Of a stretch of 49,377 nucleotides of DNA, positions 1 through 49,377 are shown one piece after another. Below the pieces are notes generated by a model. It was not told where the DNA came from and searched no databases. It saw only the letters and a program-made list of their open reading frames with translations. Source of the stretch: Gammaproteobacteria bacterium (lineage in GTDB: Bacteria; Pseudomonadota; Gammaproteobacteria; Natronospirales; JAJUFS01); the NCBI GenBank assembly GCA_033720895.1, contig JAWWBS010000012.1, positions 1-49,377 on the forward strand, read 5' to 3'. How positions within the stretch are numbered: position 1 is the stretch's first letter; each line of letters begins with the position of its first letter. A program made the position numbers and the translations under genes.

Positions 1-2133
1 CGCGATCTGAAGGTCGAAGACCCGGTGTTCAAGAACCATGCTGTCGACATGCCAATGGATGTGCTGCTCGGCAAACCACCGAAAATGTTGCGTGATGTCA
101 CGCATCGCGAACCGGCGCCGATCGAGCTGCCAGCCGATATCGATGCCAAGGAAGCCGCACTGCGTCTGCTGCGCCTGCCGACCATCGCCGACAAGGGCTT
201 CCTGATTTCGATTGGTGACCGTTCCGTGGGTGGCATGATTTCGCGCGACCAGTACGTCGGTCCCTGGCAGGTGCCGGTGGCCGATGTCGCGGTGACCACG
301 GCCGGTTTCGACACCAATGCCGGTGAGGCGATGGCAATGGGCGAACGCACGCCGGTGGCGGTGCTGAATGCGCCGGCCTCGGGTCGTCTTGCCGTAGGCG
401 AGGCGCTGACCAATATCATCGCGGCCGACATCGATGACATTCGCAAGGTTCGCTTGTCCGCAAACTGGATGGCTGCGGCTGGCCATGAGGGTGAAGACGC
501 CAACCTGTTCGACACGGTGAAAGCCGTCGGCCAGGAGCTTTGCTCGGAACTGGGTATCACCATTCCTGTCGGCAAGGATTCGCTGTCGATGAAGACGGCC
601 TGGCAGGAGGGCGGCGAAGACAAGGCCGTGGTTGCACCACTGTCACTGATCATTTCCGGCTTCGCCCCGGTAGCCGATGTGCGTCGCACCCTGACGCCGG
701 AACTCGAGAACGATACCGACACCCGCCTGTTGCTGGTGGATCTCGGCAAGGGCCAGGATCGCCTCGGCGGTTCCTGCCTGGCGCAGGTCTTCAACGCGAC
801 AGGCACGGAGACCGCGGATATCGCTGCATCGGAACTGAAGGCGTTCTTCGAGGTGATGACGCGCATCAAGCGTGAAGACCGCGTGCTGGCCTGGCATGAC
901 CGCTCCGATGGCGGCGCATTCGTCACATTGGCCGAGATGGCCTTCGCCGCGCGCGTTGGTATCGACGCGGTGTTGCCGGCCGGCGCCAGTGGCGGGGGAC
1001 TTGCTGCGCTGTTCAGTGAAGAGCTGGGTGGCGTCATGCAGGTTGCAGCAAAGGATGTCGAGGCGGTACGGCAAGCGTTTTCCGAAGCCGGCCTGGGTGA
1101 TTGCCTGCATGACATCGGTACTGTCAATGCGGACCGCAAGCTGAACATCGCGGCCGGCGACCTGAGGGTCGAAGGCGCGCTGGAAGAATTCCTCGGCGCC
1201 TGGTCGGAAGTCTCGCGCGACATGCAGAAGCTGCGCGACAACCCGGAATGCGCCGAGCAGGAATACGAATCCAAGCTGGATGCAAAGAATCCCGGCATGA
1301 GTGCGAAACTCAGCTTCGACAGCAGCGACAACCTGGGCGCGCCGGCAATTGTCGGAACAAAGCCAGCGGTTGCCATCCTGCGCGAGCAGGGTGTGAATTC
1401 GCATGTCGAAATGGCGCATGCCTTCCATCGTGCCGGCTTCGAGTCGCACGACGTGCACATGAGCGACCTTCTCGAAGGCCGCGTTGCACTGGGTGACTTC
1501 AAGGGCTTCGTCGCCTGCGGTGGCTTCTCCTATGGTGACGTGCTGGGCGCGGGCGAGGGCTGGGCAAAGTCGATTCTTTTCAACAGCAGGGCGCGCGACG
1601 CGTTCGAGGCCTTCTTTGCCGAGCAGGACCGGTTTGCGCTCGGCATATGCAATGGCTGCCAGATGCTGTCGACCCTGAAGGAACTCATTCCCGGCACCGA
1701 GCACTGGCCGCGCTACCTTCGCAACCGGTCCGAGCAGTACGAAGGTCGAAGCAGCCTGGTGGAAATCGTGAAATCGAAATCGATCTTCCTGCAGGGCATG
1801 GAAGGGTCGGTCCTGCCTGTTGCTGTCGCCCATGGCGAAGGCCGCGCGGTGTTTGCTTCCGATGCGGATCGTGATGCCGTTGCCGGCAACGGCCAGCTGG
1901 CCATGCGATTCGTGGATAATCATCATGCTGCAACCGAGCATTACCCGGAGAACCCGAACGGTTCGCCGCTCGGCATGACCGGCATGACCAACGCCGACGG
2001 TCGCATCACCATTACCATGCCGCATCCGGAACGCGTGCACCGTTCGGTAAACATGAGCTGGCGTCCGGCGGAATGGGGCGAAGATTCGCCCTGGATGAGG
2101 ATTTTCTATAACGCCCGCAAATGGGTTGGATAA
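1..2133 (+). CDS. purL: Phosphoribosylformylglycinamidine synthase PurL, 3' part (5' end outside window)
   Basis: PurL makes formylglycinamidine ribonucleotide from FGAR, ATP and glutamine in purine synthesis. The frame is open from base 1, so only the last 710 residues of a roughly 1,300-residue single-chain enzyme are present. The fragment covers the second half of the synthase, including the VGKDSLSMK stretch, and the class I glutamine amidotransferase domain from about fragment residue 455. That domain shows the nucleophile Cys550 in GICNGCQ and the His675/Glu677 pair in PHPERVHR. The long single-chain form is typical of Gammaproteobacteria. hutU follows after 18 bases with no visible terminator, so readthrough into hutU is likely. 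Confidence 0.97.
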
Positions 2134-2151
2134 GAGATTCAGGGGACCAAG

Positions 2152-3828
2152 ATGTCGACACGATTCAGAGACGTGGAGCTGCATGCACCGACGGGGCCGG
2201 AGCTGAGCTGCAAGGGCTGGGTGCAGGAGGCGGCACTCAGGATGCTGCACAACAACCTCGATCCGGCTGTGGCAGAGAAGCCGAAGGAACTGGTGGTGTA
2301 CGGTGGTATCGGCCGCGCGGCACGTGACTGGGAATCCTTCGATGCCATTGTCGAAACGCTGAAGCGCCTGGAAAACGACGAGACCATGCTGGTCCAGTCG
2401 GGCAAGCCGGTCGGCGTGTTCAAGACCTTCGAGACCGCGCCGCGCGTGTTGATCGCGAATTCCAACCTGGTCGGCGAGTGGGCGAACTGGGATCACTTCT
2501 TCGAGCTCGATAAGAAGGGCCTGATGATGTACGGCCAGATGACGGCCGGGTCCTGGATATACATCGGGTCCCAGGGCATCGTGCAGGGCACTTACGAAAC
2601 CTTTGCCGAAGCGGTGCGCCAGCATTACAACGGTGACGCCTCCGGCAAGTGGTTGCTCACCGGCGGCCTCGGCGGCATGGGTGGTGCGCAGCCGCTGGCA
2701 GCGGTATTCGCCGGCCTGTGCTGCATAGCTGTAGAAGTGGACGAGACACGCATCGACAAGCGCCTGGAAACGGGTTACGTCGACCGCAAGGCGACCTCGC
2801 TTGAAGAAGCCTACGCCATGCTCGACGAGGCGATGGAAAATGGCGAAGCGATCTCCATCGGCCTGCTGGGCAATGCGGCGGAAATTTTCGAGCAGATCAG
2901 CAAGAGCGATCGGCTGCCGGACATGGTCACCGACCAGACCTCGGCGCACGACCCGCTGAACGGTTACATCCCGGTGGGCTACTCGCTGGAAGACGCGGCC
3001 AAGCTGCGTGAGGCCGATCCGAAAAAATACGTAAAGCTGTCGAAGGATTCGATGGCGCAGCAGGTTCGCGCCATGCTGGCCCTGCAGGCGGCTGGCAAGC
3101 CGACCTTCGATTATGGCAACAACATTCGCGCCATGGCGCAGGACGCCGGCGTCGACAATGCCTTCGATTTCAAGGGTTTCGTACCGCTCTACATCCGACC
3201 GCTGTTCTGCAAGGGTGTGGGGCCGTTCCGCTGGTGCGCGCTTTCCGGCGACCCGGAGGACATCTACAAGACCGACGCCAAGGCTCGTGAGCTCTTCCCG
3301 GATAACGAGAAGCTGCACACCTGGCTGGACAAGGCGCGCGAGCGTATCCAGTTCCAGGGCCTGCCGTCACGCATATGCTGGCTGGGCTACAAGGAACGCC
3401 ACCTGCTGGGCCTGGCGTTCAACGAGATGGTGAAGAATGGCGAGCTGAAGGCGCCGATCGTGATCGGGCGCGATCACCTCGATTCGGGCTCCGTCGCCTC
3501 GCCGAACCGCGAGACCGAGGGCATGAAGGATGGTTCCGATGCCGTGGCCGACTGGCCGATCCTGAATGCCATGCTGAACACGGCAGGTGGAGCCAGCTGG
3601 GTCAGCTTCCACCATGGCGGCGGTGTCGGCATGGGTTACTCCTTGCATTCCGGCGTGGTAATCGTGGCCGATGGCAGCGAGCGTGCCGAGCAGCAGCTGT
3701 CGCGCGTGCTGGTGAACGATCCGGGTACCGGGGTGATGCGCCATGCGGACGCCGGTTACCAGCATGCCATCGATATCGCCAAGGAACGTGGTCTCGACAT
3801 GCCCCTGGTTACAGGAAAGAAGGGCTGA
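2152..3828 (+). CDS. hutU: Urocanate hydratase
   Basis: This 558-residue protein is full length for urocanase, which hydrates urocanate to imidazolonepropionate (histidine degradation step 2) using tightly bound NAD+. The [10 protein letters not shown] nucleotide-binding stretch lies near residues 168-177. Cys409 in RICWLG corresponds to the conserved active-site cysteine of the family. The gene is set apart from hutH and hutI, which lie 2.3 kb away on the other strand. It sits 18 bases behind purL and only 3 bases before a YbiI-like gene. The start is supported by the AGGGGA-type ribosome-binding site a few bases upstream. No separate promoter is obvious, so it may be expressed with purL. 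Confidence 0.97.
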
Positions 3829-3831
3829 GTC

Positions 3832-4098
3832 ATGGCCGGTGGCTGGGCAAAAGACGACGCCGTGACGGAGCAGATCGATGCGACCGTCAATGACGCGCTG
3901 GATCGCGTTCGCAGCAAGTTGCCGCAGGGCGAGAGCCTGAAGCATTGCGAGGAATGCGACAAGGAGATACCAGAGGCACGCCGCAAGGCCGTGCCTGGTG
4001 TCCGGCTCTGTATCAATTGCCAGTCCGAACACGACGAGCAGGACAAGGCGTCGAGTCTCTACAATCGTCGTGGCAGCAAGGACAGCCAGCTTCGTTGA
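3832..4098 (+). CDS. ybiI: DksA/TraR-family C4 zinc-finger protein (YbiI-like)
   Basis: This 88-residue protein has a C4 zinc finger with Cys39/Cys42 and Cys60/Cys63. It ends in RRGSKDSQLR, a tail it shares with E. coli YbiI. It is the finger-only, short branch of the DksA/TraR family and lacks the long coiled coil with which DksA reaches the RNA polymerase secondary channel. A direct transcriptional role is therefore uncertain. The ATG lies 3 bases after the hutU stop, so translation is probably coupled. A bidirectional terminator follows. The family is clear; the function is not established. Confidence 0.9.
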   Translation: MAGGWAKDDAVTEQIDATVNDALDRVRSKLPQGESLKHCEECDKEIPEARRKAVPGVRLCINCQSEHDEQDKASSLYNRRGSKDSQLR

Positions 4099-4119
4099 GC
4101 CGTGAAGCGTTCAGGCAGG

Positions 4120-4148
4120 AAAAAGCCCGCCGACAGGCGGGCTTTTTT
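4120..4148. terminator. Bidirectional rho-independent terminator between ybiI and the DUF4382 gene
   Basis: GCCCGCC (4125-4131) pairs perfectly with GGCGGGC (4136-4142) across the loop gaca. A run of A precedes the hairpin and six T follow it, so it can stop transcription in both directions between two convergent genes. Confidence 0.9.
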
Positions 4149-4167
4149 CATCGACTCGAACGGACGA

Positions 4168-5046
4168 TCAGTTGAAGTCGACCGTCGTGGTCTCTTCGGC
4201 GACTACAGTCACGTTCTGGGTATCGCTGAAGGTGATGCTGTCGTCACTGTCGGCCTGGTCGGCATCGGCTTCACAGGTAAACGTGATCGTGTGCTCGCCG
4301 GCCGGGACGAAGCCGATTTCATAGTCGTATCCACCCGATTCGGTGTTCAATGCCGGCATTGCCGAGGTCAACGGGTTCGGCTCGTTGGCATCTTCGTCAT
4401 CCGGCGTCACATCGGCACCGGCGAAGAGATACACGGCGGGCGCGCAGCTTTCGGTAACCCGGCCTGCATCGACCGTGCCTGCAATCGTGCCGACTTCAAG
4501 ATTGTCGACCAGGCGCAGTGTCGGGCGGAGCACATAGTCCATGTTGCCGTTCATCGGCAGCGTGACAGACTTGCGAAGGTCGAAATCGACGGTGAAATTG
4601 GCGGTCGATCCAGCACCGACCGTGAAGCCGGTATTCATCTTGAGGCCTGTCTCGTCACCCGAAGGAATGTACAGCGAATGCTGCGACTCGTCCTTGAGGA
4701 CAATGTAGGAATCGATGGTGGCTGGCTGTGCATTGACCATCAGGCGTGCCCACTGGTACTCGCCGGCAGGAACGGTCTCGTCCTCGATCAATGGTTCCGA
4801 CAGGCTGCCCTGCAGGTCCATCAGGTCGATGGTCTTGGCTTCGTCGAATTCGAAGGTGGTGCGTCCGCCAGGACCCATCAATTCGACACCTGTGAATTCA
4901 ACGACCACCGACTTGGCATCATCGACCGGTGCGTCAGTTACCGCCATGGAAATCTGACCGCTCTTGCTTCCACCGCCGTTGCATGCAGCCAGGGCGGCCG
5001 TGGTCATGATGGCCAGGGAAAGTCGTGCGAGTCTGGATGGTTTCAT
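4168..5046 (-). CDS. DUF4382-domain lipoprotein
   Basis: This 292-residue protein is predicted to be an exported lipoprotein. It has a short basic N terminus and a hydrophobic stretch ending in the lipobox LAAC (Cys22), followed by a Gly/Ser linker. From about residue 30 the sequence (ISMAVTDAPVDDAKSVVVEF) is the recognisable start of a DUF4382 domain, which runs to roughly residue 160. The C-terminal part (about 165-292) looks like a beta-rich carboxypeptidase-regulatory or Ig-like domain (VGTIAGTVDAG, VPAGEHTITFTC). Both parts are acidic, which suggests a surface or periplasmic role. The function of DUF4382 proteins is unknown. The gene stands alone, with terminators and a 138-base gap around it. 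Confidence 0.8.
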   Translation of the reverse strand: MKPSRLARLSLAIMTTAALAACNGGGSKSGQISMAVTDAPVDDAKSVVVEFTGVELMGPGGRTTFEFDEAKTIDLMDLQGSLSEPLIEDETVPAGEYQWARLMVNAQPATIDSYIVLKDESQHSLYIPSGDETGLKMNTGFTVGAGSTANFTVDFDLRKSVTLPMNGNMDYVLRPTLRLVDNLEVGTIAGTVDAGRVTESCAPAVYLFAGADVTPDDEDANEPNPLTSAMPALNTESGGYDYEIGFVPAGEHTITFTCEADADQADSDDSITFSDTQNVTVVAEETTTVDFN

Positions 5047-5184
5047 TGCTGATACCTCCGTGTGAATTCAGGACTGACAATAGTCCTTTCCACGTGGCAT
5101 TGCGTTGATATCAATCACAGTTCGGAGAGATAGGGCAATTATCGTCAAGTCAGGCGTGTTTCACGCCTGCGTCAGGCGCGAAAT

Positions 5185-6135
5185 TCACTTTTCCTGTCGA
5201 TTGAAGGAGGCGGGCTGGGTGTTGCCGACATGCTTTTCGCCACGCGCTTTTGCCAGCTGTTCCTGGCGCCAGCGTTCCCGAAATCCCGCGCGCTGCCTGT
5301 CATCGAACTCGTCGATGCAATGGGGGCAGCTGACACCGGGCTCAAAGTGGTTCGACGCCCTTTCGCTTGCCGACAGTGGTCGACGGCAGGCGCGACAGAG
5401 TTCGTGGTCGGTAATTTCAAGACCATGCGTGACGGCAACTCGTTCGTCGAACACGAAACAGGCACCTTCCCAAAGCGACTCCTCGGCCGGAATTTCTTCC
5501 AGGTATTTCAGGATTCCGCCTTGCAGGTGAAACACCTCTTCCAGTCCCAGTGACTTCAGGTAGGCCGTGGACTTTTCACAGCGAATGCCCCCGGTGCAGT
5601 ACATCGCGACCCTGGGCTTCTTCTCCACAAGTTGCTGCTCTGCGACCCAGCGGGGCAGGTCGCGGAAGGATTCCGTATGCGGGTCGATGGCGCCCTTGAA
5701 CCTGCCGATCGCGACCTCGTAATCGTTACGGGTGTCGATCAGCAGGACGTCCGGATCGCTTATCAAGTCATTCCACTCGCGAGGAGGGACGTAGGTCCCG
5801 ACCGTGCAGGTCGGATCGATGCCCTCGACACCGAGTGTGACAATTTCCTTCTTGATTCGAACCTTGAGGCGGTGGAAGGGCTGCTCGTCGGCAAAGGATT
5901 CCTTGTACTCGGTACCGTCGAAGCGCTTGTCGCTTTCGAGCAAGGCCTTCACTGCATCGATGGCTTCCCGGGTTCCGGCAATCGTGCCGTTGATGCCTTC
6001 TTCGGCCAGCAGCAGCGTGCCCTTGATGCCATGTTGCTCGCACAATTCCTGCAGGCGTTGCTGCCATTCCCGGCAATCCGGCAGCGCCGCGAACTTGTAG
6101 AGCGCTGCGACGACGATGTCCTGGCCCGCATTCAT
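5185..6135 (-). CDS. trhO: tRNA uridine(34) hydroxylase / rhodanese-like protein TrhO (YceA)
   Basis: TrhO (formerly YceA) hydroxylates uridine 34 in tRNA to form the precursor of the cmo5U/mo5U wobble modification. The 316-residue protein has the N-terminal acylphosphatase-like part ([13 protein letters not shown]), the rhodanese domain with the loop [11 protein letters not shown] carrying the catalytic Cys, and a C-terminal Cys-rich segment ([13 protein letters not shown]). The start MNAGQD is chosen because its ATG shares one base with the hutH stop (TGATG at 6137-6133). That arrangement implies translation coupled to hutH. A tRNA-modification gene as the last gene of a hut operon is unexpected. 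The open frame extends further upstream, but only as a shadow of hutH. Confidence 0.93.
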
Positions 6136-7631
6136 CAGGCTGCGGCGATGCTGTCCAGGCCGGCGGCCAGGGCATGGATGTCCTGGTCCATCCGGCGATC
6201 GCCGGCATGTGGCTCGACAATCTCGCGCACGGCGGCGTGCACCTTCTGCAACGGCCCGGTTGTCTTCAGCGGCGCCATCTGGTCGACAGCCACGCTGGCC
6301 GCCATCAGTTCGATGGCAAGGATGTTGGCGATGTTGGCGCACAACCGCTCGAGCTTGTGGCCCGCCCATGGCGCCATGGAGACGTGATCCTCCTGGCCGG
6401 CCGAGGTCGGAATGGAATCGACGGAGGCCGGGTGGGCCAGTGTCTTGTTCTCCGATGCCAGCGCTGCAGCAGTGACGTGGGCGATCATGTAACCGGACTC
6501 CAGGCCCGGCGTTGCGGTCAGGAACATTTCGAGACGCGGGTTGACCTTGCGAACCAGCAGGTCCGTGCGACGTTCCGACATGCTGCCAAGCTCGGCCAGC
6601 GCGATCGCCATGAAGTCCGACAGGAAGGCCAGCGGCTCTGCGTGGAAGTTGCCGGCCGAGATCACTTCGCCGTCGAACACCAGCGGATTGTCGGAGACGC
6701 TGTTCAGCTCGCATTCGAGAATGCGCTCGCAGTGATCAAGCGTGTCCTGCACGCCGCCGAACACCTGCGGCATGCAGCGCAGGGCATAGGGATCCTGCAC
6801 GCGGTCGCAGCCGGCATGCGAATCATGGATGTCGCTGCCGGTCAGCAGCGAGCGAAATCTCTCGCCGACTTTTATCTGGCCGGGCATGCGGCGCACGTCC
6901 TGGACGCGCGAATCGAAGGGGGCATAGGATCCCGCCAGTCCTTCCACGGACATCGCGCCTGCCCTGATGGCGGTTTCCAGCAGGAGCCTGCCTTTGAACA
7001 GTCCCTCGATGGCAAGCGCAGCGGACAGCTGTGTGCCGTTCAGCAGGGCAAGCCCCTCCTTGGCAGCAAGTTCCACCGAGTGACAGCCTGCTGCCTCGAG
7101 CACGGCTTCACCCTCGAGGAAGTTGTGTTCCGAAGTGATCGCTTCGCCTTCGCCAATCAGGGCCAGCGCCAGGTGTGCCAGCGGCGCGAGGTCGCCGGAG
7201 GCGCCGACGGAACCGCGTTCCGGGATGATGGGCAATACGTCGGCATTCAGGAGAGCCAGCAGCACATCGACCACTTCCGGCCGTATGCCGGAATGACCGA
7301 CAGCCAGGGAATTGGCTTTCAGCAACATGAGACGCCGGGTCACTTCGGCCGGCAGGGCATCGCCGACGCCGCAGGCATGCGAACGCACCAGGTTGTACTG
7401 CAGCTCGATTACCTTGTCGGCGGAAATGCGTTGCTTGGCAAACGCGCCAAAGCCGGTATTGATGCCATAGCTGGCCTGGTCGGCATTGATGACCTTCTCG
7501 ACCTCGGCCTGGTTGGCGGCCATCCTGGCTCGAGCCGTGTCACTCAATGCAACAGGGCACGGATTCTTCTCCCATTCCCGCAGGGCATCCATGGTCAGTG
7601 ACTGGCCGTCGATCGTGAGGGTGTTGCTCAT
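6135..7631 (-). CDS. hutH: Histidine ammonia-lyase
   Basis: HutH deaminates histidine to urocanate, the first step of the pathway. The protein is 498 residues, close to the family norm of about 510. The Ala144-Ser145-Gly146 tripeptide within [11 protein letters not shown] forms the MIO prosthetic group autocatalytically. Tyr55 ([10 protein letters not shown]) and the NSVSDNPL stretch are also present. The start codon overlaps the hutI stop by four bases (ATGA at 7631-7628), and the stop overlaps the trhO start, so hutI-hutH-trhO is one tightly coupled operon read leftward. Confidence 0.98.
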
Positions 7632-8812
7632 TGCTCTTGTCCTTCGATGTAGATCCGCGTCGGCGTCAGGCCGCCAAGCTGGTAGAGAAGAAATTCAGGT
7701 TGCCCGATATTCCACAGGGTCAGGTCCGCGCGCATGCCGATGTCCAGGCTGCCTATGTCGTCGCGTCCCAGTGCCCGGGCAGCGTTCCGGGTCACACCCA
7801 GCAGTGCTTCCTCGACCGTCAACCCGAACAGTATCGCGCTCATGTGCATGGCCGTCAGCAGGCTGGCAACCGGCGAGGAGCCGGGATTCAGGTCGGTGGC
7901 GACGGCGAAAGGCACACCCGCCTCGCGAAATCCCTCGATCGGCGGCTTGCGGGTTTCCTTCAGGAAATAGAAAGCACCCGGCAGCAGCACGGCGACACTG
8001 CCCGCCGCCGCCATGGCCTTGATGTCTGCCAGGTCCGTGTATTCGAGGTGTTCGCAGGACAGCGCCTTGTAACTGGCTGCTGCCGCGGTGCCACCCATGT
8101 TCGAAAGCTGGTCGGTATGGGCTTTGAGCTTGAATCCGAGCTTCTGTGCAGCATCGAACAGGCGCTCGAGGTCCGCGCGGTCGAAGGCGATGTTCTCGAC
8201 AAAGATGTCGACCGCTTCGGCCAGCTGGCGTTCGGCGACAAGCGGGAGCATGTCGTTGATGACTTCGTCCAGGTAATCCTGCTTGTTCCTGTCCTTCGGT
8301 ATGGCATGCGCGCCCAGGAAGGTGCTGACCAGCAGCTGCGGCGTCTTGCCGCGCAGCAATTCGACGGCTTCCAGCATCTTGAGCTCATGCTCTGTCGCCA
8401 GGCCGTATCCCGACTTGATCTCGATCGTGGTCACGCCCTCGCGAAGCAGGGCATCGAGCCGGGGCAGGGACTCTGCAGCCAGTGTCTTTGCATCGGCCGC
8501 CTGCACGGCAGCCACGGTCGAGGCGATACCGCCGCCAGCTCGGGCTATCTCCTCGTAGCTCGCACCGCCGAGCTTCAAGCTGTGTTCGTGCATGCGGTTG
8601 CCGGCAAAAACGGCATGCGTGTGGCAGTCGATGAAGCCCGGCAGGATGACCGCATCACGGGCGTCGACGTGCTCGGCCGAATCGCTGCTCGCGGCGACAT
8701 CCAGCGCGGCAATGCGCCCGTCCTTTATGGCGAGCGACGTTGCTGTCTGTGCAATGCCGGATCCCTCCGTCATGCCGTGAACACGAGCGTTGTGAATGAT
8801 CAGGTCGTACAT
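7628..8812 (-). CDS. hutI: Imidazolonepropionase
   Basis: HutI hydrolyses imidazolonepropionate to N-formimino-L-glutamate, histidine degradation step 3. The 394-residue protein is an amidohydrolase-superfamily metalloenzyme. It shows the metal-binding HTH in GFIDCHTHAVF, the conserved EIKSGYGL motif, a further His in LKAHTDQLSN, and ATDLNPGSSP with the catalytic Asp region. It heads the hutI-hutH-trhO operon and faces hutF across a 66-base divergent promoter region. Confidence 0.97.
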   Translation of the reverse strand: MYDLIIHNARVHGMTEGSGIAQTATSLAIKDGRIAALDVAASSDSAEHVDARDAVILPGFIDCHTHAVFAGNRMHEHSLKLGGASYEEIARAGGGIASTVAAVQAADAKTLAAESLPRLDALLREGVTTIEIKSGYGLATEHELKMLEAVELLRGKTPQLLVSTFLGAHAIPKDRNKQDYLDEVINDMLPLVAERQLAEAVDIFVENIAFDRADLERLFDAAQKLGFKLKAHTDQLSNMGGTAAAASYKALSCEHLEYTDLADIKAMAAAGSVAVLLPGAFYFLKETRKPPIEGFREAGVPFAVATDLNPGSSPVASLLTAMHMSAILFGLTVEEALLGVTRNAARALGRDDIGSLDIGMRADLTLWNIGQPEFLLYQLGGLTPTRIYIEGQEQ

Positions 8813-8878
8813 GCTTGCCCCGGATTAATTATTCGCCGCACATGGCCGCCGCCCCGGCTTTCTGCCAAACTTCGGCCC
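8813..8878. promoter_or_regulatory. Divergent promoter region between hutI and hutF
   Basis: Both directions of hut transcription must start in or near this 66-base gap. It contains a short AT-rich island (ATTAATTATT, 8824-8833) in otherwise GC-rich DNA, usable as a -10 region for either strand. I cannot see clear -35 boxes or a HutC-like TGTATA-type operator, and no hutC repressor gene is in the window. Confidence 0.45.
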
Positions 8879-10246
8879 ATGAACGAGCAGACCGCCAGCA
8901 TACTGAATTTCCAGCACATTCTGGCGCCGGACGGCATCTTACCTGACCGGCAGCTGCATGTGGATGGCCAGGGGGTAATCCAGGAAATCCGCCCCATCCC
9001 GGCGGCCGAGCGGAGCGCCGTGAAATGGGATGGCTACCTGGCCCTGCCAGGCATGCCCAATGCCCATAGTCATGTCTTCCAGCGGGCGCTGGCCGGCTTC
9101 GGCGAGGCGCGACGGGGCGAGGATTCCTTCTGGTCCTGGCGAGAGGCCATGTACCGCCTGGCACTGCATGTCACGCCAGAGCAGCTCCATGTCATTGCGC
9201 GCCAGGCGTACGGCGAGATGCTGGCCGCCGGTTTCACTTCGGTTGCAGAGTTCCATTACCTGCACCATCTGCCCGATGGCACGCACAGCATGGCCATGGC
9301 AGACGCGATTATCCAGGCTGCAGAGGATGCCGGTATTCGCCTGTGTCTGCTGCCAGTCGCCTATTTCACCGCCGGCTTTGCGGCTGCGGGTGCGGGTCCA
9401 GGTGGGGGGCAGGCACCGCTCGCGGAGCAGCGTCGATTCGTTTTCGAGAGCGTTGATGATTATCTCGCCATGGTCGAAGCCGTGTCGATCCGCTCTGCCG
9501 GCATCGCCCCGCATTCCCTGCGTGCAGTGCCACCGTCTTTGCTGGAGGAGCTGGTTGCCGGCTCGCGGCAGATCCTGGGTGACGACGCGGCCATTCACAT
9601 TCACATCGCGGAGCAGCAGCGCGAGGTGACTGACTGCCGGGACACGCATGGCAAGACCCCCATCAACCTGCTGGCGGACACCATCACGCTGGACGAGCAC
9701 TGGAACCTGGTTCACGCGACGCACGCCGATGCAGGCGAGCGACAGCGGATGCTCGATGCCGGTGCACGAGTGGTCATCTGTCCGCTGACGGAAGCCTACC
9801 TGGGCGATGGCCTGTTCGATGCCACGGGGTTCGGCCGCCAGGGCGGTGAGCTGGCGATTGGCTCCGATTCCAATGCCCGCATCGATGTTTTCGAAGAATT
9901 GCGCCTGCTCGAATACGGCCAGCGCTTGAAGAACCAGGCGCGTGCACAGCTGGCTGACGAACACGGCTTTACCAGCCTCTACCGACACTGTGCGGAAGCA
10001 GGTGCACGAGCGAGCGGCTTGAAATCCGGCCGCCTGGAGGCAGGGCGCCTCGCCGACATCATCGCCATTGACGAGCGTTCCCATGGCGTTACCGGACATG
10101 TTGCGAGGACCATGGTCGATGCGTTGCTGGTAAACGGCAGCAGCCGCGACGTGGTTGGCGTCTGGGTGGGTGGTCGGAAAATCATGCCGACCTTGGTGCC
10201 AGACGAATTTGCGGCGACCGTGCAGCAGTTGCTCGGCACACTTTGA
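8879..10246 (+). CDS. hutF: Formimidoylglutamate deiminase
   Basis: HutF deiminates N-formimino-L-glutamate to N-formyl-L-glutamate, the alternative fourth step that uses HutG instead of HutE/FTCD. The start MNEQTA gives 455 residues, normal for the family. The open frame extends far upstream, but only as a shadow of hutI. It is an amidohydrolase with the metal motif AHSH in GMPNAHSHVFQ, a second His region (IHIHIAEQQREV), HATHAD, and the metal-binding Asp in IGSDSNARID. hutG lies 24 bases downstream, forming a hutF-hutG unit. Confidence 0.95.
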   Translation: MNEQTASILNFQHILAPDGILPDRQLHVDGQGVIQEIRPIPAAERSAVKWDGYLALPGMPNAHSHVFQRALAGFGEARRGEDSFWSWREAMYRLALHVTPEQLHVIARQAYGEMLAAGFTSVAEFHYLHHLPDGTHSMAMADAIIQAAEDAGIRLCLLPVAYFTAGFAAAGAGPGGGQAPLAEQRRFVFESVDDYLAMVEAVSIRSAGIAPHSLRAVPPSLLEELVAGSRQILGDDAAIHIHIAEQQREVTDCRDTHGKTPINLLADTITLDEHWNLVHATHADAGERQRMLDAGARVVICPLTEAYLGDGLFDATGFGRQGGELAIGSDSNARIDVFEELRLLEYGQRLKNQARAQLADEHGFTSLYRHCAEAGARASGLKSGRLEAGRLADIIAIDERSHGVTGHVARTMVDALLVNGSSRDVVGVWVGGRKIMPTLVPDEFAATVQQLLGTL

Positions 10247-10270
10247 ACTTGACGCTAGACGAGGTACACG

Positions 10271-11074
10271 ATGCGAGCGTTTGAAATTCGCCAACCGGTG
10301 GTTGATGCGATTCCGGTGGTTTGCAGCATTCCGCATACCGGGACCTACGTGCCTGATGGCATTCCGGAGCGCTGGACAAGTGATCATATCCGCAGCCTGC
10401 CGATGACGGACTGGCACCTGCATCACCTGTACGATTTTCTGCCGAGCCTGGGAGTTACCAGCATTCACGCCACCTGGTCGCGTTTTCTCTGCGACCTGAA
10501 TCGACCGCCCGAGCCGCGAGCGCTTTATCCGGGGCGTTTCGAGACCGGCATCGTCGCGGAACGCACGTTCTGGGGAGACGTGATCTGGGACAGCTACCCG
10601 GCCCGGCAGGAAATCGATCAATGGAAGGCGCAGGTCCATGTTCCCTATCACGAGGCGTTGAACGCACTGCTGGACGAGACGGCGGCCAGGTTCGGGCACT
10701 GTGTCCTGCTGGATCTTCACAGCGTGGCCTCGAAGGCCAGCGAGGTGCATCCCGAGCTCGAGTACGAGATCTATCTCGGCAATCGAGATGGAGACAGCTG
10801 CGCTGACTGGCTGATCGACTGCACGCATGAATTGATGGAAGCGGCGGGCCTGAAGGTGGTCCGCAACAATCCCTACAAGGGTGGTTACATCACCGATACC
10901 TACGGCCGACGCGATGACGTCGATGCCCTGCAGATCGAGATGTGCCAGCGAGTCTACATGGACGAGAACGAGCCCGGGGCTGCGCTGGACGACGAGCGTT
11001 TCGGCAAGGCCAGGCACATGCTGGAAGGCATTCTTGGCAGTCTCGCGACAGAGGCGAGCCGGAAGATCCGGTGA
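10271..11074 (+). CDS. hutG: N-formylglutamate deformylase (amidohydrolase)
   Basis: HutG hydrolyses N-formyl-L-glutamate to glutamate and formate, the last step of the five-enzyme histidine pathway. The 267-residue protein shows the family signature near the N terminus (CSIPHTGTYVP), the DLNRPPE motif, LDLHSVASKASEVHP with a likely metal-binding His, and NNPYKGGYIT. It follows hutF by 24 bases and ends at a strong terminator. With HutH, HutU, HutI and HutF it completes the route histidine to glutamate, ammonia (twice) and formate. Confidence 0.95.
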   Translation: MRAFEIRQPVVDAIPVVCSIPHTGTYVPDGIPERWTSDHIRSLPMTDWHLHHLYDFLPSLGVTSIHATWSRFLCDLNRPPEPRALYPGRFETGIVAERTFWGDVIWDSYPARQEIDQWKAQVHVPYHEALNALLDETAARFGHCVLLDLHSVASKASEVHPELEYEIYLGNRDGDSCADWLIDCTHELMEAAGLKVVRNNPYKGGYITDTYGRRDDVDALQIEMCQRVYMDENEPGAALDDERFGKARHMLEGILGSLATEASRKIR

Positions 11075-11082
11075 ACAGCAGC

Positions 11083-11111
11083 AAAAAGACCGCCCGGAGG
11101 CGGTCTTTTTT
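11083..11111. terminator. Bidirectional terminator after hutG
   Basis: GACCGCC (11088-11094) pairs with GGCGGTC (11099-11105) across the loop cgga. Five A lie on the left and six T on the right. It separates hutG from the convergent outer-membrane protein gene. Confidence 0.9.
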
Positions 11112-11134
11112 CGTGGCCCGGCCGAGCGGCCGGT

Positions 11135-11791
11135 TCAGAAGGTGTAGCTGATACCGATCGACACCACCGGATAGGTGTCGAATTCCTCGAGGTCCTGGTT
11201 CAACTCTGCGATTTCTGCGTCCACGTTGGACTGGAATGTCGGATCGCTGGACAGCAGGCCACCGGTGGACACGATCTGCGCCTGCGGTCCGTCCTGCAGC
11301 ACCACGCCGACATCCACCGAGAAGCCGAGCCCCGAGCTCTTTGGCGCGCTTGCCCAGCCGACGCCCAGGTAGGTGCCTTGCTCCTGCAGCCCGAAGCCAG
11401 CCGACAGCGTACCGACTTCCGCGCCGGTGTAGGACACGCCGTTCAGGGTGTAGGTGCCGGACGACGTGCCCGTGCCGATAAACGTCGAGTCGTTGTCGAC
11501 GATGCCACCCGTGATGCGGAACATCCCGGCAAACGGGTGGTAATCAAGGAACAGGTGGGTGCTGTCGAATTCGGCATCGAAATCGTAGGTGATGTCGTCC
11601 TGGGTTTCCTCGTAATCCGTATCGTACTGGTTGATGCCACCACGCAAGGCGAAATGGTCGGTCAGGGCGAACTTGGCTTCATAGGTCATGCCCAGCGTGC
11701 TGACCCGTGCGCCGACGCCGATGTCTGCTGCCTGGGCAGGCAGCGCCAATGCGGCCAGGCCCGTTATCATGATGAGATTGCTGAACTTCAT
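11135..11791 (-). CDS. Predicted outer-membrane beta-barrel protein
   Basis: This 218-residue protein begins with a Sec signal peptide (MKFSNLIMITGLAALALPAQA, cleavage expected after AQA). The mature part alternates polar and hydrophobic residues in amphipathic strands and is rich in Gly, Tyr and Asp. It ends in aromatic Phe (IGISYTF), as outer-membrane barrels do for BAM recognition. The region GARVSTLGMTYEAKFALTDHFALRGG is typical of small 8-strand barrels. No specific function can be assigned. It is a single-gene unit, convergent with hutG and divergent from the reductase gene. Confidence 0.75.
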   Translation of the reverse strand: MKFSNLIMITGLAALALPAQAADIGVGARVSTLGMTYEAKFALTDHFALRGGINQYDTDYEETQDDITYDFDAEFDSTHLFLDYHPFAGMFRITGGIVDNDSTFIGTGTSSGTYTLNGVSYTGAEVGTLSAGFGLQEQGTYLGVGWASAPKSSGLGFSVDVGVVLQDGPQAQIVSTGGLLSSDPTFQSNVDAEIAELNQDLEEFDTYPVVSIGISYTF

Positions 11792-11953
11792 GCTAACCCC
11801 CGTCTGGATGTGGATTCGTCACTTCGCAGTATACGGCCTCAGGCGCCCCGCATGCAGGCAATTCTCCTGCCGTTCGCACCGCTCGATCGAACAGCTCATC
11901 GGACTGTGGCAGAATTGGCGACCCCGCTGGCAATCCACATTCCGGGATGAAAC

Positions 11954-12691
11954 ATGGCCGTTAAGAAGTTCGAACTTGTCCTGCAAAGCGCCAGGATGAT
12001 CACTCCTCGCGTAAAAGAGCTGGCCTTCGTGCGCCGTGATGGCGAGCCCCTGCCGTTCGAGCCTGGCCAGTTTGTCTCCCTCATGCTGCCGACCGACGAG
12101 AAGCTGTTGCGACGTTCGTACAGCATAGCGACGGTCCCCGAGAGCGGCGATGACACGACAAGGCTGGCCATTTCCCACGTCGAAGGCGGGCGTGCAACGA
12201 CGCGATTGTTCGCGATGGAACCCGGCGATGCCGTGGAAGCGATCGGGCCGGCGGGTCGGTTCGTGTTGAAGGATGATGGGCATTGCCGTTATGTATTGCT
12301 GGCGACCGGTACCGGTGTCACGCCGTACCGCGCTTTCCTGCCGGAACTGCGACGTCGTCTCACGGACCCGAAGGTTTCCGTCGACCTGTACCTGGGTGTG
12401 CGCAACCCGGCGGAGCTGCTGTATGGCGAAGACTTCGCGGCCATGCAGTCCGAATTCGACAACTTCCGCTTTTTCCCCTGTTACAGCCGGGCGATGCCGG
12501 AGGCGCCCGGCGCGAACGATCGGAAGGGTTACGTGCAGGAACACCTGGAAGAGATCCAGCTGGATCCGGGGCATGATGTCGTCTATCTCTGCGGCAATCC
12601 CGGCATGATCGATGCCGCTGCGGAATTTTGTGGCGAACTCGATTTTCCGATTGCCAATGTGAGGCGGGAGAAGTACGTCTCGTCCAATTGA
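11954..12691 (+). CDS. fpr: Ferredoxin/flavodoxin--NADP+ reductase
   Basis: This 245-residue FAD enzyme transfers electrons between NADPH and ferredoxin or flavodoxin. The FAD domain (about 1-100) has EPGQFVSL and the flavin-binding RRSYSIA. The NADP domain (about 105-245) has LLATGTGVTPYRAFL and YLCGNPGMID. Length and order match bacterial Fpr. The C terminus (REKYVSSN) differs from the short aromatic tail of E. coli Fpr. It is a single-gene unit that nearly touches the convergent M23 lipoprotein gene, with six bases between them. Confidence 0.9.
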   Translation: MAVKKFELVLQSARMITPRVKELAFVRRDGEPLPFEPGQFVSLMLPTDEKLLRRSYSIATVPESGDDTTRLAISHVEGGRATTRLFAMEPGDAVEAIGPAGRFVLKDDGHCRYVLLATGTGVTPYRAFLPELRRRLTDPKVSVDLYLGVRNPAELLYGEDFAAMQSEFDNFRFFPCYSRAMPEAPGANDRKGYVQEHLEEIQLDPGHDVVYLCGNPGMIDAAAEFCGELDFPIANVRREKYVSSN

Positions 12692-12697
12692 TCGTGG

Positions 12698-13795
12698 TCA
12701 GTTTCCGCTTGACAGTGCCTGCCTGACGGCGTTGCCACGGATGTCGATCACGGTGACATCGAAGGCTGTCTGCCTGTCCCAGTTGCCGCCCAGCAAGAAG
12801 GCGATGTTGTAGGTCTGGATGGATTCGTTGAACGGCTCGACTTCGACTGCCACGCAGCCCTGCTGAAAGTCATCGACATTCCCCGATCCCACCCCGATGC
12901 GTTCCACGAGATCGACGACGATCGTCTCGTCGGAGCCGCTCGGCGTGACTTCCAGTCGACCTAGATCCAGCGCGGGCGATTCCATGGACAGCGCGACACG
13001 CAGCACCGGGAAGTCGTTTGCCGATTCGCTTGCCGGACACTCGCCGGTATCGAACACGCTGGCATCGGTTTCGCGGGACAGCACGACGGCCGCTGCCGAG
13101 GATTTCGGATAGGGCAGCAGGTGCAGGGGGTTGGCAAAGTTCTCCCTGTTCTGTTGCCCGGCGTGGCTGCCGACCAGCAGGCCGAAATGCAGGTGGGTCG
13201 TGTTGATACCCTGGCCGCTGCGACCGACATGACCCAGCACGGTACCCCGTGTGATGGCGCTGCCGACATCGGCTTCCGAAAATCCCATGCTCCCCTGGGA
13301 CAGGTGCATGTAGAGCGTCTGTACGGTCCCGCCGAATGCATCCGACAGCACCGGGTGCTCGACCAGCAGGTAGTTGCCCTGGCGGCAGAAGCTCGGGCAC
13401 GCGCTCGGGTCGACGTCCCAGCGAGGGTCCCAGGTCCTGACCTTGCTGATCACCCCATCGGCGATCGCATGGATGGGAAATCCGGATTCATCATCGTTGT
13501 CATTGCCAGCGATGGCGTCGACGTCGGTCGGATTGTCGTCACAGGTGTCCACGCCCGGATGGAAATCGTCCTTCCCGCCCAGTTCCCGATGACCGAAGCC
13601 ATCCTGGATGCAGTCCGGGGTGCTCGATGCGCTGATCGGCCAGGTGCCGGGGGCCACCAGGGTGTTGCCGAAATCGACAGCGCTGCCGCCAGGATTCTCA
13701 GGATCGCTGCCAGGGTCGGCGCGGGAATCACCGGAGTTGCAGGCTGTGATCGAGGCGAGCAGTGACAGGGCCAGCGAGGCAATCAGGAAACGCAT
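12698..13795 (-). CDS. M23-family peptidase lipoprotein with acidic insertion
   Basis: This 365-residue protein is predicted to be an exported lipoprotein: a signal sequence ends in the lipobox ITAC (Cys19), followed by a Gly/Ser/Asp-rich linker. The LytM/M23 domain covers roughly residues 70-230. It shows the first zinc motif HPGVD, the AIADGVISKV strand, and the second motif THLHFG. This fold cleaves peptidoglycan cross-links or serves as a non-catalytic amidase activator. Unusually, an acidic stretch of about 25 residues (CDDNPTDVDA through DNDDESG) separates HPGVD from the next strand, where M23 enzymes usually have a short loop. The C-terminal 130 residues have no recognisable domain. 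It is a monocistronic gene. Confidence 0.85.
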   Translation of the reverse strand: MRFLIASLALSLLASITACNSGDSRADPGSDPENPGGSAVDFGNTLVAPGTWPISASSTPDCIQDGFGHRELGGKDDFHPGVDTCDDNPTDVDAIAGNDNDDESGFPIHAIADGVISKVRTWDPRWDVDPSACPSFCRQGNYLLVEHPVLSDAFGGTVQTLYMHLSQGSMGFSEADVGSAITRGTVLGHVGRSGQGINTTHLHFGLLVGSHAGQQNRENFANPLHLLPYPKSSAAAVVLSRETDASVFDTGECPASESANDFPVLRVALSMESPALDLGRLEVTPSGSDETIVVDLVERIGVGSGNVDDFQQGCVAVEVEPFNESIQTYNIAFLLGGNWDRQTAFDVTVIDIRGNAVRQALSSGN

Positions 13796-13902
13796 GCGCA
13801 GTTCTCCGTAAGCAGAAGTAATGCGCCGATTTTCGACGTAATGGGTCCCTGCAGAATCGGGAGAACCACTGAGAACGAAAGGCAGGGAAGGATTGCGGCA
13901 AG

Positions 13903-13929
13903 AAAAAACCCCTGCAAGAGCAGGGGTTT
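13903..13929 (-). terminator. Terminator of ettA
   Basis: AAACCCCTGC (13906-13915) and GCAGGGGTTT (13920-13929) form a perfect 10-bp stem with the loop aaga. Read on the minus strand the stem is followed by a T tract, as expected for an end of ettA. Confidence 0.9.
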
Positions 13930-13954
13930 CGTTGACGCGAGTCGCAGCCGCTGA

Positions 13955-15625
13955 TCAGCCAGTGCTCAACTTGCGGTACTTGATGCGATGCGGCTGGTCG
14001 GCCTCGGCGCCGAGGCGACGCTTGCGGTCTTCCTCGTAGTCCTGGTAGTTGCCCTCGTACCAGACCACCTGCGAATCGCCCTCGAAGGCGAGGATGTGGG
14101 TCGCGGTGCGATCCAGGAACCAGCGGTCATGGGAGATGACCACGGCACACCCGGCGAAGGTCAGCAAGGCTTCCTCCAGTGCACGCAGGGTTTCCACGTC
14201 GAGGTCGTTGGTCGGCTCGTCAAGCAGCAACAGGTTGCCGCCGGAACGCAGCAGCTTGGCGAGATGCACGCGATTGCGCTCGCCACCCGAGAGGTCGCCG
14301 ATGCGCTTCTGCTGGTCCTGGCCCTTGAAGTTGAAGCGACCCACGTAAGCACGCGACGGGGTTTCGTAACTGCCGACCTGGATGATGTCCTGGCCTTCGG
14401 AGATTTCTTCCCAGACCGTCTTCTTGCCATCCAGCGCGTCGCGCGACTGGTCGACGTAGGCCAGCTCGACGGTCTCGCCGATACGCAGCTCGCCTTCATC
14501 CGGCTTTTCCTCGCCAGTGATCATGCGGAACAGGGTCGTCTTACCGGCACCGTTGGGGCCGATGACGCCGACAATGCCGCCCGGCGGCAGGAAGAAATTC
14601 AGGTCTTCATAAAGGAGCCGGTCGCCAAAGGATTTCTTCACGCCCTTGGCTTCGACCACCAGGTCGCCGAGGCGCGGGCCTGGCGGGATGTAGAGTTCCT
14701 GGGTTTCGTTGCGCTTCTGGAAGTCCTTGGACGCCAGTTCCTCGTAGCGCTGGACACGCGCCTTGGACTTGGCCTGGCGGCCCTTGGGGTTCTGGCGCAC
14801 CCACTCCAGCTCTTCCTTCATGGCCTTGCGATGCGCGGTCTCGGCTTTCTCTTCCTGTTCCAGGCGCTTTTCCTTCTGTTCCAGCCAGGAGGAATAGTTG
14901 CCTTCGTAAGGAATGCCGTGGCCGCGGTCGAGCTCGAGAATCCAGCCGGCGACGTTGTCGAGGAAGTAGCGATCATGGGTCACCGCCACGACGGTGCCCG
15001 GGTATTCCTCGAGGAAGCGTTCCAGCCAGGCGACGGACTCGGCGTCGAGGTGGTTGGTCGGCTCGTCCAGCAGCAACATGTCGGGACGCGAGAGCAGGAG
15101 TTTGCACAGCGCCACGCGGCGGCGCTCACCGCCGGAGAGCTTGGTCACATCGGCATCCCAGGGCGGCAGGCGCAGCGCTTCGGCCGCGACTTCCAGCTGG
15201 TGCTCGATGTTGTGGCCGCCCTCGGCCTGCAACTTGTTCTCGAGCTGGGCCTGCTTCTTGGCCAGTTCGTCGAAATCCGCATCGGGTTCGGCATAGGCGG
15301 CGTAGACCGCTTCGAGTTCCTTTTGCGCGTCCAGCATTTCCGACATGGCTTCTTCGACATTGCCGCGCACGTCCTTGGTTTCGTCCAGCTGCGGCTCCTG
15401 TGGCAGGTAACCGATGTTGATGCCGGGCTGCGGACGGGCTTCGCCTTCGATGTCCGTGTCGATGCCCGCCATGATGCGCAGCAGGGTGGACTTGCCCGCG
15501 CCGTTCAGGCCCAGCACGCCGATCTTGGCACCGGGGAAAAAGGACAGGGAAATGTCGCGCAGGATGTGCTTCTTGGGAGGCACGACCTTGCCCACGCGGT
15601 TCATGGTGTAGACGTATTGCGCCAT
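13955..15625 (-). CDS. ettA: Energy-dependent translational throttle protein EttA (ABC-F ATPase)
   Basis: EttA binds the ribosomal E site and gates the first elongation steps in response to the ATP/ADP ratio. The 556-residue soluble protein has two ABC domains. The first has Walker [10 protein letters not shown] and signature LSGGERRRV; the second has Walker [10 protein letters not shown] and signature LSGGERNRV. Both have [15 protein letters not shown] Walker B regions. The arm and the P-site tRNA-interaction linker (rich in Lys/Glu, about residues 240-310) are present. Length matches E. coli EttA (555). It is a single-gene unit with its own terminator. Confidence 0.97.
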
Positions 15626-15724
15626 GGAATGCTCCGTCTGGCTTCAAATGAGGTTCAAGCCGCGGATTATCAGGCCTGAGGGCCGGGATTCCAAGGCGGA
15701 TCAGCCAACTTGGCTGGACTGCCG

Positions 15725-16783
15725 TCAGACGATGGGCGGCTCGGACGTCGTCAGCGGGTCGTCGTCGGCGAAGGTGGACTTGAGGTTTTCCAGGCGCTCG
15801 TCGAGCTCGCCCGGCTTTTCGAAGCGGGCGATGTGGAACATGGCCTCGCCCTCGTGGATCAGCGGAATGTTCGTGCGGCCGATGATAATGCCGCCAAATG
15901 GCGCCTTGACGTCGATTTCGTCATCGCGGAACGGGGTGGTGATGCGACCCAGCAACTGGCCGCGCTTGACCGCCGAACCGAGCGCCGCCAGCGGTCGGAG
16001 CATGCCGGAAGCATTGGCGCGCACCCAGCTTGAGGAGCGCGCCACCATCGGTTCGTGTTTTTTCTTCTTGGAGCGCGAAGGCGGCAGCATGCCCAGTGCG
16101 CGCATCACGCCGAGAATGCCGTTCACGCCGGCACGTATCGCCGTGTCGTCGTAGCGCAATGCCTCACCCGCCTCGTACACCATGACCTTGACGCCTCGTT
16201 CGACCGCGGCGCCACGCAAGGAGCCCAGCGGCGTGCCGGCGTTCAGCATCACGGGTGCGCCAAAGGCCTTGGCGAGTTCGAACGTCTCCTCGTCATCGAG
16301 GTCGGCACGGATCTGCGGAAAGTTATCGCGGTGAATCGCCGCGGTATGCAGGTCGATACCGTATTGCGCCCGGCTCAGGACATGCTCGGTAAAGAGATTG
16401 GCCAGTCGCGATGCCATGCTGCCCTCTGGCGAGCCGGGAAAGGCCCGGTTCAGGTCGCGACGGTCCGGCAGGTAGCGCGATTTGTGCATCACGCCCAGCA
16501 CGTTGAGCATCGGCGCTGCCAGCAGCGCGCCTTTCATGCGGCGCAGGGCAGGGGTCGCCATCAGTCGACGGATGATCTCGATGCCATTCAGTTCGTCGCC
16601 GTGCACGGCTGCCGAGATGAACAGGGTCGGACCGGCCTGGCGACCATTGATGACCCGGAATGGCACTTCGACCGGTGCGTTGGTGTAGTGCGTGGACAGC
16701 GGCAGGTTGAAACTGGCGCGCTCGCCCGGTGCGATGCTGTTGCCTTCGATCTGGAACGTCGTGTTGCGATGGCGCTTGACCAT
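15725..16783 (-). CDS. Succinylglutamate desuccinylase/aspartoacylase-family zinc deacylase
   Basis: This 352-residue protein belongs to the AstE/AspA zinc carboxypeptidase-like family. Expected zinc ligands are His61 and Glu64 (HGDELNG) and His146 (GIDLHTA). The substrate-binding DRRDLNRAFPG motif lies at 107-117. The C-terminal third is a barrel-like domain. Family members cleave N-acyl groups from amino acids, but no astABCD genes are nearby. The start overlaps the rimK stop by one base (TAATG, 16785-16781), so it is coupled to RimK. A role in trimming acylated or glutamylated substrates made by the RimK system is a reasonable inference, not shown. Confidence 0.85.
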   Translation of the reverse strand: MVKRHRNTTFQIEGNSIAPGERASFNLPLSTHYTNAPVEVPFRVINGRQAGPTLFISAAVHGDELNGIEIIRRLMATPALRRMKGALLAAPMLNVLGVMHKSRYLPDRRDLNRAFPGSPEGSMASRLANLFTEHVLSRAQYGIDLHTAAIHRDNFPQIRADLDDEETFELAKAFGAPVMLNAGTPLGSLRGAAVERGVKVMVYEAGEALRYDDTAIRAGVNGILGVMRALGMLPPSRSKKKKHEPMVARSSSWVRANASGMLRPLAALGSAVKRGQLLGRITTPFRDDEIDVKAPFGGIIIGRTNIPLIHEGEAMFHIARFEKPGELDERLENLKSTFADDDPLTTSEPPIV

Positions 16784-17703
16784 TAGCCGCGGCTTCCCTT
16801 GGTGCGAGTCTTGCCTTTCTTGCCGTGTTCTTCGATGAACTTGGTGATCAGGCCGGCGACATCCTTGCCGGTTGCACCTTCGATGCCTTCGAGACCGGGC
16901 GAGGAATTCACTTCCAGCACCACCGGACCGTGGGCGGAACGCATCAGGTCGACACCACAGACATTCAGTCCCATGGTCTTGGCGGCGCGCTTGGCGACGG
17001 CGCGTTCTTCGGGCGTGATCTTGACCAGCTGGGCGCTGCCGCCACGATGCAGGTTGGAACGAAACTCGCCAGAAGCGGCGGTGCGCTGCATGGCCGCGAC
17101 AACCTTGTCACCGACGACGAGGCAGCGCAGGTCGCTGCCGCCGGCTTCCTTGATGAATTCCTGCACCAGGAAGTGGCTCTTCAGGGCGCGGAAGGCATCG
17201 ATGACGGATTCTGCGGCCTTGCGGGTTTCCGCCAGCACCACACCCATGCCCTGGGTGCCTTCCAGCAGCTTCAGCACCACCGGGTTGCCACCGACCAGGT
17301 TCAGCAGGTCCTTGGTATCGTCCGGGCTGTGGGCAAACCCGGAGACCGGCAGGCCGATGCCCTTGCGCGACATCAACTGCATGGAGCGCAGCTTGTCGCG
17401 CGAGCGGGAAATCGCCACCGATTCGTTCAGCGGGAACACGCCCATCATCTCGAACTGGCGCAGCACGGCAGTACCGTAGAAGGTGATGGACGCGCCAATG
17501 CGAGGGATCACCGCGTCGAAGGATTCGAGCTTCTCGCCGCGATAGTGGATCTCGGGCTTGTGCGCGGCAATGTTCATGTAGCAGCGCAGCGGATCGATCA
17601 CGCGCGCGTAGTGGCCACGTGACTCGATGGCTTCGATCAGGCGGCGCGTCGAGTAGAGTTTCTTGTTGCGCGACAGGATCGCGATTTTCAGTTCGTTGGC
17701 CAT
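16783..17703 (-). CDS. rimK: Ribosomal protein S6--L-glutamate ligase RimK
   Basis: This 306-residue ATP-grasp ligase is close in length to E. coli RimK (300), which adds glutamates to the C terminus of ribosomal protein S6. The N-terminal domain is followed by the ATP-grasp core, with [13 protein letters not shown] for nucleotide binding, [15 protein letters not shown], and the metal-binding [12 protein letters not shown]. The last residues are basic and low-complexity ([13 protein letters not shown]). It is the middle gene of the rimB-rimK-deacylase operon, with 25 bases to rimB and a one-base overlap with the deacylase gene. Confidence 0.94.
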
Positions 17704-17728
17704 GGTGAATACCTTTCAGTTCTTGGTT

Positions 17729-18220
17729 TTAATCTTCTTCCAGCATGTTGTCGGCTTCATTGGCGGCATCGTCTTCGCTCAGCGAGGGCCGCGTCATGAA
17801 TGACTTGTCAGGCCGCACATTCAGGCGGCCGCGCATCGCGGTACGGCCCAGCAGCATGCGAAAGCGCATGTTGTCGCGGCCGGTCAGGGTCAGCTCGATG
17901 GGCCATTCGTCATCACCCAGTTTGAGCAAGGTCTTGATGACGGGACGCTCTTCCTGGTGACCGCCGGAGTCGGTGACCTGCCGGCGATCGATCACCTCGG
18001 CTTCGCAGTAGAGTACCGTGTCGGTGTCGCCTTGCACGGGGTGCATGCCGAAACGCACCCAGTCCTTGCCGTCGCGCGGCGGAAGGAACTCGAGGTCGAA
18101 GGCGTGCAATGCGGAGGTTCTCGCGCCGGTGTCGATTTTTGCCTTGATGCGGTCGATGCCCAGCTCGGGCAGGGCCAGCCACTCGCGCCAGCCCACGGCA
18201 ATCCGTTTGTTCCTGCTCAC
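17729..18220 (-). CDS. rimB: RimB-like retropepsin-fold protease ('ATP-dependent zinc protease' family)
   Basis: The GTG start at 18220 gives 163 residues. It is preferred over an upstream ATG (18289) because a perfect AGGAGG lies five bases before it and the family normally begins at this point (KRIAVGWREW). The aspartic-protease-like motif Asp30-Thr31-Gly32 (KIDTGARTSALHA) identifies the retropepsin-like family often annotated as ATP-dependent zinc protease. In Pseudomonas the homologue RimB acts with RimK in modifying ribosomal protein S6. The gene heads the operon rimB-rimK-deacylase. Confidence 0.88.
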   Translation of the reverse strand: MSRNKRIAVGWREWLALPELGIDRIKAKIDTGARTSALHAFDLEFLPPRDGKDWVRFGMHPVQGDTDTVLYCEAEVIDRRQVTDSGGHQEERPVIKTLLKLGDDEWPIELTLTGRDNMRFRMLLGRTAMRGRLNVRPDKSFMTRPSLSEDDAANEADNMLEED

Positions 18221-18336
18221 CCGACCTCCTGAGATGGTGCGCTCTGAAAAGCATGAACAAGCAGCATACCATCCGTACCGTGCTGTCACAGGGCTGCCCG
18301 CTGGCTGTCTTCAACACATCTTATTAGGATACGGGC

Positions 18337-19305
18337 ATGGAACATGTCGCCATTTTCTGCAGCAAGGACACCGCCGCCTATGGTTTCGGTGACGATCATC
18401 CCTTCGGGCCTGATCGCCAGGATGCCTTCCTGGCCGAGTTCAAGGCGCGGGGACTGGATCGAGACGTCCTGATGTTGCCCGCGCACCCGGCCAATCGGCT
18501 GGACGTGGAACTGTTCCACGGTGGTGACTACCTGGATTTCCTGCGAGACCGTTGTGCCCGTGACGGGGGCTACCTCGACATGGGCGATACGCCGGCCCTT
18601 TCCCATATCCCGGCTGCGGCCCATGCCGTCGTCGGTGCCGCCTTGCGGGCCGCCGAGATGCTGGTCGAAGGTTCGCTGGCGGCGGCCTTCCTCCCCATCG
18701 GTGGCTTGCACCATGCCGGTCGTGACCATGCCGCCGGCTTCTGCGCCCTGAGCGACATCGGCGTGGTGATCGAGAAACTGCGTAGCCACTACGGCCTGAA
18801 GCGCATCCTGTACGTCGACATCGACGCCCACCATGGCGACGGTGTTTTCTATGCCTATGAAGACGATCCCGATGTCTGGATCGTCGATACCCACCAGGAA
18901 GCGGCCACGCTCTATCCCGGCACCGGACATGCCCACGAGCGCGGCACGGGCGAGGCCGAGGGCACCAAGCTGAACCTGCCATTACCGGCCGGGGCCGACT
19001 CGGCAGCCTTTCGGGCGGCCTGGGCCGAAGCCGCGCCATTCATGGAAAAGGCGGCGCCCGATTTCATCATTTTCCAGTGCGGGGCGGATTCCGTGGCCGG
19101 CGATCCGATCACCCAGCTGGCCTTCGAGCCCGCGGACCATGGCTTTGCCGCCCGCGAGCTGATGGCACTGGCGGCGAAACATTGCCCCGGCCGGATCCTC
19201 GGGCTGGGCGGAGGCGGCTACAACCGGGCCAATCTCGCCGCGGCCTGGAACGAGGTGGTCGCTGCGATGCTGGCCGCCAGCCGAAAGGCCGCTGCCGCCG
19301 GCTGA
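18337..19305 (+). CDS. Histone deacetylase-family hydrolase (AcuC/acetylpolyamine amidohydrolase-like)
   Basis: This 322-residue protein has the arginase-deacetylase fold. Catalytic His125-His126 lie in GLHHAGRDHAAGFC. The zinc ligands are predicted in YVDIDAHHGDG (Asp163, His165) and QCGADSVAGDP. YPGTGHAHERG and LGGGGYN near the end are also typical. Bacterial members deacetylate acetyl-CoA synthetase, polyamines or other small amides; the substrate cannot be told from sequence. There is no acs or acuA gene nearby. It is a monocistronic gene between rimB (divergent) and glyA. Confidence 0.9.
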   Translation: MEHVAIFCSKDTAAYGFGDDHPFGPDRQDAFLAEFKARGLDRDVLMLPAHPANRLDVELFHGGDYLDFLRDRCARDGGYLDMGDTPALSHIPAAAHAVVGAALRAAEMLVEGSLAAAFLPIGGLHHAGRDHAAGFCALSDIGVVIEKLRSHYGLKRILYVDIDAHHGDGVFYAYEDDPDVWIVDTHQEAATLYPGTGHAHERGTGEAEGTKLNLPLPAGADSAAFRAAWAEAAPFMEKAAPDFIIFQCGADSVAGDPITQLAFEPADHGFAARELMALAAKHCPGRILGLGGGGYNRANLAAAWNEVVAAMLAASRKAAAAG

Positions 19306-19413
19306 GGGCAGGCCAGGCATCAGCTCCGACGAAAAGCGGCAAAAGCCAGCAAACATGCGCCTTTCCGCTGCAAATTGACCCGCTTTGGTGTGGGCCTTAC
19401 CCCGTGCTTACGT

Positions 19414-19419
19414 TACAAT
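19414..19419 (+). promoter_or_regulatory. Candidate -10 box of glyA
   Basis: TACAAT lies 91 bases before the glyA start, in a 205-base gap that otherwise shows no gene. A TTGACC at 19375 is too far away (33 bases) to be its -35 box, and the properly spaced hexamer is poor. The call rests on the -10 match alone. Confidence 0.35.
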
Positions 19420-19510
19420 TTCGGCCTCGCTCGCCAGCCCTGTGCGGTGCAGCGGGCCGCGCCACAGCGCCATATTCTCAACAAGGCCTTCAACAAGGGA
19501 GCCAGCCAGC

Positions 19511-20785
19511 ATGTACAGCCAGGACATGACCATCCAGGGATTCGATGACGAGCTTTTCGGCGCGATGCAGAACGAGCGCCAGCGCCAGGAAGAGCACATC
19601 GAGCTGATTGCTTCCGAGAACTACGCTTCGCCGCGCGTGCTGGAAGCCCAGGGCGGGGTCATGACCAACAAGTACGCCGAGGGTTACCCGGGCAAGCGCT
19701 ACTACGGTGGCTGTGAATTCGTCGACGTTGCCGAAGAACTGGCGCGCGAGCGCGTCAAGCAGCTTTACGGCGCGCACTACGCCAACGTCCAGCCGCACTC
19801 CGGCTCGCAGGCGAATGCCGCGGTGTTCCTGGCGCTGATGTCGCCGGGCGACACCCTGATGGGCATGAGCCTGGACCATGGTGGTCACCTGACCCATGGC
19901 GCCAAGCCGAATTTCTCCGGCAAGATTTTCAATGCCGTGCAGTACGGCATCAACCCGGAAACCGGCGAGCTGGATTACGAGGAAATTGCCGCGCTCGCTC
20001 GCGAGCACAAGCCGAAAGTCATCGTGGCCGGTTTCTCCGCTTATTCCCGCGTCATGGACTGGGAGAAGTTCGCCGCGATTGCCAAGGAAGTCGGTGCCTA
20101 CCTGGTTGTCGACATGGCGCACGTGTCGGGCCTGATTGCGGCGGGCGAATACCCGAACCCGGTGCCGCATGCCGATGTCGTGACCTCGACCACCCACAAG
20201 ACCCTGCGCGGTCCGCGCGGTGGCATCATCCTGGCGCGCGAGAACGCCGAGATCGAAAAGAAACTGAATTCGCTGGTATTCCCGGGCACGCAGGGCGGTC
20301 CGCTCATGCACGTCATCGCGGCCAAGGCCGTGGCGTTCAAGGAAGCGCTGGAGCCGGGCTTCAAGGAATACCAGCAACAGGTGGTTGCCAATGCGCGCGC
20401 CATGGTCGCGACCTTGCAGGATCGCGGATACAAGATCGTCTGTGGCGGTACGGACAATCACCTGTTCCTGATCGACCTGGTCGACAAGGGCATCACCGGC
20501 AAGGATGCGGATGCGTGGTTGGGTGATGCCTACATCACGGTCAACAAGAACACCGTGCCGAACGACCCGCAATCGCCGTTCGTCACCTCCGGTCTGCGCA
20601 TTGGCACGCCGGCGGGCACGACCCGCGGCTTCGGCAAGGCCGAGTTCGAGCAGATCTCGAGCTGGATTGCCGATGTCATCGACAGCAAGGGCGACGAGAA
20701 AGTCATCGCCGAGACCCGCGAAGCGGTCAAGGCGCTGTGCAAGAAGTTCCCGGTCTACCCGGAACACATGCAGTTCTCGGTCTGA
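19511..20785 (+). CDS. glyA: Serine hydroxymethyltransferase
   Basis: GlyA interconverts serine and glycine and charges tetrahydrofolate with one-carbon units, using PLP. The start at 19511 gives 424 residues; an in-frame ATG at 19526 would give 419, closer to E. coli (417), and cannot be excluded. Motifs include [10 protein letters not shown], the [15 protein letters not shown] tetrahydrofolate/PLP region, and the PLP lysine in [14 protein letters not shown]. nrdR follows after 14 bases, a linkage common in Gammaproteobacteria, so this promoter probably drives nrdR as well. Confidence 0.97.
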
Positions 20786-20799
20786 ACGGAACCTGATCC

Positions 20800-21306
20800 A
20801 TGTATTGCCCTTTCTGCAGCCACGAGGAGACCAAGGTCATCGACTCGCGGCTGGCCAGCGAGGGCATGCAGGTGCGCCGCCGGCGTGAATGCACGGACTG
20901 CGGCGAACGCTTCACGACCTTCGAATCCGCGGAACTCGTCATGCCGCGCATCATCAAGGGTGATGGCACGCGCCAGCCTTACGACGAACAGAAACTGCAG
21001 ACCGGCCTGATGCGGGCGCTGGAAAAACGTCCCGTCAGCACCGAGGCGGTGGAAGCGGCGCTGGCACGCATCACCCACAAGCTGCGTTCCACCGGCGAGC
21101 GGGAAGTGAAATCCCGGCAGGTGGGCGAGTGGGTGATGGACGAACTTCGCGAACTCGACCAGGTGGCCTACGTGCGTTTTGCCTCGGTCTATCGCAGCTT
21201 CCAGGACGTGAACGCCTTCCGCGAGGAAATCGAGCGACTGGAGAACGAGCCGCTGCGGGAAGCCATCCGCAAGAAACAGATCTCGCTGCTCGGCGACGAC
21301 AGCTGA
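20800..21306 (+). CDS. nrdR: Transcriptional repressor NrdR
   Basis: NrdR represses ribonucleotide reductase genes by sensing ATP/dATP. The 168-residue protein has the N-terminal zinc ribbon (Cys3, Cys6, Cys31, Cys34) followed by an ATP-cone domain (about 49-139; [16 protein letters not shown] through [13 protein letters not shown]). The C-terminal tail is longer than in E. coli NrdR (149 residues) and is charged. The gene is in a likely operon glyA-nrdR-ribD. Confidence 0.96.
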
Positions 21307-21336
21307 GTCACATTCTCAAGATAATCCGGGAGCAAC

Positions 21337-22461
21337 ATGTCGGACCGTTTCGACACATTCGATAACGAATGCATGGTGCAGGCCATTCGCCTGGCCGTGC
21401 GCGGTGTCATGAGCACCCATCCCAATCCTCGCGTCGGCTGCGTGCTGGCGAAGGATGGTGCGCAGGTCGCCGAGGGCTGGCATGAAAAGGCCGGTGGCCC
21501 GCATGCGGAAATCGTCGCGCTGGAAGAAGCGCGCGATGCAGCTCGGGGTGCGACTGCTTACGTGACACTCGAGCCCTGCGCCCACCAGGGCAGGACCGGG
21601 CCGTGTACCAAGGCCCTGCTGGATGCGGGTGTGGCGCGTGTGGTCATTGCCATGCAGGACCCGAACCCGAAGGTGGCCGGCAAGGGCATCGACGCACTGC
21701 GCGGTGCCGGCGTGGAAGTCGAGGTCGGCCTGATGGAAGCCGAGGCACGCAAGCTGAACCCGGGCTTCATCAAGCGCATGACCGAAGGCCGTCCGCTGAC
21801 GCGGTTGAAGATCGCGGCGAGTCTCGATGGCCGCACGGCCATGGCCTCGGGTGAATCGAAATGGATCACCGGCGAGGTGGCACGCGCCGACGTGCAGCAC
21901 TGGCGCTCCGCAGCCAGCGGCATCCTGACGGGTGTCGAAACCGTTCTGGCCGACAATCCGCGCCTGAATGTGCGCCTCGACGACGTGCCGCGCCAGCCAG
22001 AGCGCCTGATCCTGGATTCGACCCTGCGTACGCCAGTCGATGCGGAAGTGCTCGCACTCGATACCAAGGTGCGCATTTTCGCCGTCGAAGACGACGCGCA
22101 GAAACGCAGTGCGCTGGAAGCGGCCGGTGCGGAAGTGGAAATCCTCAAGGCGGATGCCAATGGCCGCGTCGACCTGCCGACGCTGATGAGCCGGCTGGCG
22201 GAACTGGAACACAACGAGCTGTGGGTCGAAGCGGGTGCGACGCTGGGTGGCGCCTTGTTGACGGCCGACCTCGTCGACGAAGTGGTGTTGTACCAGGCCC
22301 CGGTGTTCCTGGGTGATGCGGCGAAGCCGCTGGCGGTGCTGCCCGGGCTCGATGCGCTTGCCGACCGCCTGCGCTTTGCGGTGGATGATGTCAGCCAGGT
22401 CGGTGGCGACCTGCGCATGATGATGCGTCCGGCTTCACGCGTCATGCAGGAAAAGGAGTAG
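21337..22461 (+). CDS. ribD: Bifunctional riboflavin biosynthesis deaminase/reductase RibD
   Basis: RibD carries out the second and third steps of riboflavin synthesis: deamination of the pyrimidine, then reduction of the ribosyl side chain with NADPH. The N-terminal deaminase (about 10-150) shows the zinc motifs HAEIVAL and PCAHQGRTGPC. The C-terminal reductase (about 155-370) shows RLKIAASLDGRTA and the GGALLTADLVDE region. At 374 residues it is full length. It is followed after 3 bases by ribE, indicating coupled expression. Confidence 0.96.
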   Translation: MSDRFDTFDNECMVQAIRLAVRGVMSTHPNPRVGCVLAKDGAQVAEGWHEKAGGPHAEIVALEEARDAARGATAYVTLEPCAHQGRTGPCTKALLDAGVARVVIAMQDPNPKVAGKGIDALRGAGVEVEVGLMEAEARKLNPGFIKRMTEGRPLTRLKIAASLDGRTAMASGESKWITGEVARADVQHWRSAASGILTGVETVLADNPRLNVRLDDVPRQPERLILDSTLRTPVDAEVLALDTKVRIFAVEDDAQKRSALEAAGAEVEILKADANGRVDLPTLMSRLAELEHNELWVEAGATLGGALLTADLVDEVVLYQAPVFLGDAAKPLAVLPGLDALADRLRFAVDDVSQVGGDLRMMMRPASRVMQEKE

Positions 22462-22464
22462 GGC

Positions 22465-23118
22465 ATGTTCACCGGGATCATCCAGGCCCTGGGCAAGGTC
22501 GAGGCGATCGAACAGCGCGGCGGAGACGTGCGTGTGACGGTGGACCTCGGCGAGCTTGCCAATGATAAGCACGGGATCGGCGATTCGATTGCCGTGAATG
22601 GTTGTTGCCTGACTGCTATCGAAGATCCGCGGCAGAAACTTGTCGCTGATGTCTCGAAGGAAAGCCTGCGCCTGACCACCATCGGTGACCTGAAGGTCGG
22701 TGATCGGGTCAACCTCGAGCCGGCCATGCAGGTCGGCGATCGCTTCGGTGGCCACATGGTCAGCGGTCATGTCGATGGCATGGGCAGGCTCGTGGAGCTG
22801 GCCGAGGAAGCCCGTTCCTGGCGGCTGGTCTTCGAAGCACCGGATGACATTGCGCATTACATCGCGAAGAAGGGCTCCATCACCATCGACGGCATCAGCC
22901 TCACGGTGAACGGCGTCGATGGCAATCGCTTCGACGTGAACATCGTGCCGCACACCTGGGAGCATACCAACCTGCATGCGAAGCAGCCGGGTGACCGCGT
23001 CAACCTGGAAGTCGACGTGATCGCGCGCTACCTGGAGCGCCTGCTGCAGGCAGGTGATGAAGCACCGGCAGGCATCACACTGGATACTTTGCGTCGGCAC
23101 GGCTTTGCCGACGAATGA
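22465..23118 (+). CDS. ribE: Riboflavin synthase alpha chain
   Basis: This 217-residue protein consists of two similar lumazine-binding repeats (about 1-97 and 98-200). The N-terminal MFTGIIQ and the internal GHMVSGHVDG are the family signatures. It dismutates two molecules of 6,7-dimethyl-8-ribityllumazine into riboflavin and the pyrimidine precursor. The gene is also called ribC in some bacteria. It sits between ribD (3-base gap) and the RibBA-like gene. Confidence 0.96.
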   Translation: MFTGIIQALGKVEAIEQRGGDVRVTVDLGELANDKHGIGDSIAVNGCCLTAIEDPRQKLVADVSKESLRLTTIGDLKVGDRVNLEPAMQVGDRFGGHMVSGHVDGMGRLVELAEEARSWRLVFEAPDDIAHYIAKKGSITIDGISLTVNGVDGNRFDVNIVPHTWEHTNLHAKQPGDRVNLEVDVIARYLERLLQAGDEAPAGITLDTLRRHGFADE

Positions 23119-23176
23119 GCCATTGTCGATATCAAGTCATCGACTCTTGAGCAAATACTGAAACGAGGAAGACGTT

Positions 23177-24280
23177 ATGGATCGCATTGAGGACATTCTC
23201 GAGGATATCCGCAATGGCAAGATGGTCATCATGATGGATGACGAGGATCGCGAAAACGAAGGCGACCTCATCATGGCAGCCGACAGGGTGCGTCCGGAAG
23301 ACATCAACTTCATGGCGCGCAACGGTCGCGGCCTGATCTGCCTGACCCTGACGCAGGAACGTTGCCGCCAGTTGCGCCTGCCACTGATGGTTTCGGCGAC
23401 CAACGAGCAGCAGAGCACGAACTTCACGGTATCCATCGAAGCAGCGGAGGGCGTGACCACCGGCATTTCGGCGCACGATCGTGCGCATACCGTGCTGACG
23501 GCCGTTGCCGATGGCGCGCGCGCCGAAGACCTGGTTCAGCCCGGGCACATTTTCCCGCTGATGGCACAGCCGGGTGGCGTGCTCAGCCGCGCCGGTCACA
23601 CCGAAGCCGGTTGCGACCTGGCACGGCTGGCCGATTGCGAGCCTGCTGCCGTGATTGTCGAGATCCTGAACGATGACGGCACCATGGCGCGCCTGCCGGA
23701 TCTCCGGAAGTTCGCCAAGGAGCACGATCTCAAGATCGGCACCATCGCTGACCTGATTCGCTACCGCATGGAAAAGGAAACCACGGTCGAGCGCATCCAG
23801 GAGAAGACGGTCAACACCGAGTTCGGCGAATTCAAGGTTGCCTGCTTCGAGGATCACATCAATCGCACGGTGCATTTCGCGATGACCCGCGGCGACATCA
23901 AGGCCGACGAGCCGACGCTGGTGCGCGTGCACCTGCAGGACACGCTTGGCGACGTGCTCGGCCTGAACTGGAAATCGCTGGGCTGGCCGTTGCGCGATGC
24001 CATGAAGCGCATTGCCGACGAGGGCGGCGTGCTGGTCATTCTCCGGCCGGATGAAAACCCCGGCCAGCTGGCCGAGCTGTTCGCCAACGGCGGCGAGTCC
24101 AGTGGCGACGATGCCGCCGCCGGCAGTTCGGGTGACGAGGTGTTGCGCACCTACGGCGTCGGCGCCCAGATCCTGCACGACCTGGGCGTGCGCAAGATGC
24201 GGGTGCTGTCGGCGCCCAAGCGCATGCAGGGTATCTCCGGTTTCGGACTGGAAGTGGTCGAATACGTGGATTCCGAGTGA
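23177..24280 (+). CDS. ribB: DHBP synthase fused to a degenerate GTP cyclohydrolase II domain (RibBX type)
   Basis: The N-terminal half (about 1-200) is 3,4-dihydroxy-2-butanone-4-phosphate synthase. The acidic metal/substrate loop [10 protein letters not shown] (21-30) and [15 protein letters not shown] are intact, so this activity is expected. The C-terminal half aligns with GTP cyclohydrolase II but lacks its zinc motif. Where active enzymes have a Cys-containing stretch near GDVFGS and CDCG, this protein reads [19 protein letters not shown] with no Cys. The end ([13 protein letters not shown]) is otherwise conserved. It is therefore unlikely to cyclise GTP, and a separate ribA should exist outside the window. 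Length is 367. Confidence 0.92.
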
Positions 24281-24312
24281 TCCAGGGTGCTGCTGTTCAA
24301 CGATTTGATGGT

Positions 24313-24350
24313 TTTCGGACGGCCTAGCCCCTACAATAGGCGGTCCGAAA
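24313..24350. promoter_or_regulatory. Interrupted inverted repeat before ribH, with a -10-like box in its loop
   Basis: TTTCGGAC (24313-24320) and GCCTA (24322-24326) pair with TAGGC (24337-24341) and GTCCGAAA (24343-24350). The arms hold thirteen pairs with one G-G mismatch, and the loop has ten bases. TACAAT (24332-24337) straddles the loop and could be the -10 of a ribH promoter. There is no T tract, so it is a poor terminator. An operator or RNA hairpin is possible. Confidence 0.5.
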
Positions 24351-24380
24351 TTCCAGAAAGATTAGACACTTAGGAAGAGA

Positions 24381-24857
24381 ATGATGTCTGGCATCAAGAA
24401 AATCGAAGGCAAGCTGACCGGCGTGAAGGGCCGTTTCGCCATCGTGGCAGGTCGCTTCAACAGCTTCATCGTCGACAGCCTGGTCAACGGCGCAATCGAC
24501 ACCCTGCAGCGCCATGGTGTGGCAGATGCCGACATCACCCTGGTACAGGTCCCGGGTGCGTTCGAAATGGGCCCGGTGGTACGTCGCCTTTGTGCCTCGA
24601 ATGACTACGTTGCCGTCATCGCGCTCGGTGCGGTCATCCGCGGTGCCACGCCGCATTTCGATTTCGTTGCCGGCGAGTGCGCCAAGTCCTGCTCGCAGGC
24701 TGCGAATGACACCGGTGTGCCGGTTGCCTTCGGCGTCCTGACCACCGATACCATCGAGCAGGCCATCGAGCGCGCCGGCACCAAGGCCGGCAACAAGGGC
24801 GCTGAAGCTGCGGTCACCGCCATCGAAATGGCCGGCCTGATGCAGGCGCTGTCCTGA
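24381..24857 (+). CDS. ribH: 6,7-dimethyl-8-ribityllumazine synthase
   Basis: RibH condenses the RibD product with the RibB product to form lumazine, the substrate of riboflavin synthase. The 158-residue protein has the conserved [27 protein letters not shown] (with the catalytic His) and [19 protein letters not shown] forms the phosphate-binding end. The protein assembles into pentamers or 60-mers. A second ATG three bases downstream is an alternative start. nusB begins two bases after the stop. Confidence 0.97.
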
Positions 24858-24859
24858 TC

Positions 24860-25345
24860 GTGAGCAGCGACACCAACAACCCGGCTCGCAAGGCCGAGAT
24901 TGCAAAGAGCAAGGAAACCCGCGCCCGTTCGCTGGCACGGCGACTTGCCATGCAGGCGATCTACCAGTGGCAGATCAGTGCCGATGACTGGGAAGTCATT
25001 CTCCATCAGTTCGAGGAGAACCAGGATTACGCCCGTGTCGATGGCGAATATTTCCGTGAACTGCTGGAACAGGTGATTGCCGAGGAGAAGGAGCTGCTCG
25101 CCGTCATCGAGGAATTCTTCGATCGTCCGCTGGCGCAGCTCGACCCCGTGGAACGCGCGGTGCTGCTGGTCGGTGTGTTCGAACTCAAGCACCGCATCGA
25201 GGTGCCTTACCGGGTCGTGCTGAATGAATCGGTCGACCTGGCCCGCAAGTTCGGTGCTGCCGAGAGCCACAAGTTCATCAACGCCATTCTCGACAAGGCG
25301 GCCGCTTCGCTGCGCAAGCTGGAAGTCAAAGCCGCCGGCCGCTGA
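24860..25345 (+). CDS. nusB: Transcription antitermination factor NusB
   Basis: NusB binds boxA RNA together with NusE (S10) to promote antitermination in rRNA operons. The all-helical protein is 161 residues, including a basic N-terminal extension of about 20 residues. It starts at GTG, two bases after the ribH stop. Conserved features are ARRLAMQAIYQW, PVERAVLLVGVFEL and PYRVVLNESVDLARKFG, and the end SHKFINAILDKAA. ribH-nusB-thiL order is standard in this class. Confidence 0.96.
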   Translation: MSSDTNNPARKAEIAKSKETRARSLARRLAMQAIYQWQISADDWEVILHQFEENQDYARVDGEYFRELLEQVIAEEKELLAVIEEFFDRPLAQLDPVERAVLLVGVFELKHRIEVPYRVVLNESVDLARKFGAAESHKFINAILDKAAASLRKLEVKAAGR

Positions 25346-25362
25346 GGCCGCGGGCTCTTCCC

Positions 25363-26304
25363 ATGCCCGGTGAATTCGAACTCATCCGCAAGTGGTTTGC
25401 CGATCCGGCAGCGTCGACGGCCGATGCGTCCTTGCAGCTCGGCATCGGTGATGATGGTGCGGTCTTCGCGCCGACACCTGGCTGTTCCCAGATCGTGGTC
25501 ACCGACACCCTGGTGGCCGGTCGTCATTTTCCCGACGATGCCGGTCCGGCTGCGATCGGTCATCGCGCATTGGCGGTGAACCTGTCGGACATGGCGGCGA
25601 TGGGCGCCCGGCCGAAATATGCTTTCCTGAACCTGACCCTGCCGGAAAGTGACGAAGCCTGGCTGGGTGAATTCTCGCGCGGTTTTTTCGAGCTGGCACG
25701 CGAACACCACGTGGCGCTCGCTGGCGGGGATACCACGCGAGGTCCATTGAACATTGCCGTGACATTGCTGGGCGAGGTGCCCGAGGGCAGCGCCCTGACG
25801 CGCAGCGGTGCATGCGTCGGCGACCTGGTTGCCGTAACAGGAAGGCCAGGACGTGCGGCAACCGCCCTGGTGCTGTGGCGTGAGGGCAAGGCCATTCCGG
25901 AAGAATTGAACAAGGCATGGCTGTGGCCGACGCCTCGGGTCGAGGCGGGCATCGCGCTGCGCGGGCTGGCGACAGCCTGCATCGACGTCTCCGATGGGCT
26001 GGTTGCCGACTTTGCGCACATTGCCGCCGCCAGCGACGTCGGGGCGCGGCTGGATGCCGATGCACTGCCGCGCGATGGCATCGACACCGATGCCTTGTTC
26101 CGTGGTGACGATTACGAGCTGTGTTTCACCTTCGCGCCCGCTGATGCCGACAGGATAGAGGCTGCGCTGACAGGCGCAGGGCAGGAGTACACCGTGTTCG
26201 GTGAAGTTGTTGCTGCCGGCGAGGCAGTCAGCGTGCAGCTGGATGGCGAGCAGCGAGCGGCCGCCGAGCTGGGTGGCTGGGATCATTTCCAGGATGGATC
26301 TTGA
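25363..26304 (+). CDS. thiL: Thiamine-monophosphate kinase
   Basis: ThiL phosphorylates thiamine monophosphate to the active cofactor thiamine pyrophosphate. It is a PurM-like ATPase of 313 residues. The N-terminal GIGDDGAVF binds metal and phosphate. The HRALAVNLSDMAAMGARPKYA stretch, GGDTTRGP and the C-terminal DVSDGLVADFAHI are the family landmarks. It lies in the ribH-nusB-thiL-pgpA run, with a 17-base gap behind nusB. Confidence 0.96.
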   Translation: MPGEFELIRKWFADPAASTADASLQLGIGDDGAVFAPTPGCSQIVVTDTLVAGRHFPDDAGPAAIGHRALAVNLSDMAAMGARPKYAFLNLTLPESDEAWLGEFSRGFFELAREHHVALAGGDTTRGPLNIAVTLLGEVPEGSALTRSGACVGDLVAVTGRPGRAATALVLWREGKAIPEELNKAWLWPTPRVEAGIALRGLATACIDVSDGLVADFAHIAAASDVGARLDADALPRDGIDTDALFRGDDYELCFTFAPADADRIEAALTGAGQEYTVFGEVVAAGEAVSVQLDGEQRAAAELGGWDHFQDGS

Positions 26305-26314
26305 GGGTGGTTTC

Positions 26315-26824
26315 ATGAAGGGCCAACGCATTCCCGCAGGCACGGTTTTCCGTTCGCCAGTGCATTTCCTGGCCTTCGGTTTCGGCAGCGGCCTCGCACC
26401 GGTAGCGCCCGGTACGGTCGGCACGCTGGCGGCCGTGCCTGCCTGGCTCGGCATCGCCATGCTGCCCGCGTGGTGGCAGGTCGGAGTGGTCGTTGCAGCG
26501 ATGGTGGTCGGTATCTGGCTGTGCGGTCGCAGTGCCGGGATGCTGGGTGTTCACGATCACGGTGGTATCGTCTGGGACGAATTCGTCGGCCTGTGGCTGA
26601 CGATGTTGCTGGCACCGACGGCCGGCCTCGGCGGCGACTGGCCGTGGCTGCTTGGCGGATTCCTTGCTTTCCGCCTGTTCGATATCGCCAAGCCCTGGCC
26701 CATCAAGCGCCTGGATCGTGACGTTGCTGGCGGGCTGGGAATCATGCTGGATGATATCCTTGCAGCTGTTTACGCAGCGGCTTTGCTGCGGATCGTGCAG
26801 TACGTACTGACGATTTTTCAATGA
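26315..26824 (+). CDS. pgpA: Phosphatidylglycerophosphatase A
   Basis: PgpA dephosphorylates phosphatidylglycerol phosphate in the inner membrane. The start at 26315 (MKGQRI) gives 169 residues, the usual size. A GAGGGTGG ribosome-binding site precedes it. The in-frame ATG at 26294, which would overlap thiL, is less likely. The motifs are GFGSGLAPVAPGTVGT and the acidic HDHGGIVWDEFVG region, with three or four hydrophobic membrane segments. Its TGA stop overlaps the ATG of the next gene, a protein kinase, by four bases. Confidence 0.93.
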   Translation: MKGQRIPAGTVFRSPVHFLAFGFGSGLAPVAPGTVGTLAAVPAWLGIAMLPAWWQVGVVVAAMVVGIWLCGRSAGMLGVHDHGGIVWDEFVGLWLTMLLAPTAGLGGDWPWLLGGFLAFRLFDIAKPWPIKRLDRDVAGGLGIMLDDILAAVYAAALLRIVQYVLTIFQ

Positions 26825-28149
26825 ATCATGGCAAGCCGGCCAGTTCCAGGCCGGGTATCAGGACGACAATGAAGATCGAGAAACTCGGCAAGTACATCAT
26901 TACCCGCGAGCTCGGCAAGGGCGGTTCGGGTACGGTCTACCTCTGCCACGATCCCTACAATCAGCGCGATGTCGCCTTGAAGCTGTACAACATCGGCGAG
27001 GGCCTGTCCGAGGACCAGGCGCGCAGCCGGCGCAAGGTCTTCTTCAACGAAGCGCACATGTCGGGCCTGTTGAACCATCCGAACATCCTGCCGATCTACG
27101 ATGCCGGCGAGGAAGATGGTCAGTGCTACGTGGTCATGGAATACGTGCGTGGTGCCAAGCCACTGTCGACATTCTGCGAGCCACAGAATCTCCTGCCGAT
27201 ACGGAAGATCGTCGAGGTCTCCTTCAAGTGTGCCAAGGCGCTGGATTATGCCCATCGCAAGGGCGTGATCCACCGCGACATCAAGCCCAGCAATATCATG
27301 ATGACGGGCGAAGGTGATGTCAGGATCGTCGATTTCGGCATCGCCCAGAACGACAACATCGAGCTGACACCGATGTCCGGTCTGGTCGGCTCGCCCAGCT
27401 ACATGGCGCCGGAGCAGTTGCGCGAAGAGAAAGTCAGCAACCAGGCCGATGTCTATTCGCTCGGCGTGCTGATGTACGAATTGTTGACCGGCAAGCGACC
27501 CTACTATGGAGAGAACCTGTCGCGCCTGGTTCACCAGGTGCTGTATGCAACGCCACTGCCTGTGCATCGCTTGCGATCCGAGACGCCGCCCTCGCTGGAG
27601 GCGATAGTCGAGAAGGCGATGGCGAAGGACCGGTCCAAGCGCTACAAGACGGCAATGGAAATGTCGGTAGCGTTGACGCGCGCATTCAACGACCTGGGCA
27701 AGCAGGCCAAGGAAGTGACCGAGCAGGAACGCTTCAGCATGGTTCGCAAGCTCGAATTCTTCAGGGAGTTCACCTACCCGGAAGTCTGGGAGGTGCTGAA
27801 TGCCTCGAAGTGGGAAACCCATGACAAGGGCGAATCAATCATCGTCGAGGGCGAGATCGACGACTCCTTCTTCATTATCGTGTCCGGTGAGGTCAACGTC
27901 ACCAAGGACGGCAAGATGCTCGGTCGCCTGAAGGAAGGCGATTGTTTCGGCGAGATGGGCTATCTTTCTAAGACGGAACGCACGGCGACCGTGGTATCCG
28001 ACAATGGCGTGGCGGTGATGAGGATCAACTCGACCCTGATCGACCAGGCATCCATGGAATGCCAGCTTCGTTTCCACAAGGTCTTTCTCAAGACCCTGAT
28101 CGAGCGGTTGACCCGGACCAGCGAGCGAGTGGTGAAGGAAGACAAGTAA
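26821..28149 (+). CDS. Ser/Thr protein kinase with C-terminal cyclic-nucleotide-binding domain (first of a pair)
   Basis: This 442-residue cytoplasmic protein has no membrane segment. The Hanks-type kinase domain (about 25-290) looks active: glycine loop GKGGSG (32-37), Lys54 in ALKLY, catalytic HRDIKPSN (Asp153), DFG at 171-173 and APEQ. The activation segment ends GSPSYMAPE, with Ser where Thr is usual. A CNB/cNMP domain follows at about 314-430. Its phosphate-binding cassette keeps FGE (Glu378) and ERTATV (Arg387), the residues that hold the cyclic phosphate in CRP/PKA domains. The start is coupled to pgpA (ATGA). An internal ATG at 26869 is an alternative. The stop overlaps the next kinase gene (TAATG). 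Confidence 0.9.
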   Translation: MNHGKPASSRPGIRTTMKIEKLGKYIITRELGKGGSGTVYLCHDPYNQRDVALKLYNIGEGLSEDQARSRRKVFFNEAHMSGLLNHPNILPIYDAGEEDGQCYVVMEYVRGAKPLSTFCEPQNLLPIRKIVEVSFKCAKALDYAHRKGVIHRDIKPSNIMMTGEGDVRIVDFGIAQNDNIELTPMSGLVGSPSYMAPEQLREEKVSNQADVYSLGVLMYELLTGKRPYYGENLSRLVHQVLYATPLPVHRLRSETPPSLEAIVEKAMAKDRSKRYKTAMEMSVALTRAFNDLGKQAKEVTEQERFSMVRKLEFFREFTYPEVWEVLNASKWETHDKGESIIVEGEIDDSFFIIVSGEVNVTKDGKMLGRLKEGDCFGEMGYLSKTERTATVVSDNGVAVMRINSTLIDQASMECQLRFHKVFLKTLIERLTRTSERVVKEDK

Positions 28150-29549
28150 TGGCGGACAGGAAAACCCGGCCAATGGAGCCCTCGCAGAAAACCAGCCCGA
28201 TGCAGGCCGGAACCCAGCCCATGCCCGAGGGCCAGGCGCCGCAGGCTGCCGCCGGCAAGAAAGCTCCGACCAGGATGCCGAAGAAGCTGGGCAAGTACCG
28301 CCTCAAGAAGGAGCTCGGGCGTGGCAGCTCCGGCATGGTCTACCTGGGCAAGGACCCCTTCGAGGACCGCGAGGTCGCGATCAAGATCTATTACGGCGAC
28401 GACGAGCTCTCGCCGCAGCAGGCCAACCTGCAATCCAAGCTGTTCTTCAATGAGGCCCACCTGGCGGGGCAGCTGAAGCATCCGAACATCCTGCCGATAC
28501 ACGATGCTGGCGAGGAAGAAGGGCAGCGCTACGTGGTCATGGAATACCTCCCGGACACCCAGCCCCTTTCGAATTTTGCGAAGAACAGCAACCTGCTGCC
28601 GCTGGAGAAGGTGGTGGAGATATTTTTCTCGGCCGCCAAGGCGCTGGATTATGCCCATTCGAATGGCGTGGTTCACAGGGACATCAAGCCGGCCAATATC
28701 CTGATGAACTCCCGTGGTCACACCCTGATTGTCGATTTCGGCATAGCCAAGTCGTCCGGCATCAAGGATGTCGAGCTGCTGGGCACCATCGGGACGCCGC
28801 GTTACATGTCGCCCGAACAGATTCGGGGCGAGAGCGTCGGCAACCAGACAGACCTTTATTCACTGGGTGTCAGTGTGTACGAGCTCCTGACCGGCATGTC
28901 GCCATATTACGCATCCACGTTGAACGAGCTTACCCACAAGATCCTCAAGGACAATCCGGTGCCGGTCAGCGAGTATCGGCCGGACCTGCCTGAAATCCTG
29001 TCTCGTGTCGTCATGCGCTGCATGCGCAAGGATCCGCGCAAGCGATACCAGACCGGTCTCGATATCGCCGGTGACCTGGCCTACATTTTCGACGAGATCA
29101 GCGAGGCCACGCAGGAATTGCCGGAAGAGGAACGTTTTCGCCTGACCAGGGATCTCAAGTTCTTCTCGCTGTTCGAGGATGAAGAGCTGCAGGATGTATT
29201 GCGGGCTGGCGAATGGAAACAGTACGCCAGTGGCCAGAACATCATCACCGAAGGCGAGGAGGATGACAGCTTCTTTGTCATCGTGTCCGGTGATGTATCG
29301 GTCTGGAAGAACGACACCGAGCTGGGCGTGCTGACCGAAGGTGACGTGTTCGGCGAGATGGGCTTCAATGGTCGCGTCGAGCGCACCGCAACCGTGCGGG
29401 CTCGCGGTAGCGTGTCAGTGCTCTGCCTGAACCAGCAGGCGATCGAACGGGCTTCGCCAGATGCGCAGCTGAAGTTCAACAAGGTGTTCGTCAATACGCT
29501 GATCGACAGGCTGGCACGCACCAACGAAAAGCTCTCGCAGCGCGGCTGA
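28149..29549 (+). CDS. Ser/Thr protein kinase with C-terminal cyclic-nucleotide-binding domain (second of a pair)
   Basis: This 466-residue protein is a paralogue of the preceding kinase, with which it shares long identical patches (LFFNEAHLAG, HPNILPI, KALDYAH). An N-terminal tail of about 40 residues is rich in Pro, Gln and Ala. The kinase core has GRGSSG, Lys79 (AIKIY), HRDIKPAN (Asp178), DFG from Asp196 and GTPRYMSPE with the usual activation-loop Thr. The CNB domain (about 340-455) keeps Glu403 and Arg412 of the cassette (FGEMGF, ERTATV). The ATG overlaps the upstream TAA by one base, so the two kinases are made together. The start upstream in another frame is excluded by this overlap. 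Substrates are unknown. Confidence 0.9.
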   Translation: MADRKTRPMEPSQKTSPMQAGTQPMPEGQAPQAAAGKKAPTRMPKKLGKYRLKKELGRGSSGMVYLGKDPFEDREVAIKIYYGDDELSPQQANLQSKLFFNEAHLAGQLKHPNILPIHDAGEEEGQRYVVMEYLPDTQPLSNFAKNSNLLPLEKVVEIFFSAAKALDYAHSNGVVHRDIKPANILMNSRGHTLIVDFGIAKSSGIKDVELLGTIGTPRYMSPEQIRGESVGNQTDLYSLGVSVYELLTGMSPYYASTLNELTHKILKDNPVPVSEYRPDLPEILSRVVMRCMRKDPRKRYQTGLDIAGDLAYIFDEISEATQELPEEERFRLTRDLKFFSLFEDEELQDVLRAGEWKQYASGQNIITEGEEDDSFFVIVSGDVSVWKNDTELGVLTEGDVFGEMGFNGRVERTATVRARGSVSVLCLNQQAIERASPDAQLKFNKVFVNTLIDRLARTNEKLSQRG

Positions 29550-29563
29550 CTCTCGCCGCATGT

Positions 29564-29592
29564 AAAAAAGCCCGGCAGTTGCCGGGCTTTTT
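29564..29592. terminator. Bidirectional terminator between the kinase pair and folE2
   Basis: GCCCGGC (29570-29576) pairs with GCCGGGC (29581-29587). Six A precede the hairpin and five T follow it. It ends the kinase operon rightward and folE2 leftward. Confidence 0.9.
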
Positions 29593-29618
29593 CATTTTCA
29601 GGCCGCTGGCCCGGGGGA

Positions 29619-30431
29619 TTACGATGCGTCCTTGTTCTTTTCCACGAGGGCGTAGGCCGAGTGATTGTGGATTGATTCGAAGTTTTCCGACTCCACCACA
29701 TAGGAAGCGATGCGGTCATCGTTGTTCAGTCGCACAGCCACGTCACGCACCATGTCTTCGACGAACTTGGGATTGTCGTAAGCGCGCTCCGTCACATATT
29801 TCTCGTCCGGACGTTTCAGCAGGCCGTAGAGCTCGCAGCTTGCCTCTTCTTCGACCAGGTCGATCAGTTCCTCGATCCAGACAAAGCCGCGAACCCGGGC
29901 ACGCACGGTGACATGCGAGCGCTGGTTGTGGGCGCCGTAGTCCGAAATCTTCTTGGAGCAGGGGCACAGGCTGGTGACTGGCACGATGACCTTGATTTCC
30001 AGCTCCGTCCTGTCGCCGCAGCGCTCGCCGATCAGGGCGACGTCGTAATCCATCAACGAAGTGACGCCCGACTTGGGTGCTGCCTTGCTGACGAAATACG
30101 GAAAGCGCATCTCGATGTGGCCTTTTTCGGCCTCGAGGCGCTCGGTCATTTCGGCCAGCATTTCCTTGAAGGAATCCACCGTGATCTCGCGTTCGTGGTT
30201 CTCGAGGATCTCCACGAAGCGGGACATGTGGGTGCCTTTGAAATTGTGCGGCAGGTCCACGTACATGTTGAAAGTGGCGATGGTGTGCTGTTCGCCGCCG
30301 CTGCGGTCCTTGACCCGAACCGGATGGCGAATGTCCTTGATGCCAACCTGGTTGATGGGGATGCGGCGCGTGTCTTCGCTGCCTTGGACATCGGCAATGG
30401 TCGCAGCGCTTGCCTGCTTGCTTGCACTCAT
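29619..30431 (-). CDS. folE2: GTP cyclohydrolase FolE2 (type IB)
   Basis: FolE2 converts GTP to dihydroneopterin triphosphate, the entry to folate and pterin synthesis. Unlike FolE it can use metals other than zinc and is often induced in zinc limitation. The 270-residue protein shows the family features [10 protein letters not shown], the catalytic Cys in [20 protein letters not shown], and [16 protein letters not shown]. It has its own promoter region with a perfect TATAAT and a leader hairpin. I see no Zur-type operator, and no other folate or zinc gene adjoins it. Confidence 0.96.
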
Positions 30432-30458
30432 TTAGCTGGTCTCCAATCGGGACTGGGT

Positions 30459-30480
30459 GACTTCGGGTCGGTCCGAAGTC
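30459..30480 (-). promoter_or_regulatory. Perfect hairpin in the folE2 leader
   Basis: GACTTCGG (30459-30466) and CCGAAGTC (30473-30480) are perfect inverted repeats separated by six bases. They lie between the predicted -10 box and the folE2 start, so they would form a stem-loop in the 5' leader or serve as an operator just downstream of the start site. Confidence 0.5.
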
Positions 30481-30493
30481 GTGGGGGATGGGT

Positions 30494-30521
30494 ATTATAC
30501 CTGAGTTGCTCGTCGAGTTAA
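30494..30521 (-). promoter_or_regulatory. Candidate sigma-70 promoter of folE2
   Basis: On the minus strand a consensus TATAAT occupies 30499-30494. TTAACT (30521-30516), matching the -35 consensus at four of six positions, lies 16 bases upstream. A GGCGAA-a-TTCGCC inverted repeat (30525-30537) abuts the upstream side. Confidence 0.55.
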
Positions 30522-30579
30522 GGGGGCGAAATTCGCCGATAAGATGCGAAAAACCCGGATTGACAGGCAAAAACGCGGT

Positions 30580-30843
30580 TCAGTCGTCGCCTTCGCCGTC
30601 CAGTACCTCAAGCGAGCTGCCACCGTTCTTCTCCACCAGCTGCTTGACGCGCAGTTCCGCGCTTTCCAGCGCAGCCTGGCAGCTACGGACCAGCTTGATG
30701 CCTTTCTCGAAGTCCTGCAGGGCCGTTTCCAGGGGCTGGTCTCCGGATTCCATGCGCTCCACAAGCTTTTCCAGCGCCTCCAGGGACGCTTCGAAATCGA
30801 CTTCCGACTGCTTGGATGCTTTGGTACTGCGCTTGGTCGGCAT
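30580..30843 (-). CDS. xseB: Exodeoxyribonuclease VII small subunit
   Basis: XseB is the small subunit that, with XseA, degrades single-stranded DNA. The 87-residue start (MPTKRS) is chosen because AGGAAA lies six bases upstream and the family begins with such a basic tail. A longer frame upstream lacks support. The conserved core DFEASLEALEKLVERMESGD through LETALQDFEKGIKLVRSC is intact, and the C terminus is acidic. In many Gammaproteobacteria xseB is followed by ispA and dxs; here it is followed by folE2, so it is separated from the isoprenoid genes. Confidence 0.93.
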   Translation of the reverse strand: MPTKRSTKASKQSEVDFEASLEALEKLVERMESGDQPLETALQDFEKGIKLVRSCQAALESAELRVKQLVEKNGGSSLEVLDGEGDD

Positions 30844-30991
30844 CTGCTTTCCTGTTGCGTGGTGGTCTTGCCGGTATGGCCCGGCCGGTGTCAGTATGAC
30901 ATCACACTGTCGGACCGTTGCCAACCGCGGATATCGGGTGGATAGCGGCTTTTTTCAAGGTCCCGTTGCAGGCGCCGAACGAGGAAGCAAG
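30844..30991. promoter_or_regulatory. Divergent intergenic region, xseB / rubrerythrin-like gene
   Basis: This 148-base gap must hold promoters for both directions. TTGCCA (30918-30923) and GATAGC (30941-30946), spaced 17 bases apart, form a weak candidate for the rightward gene. Nothing convincing is visible for xseB, and no clear operator is seen. Confidence 0.25.
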
Positions 30992-31408
30992 ATGTCGCTC
31001 AAGGGAACGAAAACCGCTGACATGCTCCGCCAGGCATTTCGGCTGGAAGCGGAACTGAATCGCGTGTTGTTGTATTTTGCGGCCAAGGCCGATGTCGAGG
31101 GCAATAACGAAGCCGGCGCGGCATTTCGAGCCGCTGCCGAACGGGGCACCAGCCAGGCTGCCGGCCATCTTGAATACCTCGAGTCGGTATCCGACCCGGT
31201 GTCGGGCTTGCCAATGGGCTCGACCGCGCAGAACCTCAGGGCAGCCTCGGCTGCGCAAGGCCAGGCGGCCGAGAGTTTCTATCCCGAGGCGGCGATCATT
31301 GCCCGCGAAGAAGGGTTCGGCGAAATTGCCGATTGGTTCGAGGCATTGGCCAAGGCAGCGGACAACCAGGTAAAAAGACTGGCCAAGGCAAGCCAGGAAA
31401 CGGACTGA
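30992..31408 (+). CDS. Rubrerythrin-like ferritin-fold protein lacking most diiron ligands
   Basis: This 138-residue protein starts MSLKGTKTADML and follows the N-terminal four-helix domain of rubrerythrin along its length, including YPEAAIIAREEGFGEIADWFEALA. The C-terminal rubredoxin domain is absent. By hand alignment with classical rubrerythrin only the first ligand Glu (Glu19, LEAELNR) remains. The first ExxH motif is replaced around ERGTSQAAGH, the mid-chain glutamates by Ala/Ser, and the last ExxH by KAADNQVKR. It probably cannot bind a normal diiron centre. The start is supported by GAGGAAG upstream. The EncFtn-type gene follows 50 bases later, probably in the same operon. Confidence 0.75.
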   Translation: MSLKGTKTADMLRQAFRLEAELNRVLLYFAAKADVEGNNEAGAAFRAAAERGTSQAAGHLEYLESVSDPVSGLPMGSTAQNLRAASAAQGQAAESFYPEAAIIAREEGFGEIADWFEALAKAADNQVKRLAKASQETD

Positions 31409-31458
31409 AGCAGCGGGCCAGCGAGCCGCGCGACATTCATCAAGCAGGAGACAACCGC

Positions 31459-31764
31459 ATGTCACACGAGGGTTATCACGAGCCTGTCGAGGAGCTCAGC
31501 GATGAAACCAGGGACTTCCACCGTGCGATCGAGTCGCTGATGGAAGAACTGGAGGCGGTCGACTGGTACCAGCAGCGCATCGATGCCTGCAAGGACAAGG
31601 AACTCGCAGCCATCCTGGCCCATAACCGGGACGAGGAAATCGAGCATGCTGCCATGGTGCTGGAGTGGATCCGTCGTCGAAACGGACGGTTCGACAAGGA
31701 ATTGAAGGATTACCTGTTTACCGATAAGCCCATCGTCGACCTCGAGAAACATCACCACGACTGA
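31459..31764 (+). CDS. Encapsulated-ferritin-family protein (EncFtn-like), no encapsulin neighbour
   Basis: This 101-residue protein closely matches the encapsulin-associated ferritin EncFtn, a two-helix ferroxidase that forms its iron site between subunits. MEELEAVDWYQQRIDA and AILAHNRDEEIEHAAM are diagnostic. The expected ferroxidase ligands Glu30, Glu60 and His63 are all present. It stops soon after YLFTDKPIVDLEKHHHD, so the C-terminal encapsulin-targeting peptide found in cargo EncFtn appears to be missing. No shell gene is adjacent: a terminator and parE follow. It would oxidise Fe(II), but where the iron is stored is unclear. A CAGGAGA ribosome-binding site precedes the ATG. Confidence 0.85.
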   Translation: MSHEGYHEPVEELSDETRDFHRAIESLMEELEAVDWYQQRIDACKDKELAAILAHNRDEEIEHAAMVLEWIRRRNGRFDKELKDYLFTDKPIVDLEKHHHD

Positions 31765-31786
31765 GACTGGTCGTTTTTTGACCAGC

Positions 31787-31818
31787 TGCGCGCGCCGCCT
31801 TGCGGCGCGTTTTTTTTT
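31787..31818 (+). terminator. Strong terminator after the EncFtn-like gene
   Basis: CGCGCCGC (31791-31798) and GCGGCGCG (31802-31809) form an 8-bp GC stem followed by nine T. A weaker stem-loop, CTGGTC/GACCAG (31767-31772/31780-31785), lies just upstream and overlaps the end of the transcript. Confidence 0.92.
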
Positions 31819-31872
31819 GCACTTGCCGAAAATCCCCGCATTCTGCTCTCGCGGCCAGTGCGGCTTGGGCGC

Positions 31873-31921
31873 TAGAATGCCGGGGAGTGCGAAGCGCGGG
31901 CCGGACACAATATATCGTGTC
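31873..31921 (+). promoter_or_regulatory. parE upstream region: -10-like box and 18-bp imperfect palindrome
   Basis: TAGAAT (31873-31878) is a possible -10 box without a good -35 box. Downstream, 31904-31921 reads GACAC-a-ATATAT-c-GTGTC, symmetric except for one pair. It is an AT-rich core in GC-rich DNA, 88 bases before the parE start. It looks like a repressor site; the regulator is unknown. Confidence 0.4.
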
Positions 31922-32009
31922 GGTCTGTCGCTCCTTCGACCAGATGCAGTATTTCCTGCCGGGCCATTCGTTGCCCGGACAGCAAGACGAGGGTGCAAGA
32001 GCAACCACT

Positions 32010-33911
32010 ATGAGCAACAAATACGATGCCGCTTCCATCGAGGTCCTTTCGGGCCTCGATCCGGTCAAGAAACGCCCGGGCATGTACACCGATACCACGC
32101 GCCCGAACCATCTCGCCCAGGAAGTCATCGACAACTCCGTTGACGAAGCCATCGCGGGCCATGCCAGGCGTATCGATGTCACGGTATTCAGTGATGGTTC
32201 GCTGGAGGTGAAGGACGACGGTCGCGGCATGCCGATCGACGAGCATCCGAAGGAAAAACTTCCGGGCGTCGAAGTCATCCTCACCAAGCTGCATGCGGGC
32301 GGCAAATTCTCCAACAAGAACTACCAGTTCTCCGGCGGCCTGCACGGCGTCGGCGTCTCGGTCGTGAATGCACTGTCCGAAAAACTCGATGTCCATGTGC
32401 GTCGCGGTGGCAAGGAATACCATATCGGCTTCAAGGCGGGTAAGCGCAAGTCCAAGCTGAAGGAAGTCGGCAAGGTCGGGCAGCGCAACACCGGGACGAC
32501 CATCCGCTTCTGGCCTGACGGGCAATATTTCGATTCCGTGAATTTCTCCCTTCCCAGGCTGCAGCATGTGATGCGTGCCAAGGCAGTGCTCTGCCCGGGC
32601 CTGCACATCACCCTCACCATCGAAAAGAAGAAGGGCAAGAACGAGTTCTTCGAGTGGCAGTACGAAGACGGCCTGGTCGATTACCTCAACCACGAGCTTG
32701 ATGGGCAGGAAACCCTGCCGGAAGCCCCGTTCACCGGTTCCATGGCCGGCAATGCCGAGGCCGTCGACTGGGCGGTCGTGTGGTTGCCCGAAGGTGGCGA
32801 GCTGGTGCAGGAATCCTACGTCAACCTCATTCCGACCATGCAGGGCGGTACGCACGTCAATGGGTTGCGCACCGGCCTGACCGAAGCCATCCGCGAGTTC
32901 TGCGATTTCCGCAGCTTGTTGCCGCGCGGCGTGAAGATTGCTCCGGAGGATGTCTGGGACCGGGTCAGCTATGTGCTGTCGGTAAAGCTCGAAGATCCGC
33001 AGTTCTCTGGCCAGACCAAGGAGCGCCTGTCATCGCGCGAGAGTGCGCCCTTCGTGTCGGGCGTCGTGAAGGACGCTTTTGCACTGTGGCTCAACCAGCA
33101 CCCGGAGGCCGGCGAGGCGATTGCGCAACTGGCCATCCAGAGCGCGCAAGCACGCCAGCGCGCCGGCAAGAAGGTCGTACGCAAGCGGGTCGTTGCCGGT
33201 CCGCAGTTGCCCGGCAAGCTGGCTGACTGCTCCTCGCAGGATCCTGATCGCAGCGAGCTGTTCCTGGTGGAAGGTGATTCGGCTGGCGGTTCGGCCAAGC
33301 AGGCTCGTGATCGCGAGTTCCAGGCCATCATGCCGCTCCGCGGCAAGATCCTGAATTCCTGGGAGGTTTCGCCGGAGGAGGTGCTGGGTTCGCAGGAAGT
33401 CCATGACATCGCCATTGCCATCGGTGTCGATCCCGGCTCGGCGAACCTGAAAGGCCTGCGTTACCAGAAGATCTGCATTCTTGCAGACGCTGATTCCGAC
33501 GGCCTGCATATTGCGACCCTGTTGTGTGCCTTGTTCCTGCGCCATTTCCGACCGCTGGTGGAAAGCGGTCATGTGTTCATGGCCATGCCTCCCCTGTACC
33601 GGGTCGACGTCGGCAAGCAGGTGTTCTATGCGCTGGATGATGCCGAGCGCAAGGGCATCCTGGACCGGATCGAAGCCGAAAAGATCAAGGGCAAGGTGTC
33701 GGTCACACGCTTCAAGGGGCTGGGTGAAATGTCTCCGCTGCAGCTTCGCGAGACCACCATGGCTCCCGATACCCGTCGCCTGGTGCAGCTCACCATCGAT
33801 CCCAAGGATCCGGTGGAGAAAGTCATGGACATGTTGCTGGCAAAGAAACGCGCCGGTGACCGCAAGAAGTGGCTGGAAGAAAAGGGCAATCTTGCGGACA
33901 TCCCGCTTTGA
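32010..33911 (+). CDS. parE: DNA topoisomerase IV subunit B
   Basis: ParE is the ATPase subunit of topoisomerase IV, which unlinks replicated chromosomes. The 633-residue protein has the GHKL ATPase domain (VDEAIAGHA, DDGRGMP, SGGLHGVGVSVVNALS), the transducer, and a TOPRIM domain with LFLVEGDSAGGSAKQARDR and ILADADSDGLHI. It lacks the large gyrase-B-specific insert and so is ParE, not GyrB. The ATG at 32010 matches the family start (KYDAASIEVLSGLDPV); the longer open frame upstream is non-coding. parC follows after 27 bases as an operon. Confidence 0.97.
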   Translation: MSNKYDAASIEVLSGLDPVKKRPGMYTDTTRPNHLAQEVIDNSVDEAIAGHARRIDVTVFSDGSLEVKDDGRGMPIDEHPKEKLPGVEVILTKLHAGGKFSNKNYQFSGGLHGVGVSVVNALSEKLDVHVRRGGKEYHIGFKAGKRKSKLKEVGKVGQRNTGTTIRFWPDGQYFDSVNFSLPRLQHVMRAKAVLCPGLHITLTIEKKKGKNEFFEWQYEDGLVDYLNHELDGQETLPEAPFTGSMAGNAEAVDWAVVWLPEGGELVQESYVNLIPTMQGGTHVNGLRTGLTEAIREFCDFRSLLPRGVKIAPEDVWDRVSYVLSVKLEDPQFSGQTKERLSSRESAPFVSGVVKDAFALWLNQHPEAGEAIAQLAIQSAQARQRAGKKVVRKRVVAGPQLPGKLADCSSQDPDRSELFLVEGDSAGGSAKQARDREFQAIMPLRGKILNSWEVSPEEVLGSQEVHDIAIAIGVDPGSANLKGLRYQKICILADADSDGLHIATLLCALFLRHFRPLVESGHVFMAMPPLYRVDVGKQVFYALDDAERKGILDRIEAEKIKGKVSVTRFKGLGEMSPLQLRETTMAPDTRRLVQLTIDPKDPVEKVMDMLLAKKRAGDRKKWLEEKGNLADIPL

Positions 33912-33938
33912 ATCAGTTCAACAACCGGAATTGCATAA

Positions 33939-36215
33939 ATGAGTGATCTGAATACCCGCAACATGTTCGACGATTTCGAATCGTTGCCGATGAAGGAATT
34001 CACCGAGAAGGCCTACCTCGATTATTCGATGTACGTCATTCTCGATCGCGCCTTGCCGAACATCGGCGATGGCCTGAAGCCGGTACAGCGTCGGATAATC
34101 TACGCGATGTCGGAGCTTGGCCTGAAGGCCGAGTCGAAGTACAAGAAATCCGCGCGCACGGTCGGTGACGTGATCGGCAAGTTCCATCCGCACGGTGATT
34201 CGGCCTGTTACGAAGCCATGGTGCTGATGGCGCAGCCGTTCTCCTACCGCTACCCGATTGTCGACGGGCAGGGCAACTGGGGCTCGCCGGACGATCCGAA
34301 ATCCTTTGCAGCCATGCGGTACACCGAGTCGAAGCTCGCACCCTATGCGGAAGTCCTGCTGTCGGAAGTCGGCATGGGTACGGTCGACTGGCAACCGAAT
34401 TTCGATGGCACGCTGGAGGAGCCGAAGGTCCTTCCTGCGCGCCTGCCGAACGTGCTGCTGAACGGCACGACGGGTATCGCGGTCGGCATGTCGACCGACA
34501 TTCCGCCACATAACCTGAAAGAAGTCGGCAACGCCTGCATGCGTCTCCTGGAGAATTCGCGGGTCGGTCTTGATGAGCTCATGGAGCGCGTGCAGGGTCC
34601 GGATTACCCGACCGATGCGGAGATCATTTCCACGCCTTCGGAAATTCGCCAGGTCTATGAAACCGGCAACGGTTCGATCCGGATGCGTGCGAAATGGGAA
34701 AAGGAGAAAGGCAGCGGCAACGTGATCGTCACTGCGCTCCCTTACCAGGTGTCGGGTGCCAAGGTGCTTGATCAGATTGCCCAGCAGATGCGCAACAAGA
34801 AGCTGCCGATGGTGGAAGACCTGCGTGACGAGTCGGATCACGAGAATCCGACGCGCCTGGTGCTGGAGCCGCGTTCCAATCGCGTCGATCTCGAGCAACT
34901 GATGAATCACCTGTTCGCCACCACGGATCTCGAGCGGACCTATCGCGTCAACCTGAATGTCATCGGCCTGGATGGCCGGCCGCAGGTCAAGAACCTCAAG
35001 CAGATACTCACCGAGTGGATCGAATTCCGCCAGCAGACCGTGACGCGTCGCCTCGAACATCGCCTCGAGAAGGTCGAGAAGCGACTGCACGTGCTGGAAG
35101 GCCTGATGGTCGCCTACCTCAATATCGACGAGGTCATCGAGATCATTCGCAACGAGGACGAGCCCAAGAAGGTCCTGATGAAGCGCTTCAAGCTGAGCGA
35201 CATCCAGGCTGATGCGATTCTCGACCTCAAACTGCGCCACCTTGCCAAGCTCGAGGAGATGAAGATCCAGGGCGAGCAGGACCAGCTCGAACGGGAACGG
35301 TCGGGAATCAAGAAGATCCTTGGCAACGACAAGTTGCTGAAAGCGATGATCAAGAAGGAAATCGCCGAGGACGTGAAGAAGTACGGCGACGACAGGCGTT
35401 CGCCGATCGTGAAGCGCGACGCGGCGCAGGCGATGGACGAAACCGCGCTGATACCGAGCGAACCGGTCACGGTAGTGCTTTCGAAGCGTGGCTGGGCGCG
35501 AGCGGCGAAGGGGCATGACATCGATCCGTCATCGCTGCAGTATCGCCAGGGCGACGAATTCCTAGCTGCGGCACGTGGCAAGTCGAACCAGCTGGCCGTA
35601 TTCCTGGATTCGACAGGGCGCACTTACTGCATCCAGGCTCATTCATTGCCGAGCGCACGTGGCCAGGGGGATCCCCTTTCCGGCAAGTTGAATCCGCCGG
35701 ATGGGGCAACTTTCGTTGGTGTCGCGCTGGGTGATCCGGAGGACTACGTGTTGCTTGCTTCAAATGCCGGCTACGGGTTCTTTACCCAGTTGAAGGAGTT
35801 GCATACCCGCAACAAGAAGGGCAAGGCATCGTTGTCGGTGCCGAAAGGGGGCAGGGCCCTGGCGCTGGCGCCAGTGGCTTCAGCGGACAAGGACTGGATC
35901 GTCGCCTCGAGCAGCGAAGGGCACTTGTTGTGCTTCCCGATCGAGCAGTTGCCGCAGCTTTCCAAGGGCAAGGGCAACAAGATCATCAATATCCCGGGAC
36001 CGAAGTTCAAGAAGGGCGAAGAGGAGATGGTCGCGATCACTTCCATGCCTGACGAGGATGGCATCGTCATTTACAGCGGCCAGCGTCACATGAACCTGGG
36101 GTACCGCGACCTGGATGACTACGAGGGCGAGCGCGGCCAGCGCGGCCGCAAGCTGCCACAGGGCTATCGCAAGGTGGCGAGGATCCTGCCGCAGTCCTTC
36201 CTGGAAAAGAAGTGA
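33939..36215 (+). CDS. parC: DNA topoisomerase IV subunit A
   Basis: ParC is the DNA-cleaving subunit of topoisomerase IV. The 758-residue protein has the winged-helix breakage-reunion domain with [26 protein letters not shown], where the catalytic Tyr follows about 40 residues later in [12 protein letters not shown]. The quinolone-resistance positions read GDS-ACYEA, the wild-type form. The C-terminal beta-pinwheel (about 490-750) is degenerate relative to GyrA, and I do not see an intact GyrA-box. This supports ParC. It is convergent with the FimX-like gene across a terminator. Confidence 0.97.
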
Positions 36216-36232
36216 CCTGATCGTCCTTGATG

Positions 36233-36260
36233 AAAAAGGCCGCGTCATGCGCGGCCTTTT
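36233..36260. terminator. Bidirectional terminator after parC
   Basis: GGCCGCG (36238-36244) pairs with CGCGGCC (36250-36256) across the loop tcatg. Five A precede the hairpin and T-rich sequence follows it, serving parC rightward and the FimX-like gene leftward. Confidence 0.88.
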
Positions 36261-36284
36261 CGTTTTCCTTGCAGCGAATTCAGG

Positions 36285-38366
36285 TCAGGCGGGCAGCTTG
36301 GCATCTTCGGCCATCACGACCTCCGGCTCCTGCACGTAGTTGCCCTGGATGTAGTTGACGCCCAACTGCCACAGCACGGCCATCGTGTTGGCGTTTTCGA
36401 CGCGCTCCGCCACGGATTCGATGCTCATCTCGCGCGACTTTTCGAGGATGGCCTGGACCTTCTCCCGCTTCTCGTCGTCACTGCCGATGACCTGCATGAA
36501 AGAGCCGTCGATCTTCACGAACGCCATGGGGATGTGCTGGAACATCTGCATCGAGTTGTGACCGATGCCGAAGTGTTCCAGGGCGACGAGCTGACCGAAT
36601 TTCTTGGCGGTTTCAGCGACAGCCTTCGATTCGTTCAGGCGCTTCTCCGCGGTCGACTCGGCAATCTGGAACACCACCGACCCCTTTTGCGGTTTGTACT
36701 TGCCGAGCACGCCGTCCAGCCATGACACGAATTTGCTGTCTGCCAGGCTTTGCTCCGAAATGCGGATGAAGAACTGGGCCTTCTTGCCTTCCGTGTGGCG
36801 CTCGACCAGCCGAGACATCGAGTTCTGCAGGATCCAGCGATCGATACCGGTCATGAGGTTGTTGCGCTCGGCGGCCGGAATGAAATCACCCGGCATCACT
36901 TCCTCACCGTCCTCGGTCTTCATGCGCACGAGGATATCGAACATTTCGCTGACATCGCCTTCCAGGCTGGCAATGGGCTGGAATACGAGCTGGAAACGAT
37001 TGTCCTTGAGTGCACCGGTGATGCGCTTGACCCAGCCGGCGTCGAGCACCTTGCCTTCCTTGTCGACCTCTGCAGGGGCGTAACGCACGGCCTTGTTGCC
37101 ACCTTTGTCGCGAGCTTCCTTGTTGGCAAGCTGCGCCAGCGAGATCAGCTGGCCGGCGTTCTTGAATTCGTTCTTGTAGTCGGCGTAGCCGATGCTGACC
37201 GTCATGCTGGTCGACTGGCCACCGGCTTCGAATACCCTGCCGGCCACGTCTGCCTGCAGCTTCTCGGCAAAGGCATCGAGTTCCGCATCGTTCTTGCGGG
37301 TGATCACGGCAGTGAAGATGTTGCCGCCAAAACGTGCCAGCAGATCCTGCTCTTCGACGCTCTCCCGCAGGTGGGCTGCCAGCAGTTTCAGGACGTTGTC
37401 GGATGCCAGCGGGCCGACCTTTTCCTCGATCTGCGAGAAATGGTCCGGCTTCAGGAACATCAGGGCGCTGGCACCGGCAGGCTTGTTCTTGATGGTCTGG
37501 TTGACCAGTTCGACAAAATGGTGGCGATGGAAGAGTCCCGTCAGCGGGTCACGCTTGCCGATTTCGTCCATCTCGGCCTGCATCTCGGCCCTGAGCTCGC
37601 TGGTGTCGCCCTCGCCACGGATGGCAATCTCGATACACGGCTCGCCATCAAGTTCCGTCTGGTCGAATTCCAGCTTGGTGTCGAAGGTCTCGCCGTTCTT
37701 CATGCCCTGCACAGACAGCGTGCCCACTTCCTTGCCCTTGTTGGTGGCAACCAGCGCTTCGCGAAGGGCGTCCTGATCGCCCTTGGCGAACAGGTCCATG
37801 ATCGTGTAGCCCTCGACATCGTCCGGGTCGGTGAAGCCGAACATCTCGGCAAATGACGGGTTTGCCTGGATCAGGATGCCGTCCTGCGCATAGGCGATCG
37901 AGTCCCCCGATTCGGCCAGGAATTCCTGGAAGCGTGACTGGTATTCGCCCACCAGGGCCTGGGCCTCTCGCAGGTCGCGGCGCGACTGAACCGCCGCGAG
38001 CTCGCGCTTGATAACCGCCAGCAGGAGGCGCTCGTTGTCCAGGGTCAGCAGCGCATGGGCGCCACGCTCGATCACCACGGCCATCGCGTCTTCGTCGAGC
38101 TTGCTGGCCACGGCCAGCACGGCAGAGTCTGGCGAGAGCTTCTGCTGGGAGCTGATTACCTCGTGAATCGGTGCTTTCTCGACTCTCAGGAAGGCAAAGA
38201 TCAGGTCGGGTTTCTGGTCCTGGATGATCTCCTCGGCATCTTCCAGCGACGAGGCCCAGCTGGAGCGCACGGCATGGCCTGCGCCTCGCAAAATGCCATT
38301 GAGTTTCTCGGCATTGTTCTGCGATTGCGAGATCACCAGAATGGGCAGGAAATTGCGTTCGACCAA
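36285..38366 (-). CDS. fimX: FimX-like REC-PAS-GGDEF-EAL protein with degenerate catalytic motifs
   Basis: A TTG start at 38366 with AGAGGA upstream gives 693 residues. It is preferred over a distal ATG at 38450, which lies in intergenic-looking DNA. The order is a receiver-like domain without a clear phospho-Asp (about 5-120), PAS (about 145-255), GGDEF-like (270-420; GGNIF at 347-351 instead of GGDEF) and EAL-like (440-690; FDILVR at 476-481, EHFGIG at 597-602 instead of DDFGTG). Both enzymatic motifs are lost, as in Pseudomonas/Xanthomonas FimX, a c-di-GMP receptor that drives type IV pilus assembly. Arg481, Lys618 and Glu657 remain and fit ligand binding. It is probably a c-di-GMP sensor, not an enzyme. 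Confidence 0.8.
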   Translation of the reverse strand: MVERNFLPILVISQSQNNAEKLNGILRGAGHAVRSSWASSLEDAEEIIQDQKPDLIFAFLRVEKAPIHEVISSQQKLSPDSAVLAVASKLDEDAMAVVIERGAHALLTLDNERLLLAVIKRELAAVQSRRDLREAQALVGEYQSRFQEFLAESGDSIAYAQDGILIQANPSFAEMFGFTDPDDVEGYTIMDLFAKGDQDALREALVATNKGKEVGTLSVQGMKNGETFDTKLEFDQTELDGEPCIEIAIRGEGDTSELRAEMQAEMDEIGKRDPLTGLFHRHHFVELVNQTIKNKPAGASALMFLKPDHFSQIEEKVGPLASDNVLKLLAAHLRESVEEQDLLARFGGNIFTAVITRKNDAELDAFAEKLQADVAGRVFEAGGQSTSMTVSIGYADYKNEFKNAGQLISLAQLANKEARDKGGNKAVRYAPAEVDKEGKVLDAGWVKRITGALKDNRFQLVFQPIASLEGDVSEMFDILVRMKTEDGEEVMPGDFIPAAERNNLMTGIDRWILQNSMSRLVERHTEGKKAQFFIRISEQSLADSKFVSWLDGVLGKYKPQKGSVVFQIAESTAEKRLNESKAVAETAKKFGQLVALEHFGIGHNSMQMFQHIPMAFVKIDGSFMQVIGSDDEKREKVQAILEKSREMSIESVAERVENANTMAVLWQLGVNYIQGNYVQEPEVVMAEDAKLPA

Positions 38367-38403
38367 GACCGTTCCTCTGAATAGATAGTCAGCTTCCGTA
38401 CAG

Positions 38404-38413
38404 AACGTACGTT
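38404..38413. promoter_or_regulatory. Perfect 10-bp palindrome upstream of the FimX-like gene
   Basis: AACGTACGTT lies 38 bases before the TTG start, inside a 98-base gap. Its position would suit an operator or the core of a leader element. No clear promoter boxes accompany it. Confidence 0.3.
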
Positions 38414-38464
38414 GTAAAGGATAACATCCGTTGTTTCCAGTTGTTTGCACCCAAAATCAGGGTC

Positions 38465-39496
38465 TTACAACAGTATTTTCCCAGAGGCCTCCGGGATTTC
38501 TCTGACCAAGCGGGGTACGAGGTATCCCGACAGTCGGGCATGCACCTGGTTCCACAGCAAGCGGGCTCTCGACTCCGGGAGGTCGAAGTGAGCTGCCCCT
38601 TCTACCTTGTCGAGGACGTGCAGGTAATACGGCAGCACACCGTTGGCAAACAGGGCTTCCGACAACTCGCAGAGCGTGTCGGCCGAGTCATTGACTCCGC
38701 CCAGCAAGACCGACTGGTTGAGCAAGGTGATGCCGGTCTGGCGCAGCCTTCGCAAGGCTTCGCGGGCCCGTGTGCCCAGTTCGGCAGGGTGGTTCACATG
38801 CAGTACCAGTACCGTATCCAGCGGCAAGCCCGTCAACCAGTCCAGCAGTTCATCGTCCACCCGGGAGGGCAGCACGACCGGCTGCCGGCTGTGAATCCGC
38901 AGGCGACGCAGATGCGGCAGGGCGGCCAGCTCCGTGCTGACCCGCCTCAGCTTGTCGGTCCCGAGCAGCAGCGGGTCACCGCCGCTCAGGATCACCTCTT
39001 CGATGCCCTTGTCGGCCGCAATGGCCTGGCGGATGGCTGGCCAGTCGGCCAGGGGGTTGGCATCGGTGTAGTCGAAATGCCGCCGGAAGCAGTACCGGCA
39101 ATGAACGCCGCAAGCACCGGTCAAGGTCAGCAGGGCGCGCCCCGAGTACTTCTGCAGCAGGCCCGGCGTGGCCTGCGGGCCAGCCTGGGCTGCGGTTTCA
39201 GCCAGCGGATCCCGGCTGTAGCCGGCGACAGTGTCCAGTTCCTTGCCAAGCGGCAGGAACTGGCGCAGCACCGGGTCAGCTGGATTGCCCGGCTCGATGC
39301 AGTCGAGCAGGGCTCGCGGCAGGCGCAAGGGGAATTGCGTCGCGGCCGTTCGGGCGGCGGGCAGGTCGGCCAGGTCCAGTGACAGCAGGCGGAAGAGTTC
39401 CTCCGGATCACGGATGGCGGCAGCCTGTTCGGCTTTCCAGTTGCTGCCTTCGGAGTTGTTCGCGGGCTGACTTCGACCGGGGATAGGCGCTACCAT
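38465..39496 (-). CDS. epmB: EF-P beta-lysylation radical SAM enzyme EpmB (lysine 2,3-aminomutase-like)
   Basis: EpmB converts (S)-alpha-lysine to (R)-beta-lysine, which EpmA attaches to EF-P. The start at 39496 gives 343 residues, like E. coli EpmB (342). The radical SAM cluster motif is CGVHCRYC with Cys129, Cys133 and Cys136. The PLP-binding and GGDPLLLG segments are also conserved. The open frame continues upstream antisense to efp but is a shadow. It is transcribed divergently from efp across 63 bases, so the enzyme and its substrate share a control region. Confidence 0.95.
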
Positions 39497-39514
39497 ACGG
39501 ACCCTGAAATTGGT

Positions 39515-39536
39515 TGCCGGCAAGAACCGGCATTTT
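39515..39536 (+). promoter_or_regulatory. Hairpin with T run in the efp/epmB divergent gap
   Basis: TGCCGG (39515-39520) and CCGGCA (39527-39532) form a perfect 6-bp stem around the loop caagaa, followed by TTTT. It sits 24 bases before efp. It resembles a weak terminator or attenuator in the efp leader, or a shared operator of the divergent pair. Confidence 0.4.
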
Positions 39537-39559
39537 GCATCCGGGAGCACAGGAAGAAA

Positions 39560-40129
39560 ATGGCCAGCTATTCCACCAACGAATTCCGCGGCGGTCTCAA
39601 GATCATTCTCGACGGCGATCCGCACACCATTGTCGAGAACGAGTTCGTCAAGCCAGGCAAGGGCCAGGCCTTCAATCGCACCCGTGTCCGCAACCTCAGG
39701 ACCGGCCGGGTAGTGGAGAAGACCTTCAAGTCCGGCGAGTCGGTCGAGGCGGCCGATGTGCATGAAACCGACATGCAGTATCTCTACAACGACGGCGAGA
39801 TGTGGCATTTCATGGAGCCGGACACGTTTGTCCAGCATGCCGCTGACGCGAACGCGGTGGGCGAAAACGCCAAGTGGCTGAAGGAGCAGGATACCTGCCT
39901 GGTGACCCTCTGGAACGGCACGCCGCTGGACATCACGCCGCCGAACCACGTCGAGCTGGCGATCACCGAGACCGACCCGGGGCTGCGTGGCGACACCTCG
40001 GGAGGCGGCAACAAGCCCGCCACCCTGGAAACCGGTGCCGTCGTGCGCGTGCCCTTGTTCCTCAACGAGGGCGAGGTGATCAAGGTCGATACCCGCACGG
40101 GCGAATACGTCTCCCGCGCCAGCAAGTAA
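39560..40129 (+). CDS. efp: Translation elongation factor P
   Basis: EF-P relieves ribosome stalling on polyproline. The 189-residue protein has three OB-like domains. The modifiable Lys34 in KPGKGQAF matches the E. coli site exactly, so beta-lysylation is expected, and both EpmA and EpmB are encoded alongside. Domain III ends in GEYVSRASK. An AGGAAG ribosome-binding site precedes the ATG. epmA begins 20 bases after the stop. Confidence 0.98.
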
Positions 40130-40148
40130 AGCGGGATCCGGAGCTGCA

Positions 40149-41102
40149 GTGAGCGACTGGCAGCCTTCCGCGAGCCGCGACGCCCTGCTACGGCGCCAGG
40201 CGCTGGTCGACAAGCTGCGGCTGTTCTTTGCGGAGCGCGGCGTGCTCGAGGTGGAGACGCCGATGCTCAGCCGGGCGGCAACCACCGATCCGCAGCTGGC
40301 CAGCAACCGGGTGGAGTTGCCTGGCGAGTCGACACCTTTTTACCTGCACACCTCGCCGGAATTCTTCATGAAGCGCTTGCTGGCAGCAGGCTCCGGCGAC
40401 ATCTGGCAGCTGGGCAAGGTGTTTCGCGGCGCCGAGCAGGGCCGCATGCACAATCCCGAGTTCACCTTGCTGGAGTGGTACCGGCAGGGATTCGATGACC
40501 GCCGGCTGATGGACGAAGTGGCCGAGCTGCTGGCGGTGCTGCTTGGCGGTCGCTTGCAGCAGCCTCCCGAGTTCACAAGCTACGCCGAGCTGTTTCGCCA
40601 GCACCTGGGTGTCGATGCGCTGGCGAGCAGCGATTCCGACATTGCTGCCGCGCTCGAGGGCCGCGTGGACCTGCCGGGCGGGCTGGCACGCAACGAGTTG
40701 CTCGACCTGGCTGCCAGCACCTTGATCTATCCCGCCCTCGGCAAGGAGCGCGTCTGTTTTGTCACCGGCTTCCCGGCCGACCAGGCGGCCTTGGCGCGCT
40801 TGAACGAAGATGGCCGGACCGCGCGCCGCTTCGAGGCCTTCGTGGAAGGTGTCGAACTGGCCAACGGTTTTTACGAGCTGTGCGACGCGCCCGAGCAACG
40901 CCGGCGCTGCGAGGCGGAGAACAGGGCACGGCGTCAGCAAGGCCTGGCGGCAATGCCGATCGACGAGCATTTTCTTGCGGCGCTGGAGTCAGGCTTGCCG
41001 GATTGTGCGGGTGTGGCGGTTGGATTCGACCGGGTGGTGATGCTGGCGCTGGGCAAGGCCGACATTGCCGCAACCATGAGTTTTTCTTTCGAGCGCGTCT
41101 GA
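40149..41102 (+). CDS. epmA: EF-P--(R)-beta-lysine ligase EpmA
   Basis: EpmA (also PoxA/GenX/YjeA) activates (R)-beta-lysine and transfers it to EF-P Lys34. The 317-residue protein equals a class II lysyl-tRNA synthetase catalytic domain without the N-terminal anticodon-binding domain. Motif 2 is FRGAEQGRMHNPEFTLLEWY and motif 3 is GVAVGFDRVVMLALGKADI. It begins at GTG, 20 bases after efp, in an efp-epmA-msrC run. Confidence 0.96.
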   Translation: MSDWQPSASRDALLRRQALVDKLRLFFAERGVLEVETPMLSRAATTDPQLASNRVELPGESTPFYLHTSPEFFMKRLLAAGSGDIWQLGKVFRGAEQGRMHNPEFTLLEWYRQGFDDRRLMDEVAELLAVLLGGRLQQPPEFTSYAELFRQHLGVDALASSDSDIAAALEGRVDLPGGLARNELLDLAASTLIYPALGKERVCFVTGFPADQAALARLNEDGRTARRFEAFVEGVELANGFYELCDAPEQRRRCEAENRARRQQGLAAMPIDEHFLAALESGLPDCAGVAVGFDRVVMLALGKADIAATMSFSFERV

Positions 41103-41123
41103 GCGCCTGACGGAGTAGATCGA

Positions 41124-41630
41124 ATGTTTTCCACTGACGCCATCGAGGCCGACAACAAGGCCGATTTCTATGCCCAGCTCGCAGACTTCGCGCGCGGCCT
41201 GGTTCACGGCGAGACCGATGCCATAGCCAACGCAGCCAACCTGGCGGCACTGCTCTATCACATGTTGCCGGACGTGAACTGGGCGGGATTCTATTTCATG
41301 CGCCCGCTGGAAAACGGTGGCAGGGAGCTGGTGGTCGGCCCGTTCAACGGCAAGCCGGCCTGCGTGCGCATCGCACTGGGCAAGGGTGTGTGCGGTACTG
41401 CTGCCGAGACCCGGCAAACGCAGCGTGTTGCGGATGTCGACGCCTTTCCGGGTCACATCCCCTGTGATGCGGCGTCTCGCTCGGAAGTCGTCGTGCCGCT
41501 GCTGCGGGGTGACGAGGTGATCGGAGTGCTGGACATCGACAGCCCGATGCCTGATCGCTTCGACGCCGATGACCAGGCTGGCCTGGAGCGTATCGCCCGA
41601 ATTGCCGAGGAAAGCCTGGCCCTGCTGTGA
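41124..41630 (+). CDS. msrC: Free methionine-(R)-sulfoxide reductase (GAF domain)
   Basis: fRMsr reduces the R form of free methionine sulfoxide. The 168-residue protein is a single GAF domain. The three active-site cysteines Cys80, Cys90 and Cys114 correspond to the Cys84/94/118 of E. coli MsrC. Other family features are DVNWAGFYF, LGKGVCGTAAE, and EVVVPL through GVLDIDSP. It follows epmA by 21 bases and ends three bases before the convergent psd gene. Confidence 0.95.
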   Translation: MFSTDAIEADNKADFYAQLADFARGLVHGETDAIANAANLAALLYHMLPDVNWAGFYFMRPLENGGRELVVGPFNGKPACVRIALGKGVCGTAAETRQTQRVADVDAFPGHIPCDAASRSEVVVPLLRGDEVIGVLDIDSPMPDRFDADDQAGLERIARIAEESLALL

Positions 41631-41633
41631 GGT

Positions 41634-42506
41634 TCAGGTCAGCTTGCCGATGCGCTGGCCCATCTTCAGGGCAGCCCCCGGCTGCATGATGTCATCCCAG
41701 GACAGGCGGCCCTGCTCGGCCAGCAGGATCACCGTCGAGCCCATGTTGAAACGCCCCAGTTCCTTGCCCTTGGCAATTCGAATGCCGTCGCGTCCCGATG
41801 CCGTGCCGTAGTGCCAGGTCTTCAGATCGCGACCGCGTGGTGGCGTGATTTCTCCGGCCCAGACCGTTTCGATGCTGCCGACAAAGATGGCACCGACCAT
41901 CACAACCGCCAGCTTGCCGGCCGGCGTGTCGAAAATGGTTACCACGCGTTCGTTGCGCGCAAACAGTCCCGGCACTTCTGCAGTGGTCCGCGTGTTGACG
42001 CTGAACAGTCTTCCCGGAACGTGGCGCACCATCGACAATTCGCCATCGAGCGGCATGTGGATGCGATGGTAATCGCGCGGCGACAGGTAAATGGTGGCGA
42101 AGCTGCCATTGCTGAACATCTCGGCATCTTCTTCGCTGCCAAGCAGTTCGGCGGCCGTGTAACTGTGGCCCTTGGCCTGGAAGATGCGGCCGTCCTCGAT
42201 GGCCATGGCCTGGCTGACCGCGCCGTCGACCGGCGAGACCACGGATTTTTCACTGCCATCGACCGGCCGGGCTGACACTTTCAGTGCCCGCGTGAAAAAG
42301 TCGTTGAAGCTGTCGTAGTCCCTGGCTTCTTCGCGAACCGCCAGCGACAGATCCACCTTGAAGCCTTTGACGAACTGCTTGATGGCTGCCGTGGTCAGTG
42401 GACCAAGACGCAGTCGGGTCAGCCAGTGCACCACCCGCGACAGCGCATGGTGGGGCAGGGGGTATTGAATGAGAGATTTCCAGCTGGCCTTGTTGTTGGC
42501 GCTCAT
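41634..42506 (-). CDS. psd: Phosphatidylserine decarboxylase proenzyme
   Basis: Psd makes phosphatidylethanolamine in the inner membrane. The proenzyme cleaves itself at the GST motif (Gly256-Ser257-Thr258 in RFNMGST), turning the serine into the pyruvoyl cofactor. The processing residues Asp94 (SPVDGAV) and His150 (YHRIHMP) are present. The 290-residue length is typical. psd is the last gene of an SCO-PCuAC-psd run (15-base gap behind PCuAC), an unusual pairing with copper chaperones. Confidence 0.96.
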   Translation of the reverse strand: MSANNKASWKSLIQYPLPHHALSRVVHWLTRLRLGPLTTAAIKQFVKGFKVDLSLAVREEARDYDSFNDFFTRALKVSARPVDGSEKSVVSPVDGAVSQAMAIEDGRIFQAKGHSYTAAELLGSEEDAEMFSNGSFATIYLSPRDYHRIHMPLDGELSMVRHVPGRLFSVNTRTTAEVPGLFARNERVVTIFDTPAGKLAVVMVGAIFVGSIETVWAGEITPPRGRDLKTWHYGTASGRDGIRIAKGKELGRFNMGSTVILLAEQGRLSWDDIMQPGAALKMGQRIGKLT

Positions 42507-42521
42507 TGGGCGTTCCCGGGT

Positions 42522-42962
42522 TCAGTGATGATGATGTCGATCTGGCGTTCCGCGGTGCACCTTGGCAATGGCAACAATCTCCTTGCCGGATGCAAACGCA
42601 AAGCGCAGTTCTACCGATTCGCCCTCGGCGAGCCGTGGCTCGGCATCAAAGAGCATGAGATGTCGGCCGTTCGGTTCGAAGCGAACGCATTTGCCAGGAT
42701 CGAGCGTCACGCTGGGCGTCTTGCGCATGCTCGCCGTGCCATCGGCGTCGAAGGTTTCATGCATTTCGATGCGGCTGAAGCGTTCGCTGCTGACGTCGGT
42801 AAGGGTTTCGACGCGCTTGCCATCGTTGCACAGCAGAAAGTAACCGCCGTTGACGGCAACGCCGGGTGGCGCTTCGCGCAACCAGGCCTCGTCCAGCCGC
42901 AGCGTGCTGTTGCCGGCATGGGCGCTTGCAGTCAGCAGCAGGAGTACGAGAAGCCTTGTCAT
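42522..42962 (-). CDS. Periplasmic copper chaperone PCu(A)C
   Basis: This 146-residue protein has a short signal peptide (cleavage expected after AHA, residue 16). It binds Cu(I) through His68, Met79, His101 and Met103, with exactly the H-x10-M-x21-HxM spacing of the family. PCuAC passes copper to SCO and to the CuA or CuB centre of cytochrome oxidase. A second possible metal site is the C-terminal HHHH, preceded by HRGTPDR. Its start overlaps the SCO stop by four bases (ATGA), so the two are translated together. Confidence 0.93.
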   Translation of the reverse strand: MTRLLVLLLLTASAHAGNSTLRLDEAWLREAPPGVAVNGGYFLLCNDGKRVETLTDVSSERFSRIEMHETFDADGTASMRKTPSVTLDPGKCVRFEPNGRHLMLFDAEPRLAEGESVELRFAFASGKEIVAIAKVHRGTPDRHHHH

Positions 42963-43570
42963 CGGTAGTTGTCGACCATGGTTTGCATGTCGGTGGCAAT
43001 TGCGTCAGCGGAATGCGGTGCGGTGAACAGGGCGTGCAAGTCGCCGGCCGGATTCACGACCAGGATCGCCGAGCTGTGGATCACGGTGTAGCTGTCGCCT
43101 TCCGGCTGGTATTCCCACGCGACACTCATGGCCTCGGTGATTGGGGCGAGTGCATTGCCATCGCCACGCAGGCCGATGAAATCCGGGTTGAAATACTTTG
43201 CATACACAGCGGTCTTCTCGGCGTCATCACGCTGCACGTCCACCGATACGAATACCACTTGTGGTGCGGATTCGCCGAGCCGGTCGGTCACCTGGTCCAG
43301 CATGAACAGGGTATTGGGGCAGACGTCCGGGCAATTGGTAAAGCCAAAGAACACCAGGCTCCACTGGCCTTCGAAATCGGCACGCGTGAAGTCTGCCTCC
43401 GCACCTCGCTCCAGCGTGAACTCGGGCAATGCCCGCGGGCTGGACAGTACGGTGGCGGATTCGGTCTGCAGGGGTTCGGTCGATTGCTGGCTGCGCGTGG
43501 CAATGGCAATGCCGGCGCCGGCAGCCATCGCCGCAACAGCGACCAGCAGGATGATATTTCGTCGAGTCAT
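42959..43570 (-). CDS. SCO1/SenC-family copper chaperone
   Basis: This 203-residue protein has an N-terminal membrane anchor (about residues 5-24) and a thioredoxin-fold domain in the periplasm. The copper ligands are Cys80 and Cys84 in NCPDVCP and His165 in YTVIHSS. It assembles the CuA centre of aa3-type oxidase or matures cbb3 oxidase, working with PCuAC. No oxidase subunit genes are in the window. It heads the SCO-PCuAC-psd operon. Confidence 0.93.
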   Translation of the reverse strand: MTRRNIILLVAVAAMAAGAGIAIATRSQQSTEPLQTESATVLSSPRALPEFTLERGAEADFTRADFEGQWSLVFFGFTNCPDVCPNTLFMLDQVTDRLGESAPQVVFVSVDVQRDDAEKTAVYAKYFNPDFIGLRGDGNALAPITEAMSVAWEYQPEGDSYTVIHSSAILVVNPAGDLHALFTAPHSADAIATDMQTMVDNYR

Positions 43571-43661
43571 CCGCTTATTATCCCACAGCGATTATCTGAC
43601 AGCGACAGCTCGGTTATGATGTGGCCTGCTTTTTCGTTAATGACATCCGCTGGAGAGCGCC

Positions 43662-44600
43662 TTGGCCAAGCAGCCCACTGAATCAGGGATCGAATCCCTG
43701 CAGGAAATCGATGCCGACCTGTCCAGCGGACGGGAATTCATCTATTGGGCAGCCCGTTGTTTCGAAAGCAGTGACATCTTTTATGGTCATGGCACCGACA
43801 ATCCGCTGGACGAAGCGGTGGCGCTGGTCATGCACGTGCTGGAGCTGCCGTTCGGCTGTCCGGACGAACTGCTTGATAAGCGCATCAGCAGCGCCGAAAA
43901 GGCACGTATTCATGAATTGGCAAGTCGTCGCATCGAGCATCGCGAGCCGCTGGCCTATCTGCTGGGCGAGGCATGGTTTGCCGGACTCAGGTTCAAGGCC
44001 GATGCCCGCGCCCTGGTGCCACGCTCGCCGATCGCGGAGCTGGTCGAGCAGGGCTATGAACCCTGGGTGGATGCCGAGTCGGTGACAGCGGTGCTGGACC
44101 TGTGTACCGGTGGTGGCTCGATTGCCATCGCCACGGCACTGGCCCTGCCCCAGGCCGAGGTCGATGCCGTCGACCTGTCGGCCGAGGCGCTGGCACTGGC
44201 GGCGGAGAATGTAGCGCTGCACGAGGTGGGTCAACGTGTCACCCTGTTCGAGGGCGACCTGTTTGCGCCATTGCGGCGCAAGCGTTACGACATCATCGTG
44301 TCGAACCCGCCCTATGTGGATGCCGAGGACATGGCCGCCTTGCCGGCAGAGTTCCGGCGCGAACCCGAGCTGGGTCTTGCAGCGGGTGACGATGGTCTCG
44401 ACATCGTGCACCGCATCCTCGCGGAGGCGCCGCGTTACCTCGCCGACGAGGGCATCTTGATTGTGGAAGTGGGCAACAGTGCGCCGGCCCTGGAGGCGAC
44501 TTATCCACAGGTGGAATTCACCTGGCTCGATTTCGAACGTGGCGGCGATGGCATATTCCTGCTGACCTCGGACCAACTGCACGCTATCGCGGAGAAATAA
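43662..44600 (+). CDS. prmB: Ribosomal protein L3 N5-glutamine methyltransferase PrmB
   Basis: PrmB methylates a glutamine of ribosomal protein L3, using S-adenosylmethionine. The 312-residue protein starts at TTG (43662), seven bases after GGAG. A helical N-terminal domain (about 1-120) precedes the methyltransferase domain, with VLDLCTGGGSIAIA for SAM and the catalytic NPPY at 215-218 (IIVSNPPYVDAED). The L3-type sequence around it distinguishes it from PrmC. A candidate -10 TATGAT lies at 43615-43620. aroC starts three bases after the stop. Confidence 0.95.
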   Translation: MAKQPTESGIESLQEIDADLSSGREFIYWAARCFESSDIFYGHGTDNPLDEAVALVMHVLELPFGCPDELLDKRISSAEKARIHELASRRIEHREPLAYLLGEAWFAGLRFKADARALVPRSPIAELVEQGYEPWVDAESVTAVLDLCTGGGSIAIATALALPQAEVDAVDLSAEALALAAENVALHEVGQRVTLFEGDLFAPLRRKRYDIIVSNPPYVDAEDMAALPAEFRREPELGLAAGDDGLDIVHRILAEAPRYLADEGILIVEVGNSAPALEATYPQVEFTWLDFERGGDGIFLLTSDQLHAIAEK

Positions 44601-44603
44601 CGG

Positions 44604-45668
44604 ATGTCAGGCAATACCTTCGGAAAACTGTTCACGGTCACTTCGGCGGGCGAGAGTCACGGCCCGGCGCAGCTCGCGATAGTCGATGGCTGCCCCCCGG
44701 GACTCGAATTGAGCGAAGCCGATATCCAGCCCTACATAGAAAAGCGTCGCAGCGGGACGTCGCGCCATACTTCGCAACGCCGCGAACCGGACCAGGTGAA
44801 AATCCTCTCTGGTGTTTTCGAAGGAAAGACCACGGGTGCATCGATTGCCTTGCTGATCGACAATGTCGACGCACGCAGCAGGGATTACGACAAGATCGCA
44901 AAACAGTTTCGCCCCGGCCATGCCGATTACACCTGGCACCACAAGTACGGCCGGCGGGATTACCGCGGTGGTGGTCGTTCCTCGGCCCGGGAGACGGTAA
45001 TGCGCGTCGCCGCTGCGGCGATTGCCCGCAAGTACTTGAAAGAGCAGTTCAACCTGCAGATCCGTGGTTGCGTCACACGCATTGGCGACATCGAAATCCC
45101 GGTCAATGACTGGAATGCCGTGGCAGGCAACCCCTTCTTTGCTGCCGACGAGAAAACCCTGCCGCAGCTCGAGGAATACATGGACAAGCTGCGTCGCGAT
45201 GGCGACTCGGCCGGGGCTGCGGTGCGAATCGAGGCACAGGGCGTGCCGGTCGGGCTTGGCGAGCCTGTGTTCGACAAGCTCGACGCCGATATCGGTTCGG
45301 CAATGATGGGCATCAACGCGGTCAAGGCCGTGGGTATCGGCGATGGCTTTGCGGTTGCCGGGCAGCGCGGCAGCGAACATCGCGACGAGATCACGCCGGA
45401 CGGGTTCCTCAGCAACCATGCCGGGGGCACGCTGGGCGGAATTTCCACGGGCCAGGACCTGGTGGTGGAGCTGGCATTCAAACCGACCTCGAGCATTCGC
45501 ATTCCGGGCAAAAGCATCGACGAGGATGGCCAGCCGGTCGAGGTGGTCACCACCGGTCGGCACGATCCCTGCGTAGGGATTCGCGGTGTGCCGGTGGCCG
45601 AGGCCATGCTGGCTCTGGTGCTGATGGATCACTGGCTGCGCTATCGCGGGCAATGTGGCGCATCCTGA
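44604..45668 (+). CDS. aroC: Chorismate synthase
   Basis: AroC catalyses the last step of the shikimate pathway, turning EPSP into chorismate with reduced FMN. The 354-residue protein has the family signatures [42 protein letters not shown] and [15 protein letters not shown]. It is translated just after prmB, the usual gammaproteobacterial arrangement. An MFS transporter gene follows. Confidence 0.98.
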
Positions 45669-45690
45669 ACCGTCGGCAGGTCCGGGCGGC

Positions 45691-46884
45691 ATGAAGCGAC
45701 TGCCGGTACCGTTCATCCGCCTGTCAGGCTATTACTTTTTCCACTTCGCCACGCTCGGTTTGTTGATGCCGTTCTGGGGGCCGTACCTCCGTGAACTGGG
45801 TATCGACGAAAAAGGCATCGGCTTGGTGTATGCGACCTTGCTGGGTGCCAAGATCATTGCGCCCAATGTCTGGGGCTGGCTGGGCGACCATTTCGGCAGG
45901 CGCCTGCCCCTGATCCGTGGCGGGGCGCTCGGTGCCTTGCTCGTCTTTGCCTTCCTGGGTAACCAACCGACCTTTGCCATGATCCTGCTGGTGATGGCCG
46001 GCTTCGGGTTCTTCTGGAATGCCATCCTGCCGCAGTTCGAAGCCACCACGCTGAATCACCTGGGTCGTGATCATTCACGCTATACCTTGATCAGGGTCTG
46101 GGGGTCCGCCGGGTTCATTGCCGCCGTGCTCGGCGGTGGCTGGTGGTTCGACAGCCACGCCATCGAACAGCTGCCGACCCTGGTCATGATCCTGCTGGTC
46201 GGTCTGCTGCTCAGTACCTTGCTGACCCCCGAGCCGGCGGGCAGCACCCGACCAGGCCCCGGGGAGAAGGCCCGCCTTTGGCCGGTGCTGAAGCAGCCAC
46301 GGGTCCTGGCGCTGTTTGTCGTGTTCTTTCTCATGCAAGCCAGCCACGGGCCTTACTACAGCCTGTTTTCCATTTACCTGGAGGACCTCGGCTACAGTCG
46401 CAGCCAGGTGGGTCAGTTCTGGGCACTGGGGGTGTTTGCGGAAATCGGGGTATTCCTGCTGATGCCCTGGTTGTTGCGGCGATTCTCCCTGAAAGGCCTG
46501 CTGCTCTGCGCTTTGCTGGTCACAACCGGGCGCTGGCTGATGATTGGTCTCATAGCTGATAAAATGTGGGCTTTATTGCTCGCCCAATCCCTGCATCTCG
46601 CCAGTTTTGGCATTTACCACGGTGTTGCGGTGGTGTTCATTCATCGCCTGTTTACCGGTTCCTTGCAGGGCAGAGGGCAAGCGCTCTACAGCAGCCTGGG
46701 TTTTGGCGCGGGTGGAGCGGTCGGCAGCGTCATGGCTGGATATATCTGGTCCAGCGTGTCCCCGGCTGCGGTCTTCCTCGCTGCCGCTGCCGCGACCGGG
46801 CTTGCTGCCTTGCTGGCCATGCTGGGCGTTGTCGAGCCGCGTGCTTCGGCGCCTGCCGAATCGTCGGCCAATGAATTCACTTGA
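45691..46884 (+). CDS. MFS transporter (HcaT/3-phenylpropionate-like family)
   Basis: The protein has about 12 hydrophobic segments and 397 residues from the ATG at 45691. A GTG at 45655, overlapping aroC, would add 12 non-hydrophobic residues. The pattern (YYFFHFATLGLLMPFWGPYL, the GWLGDHFGRR cytoplasmic loop, DHSRYTLIRVWGSAGFI) fits the MFS_1-like group that contains HcaT and nucleoside-transporter-like proteins. The substrate is unknown. It is downstream of aroC and 14 bases before asd, so it may be cotranscribed with both. Confidence 0.85.
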   Translation: MKRLPVPFIRLSGYYFFHFATLGLLMPFWGPYLRELGIDEKGIGLVYATLLGAKIIAPNVWGWLGDHFGRRLPLIRGGALGALLVFAFLGNQPTFAMILLVMAGFGFFWNAILPQFEATTLNHLGRDHSRYTLIRVWGSAGFIAAVLGGGWWFDSHAIEQLPTLVMILLVGLLLSTLLTPEPAGSTRPGPGEKARLWPVLKQPRVLALFVVFFLMQASHGPYYSLFSIYLEDLGYSRSQVGQFWALGVFAEIGVFLLMPWLLRRFSLKGLLLCALLVTTGRWLMIGLIADKMWALLLAQSLHLASFGIYHGVAVVFIHRLFTGSLQGRGQALYSSLGFGAGGAVGSVMAGYIWSSVSPAAVFLAAAAATGLAALLAMLGVVEPRASAPAESSANEFT

Positions 46885-46898
46885 ATACAGGATAATTA

Positions 46899-47924
46899 AT
46901 GACCATGAAGAAAGTTAATGTCGCAGTTGTTGGTGCCACCGGTGCGGTTGGCGAGACCATGCTGGAGATTCTCGAGGAGCGTAACTTCCCCGTCGAGAAC
47001 ATCTACCCGCTGGCCAGTGAACGCTCGGCGGGCAAGCGCATTCGCTATGCCGGCAAGGACGTGGTGGTCCAGGACCTCGCCAAGTTCGACTTCTCCAAGG
47101 CGCATATCGGCCTGTTCTCCGCCGGTGGCAGCATTTCCGCGGAATATGCACCCAAGGCCGCTGAAGCGGGCTGTATCGTGGTGGATAACACCTCGCATTT
47201 CCGCCGCGAGGAAGACATTCCGCTGGTCGTGCCGGAGGTGAATCCGGAAGCGGTGGCTGACTACAAGAGCCGCGGCATCATTGCGAATCCGAACTGCTCG
47301 ACCATCCAGATGCTGGTGGCCTTGAAGCCGCTACACGATGCCGCCCACATCGAGCGCATCAACGTCGCGACGTACCAGGCGGTGTCCGGCGCCGGCAAGA
47401 GCGCCATGGAAGAGCTGGCTGGCCAGAGTGCGGCGCTGCTGAACGGCAAGGAGCCGGAGGTCAAGCAGATGACCCGCCAGATCGCCTTCAACGCGATCCC
47501 GCATATCGATACCTTCCAGGACAATGGCTATACCCGGGAAGAAATGAAGATGGTGTGGGAAACCCGCAAGATTTTCGGTGACGAATCGATCAAGGTGAAT
47601 CCGACGGCAGTGCGCATTCCGGTGTTTTTCGGCCATGCCGAGGCCATCCACATCGAGACCCGCGACAAGTTGACCGCCGAAAAGGCCCGCGAATTGCTGG
47701 AAAAAGCCCCTGGCGTCAAGGTCATGGACGAGCGAGCTGATGGCGGTTACCCGACTCCGGTGGACCAGGCGGCAGGTGAGGATCCGGTCTGGGTAGGCCG
47801 TATTCGGGAAGATATTTCCCACGACCATGGCCTGAACCTTTGGGTGGTCGCGGATAACGTCCGAAAAGGGGCGGCCTTGAACTCTGTCCAGATTGCTGAA
47901 ATATTGGTGAAAAGCTATTTGTAA
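46899..47924 (+). CDS. asd: Aspartate-semialdehyde dehydrogenase
   Basis: Asd reduces aspartyl phosphate to the semialdehyde, the branch point to lysine, diaminopimelate, threonine and methionine. The 341-residue protein has the NADP-binding VVGATGAVGETML, the active-site Cys133 in NPNCSTIQM, and the later His in FFGHAEAIHIE. It belongs to the form lacking the longer insert of E. coli Asd. An ATG two codons downstream (46905) is an alternative start. fimV follows, as in Pseudomonas. Confidence 0.96.
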   Translation: MTMKKVNVAVVGATGAVGETMLEILEERNFPVENIYPLASERSAGKRIRYAGKDVVVQDLAKFDFSKAHIGLFSAGGSISAEYAPKAAEAGCIVVDNTSHFRREEDIPLVVPEVNPEAVADYKSRGIIANPNCSTIQMLVALKPLHDAAHIERINVATYQAVSGAGKSAMEELAGQSAALLNGKEPEVKQMTRQIAFNAIPHIDTFQDNGYTREEMKMVWETRKIFGDESIKVNPTAVRIPVFFGHAEAIHIETRDKLTAEKARELLEKAPGVKVMDERADGGYPTPVDQAAGEDPVWVGRIREDISHDHGLNLWVVADNVRKGAALNSVQIAEILVKSYL

Positions 47925-47988
47925 GCTATAGTTAGGCCAACCTTGTAAAGACAATTATCAACAGTTCGTTGCATCTAGCGGCAAAGTA

Positions 47989-48008
47989 GGGCCCCTTGGC
48001 CGGGGCCC
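47989..48008. promoter_or_regulatory. GC-rich hairpin between asd and fimV
   Basis: GGGCCCC (47989-47995) pairs with GGGGCCC (48002-48008) around six bases, 21 bases before fimV. No T run follows, so it is a poor intrinsic terminator. It would lie in the fimV leader if transcription continues or starts upstream. Confidence 0.4.
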
Positions 48009-48028
48009 CTCAAAGTAAGGGAGTCACA

Positions 48029-49377
48029 ATGAGACGCAATCTGGCCACGCTGCTGGCACTCGTGCTGGCATTTGCCTCTGCCAGTGTTCTGGCCCTGGGA
48101 TTGGGAGAAATTCGTCTTAACTCCTATCTGAACCAGCGCCTGGATGCAGAGATCGAACTCATTTCCGCCACCGCTGATGAGCTGAACACGCTCGAAGTCG
48201 GGCTGGCCGACTGGGAGACATTCGAGCGGCAGGGCATTCCAAGGCTGCCGGAACTCAGTGATCTCAAGTTCCGCGTGGTGCGTCGCCCGAACGGCACCGC
48301 TTACGTTCACATCACCTCCAGCAAGCCCGTCAAGGAGCCTTTCCTGACGCTGCTGATCGAGGCTGACTGGTCGCGTGGCCGCCTGTTGCGCGAATACACG
48401 CTGCTGCTGGACCCCCCGACTTTCCAGGCTGATCGTGCCGCGGCCCAGGCCGCTGCCGAAGCTGCTGCTGCGCCGGTTACCGAGGAGGCTCCGGCGGAAG
48501 CCACGCCGGCCGACATCCTGCAGGGCGATGCCGGTGGCGAGCTGGCTGCCGAAACGGCCAGTGGGGCTGCAGCTGTCGTGGCAGCCGGTTCGGAAGACGA
48601 GGCTGTTGACGACGCACTGCCTGAGACGGCTGACGATACATCCATGGAACAGGGCGGCGATGCCGTCAGTATCCCGCCGCTGGAAGACGATCAGGCGTCG
48701 CTGGCCGACCAGGCTGCCGAGGAGGCTTCCGCGGCCGAAGTTGCCAGTTACGTGGCTTCCGAGCGTGGTGGTGACCTGGGAGGCGAGTACGGGCCGATCC
48801 AGCGTAACGAAACCCTTTGGGGCATTGCCCAGCGCCTGCGGCCGGATTCAAGCATCACCATGAACCAGATGATGCTGGCGATCTTCCGGGCCAATCCGGA
48901 AGCTTTCGAAGGCAATATCAATCGCCTGAAAGCCGGCTACGTGCTGCGCATTCCCGAATATGACGAAATCACTTCCTGGAGCGCGCGCGAGGCCTTCCTG
49001 GAAGCCAAGCAGCAGAACGAGGAATGGCAGTTCGGTGCGACCGGCGGTGATTCCATGTATGCCGCGGAAGACAGCGGCGATGACTACGCGGCTGAAGAAG
49101 AGCCGTCGCTGAGCCTGGTCGCCCCGGATGAGTCCTCCGAGGATGCCGGTTTTGGTGACGAGGATTCGGCCTACGAAGATGAATACCAGGACAGCTACGC
49201 CGATACCTCATCTGGCATGGCTGACGACAGCAGTGCTGCGCTGGCTGCCGGCGATGATGCCGACAGTGGTGCCGTTGACCTCGGTGTCGAAGAGTCCGGC
49301 GAAGAACGCCTGGCGACGGTCGAGTCAGAGACGTTCCAGGCCATGCAGGACAGCGATGCCCAGGGTGCCGCGATCGA
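48029..49377 (+). CDS. fimV: FimV-like pilus assembly/peptidoglycan-binding protein, 5' part (runs off window)
   Basis: The frame is open to the window end, so at least 449 residues are present and the C terminus (TPR-like in FimV) is missing. It starts with a signal peptide (RRNLATLLALVLAFASASVLA) and the conserved FimV N-terminal domain (LGLGEIRLNSYLNQRLDAEIEL through VHITSSKPVKEPFLTLLIEADW). A periplasmic Ala/Glu linker follows. A LysM peptidoglycan-binding domain lies at about 250-310 (ETLWGIAQRL, GYVLRIPEYDE). Beyond it the chain is very acidic, as in FimV. FimV organises polar type IV pilus components and connects to c-di-GMP/cAMP control. Its place after asd matches Pseudomonas. An AAGGGAG ribosome-binding site is present. 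Confidence 0.92.
   Translation, partial: MRRNLATLLALVLAFASASVLALGLGEIRLNSYLNQRLDAEIELISATADELNTLEVGLADWETFERQGIPRLPELSDLKFRVVRRPNGTAYVHITSSKPVKEPFLTLLIEADWSRGRLLREYTLLLDPPTFQADRAAAQAAAEAAAAPVTEEAPAEATPADILQGDAGGELAAETASGAAAVVAAGSEDEAVDDALPETADDTSMEQGGDAVSIPPLEDDQASLADQAAEEASAAEVASYVASERGGDLGGEYGPIQRNETLWGIAQRLRPDSSITMNQMMLAIFRANPEAFEGNINRLKAGYVLRIPEYDEITSWSAREAFLEAKQQNEEWQFGATGGDSMYAAEDSGDDYAAEEEPSLSLVAPDESSEDAGFGDEDSAYEDEYQDSYADTSSGMADDSSAALAAGDDADSGAVDLGVEESGEERLATVESETFQAMQDSDAQGAAI

Follow-up and report, generated by a model that had tools for sequence, protein, structure and literature searches.

Tandem kinase genes with C-terminal cyclic-nucleotide-binding domains in a gammaproteobacterium, with cAMP as the likeliest ligand

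The 49,377-nucleotide stretch of gammaproteobacterial DNA analysed here (the window; contig JAWWBS010000012.1 of assembly GCA_033720895.1) carries two adjacent genes, K1 and K2, each predicted to encode a Ser/Thr kinase followed by a cyclic-nucleotide-binding (CNB) domain. On balance we lean towards reading both products as soluble PknB-type kinases that would be controlled by a small ligand held in the C-terminal CNB domain, cAMP being the likeliest one. K1 and K2 are real, well conserved and functionally plausible. What activates soluble Hanks kinases in bacteria is mostly unknown, and discussions of bacterial cAMP usually turn on CRP.

Results

K1 (26821..28149, plus strand, 442 aa) follows pgpA (phosphatidylglycerophosphatase A; 26315..26824, plus strand), a reading frame named from its sequence and from the conserved cluster beside thiL. 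The stop of pgpA (TGA) overlaps the earliest possible start of K1 in an ATGA, and an alternative ATG at 26869, giving a protein of 426 aa, fits the N-terminus of the relatives better than the first. At the junction with K2 (28149..29549, plus strand, 466 aa), the K1 TAA (28147-28149) shares one base with the K2 ATG (28149-28151), producing the TAATG (28147..28151, plus strand) from which the sequence-only reading had deduced translational coupling; such coupling of K1 and K2 is likely. Downstream lies an intrinsic terminator common to K2 and the convergent folE2 (29565..29592, no strand assigned), with a 12-bp stem and a U tract (-21 kcal/mol, z -3.6). K1 and K2 form one operon-like unit that is closed by this strong terminator; a promoter scan gave no signal above chance. 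Assembly duplication was ruled out as the source of the tandem, since the proteins are 51% identical (about 69% for the DNA, over alignable segments) and the tandem is thus not a collapsed or mis-assembled repeat.

Pfam matches far over the curated cut-offs place a kinase domain (PF00069) at 26896..27651 in K1 and 28296..29048 in K2 (E-values of 8e-53 and 7e-50) and a CNB beta-roll (PF00027) at 27820..28041 and 29217..29450 (6e-16 and 2e-16), all on the plus strand and in the order kinase, then CNB. The VAxK lysine, HRD aspartate and DFG aspartate, described earlier as intact, are indeed kept in both chains, and K1 and K2 are predicted to be intact Hanks-type Ser/Thr kinases. They had also been proposed to be soluble, in line with which neither chain contains a transmembrane stretch (best 19-residue hydropathy 1.1). 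No Pfam match to PASTA repeats and no helix-turn-helix (HTH) match was obtained for either protein, both chains stopping with the C-helix. One proposal of the sequence-only reading found no support, namely that a Ser versus Thr difference in the activation loop hints at division of labour between the kinases: the residue is no phosphosite, being the conserved P+1 residue of the G-S/T-P-x-Y motif, which we take to be equivalent to PKA Thr201, and it tracks subfamily, the K1 clade having GSPS there and the K2 clade GTPR.

Structure prediction, which had been suggested as a check, yielded AlphaFold models of K1 and K2 with two compact domains each and a C-terminal helix of about 30 residues (mean pLDDT of 85.5 and 80.5, respectively); the pTM of about 0.6 makes the relative domain placement uncertain, and the N-terminal 40 residues of K2 are predicted to be disordered. 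The best structural match of the K1 kinase domain is PknB (Z 34.5, rmsd 1.8 Å, 257 residues). PknB is also the nearest solved kinase, yet kinase domains of PKG, an AGC-group kinase, match by sequence too. The match to an NCBIfam PASTA-kinase model is limited to the kinase part. As the matches listed by Foldseek and VIA for the full K1 model are kinase domains only, support for the CNB fold comes from sequence profiles and from the secondary structure of the model rather than from a fold match. A viral fold search returned generic kinases only, and plasmid and phage searches gave matches confined to the kinase domain, so that no mobile-element origin is suggested.

In CRP the cAMP pocket comprises Glu72, Arg82, Ser83, Thr127 and Ser128, of which Thr127 and Ser128 touch cAMP, the C-helix Thr-Ser of the E. 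coli protein reading the adenine. The phosphate cassettes of K1 (FGEMGYLSKTERTATV) and K2 (FGEMGFNGRVERTATV), the latter diverging past FGEMG, hold their glutamate and arginine exactly at the residues named beforehand, Glu378 (27952-27954) and Arg387 (27979-27981) in K1 (442-aa numbering) and Glu403 (29355-29357) and Arg412 (29382-29384) in K2. Searched against the PDB, the CNB profile retrieved PKG and PKA regulatory domains (E-values down to 5e-52) together with cAMP-binding Bd1971, PycTIR and MloK1. An hhalign alignment to E. coli CRP (probability 95.7, E 1e-8) brings both the cassette arginine and the C-helix into register. The NCBIfam CRP model sets Thr416/Ser417 of K1 (P0001 numbering) and Thr458/Asn459 of K2 on CRP Thr127/Ser128, on the assumption of an ungapped end of the match. 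The K1 pair (28117..28122, plus strand), aligned by hhalign as well, lies inside the long C-terminal helix of the model; the K2 pair (29520..29525, plus strand) is placed by the NCBIfam model. Over the five pocket positions K1 reads Glu, Arg, Thr, Thr, Ser and K2 reads Glu, Arg, Thr, Thr, Asn, the changes at Ser83 (both proteins) and Ser128 (K2) being conservative. The threonine directly after the cassette arginine is PKG-like, the PKG cassette consensus being PRTATV (PMC2246266). The position of PKA loop Gly169, which is tied to cAMP allostery (PMC2246266), is occupied by Asp in both K1 and K2, and CRP is likewise without Gly there; a coupling that is CRP-like rather than PKA-like would fit this pattern.

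Family searches covered 56 relatives, 369 gammaproteobacterial genomes and a named genome collection. Strong full-length kinase-CNB members occur in 73 of the 369 gammaproteobacterial genomes sampled (about one in five); Burkholderiales, Desulfobacterales and other proteobacteria of the named collection contribute more distant members. The family is old and its architecture uniform, with a PknB-like kinase of about 270 residues, one CNB domain and a C-terminal helix. Among the 111 full-length members extracted, 110 retain the cassette Glu and 99 the Arg; the twelve without Arg, as read from the listing, are eleven K1-type orthologs of a single clade in the sister family f4 and one other sequence, while four more position-flagged sequences have a shifted loop only and were not counted as losses. 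The C-helix motif QLRF..VF...LI.RL is conserved better than the C-helix Thr of the pocket.

K1-type genes have thiL/pgpA on one side and folE2 on the other in each of the 11 order relatives with gene-called flanks, within contig reach, and the same holds for G035, G291, G184 and G383, four genomes from other families. This synteny makes K1 a stable part of the riboflavin-nusB-thiL-pgpA neighbourhood, in which the riboflavin and pgpA genes are conserved neighbours rather than demonstrated targets. In the survey of kinase-CNB tandems downstream of pgpA that had been proposed, the K1-type gene stands alone in most order relatives, and among the genomes examined K1-K2 adjacency is confined to the window genome, the contig of its only family relative (G001) stopping at the K1 stop codon, where a downstream gene would be invisible. 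K2 clusters with one extra copy each from G004 and G006, located elsewhere in those genomes, in a clade that is sister to the entire K1-type clade (FastTree support 0.95), and represents a second, older subfamily. In at least 12 genomes, members of two other kinase-CNB subfamilies are paired at a distance of one to three genes, mostly on either side of a pgi gene for glucose-6-phosphate isomerase, of a CBS-domain gene or of a gene for a LysM-like protein, names that come from reading the sequences; these pairs being separate from the window tandem, pairing arose at least twice. A candidate neighbour of the pgi-region kinases, icd, was dropped on reading the genes, the recurrent neighbour being pgi.

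The window genome encodes three class III cyclases, two of them CHASE2-linked and one an FHA fusion, all with the adenylate-type lysine; no class I cyclase was found in it. Across the 369 genomes, a class III cyclase is present in 65 of 73 kinase-CNB genomes versus 171 of 296 others (odds ratio 5.9, p 1e-7) and a class I cyclase in 20 of 73 versus 87 of 296 (odds ratio 0.9, no association), in tests that ignore phylogeny and genome completeness. The lack of association for class I speaks against genome size by itself explaining the class III enrichment. Six of the 73 kinase-CNB genomes carry neither class. Of 10 kinase-CNB genomes in which no class I or III cyclase was detected, some of them incomplete, none keeps a C-helix Thr-Ser/Thr/Asn, against 33 of 60 cyclase-bearing ones (p 0.001, each of several related genomes being counted individually). 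This pattern fits cAMP recognition having decayed in genomes where there is no cAMP. A GGDEF-EAL protein is encoded in the same window, and c-di-GMP is thus handled by the cell as well.

Discussion

Cyclic-nucleotide gating had been put forward for these kinases with cAMP, cGMP or c-di-GMP as the signal. Gating remains plausible, and cAMP emerges as the likeliest ligand from the C-helix Thr-Ser of K1 and Thr-Asn of K2, the three class III cyclases and the co-occurrence of the family with class III cyclases. We put binding of cAMP by both K1 and K2 at somewhat better than an even chance from their predicted pockets; given binding, it is quite probable that the ligand controls kinase activity. 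Dimerisation through the C-helix seems rather probable. In the mechanism that we propose, cAMP from the cell's class III cyclases would enter the beta-roll, with the Glu contacting the ribose and the Arg the phosphate, and the long C-terminal helix would bring the Thr-Ser or Thr-Asn pair to the adenine and pack into a CRP-like dimer. Movement of the C-helix and of the helices linking the CNB domain to the kinase C-lobe would then join or free the two kinase domains, which could trans-autophosphorylate and act on soluble substrates. Co-translation would make K1-K2 heterodimers possible, a heteromer being on the whole doubtful. The most far-reaching version, a bacterial counterpart of PKA and PKG in which a co-translated K1-K2 heteromer is directly gated by cAMP and dimerises as CRP does, some relatives having lost or switched ligand, can be put forward only tentatively. 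If true, it would add a third cAMP output in gammaproteobacteria, next to CRP and to CNB domains linked to enzymes or channels.

A different ligand (cGMP, c-di-GMP, cUMP or cCMP, or a nucleoside) might gate the kinases along the same general lines, and this we regard as a less likely but serious alternative. It would suit the PKG-like Thr after the cassette Arg, the handling of c-di-GMP by the GGDEF-EAL protein and the presence of PycTIR, a cUMP/cCMP-type sensor, among the structural relatives. CNB pockets can, moreover, switch to nucleosides once the Arg is lost, as in trypanosomatid PKA (PMC10959531), and the f4 orthologs are without it. Speaking for cAMP instead are the full CRP set in K1, including the C-helix Thr-Ser and with Thr at the Ser83 position, the adenylate-type Lys in every cyclase of the window genome, and the association of the family with class III enzymes. 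That the CNB domain needs no ligand at all and serves as a dimerisation or docking module, the kinases being constitutive or controlled by phosphorylation only, is quite improbable in our judgement: a pure scaffold needs neither the Glu nor the Arg, and both are kept by most members, among them K1 and K2. This possibility would nevertheless account for the f4 and f3 orthologs, in which gene and synteny are retained with broken or truncated pockets and C-helices, for the six kinase-CNB genomes without a class I or III cyclase, and for a C-helix motif that outlasts the C-helix Thr. In the f4 orthologs both the cassette Arg and the C-helix Thr are lost with the gene kept in place, so the protein can matter without cAMP. 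Also weighing against the cAMP reading are the six genomes without either cyclase class, the Asn of K2 at the CRP Ser128 position, the divergence of the K2 cassette past FGEMG and the Asp at the position of PKA Gly169.

Turning to the pair itself, K1 and K2 could be an obligate heteromer or a cascade in which one phosphorylates the other, as their TAATG junction and the separate kinase-CNB pairs near pgi that at least 12 other genomes carry would suggest; we consider this unlikely, since K1-type genes are alone in most order relatives, the K2-type copies of G004 and G006 lie far off, and the two genes are adjacent in the window genome only. The matches of PADLOC kinase models (E-values down to 3e-83) would be compatible with anti-phage defence kinases of the PD-T4-6 or MADS type, but these matches span the kinase domain only, as for any PknB-type kinase, and K1 and K2 sit in a conserved riboflavin/thiL/pgpA housekeeping cluster and not in a defence island, which renders a defence role highly improbable. 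We retain soluble kinases with cAMP as the likeliest ligand as the preferred reading.

For this reading Bd1971, a cAMP-sensing EAL phosphodiesterase of Bdellovibrio, provides a precedent, as its solved structure features a PKA-like CNB domain that dimerises by a CRP-like C-helix and controls the fused enzyme (PMC6717892); it differs in having the sensor at the N-terminus and in hydrolysing c-di-GMP as its output. E. coli CRP has the cassette Glu and Arg and the C-helix Thr-Ser in register with K1, whereas its output is DNA binding and K1 and K2 are without an HTH. PKG likewise joins a Ser/Thr kinase and CNB domains in one chain and is among the best PDB relatives of the CNB profile, but it has several CNB domains and places them first, while K1 and K2 carry theirs last, an inverted order that had been pointed out from the sequence and is borne out by Pfam, and the K1 kinase domain is PknB-like. 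The PknB-type PASTA kinases (Stk1, StkP, PknB) offer the closest solved kinase domain but differ in their PASTA repeats and membrane segment, both of which K1 and K2 lack.

The view that the tandem is an undescribed signalling system was too strong, as the family is widespread and the kinase-CNB fusion as such has been known since 2007, when a census of CNB domains listed kinases among the domains attached to bacterial ones under 'Other_bacterial' and suggested a role in protein phosphorylation (PMC2246266). The entries in that census share with K1 and K2 a CNB domain and a kinase on one bacterial polypeptide and a canonical cassette; there they are a table line without order, function or lineage, whereas K1 and K2 belong to a defined family, kinase first and CNB second, that has two subfamilies, a conserved gene neighbourhood and a tandem. 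Domains of the cNMP type go unmentioned in a 2005 survey of kinase architectures in prokaryotes, and a literature search, with thin coverage of subscription journals, turned up no experimental work on a bacterial kinase carrying its CNB domain at the C-terminus. The family, with its natural pocket-loss variants, would make cAMP-dependent protein phosphorylation in bacteria directly testable, and with it the question whether gating of the PKA/PKG type arose more than once. The window genome also encodes three PP2C-type phosphatases, which could reverse phosphorylation by K1 and K2.

Kinase-CNB orthologues and their gene neighbourhoods

In the sister family f4, whose K1 orthologues occupy the same gene place as K1 itself, the cassette arginine and the C-helix threonine of the cyclic-nucleotide-binding (CNB) pocket are both lost from the K1 orthologues at loci L041, L043, L047, L048, L057, L059 and L160-L163, and the gene place is retained despite this loss. 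As natural variants, these orthologues may work independently of a ligand or may bind a different one. Kinase-CNB genes of other lineages within the Gammaproteobacteria flank both pgi and a CBS-domain gene; nuo genes and psd are often close by (L200-L207, L060, L215).

Cyclic-nucleotide signalling genes and other genes of the window genome

On contig C7 (locus L262), the gene at 4192-5130 (+) encodes a class III cyclase with a fused FHA domain, a domain that binds phosphothreonine. Genes for a large Ser/Thr kinase (5810-10336, -) and a PP2C phosphatase (10391-11119, -) lie about 1 kb away, and this arrangement suggests that Ser/Thr phosphorylation may itself control cAMP synthesis. The genome has c-di-GMP signalling as well: the window encodes a PAS-GGDEF-EAL protein (36285-38450, -).

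A further non-transcriptional CNB protein of the window genome has a rhodanese domain C-terminal to its two CNB domains (contig C64, L152:2788-3825, -), and on contig C6 two adjoining genes have CNB as the sole domain detected (L155:2201-2638 and 2709-3494, both -). Within the window, an Encapsulated-ferritin-like (EncFtn) gene (31333-31764, +; E 1e-43) is located a few genes downstream of the K1 and K2 kinases.
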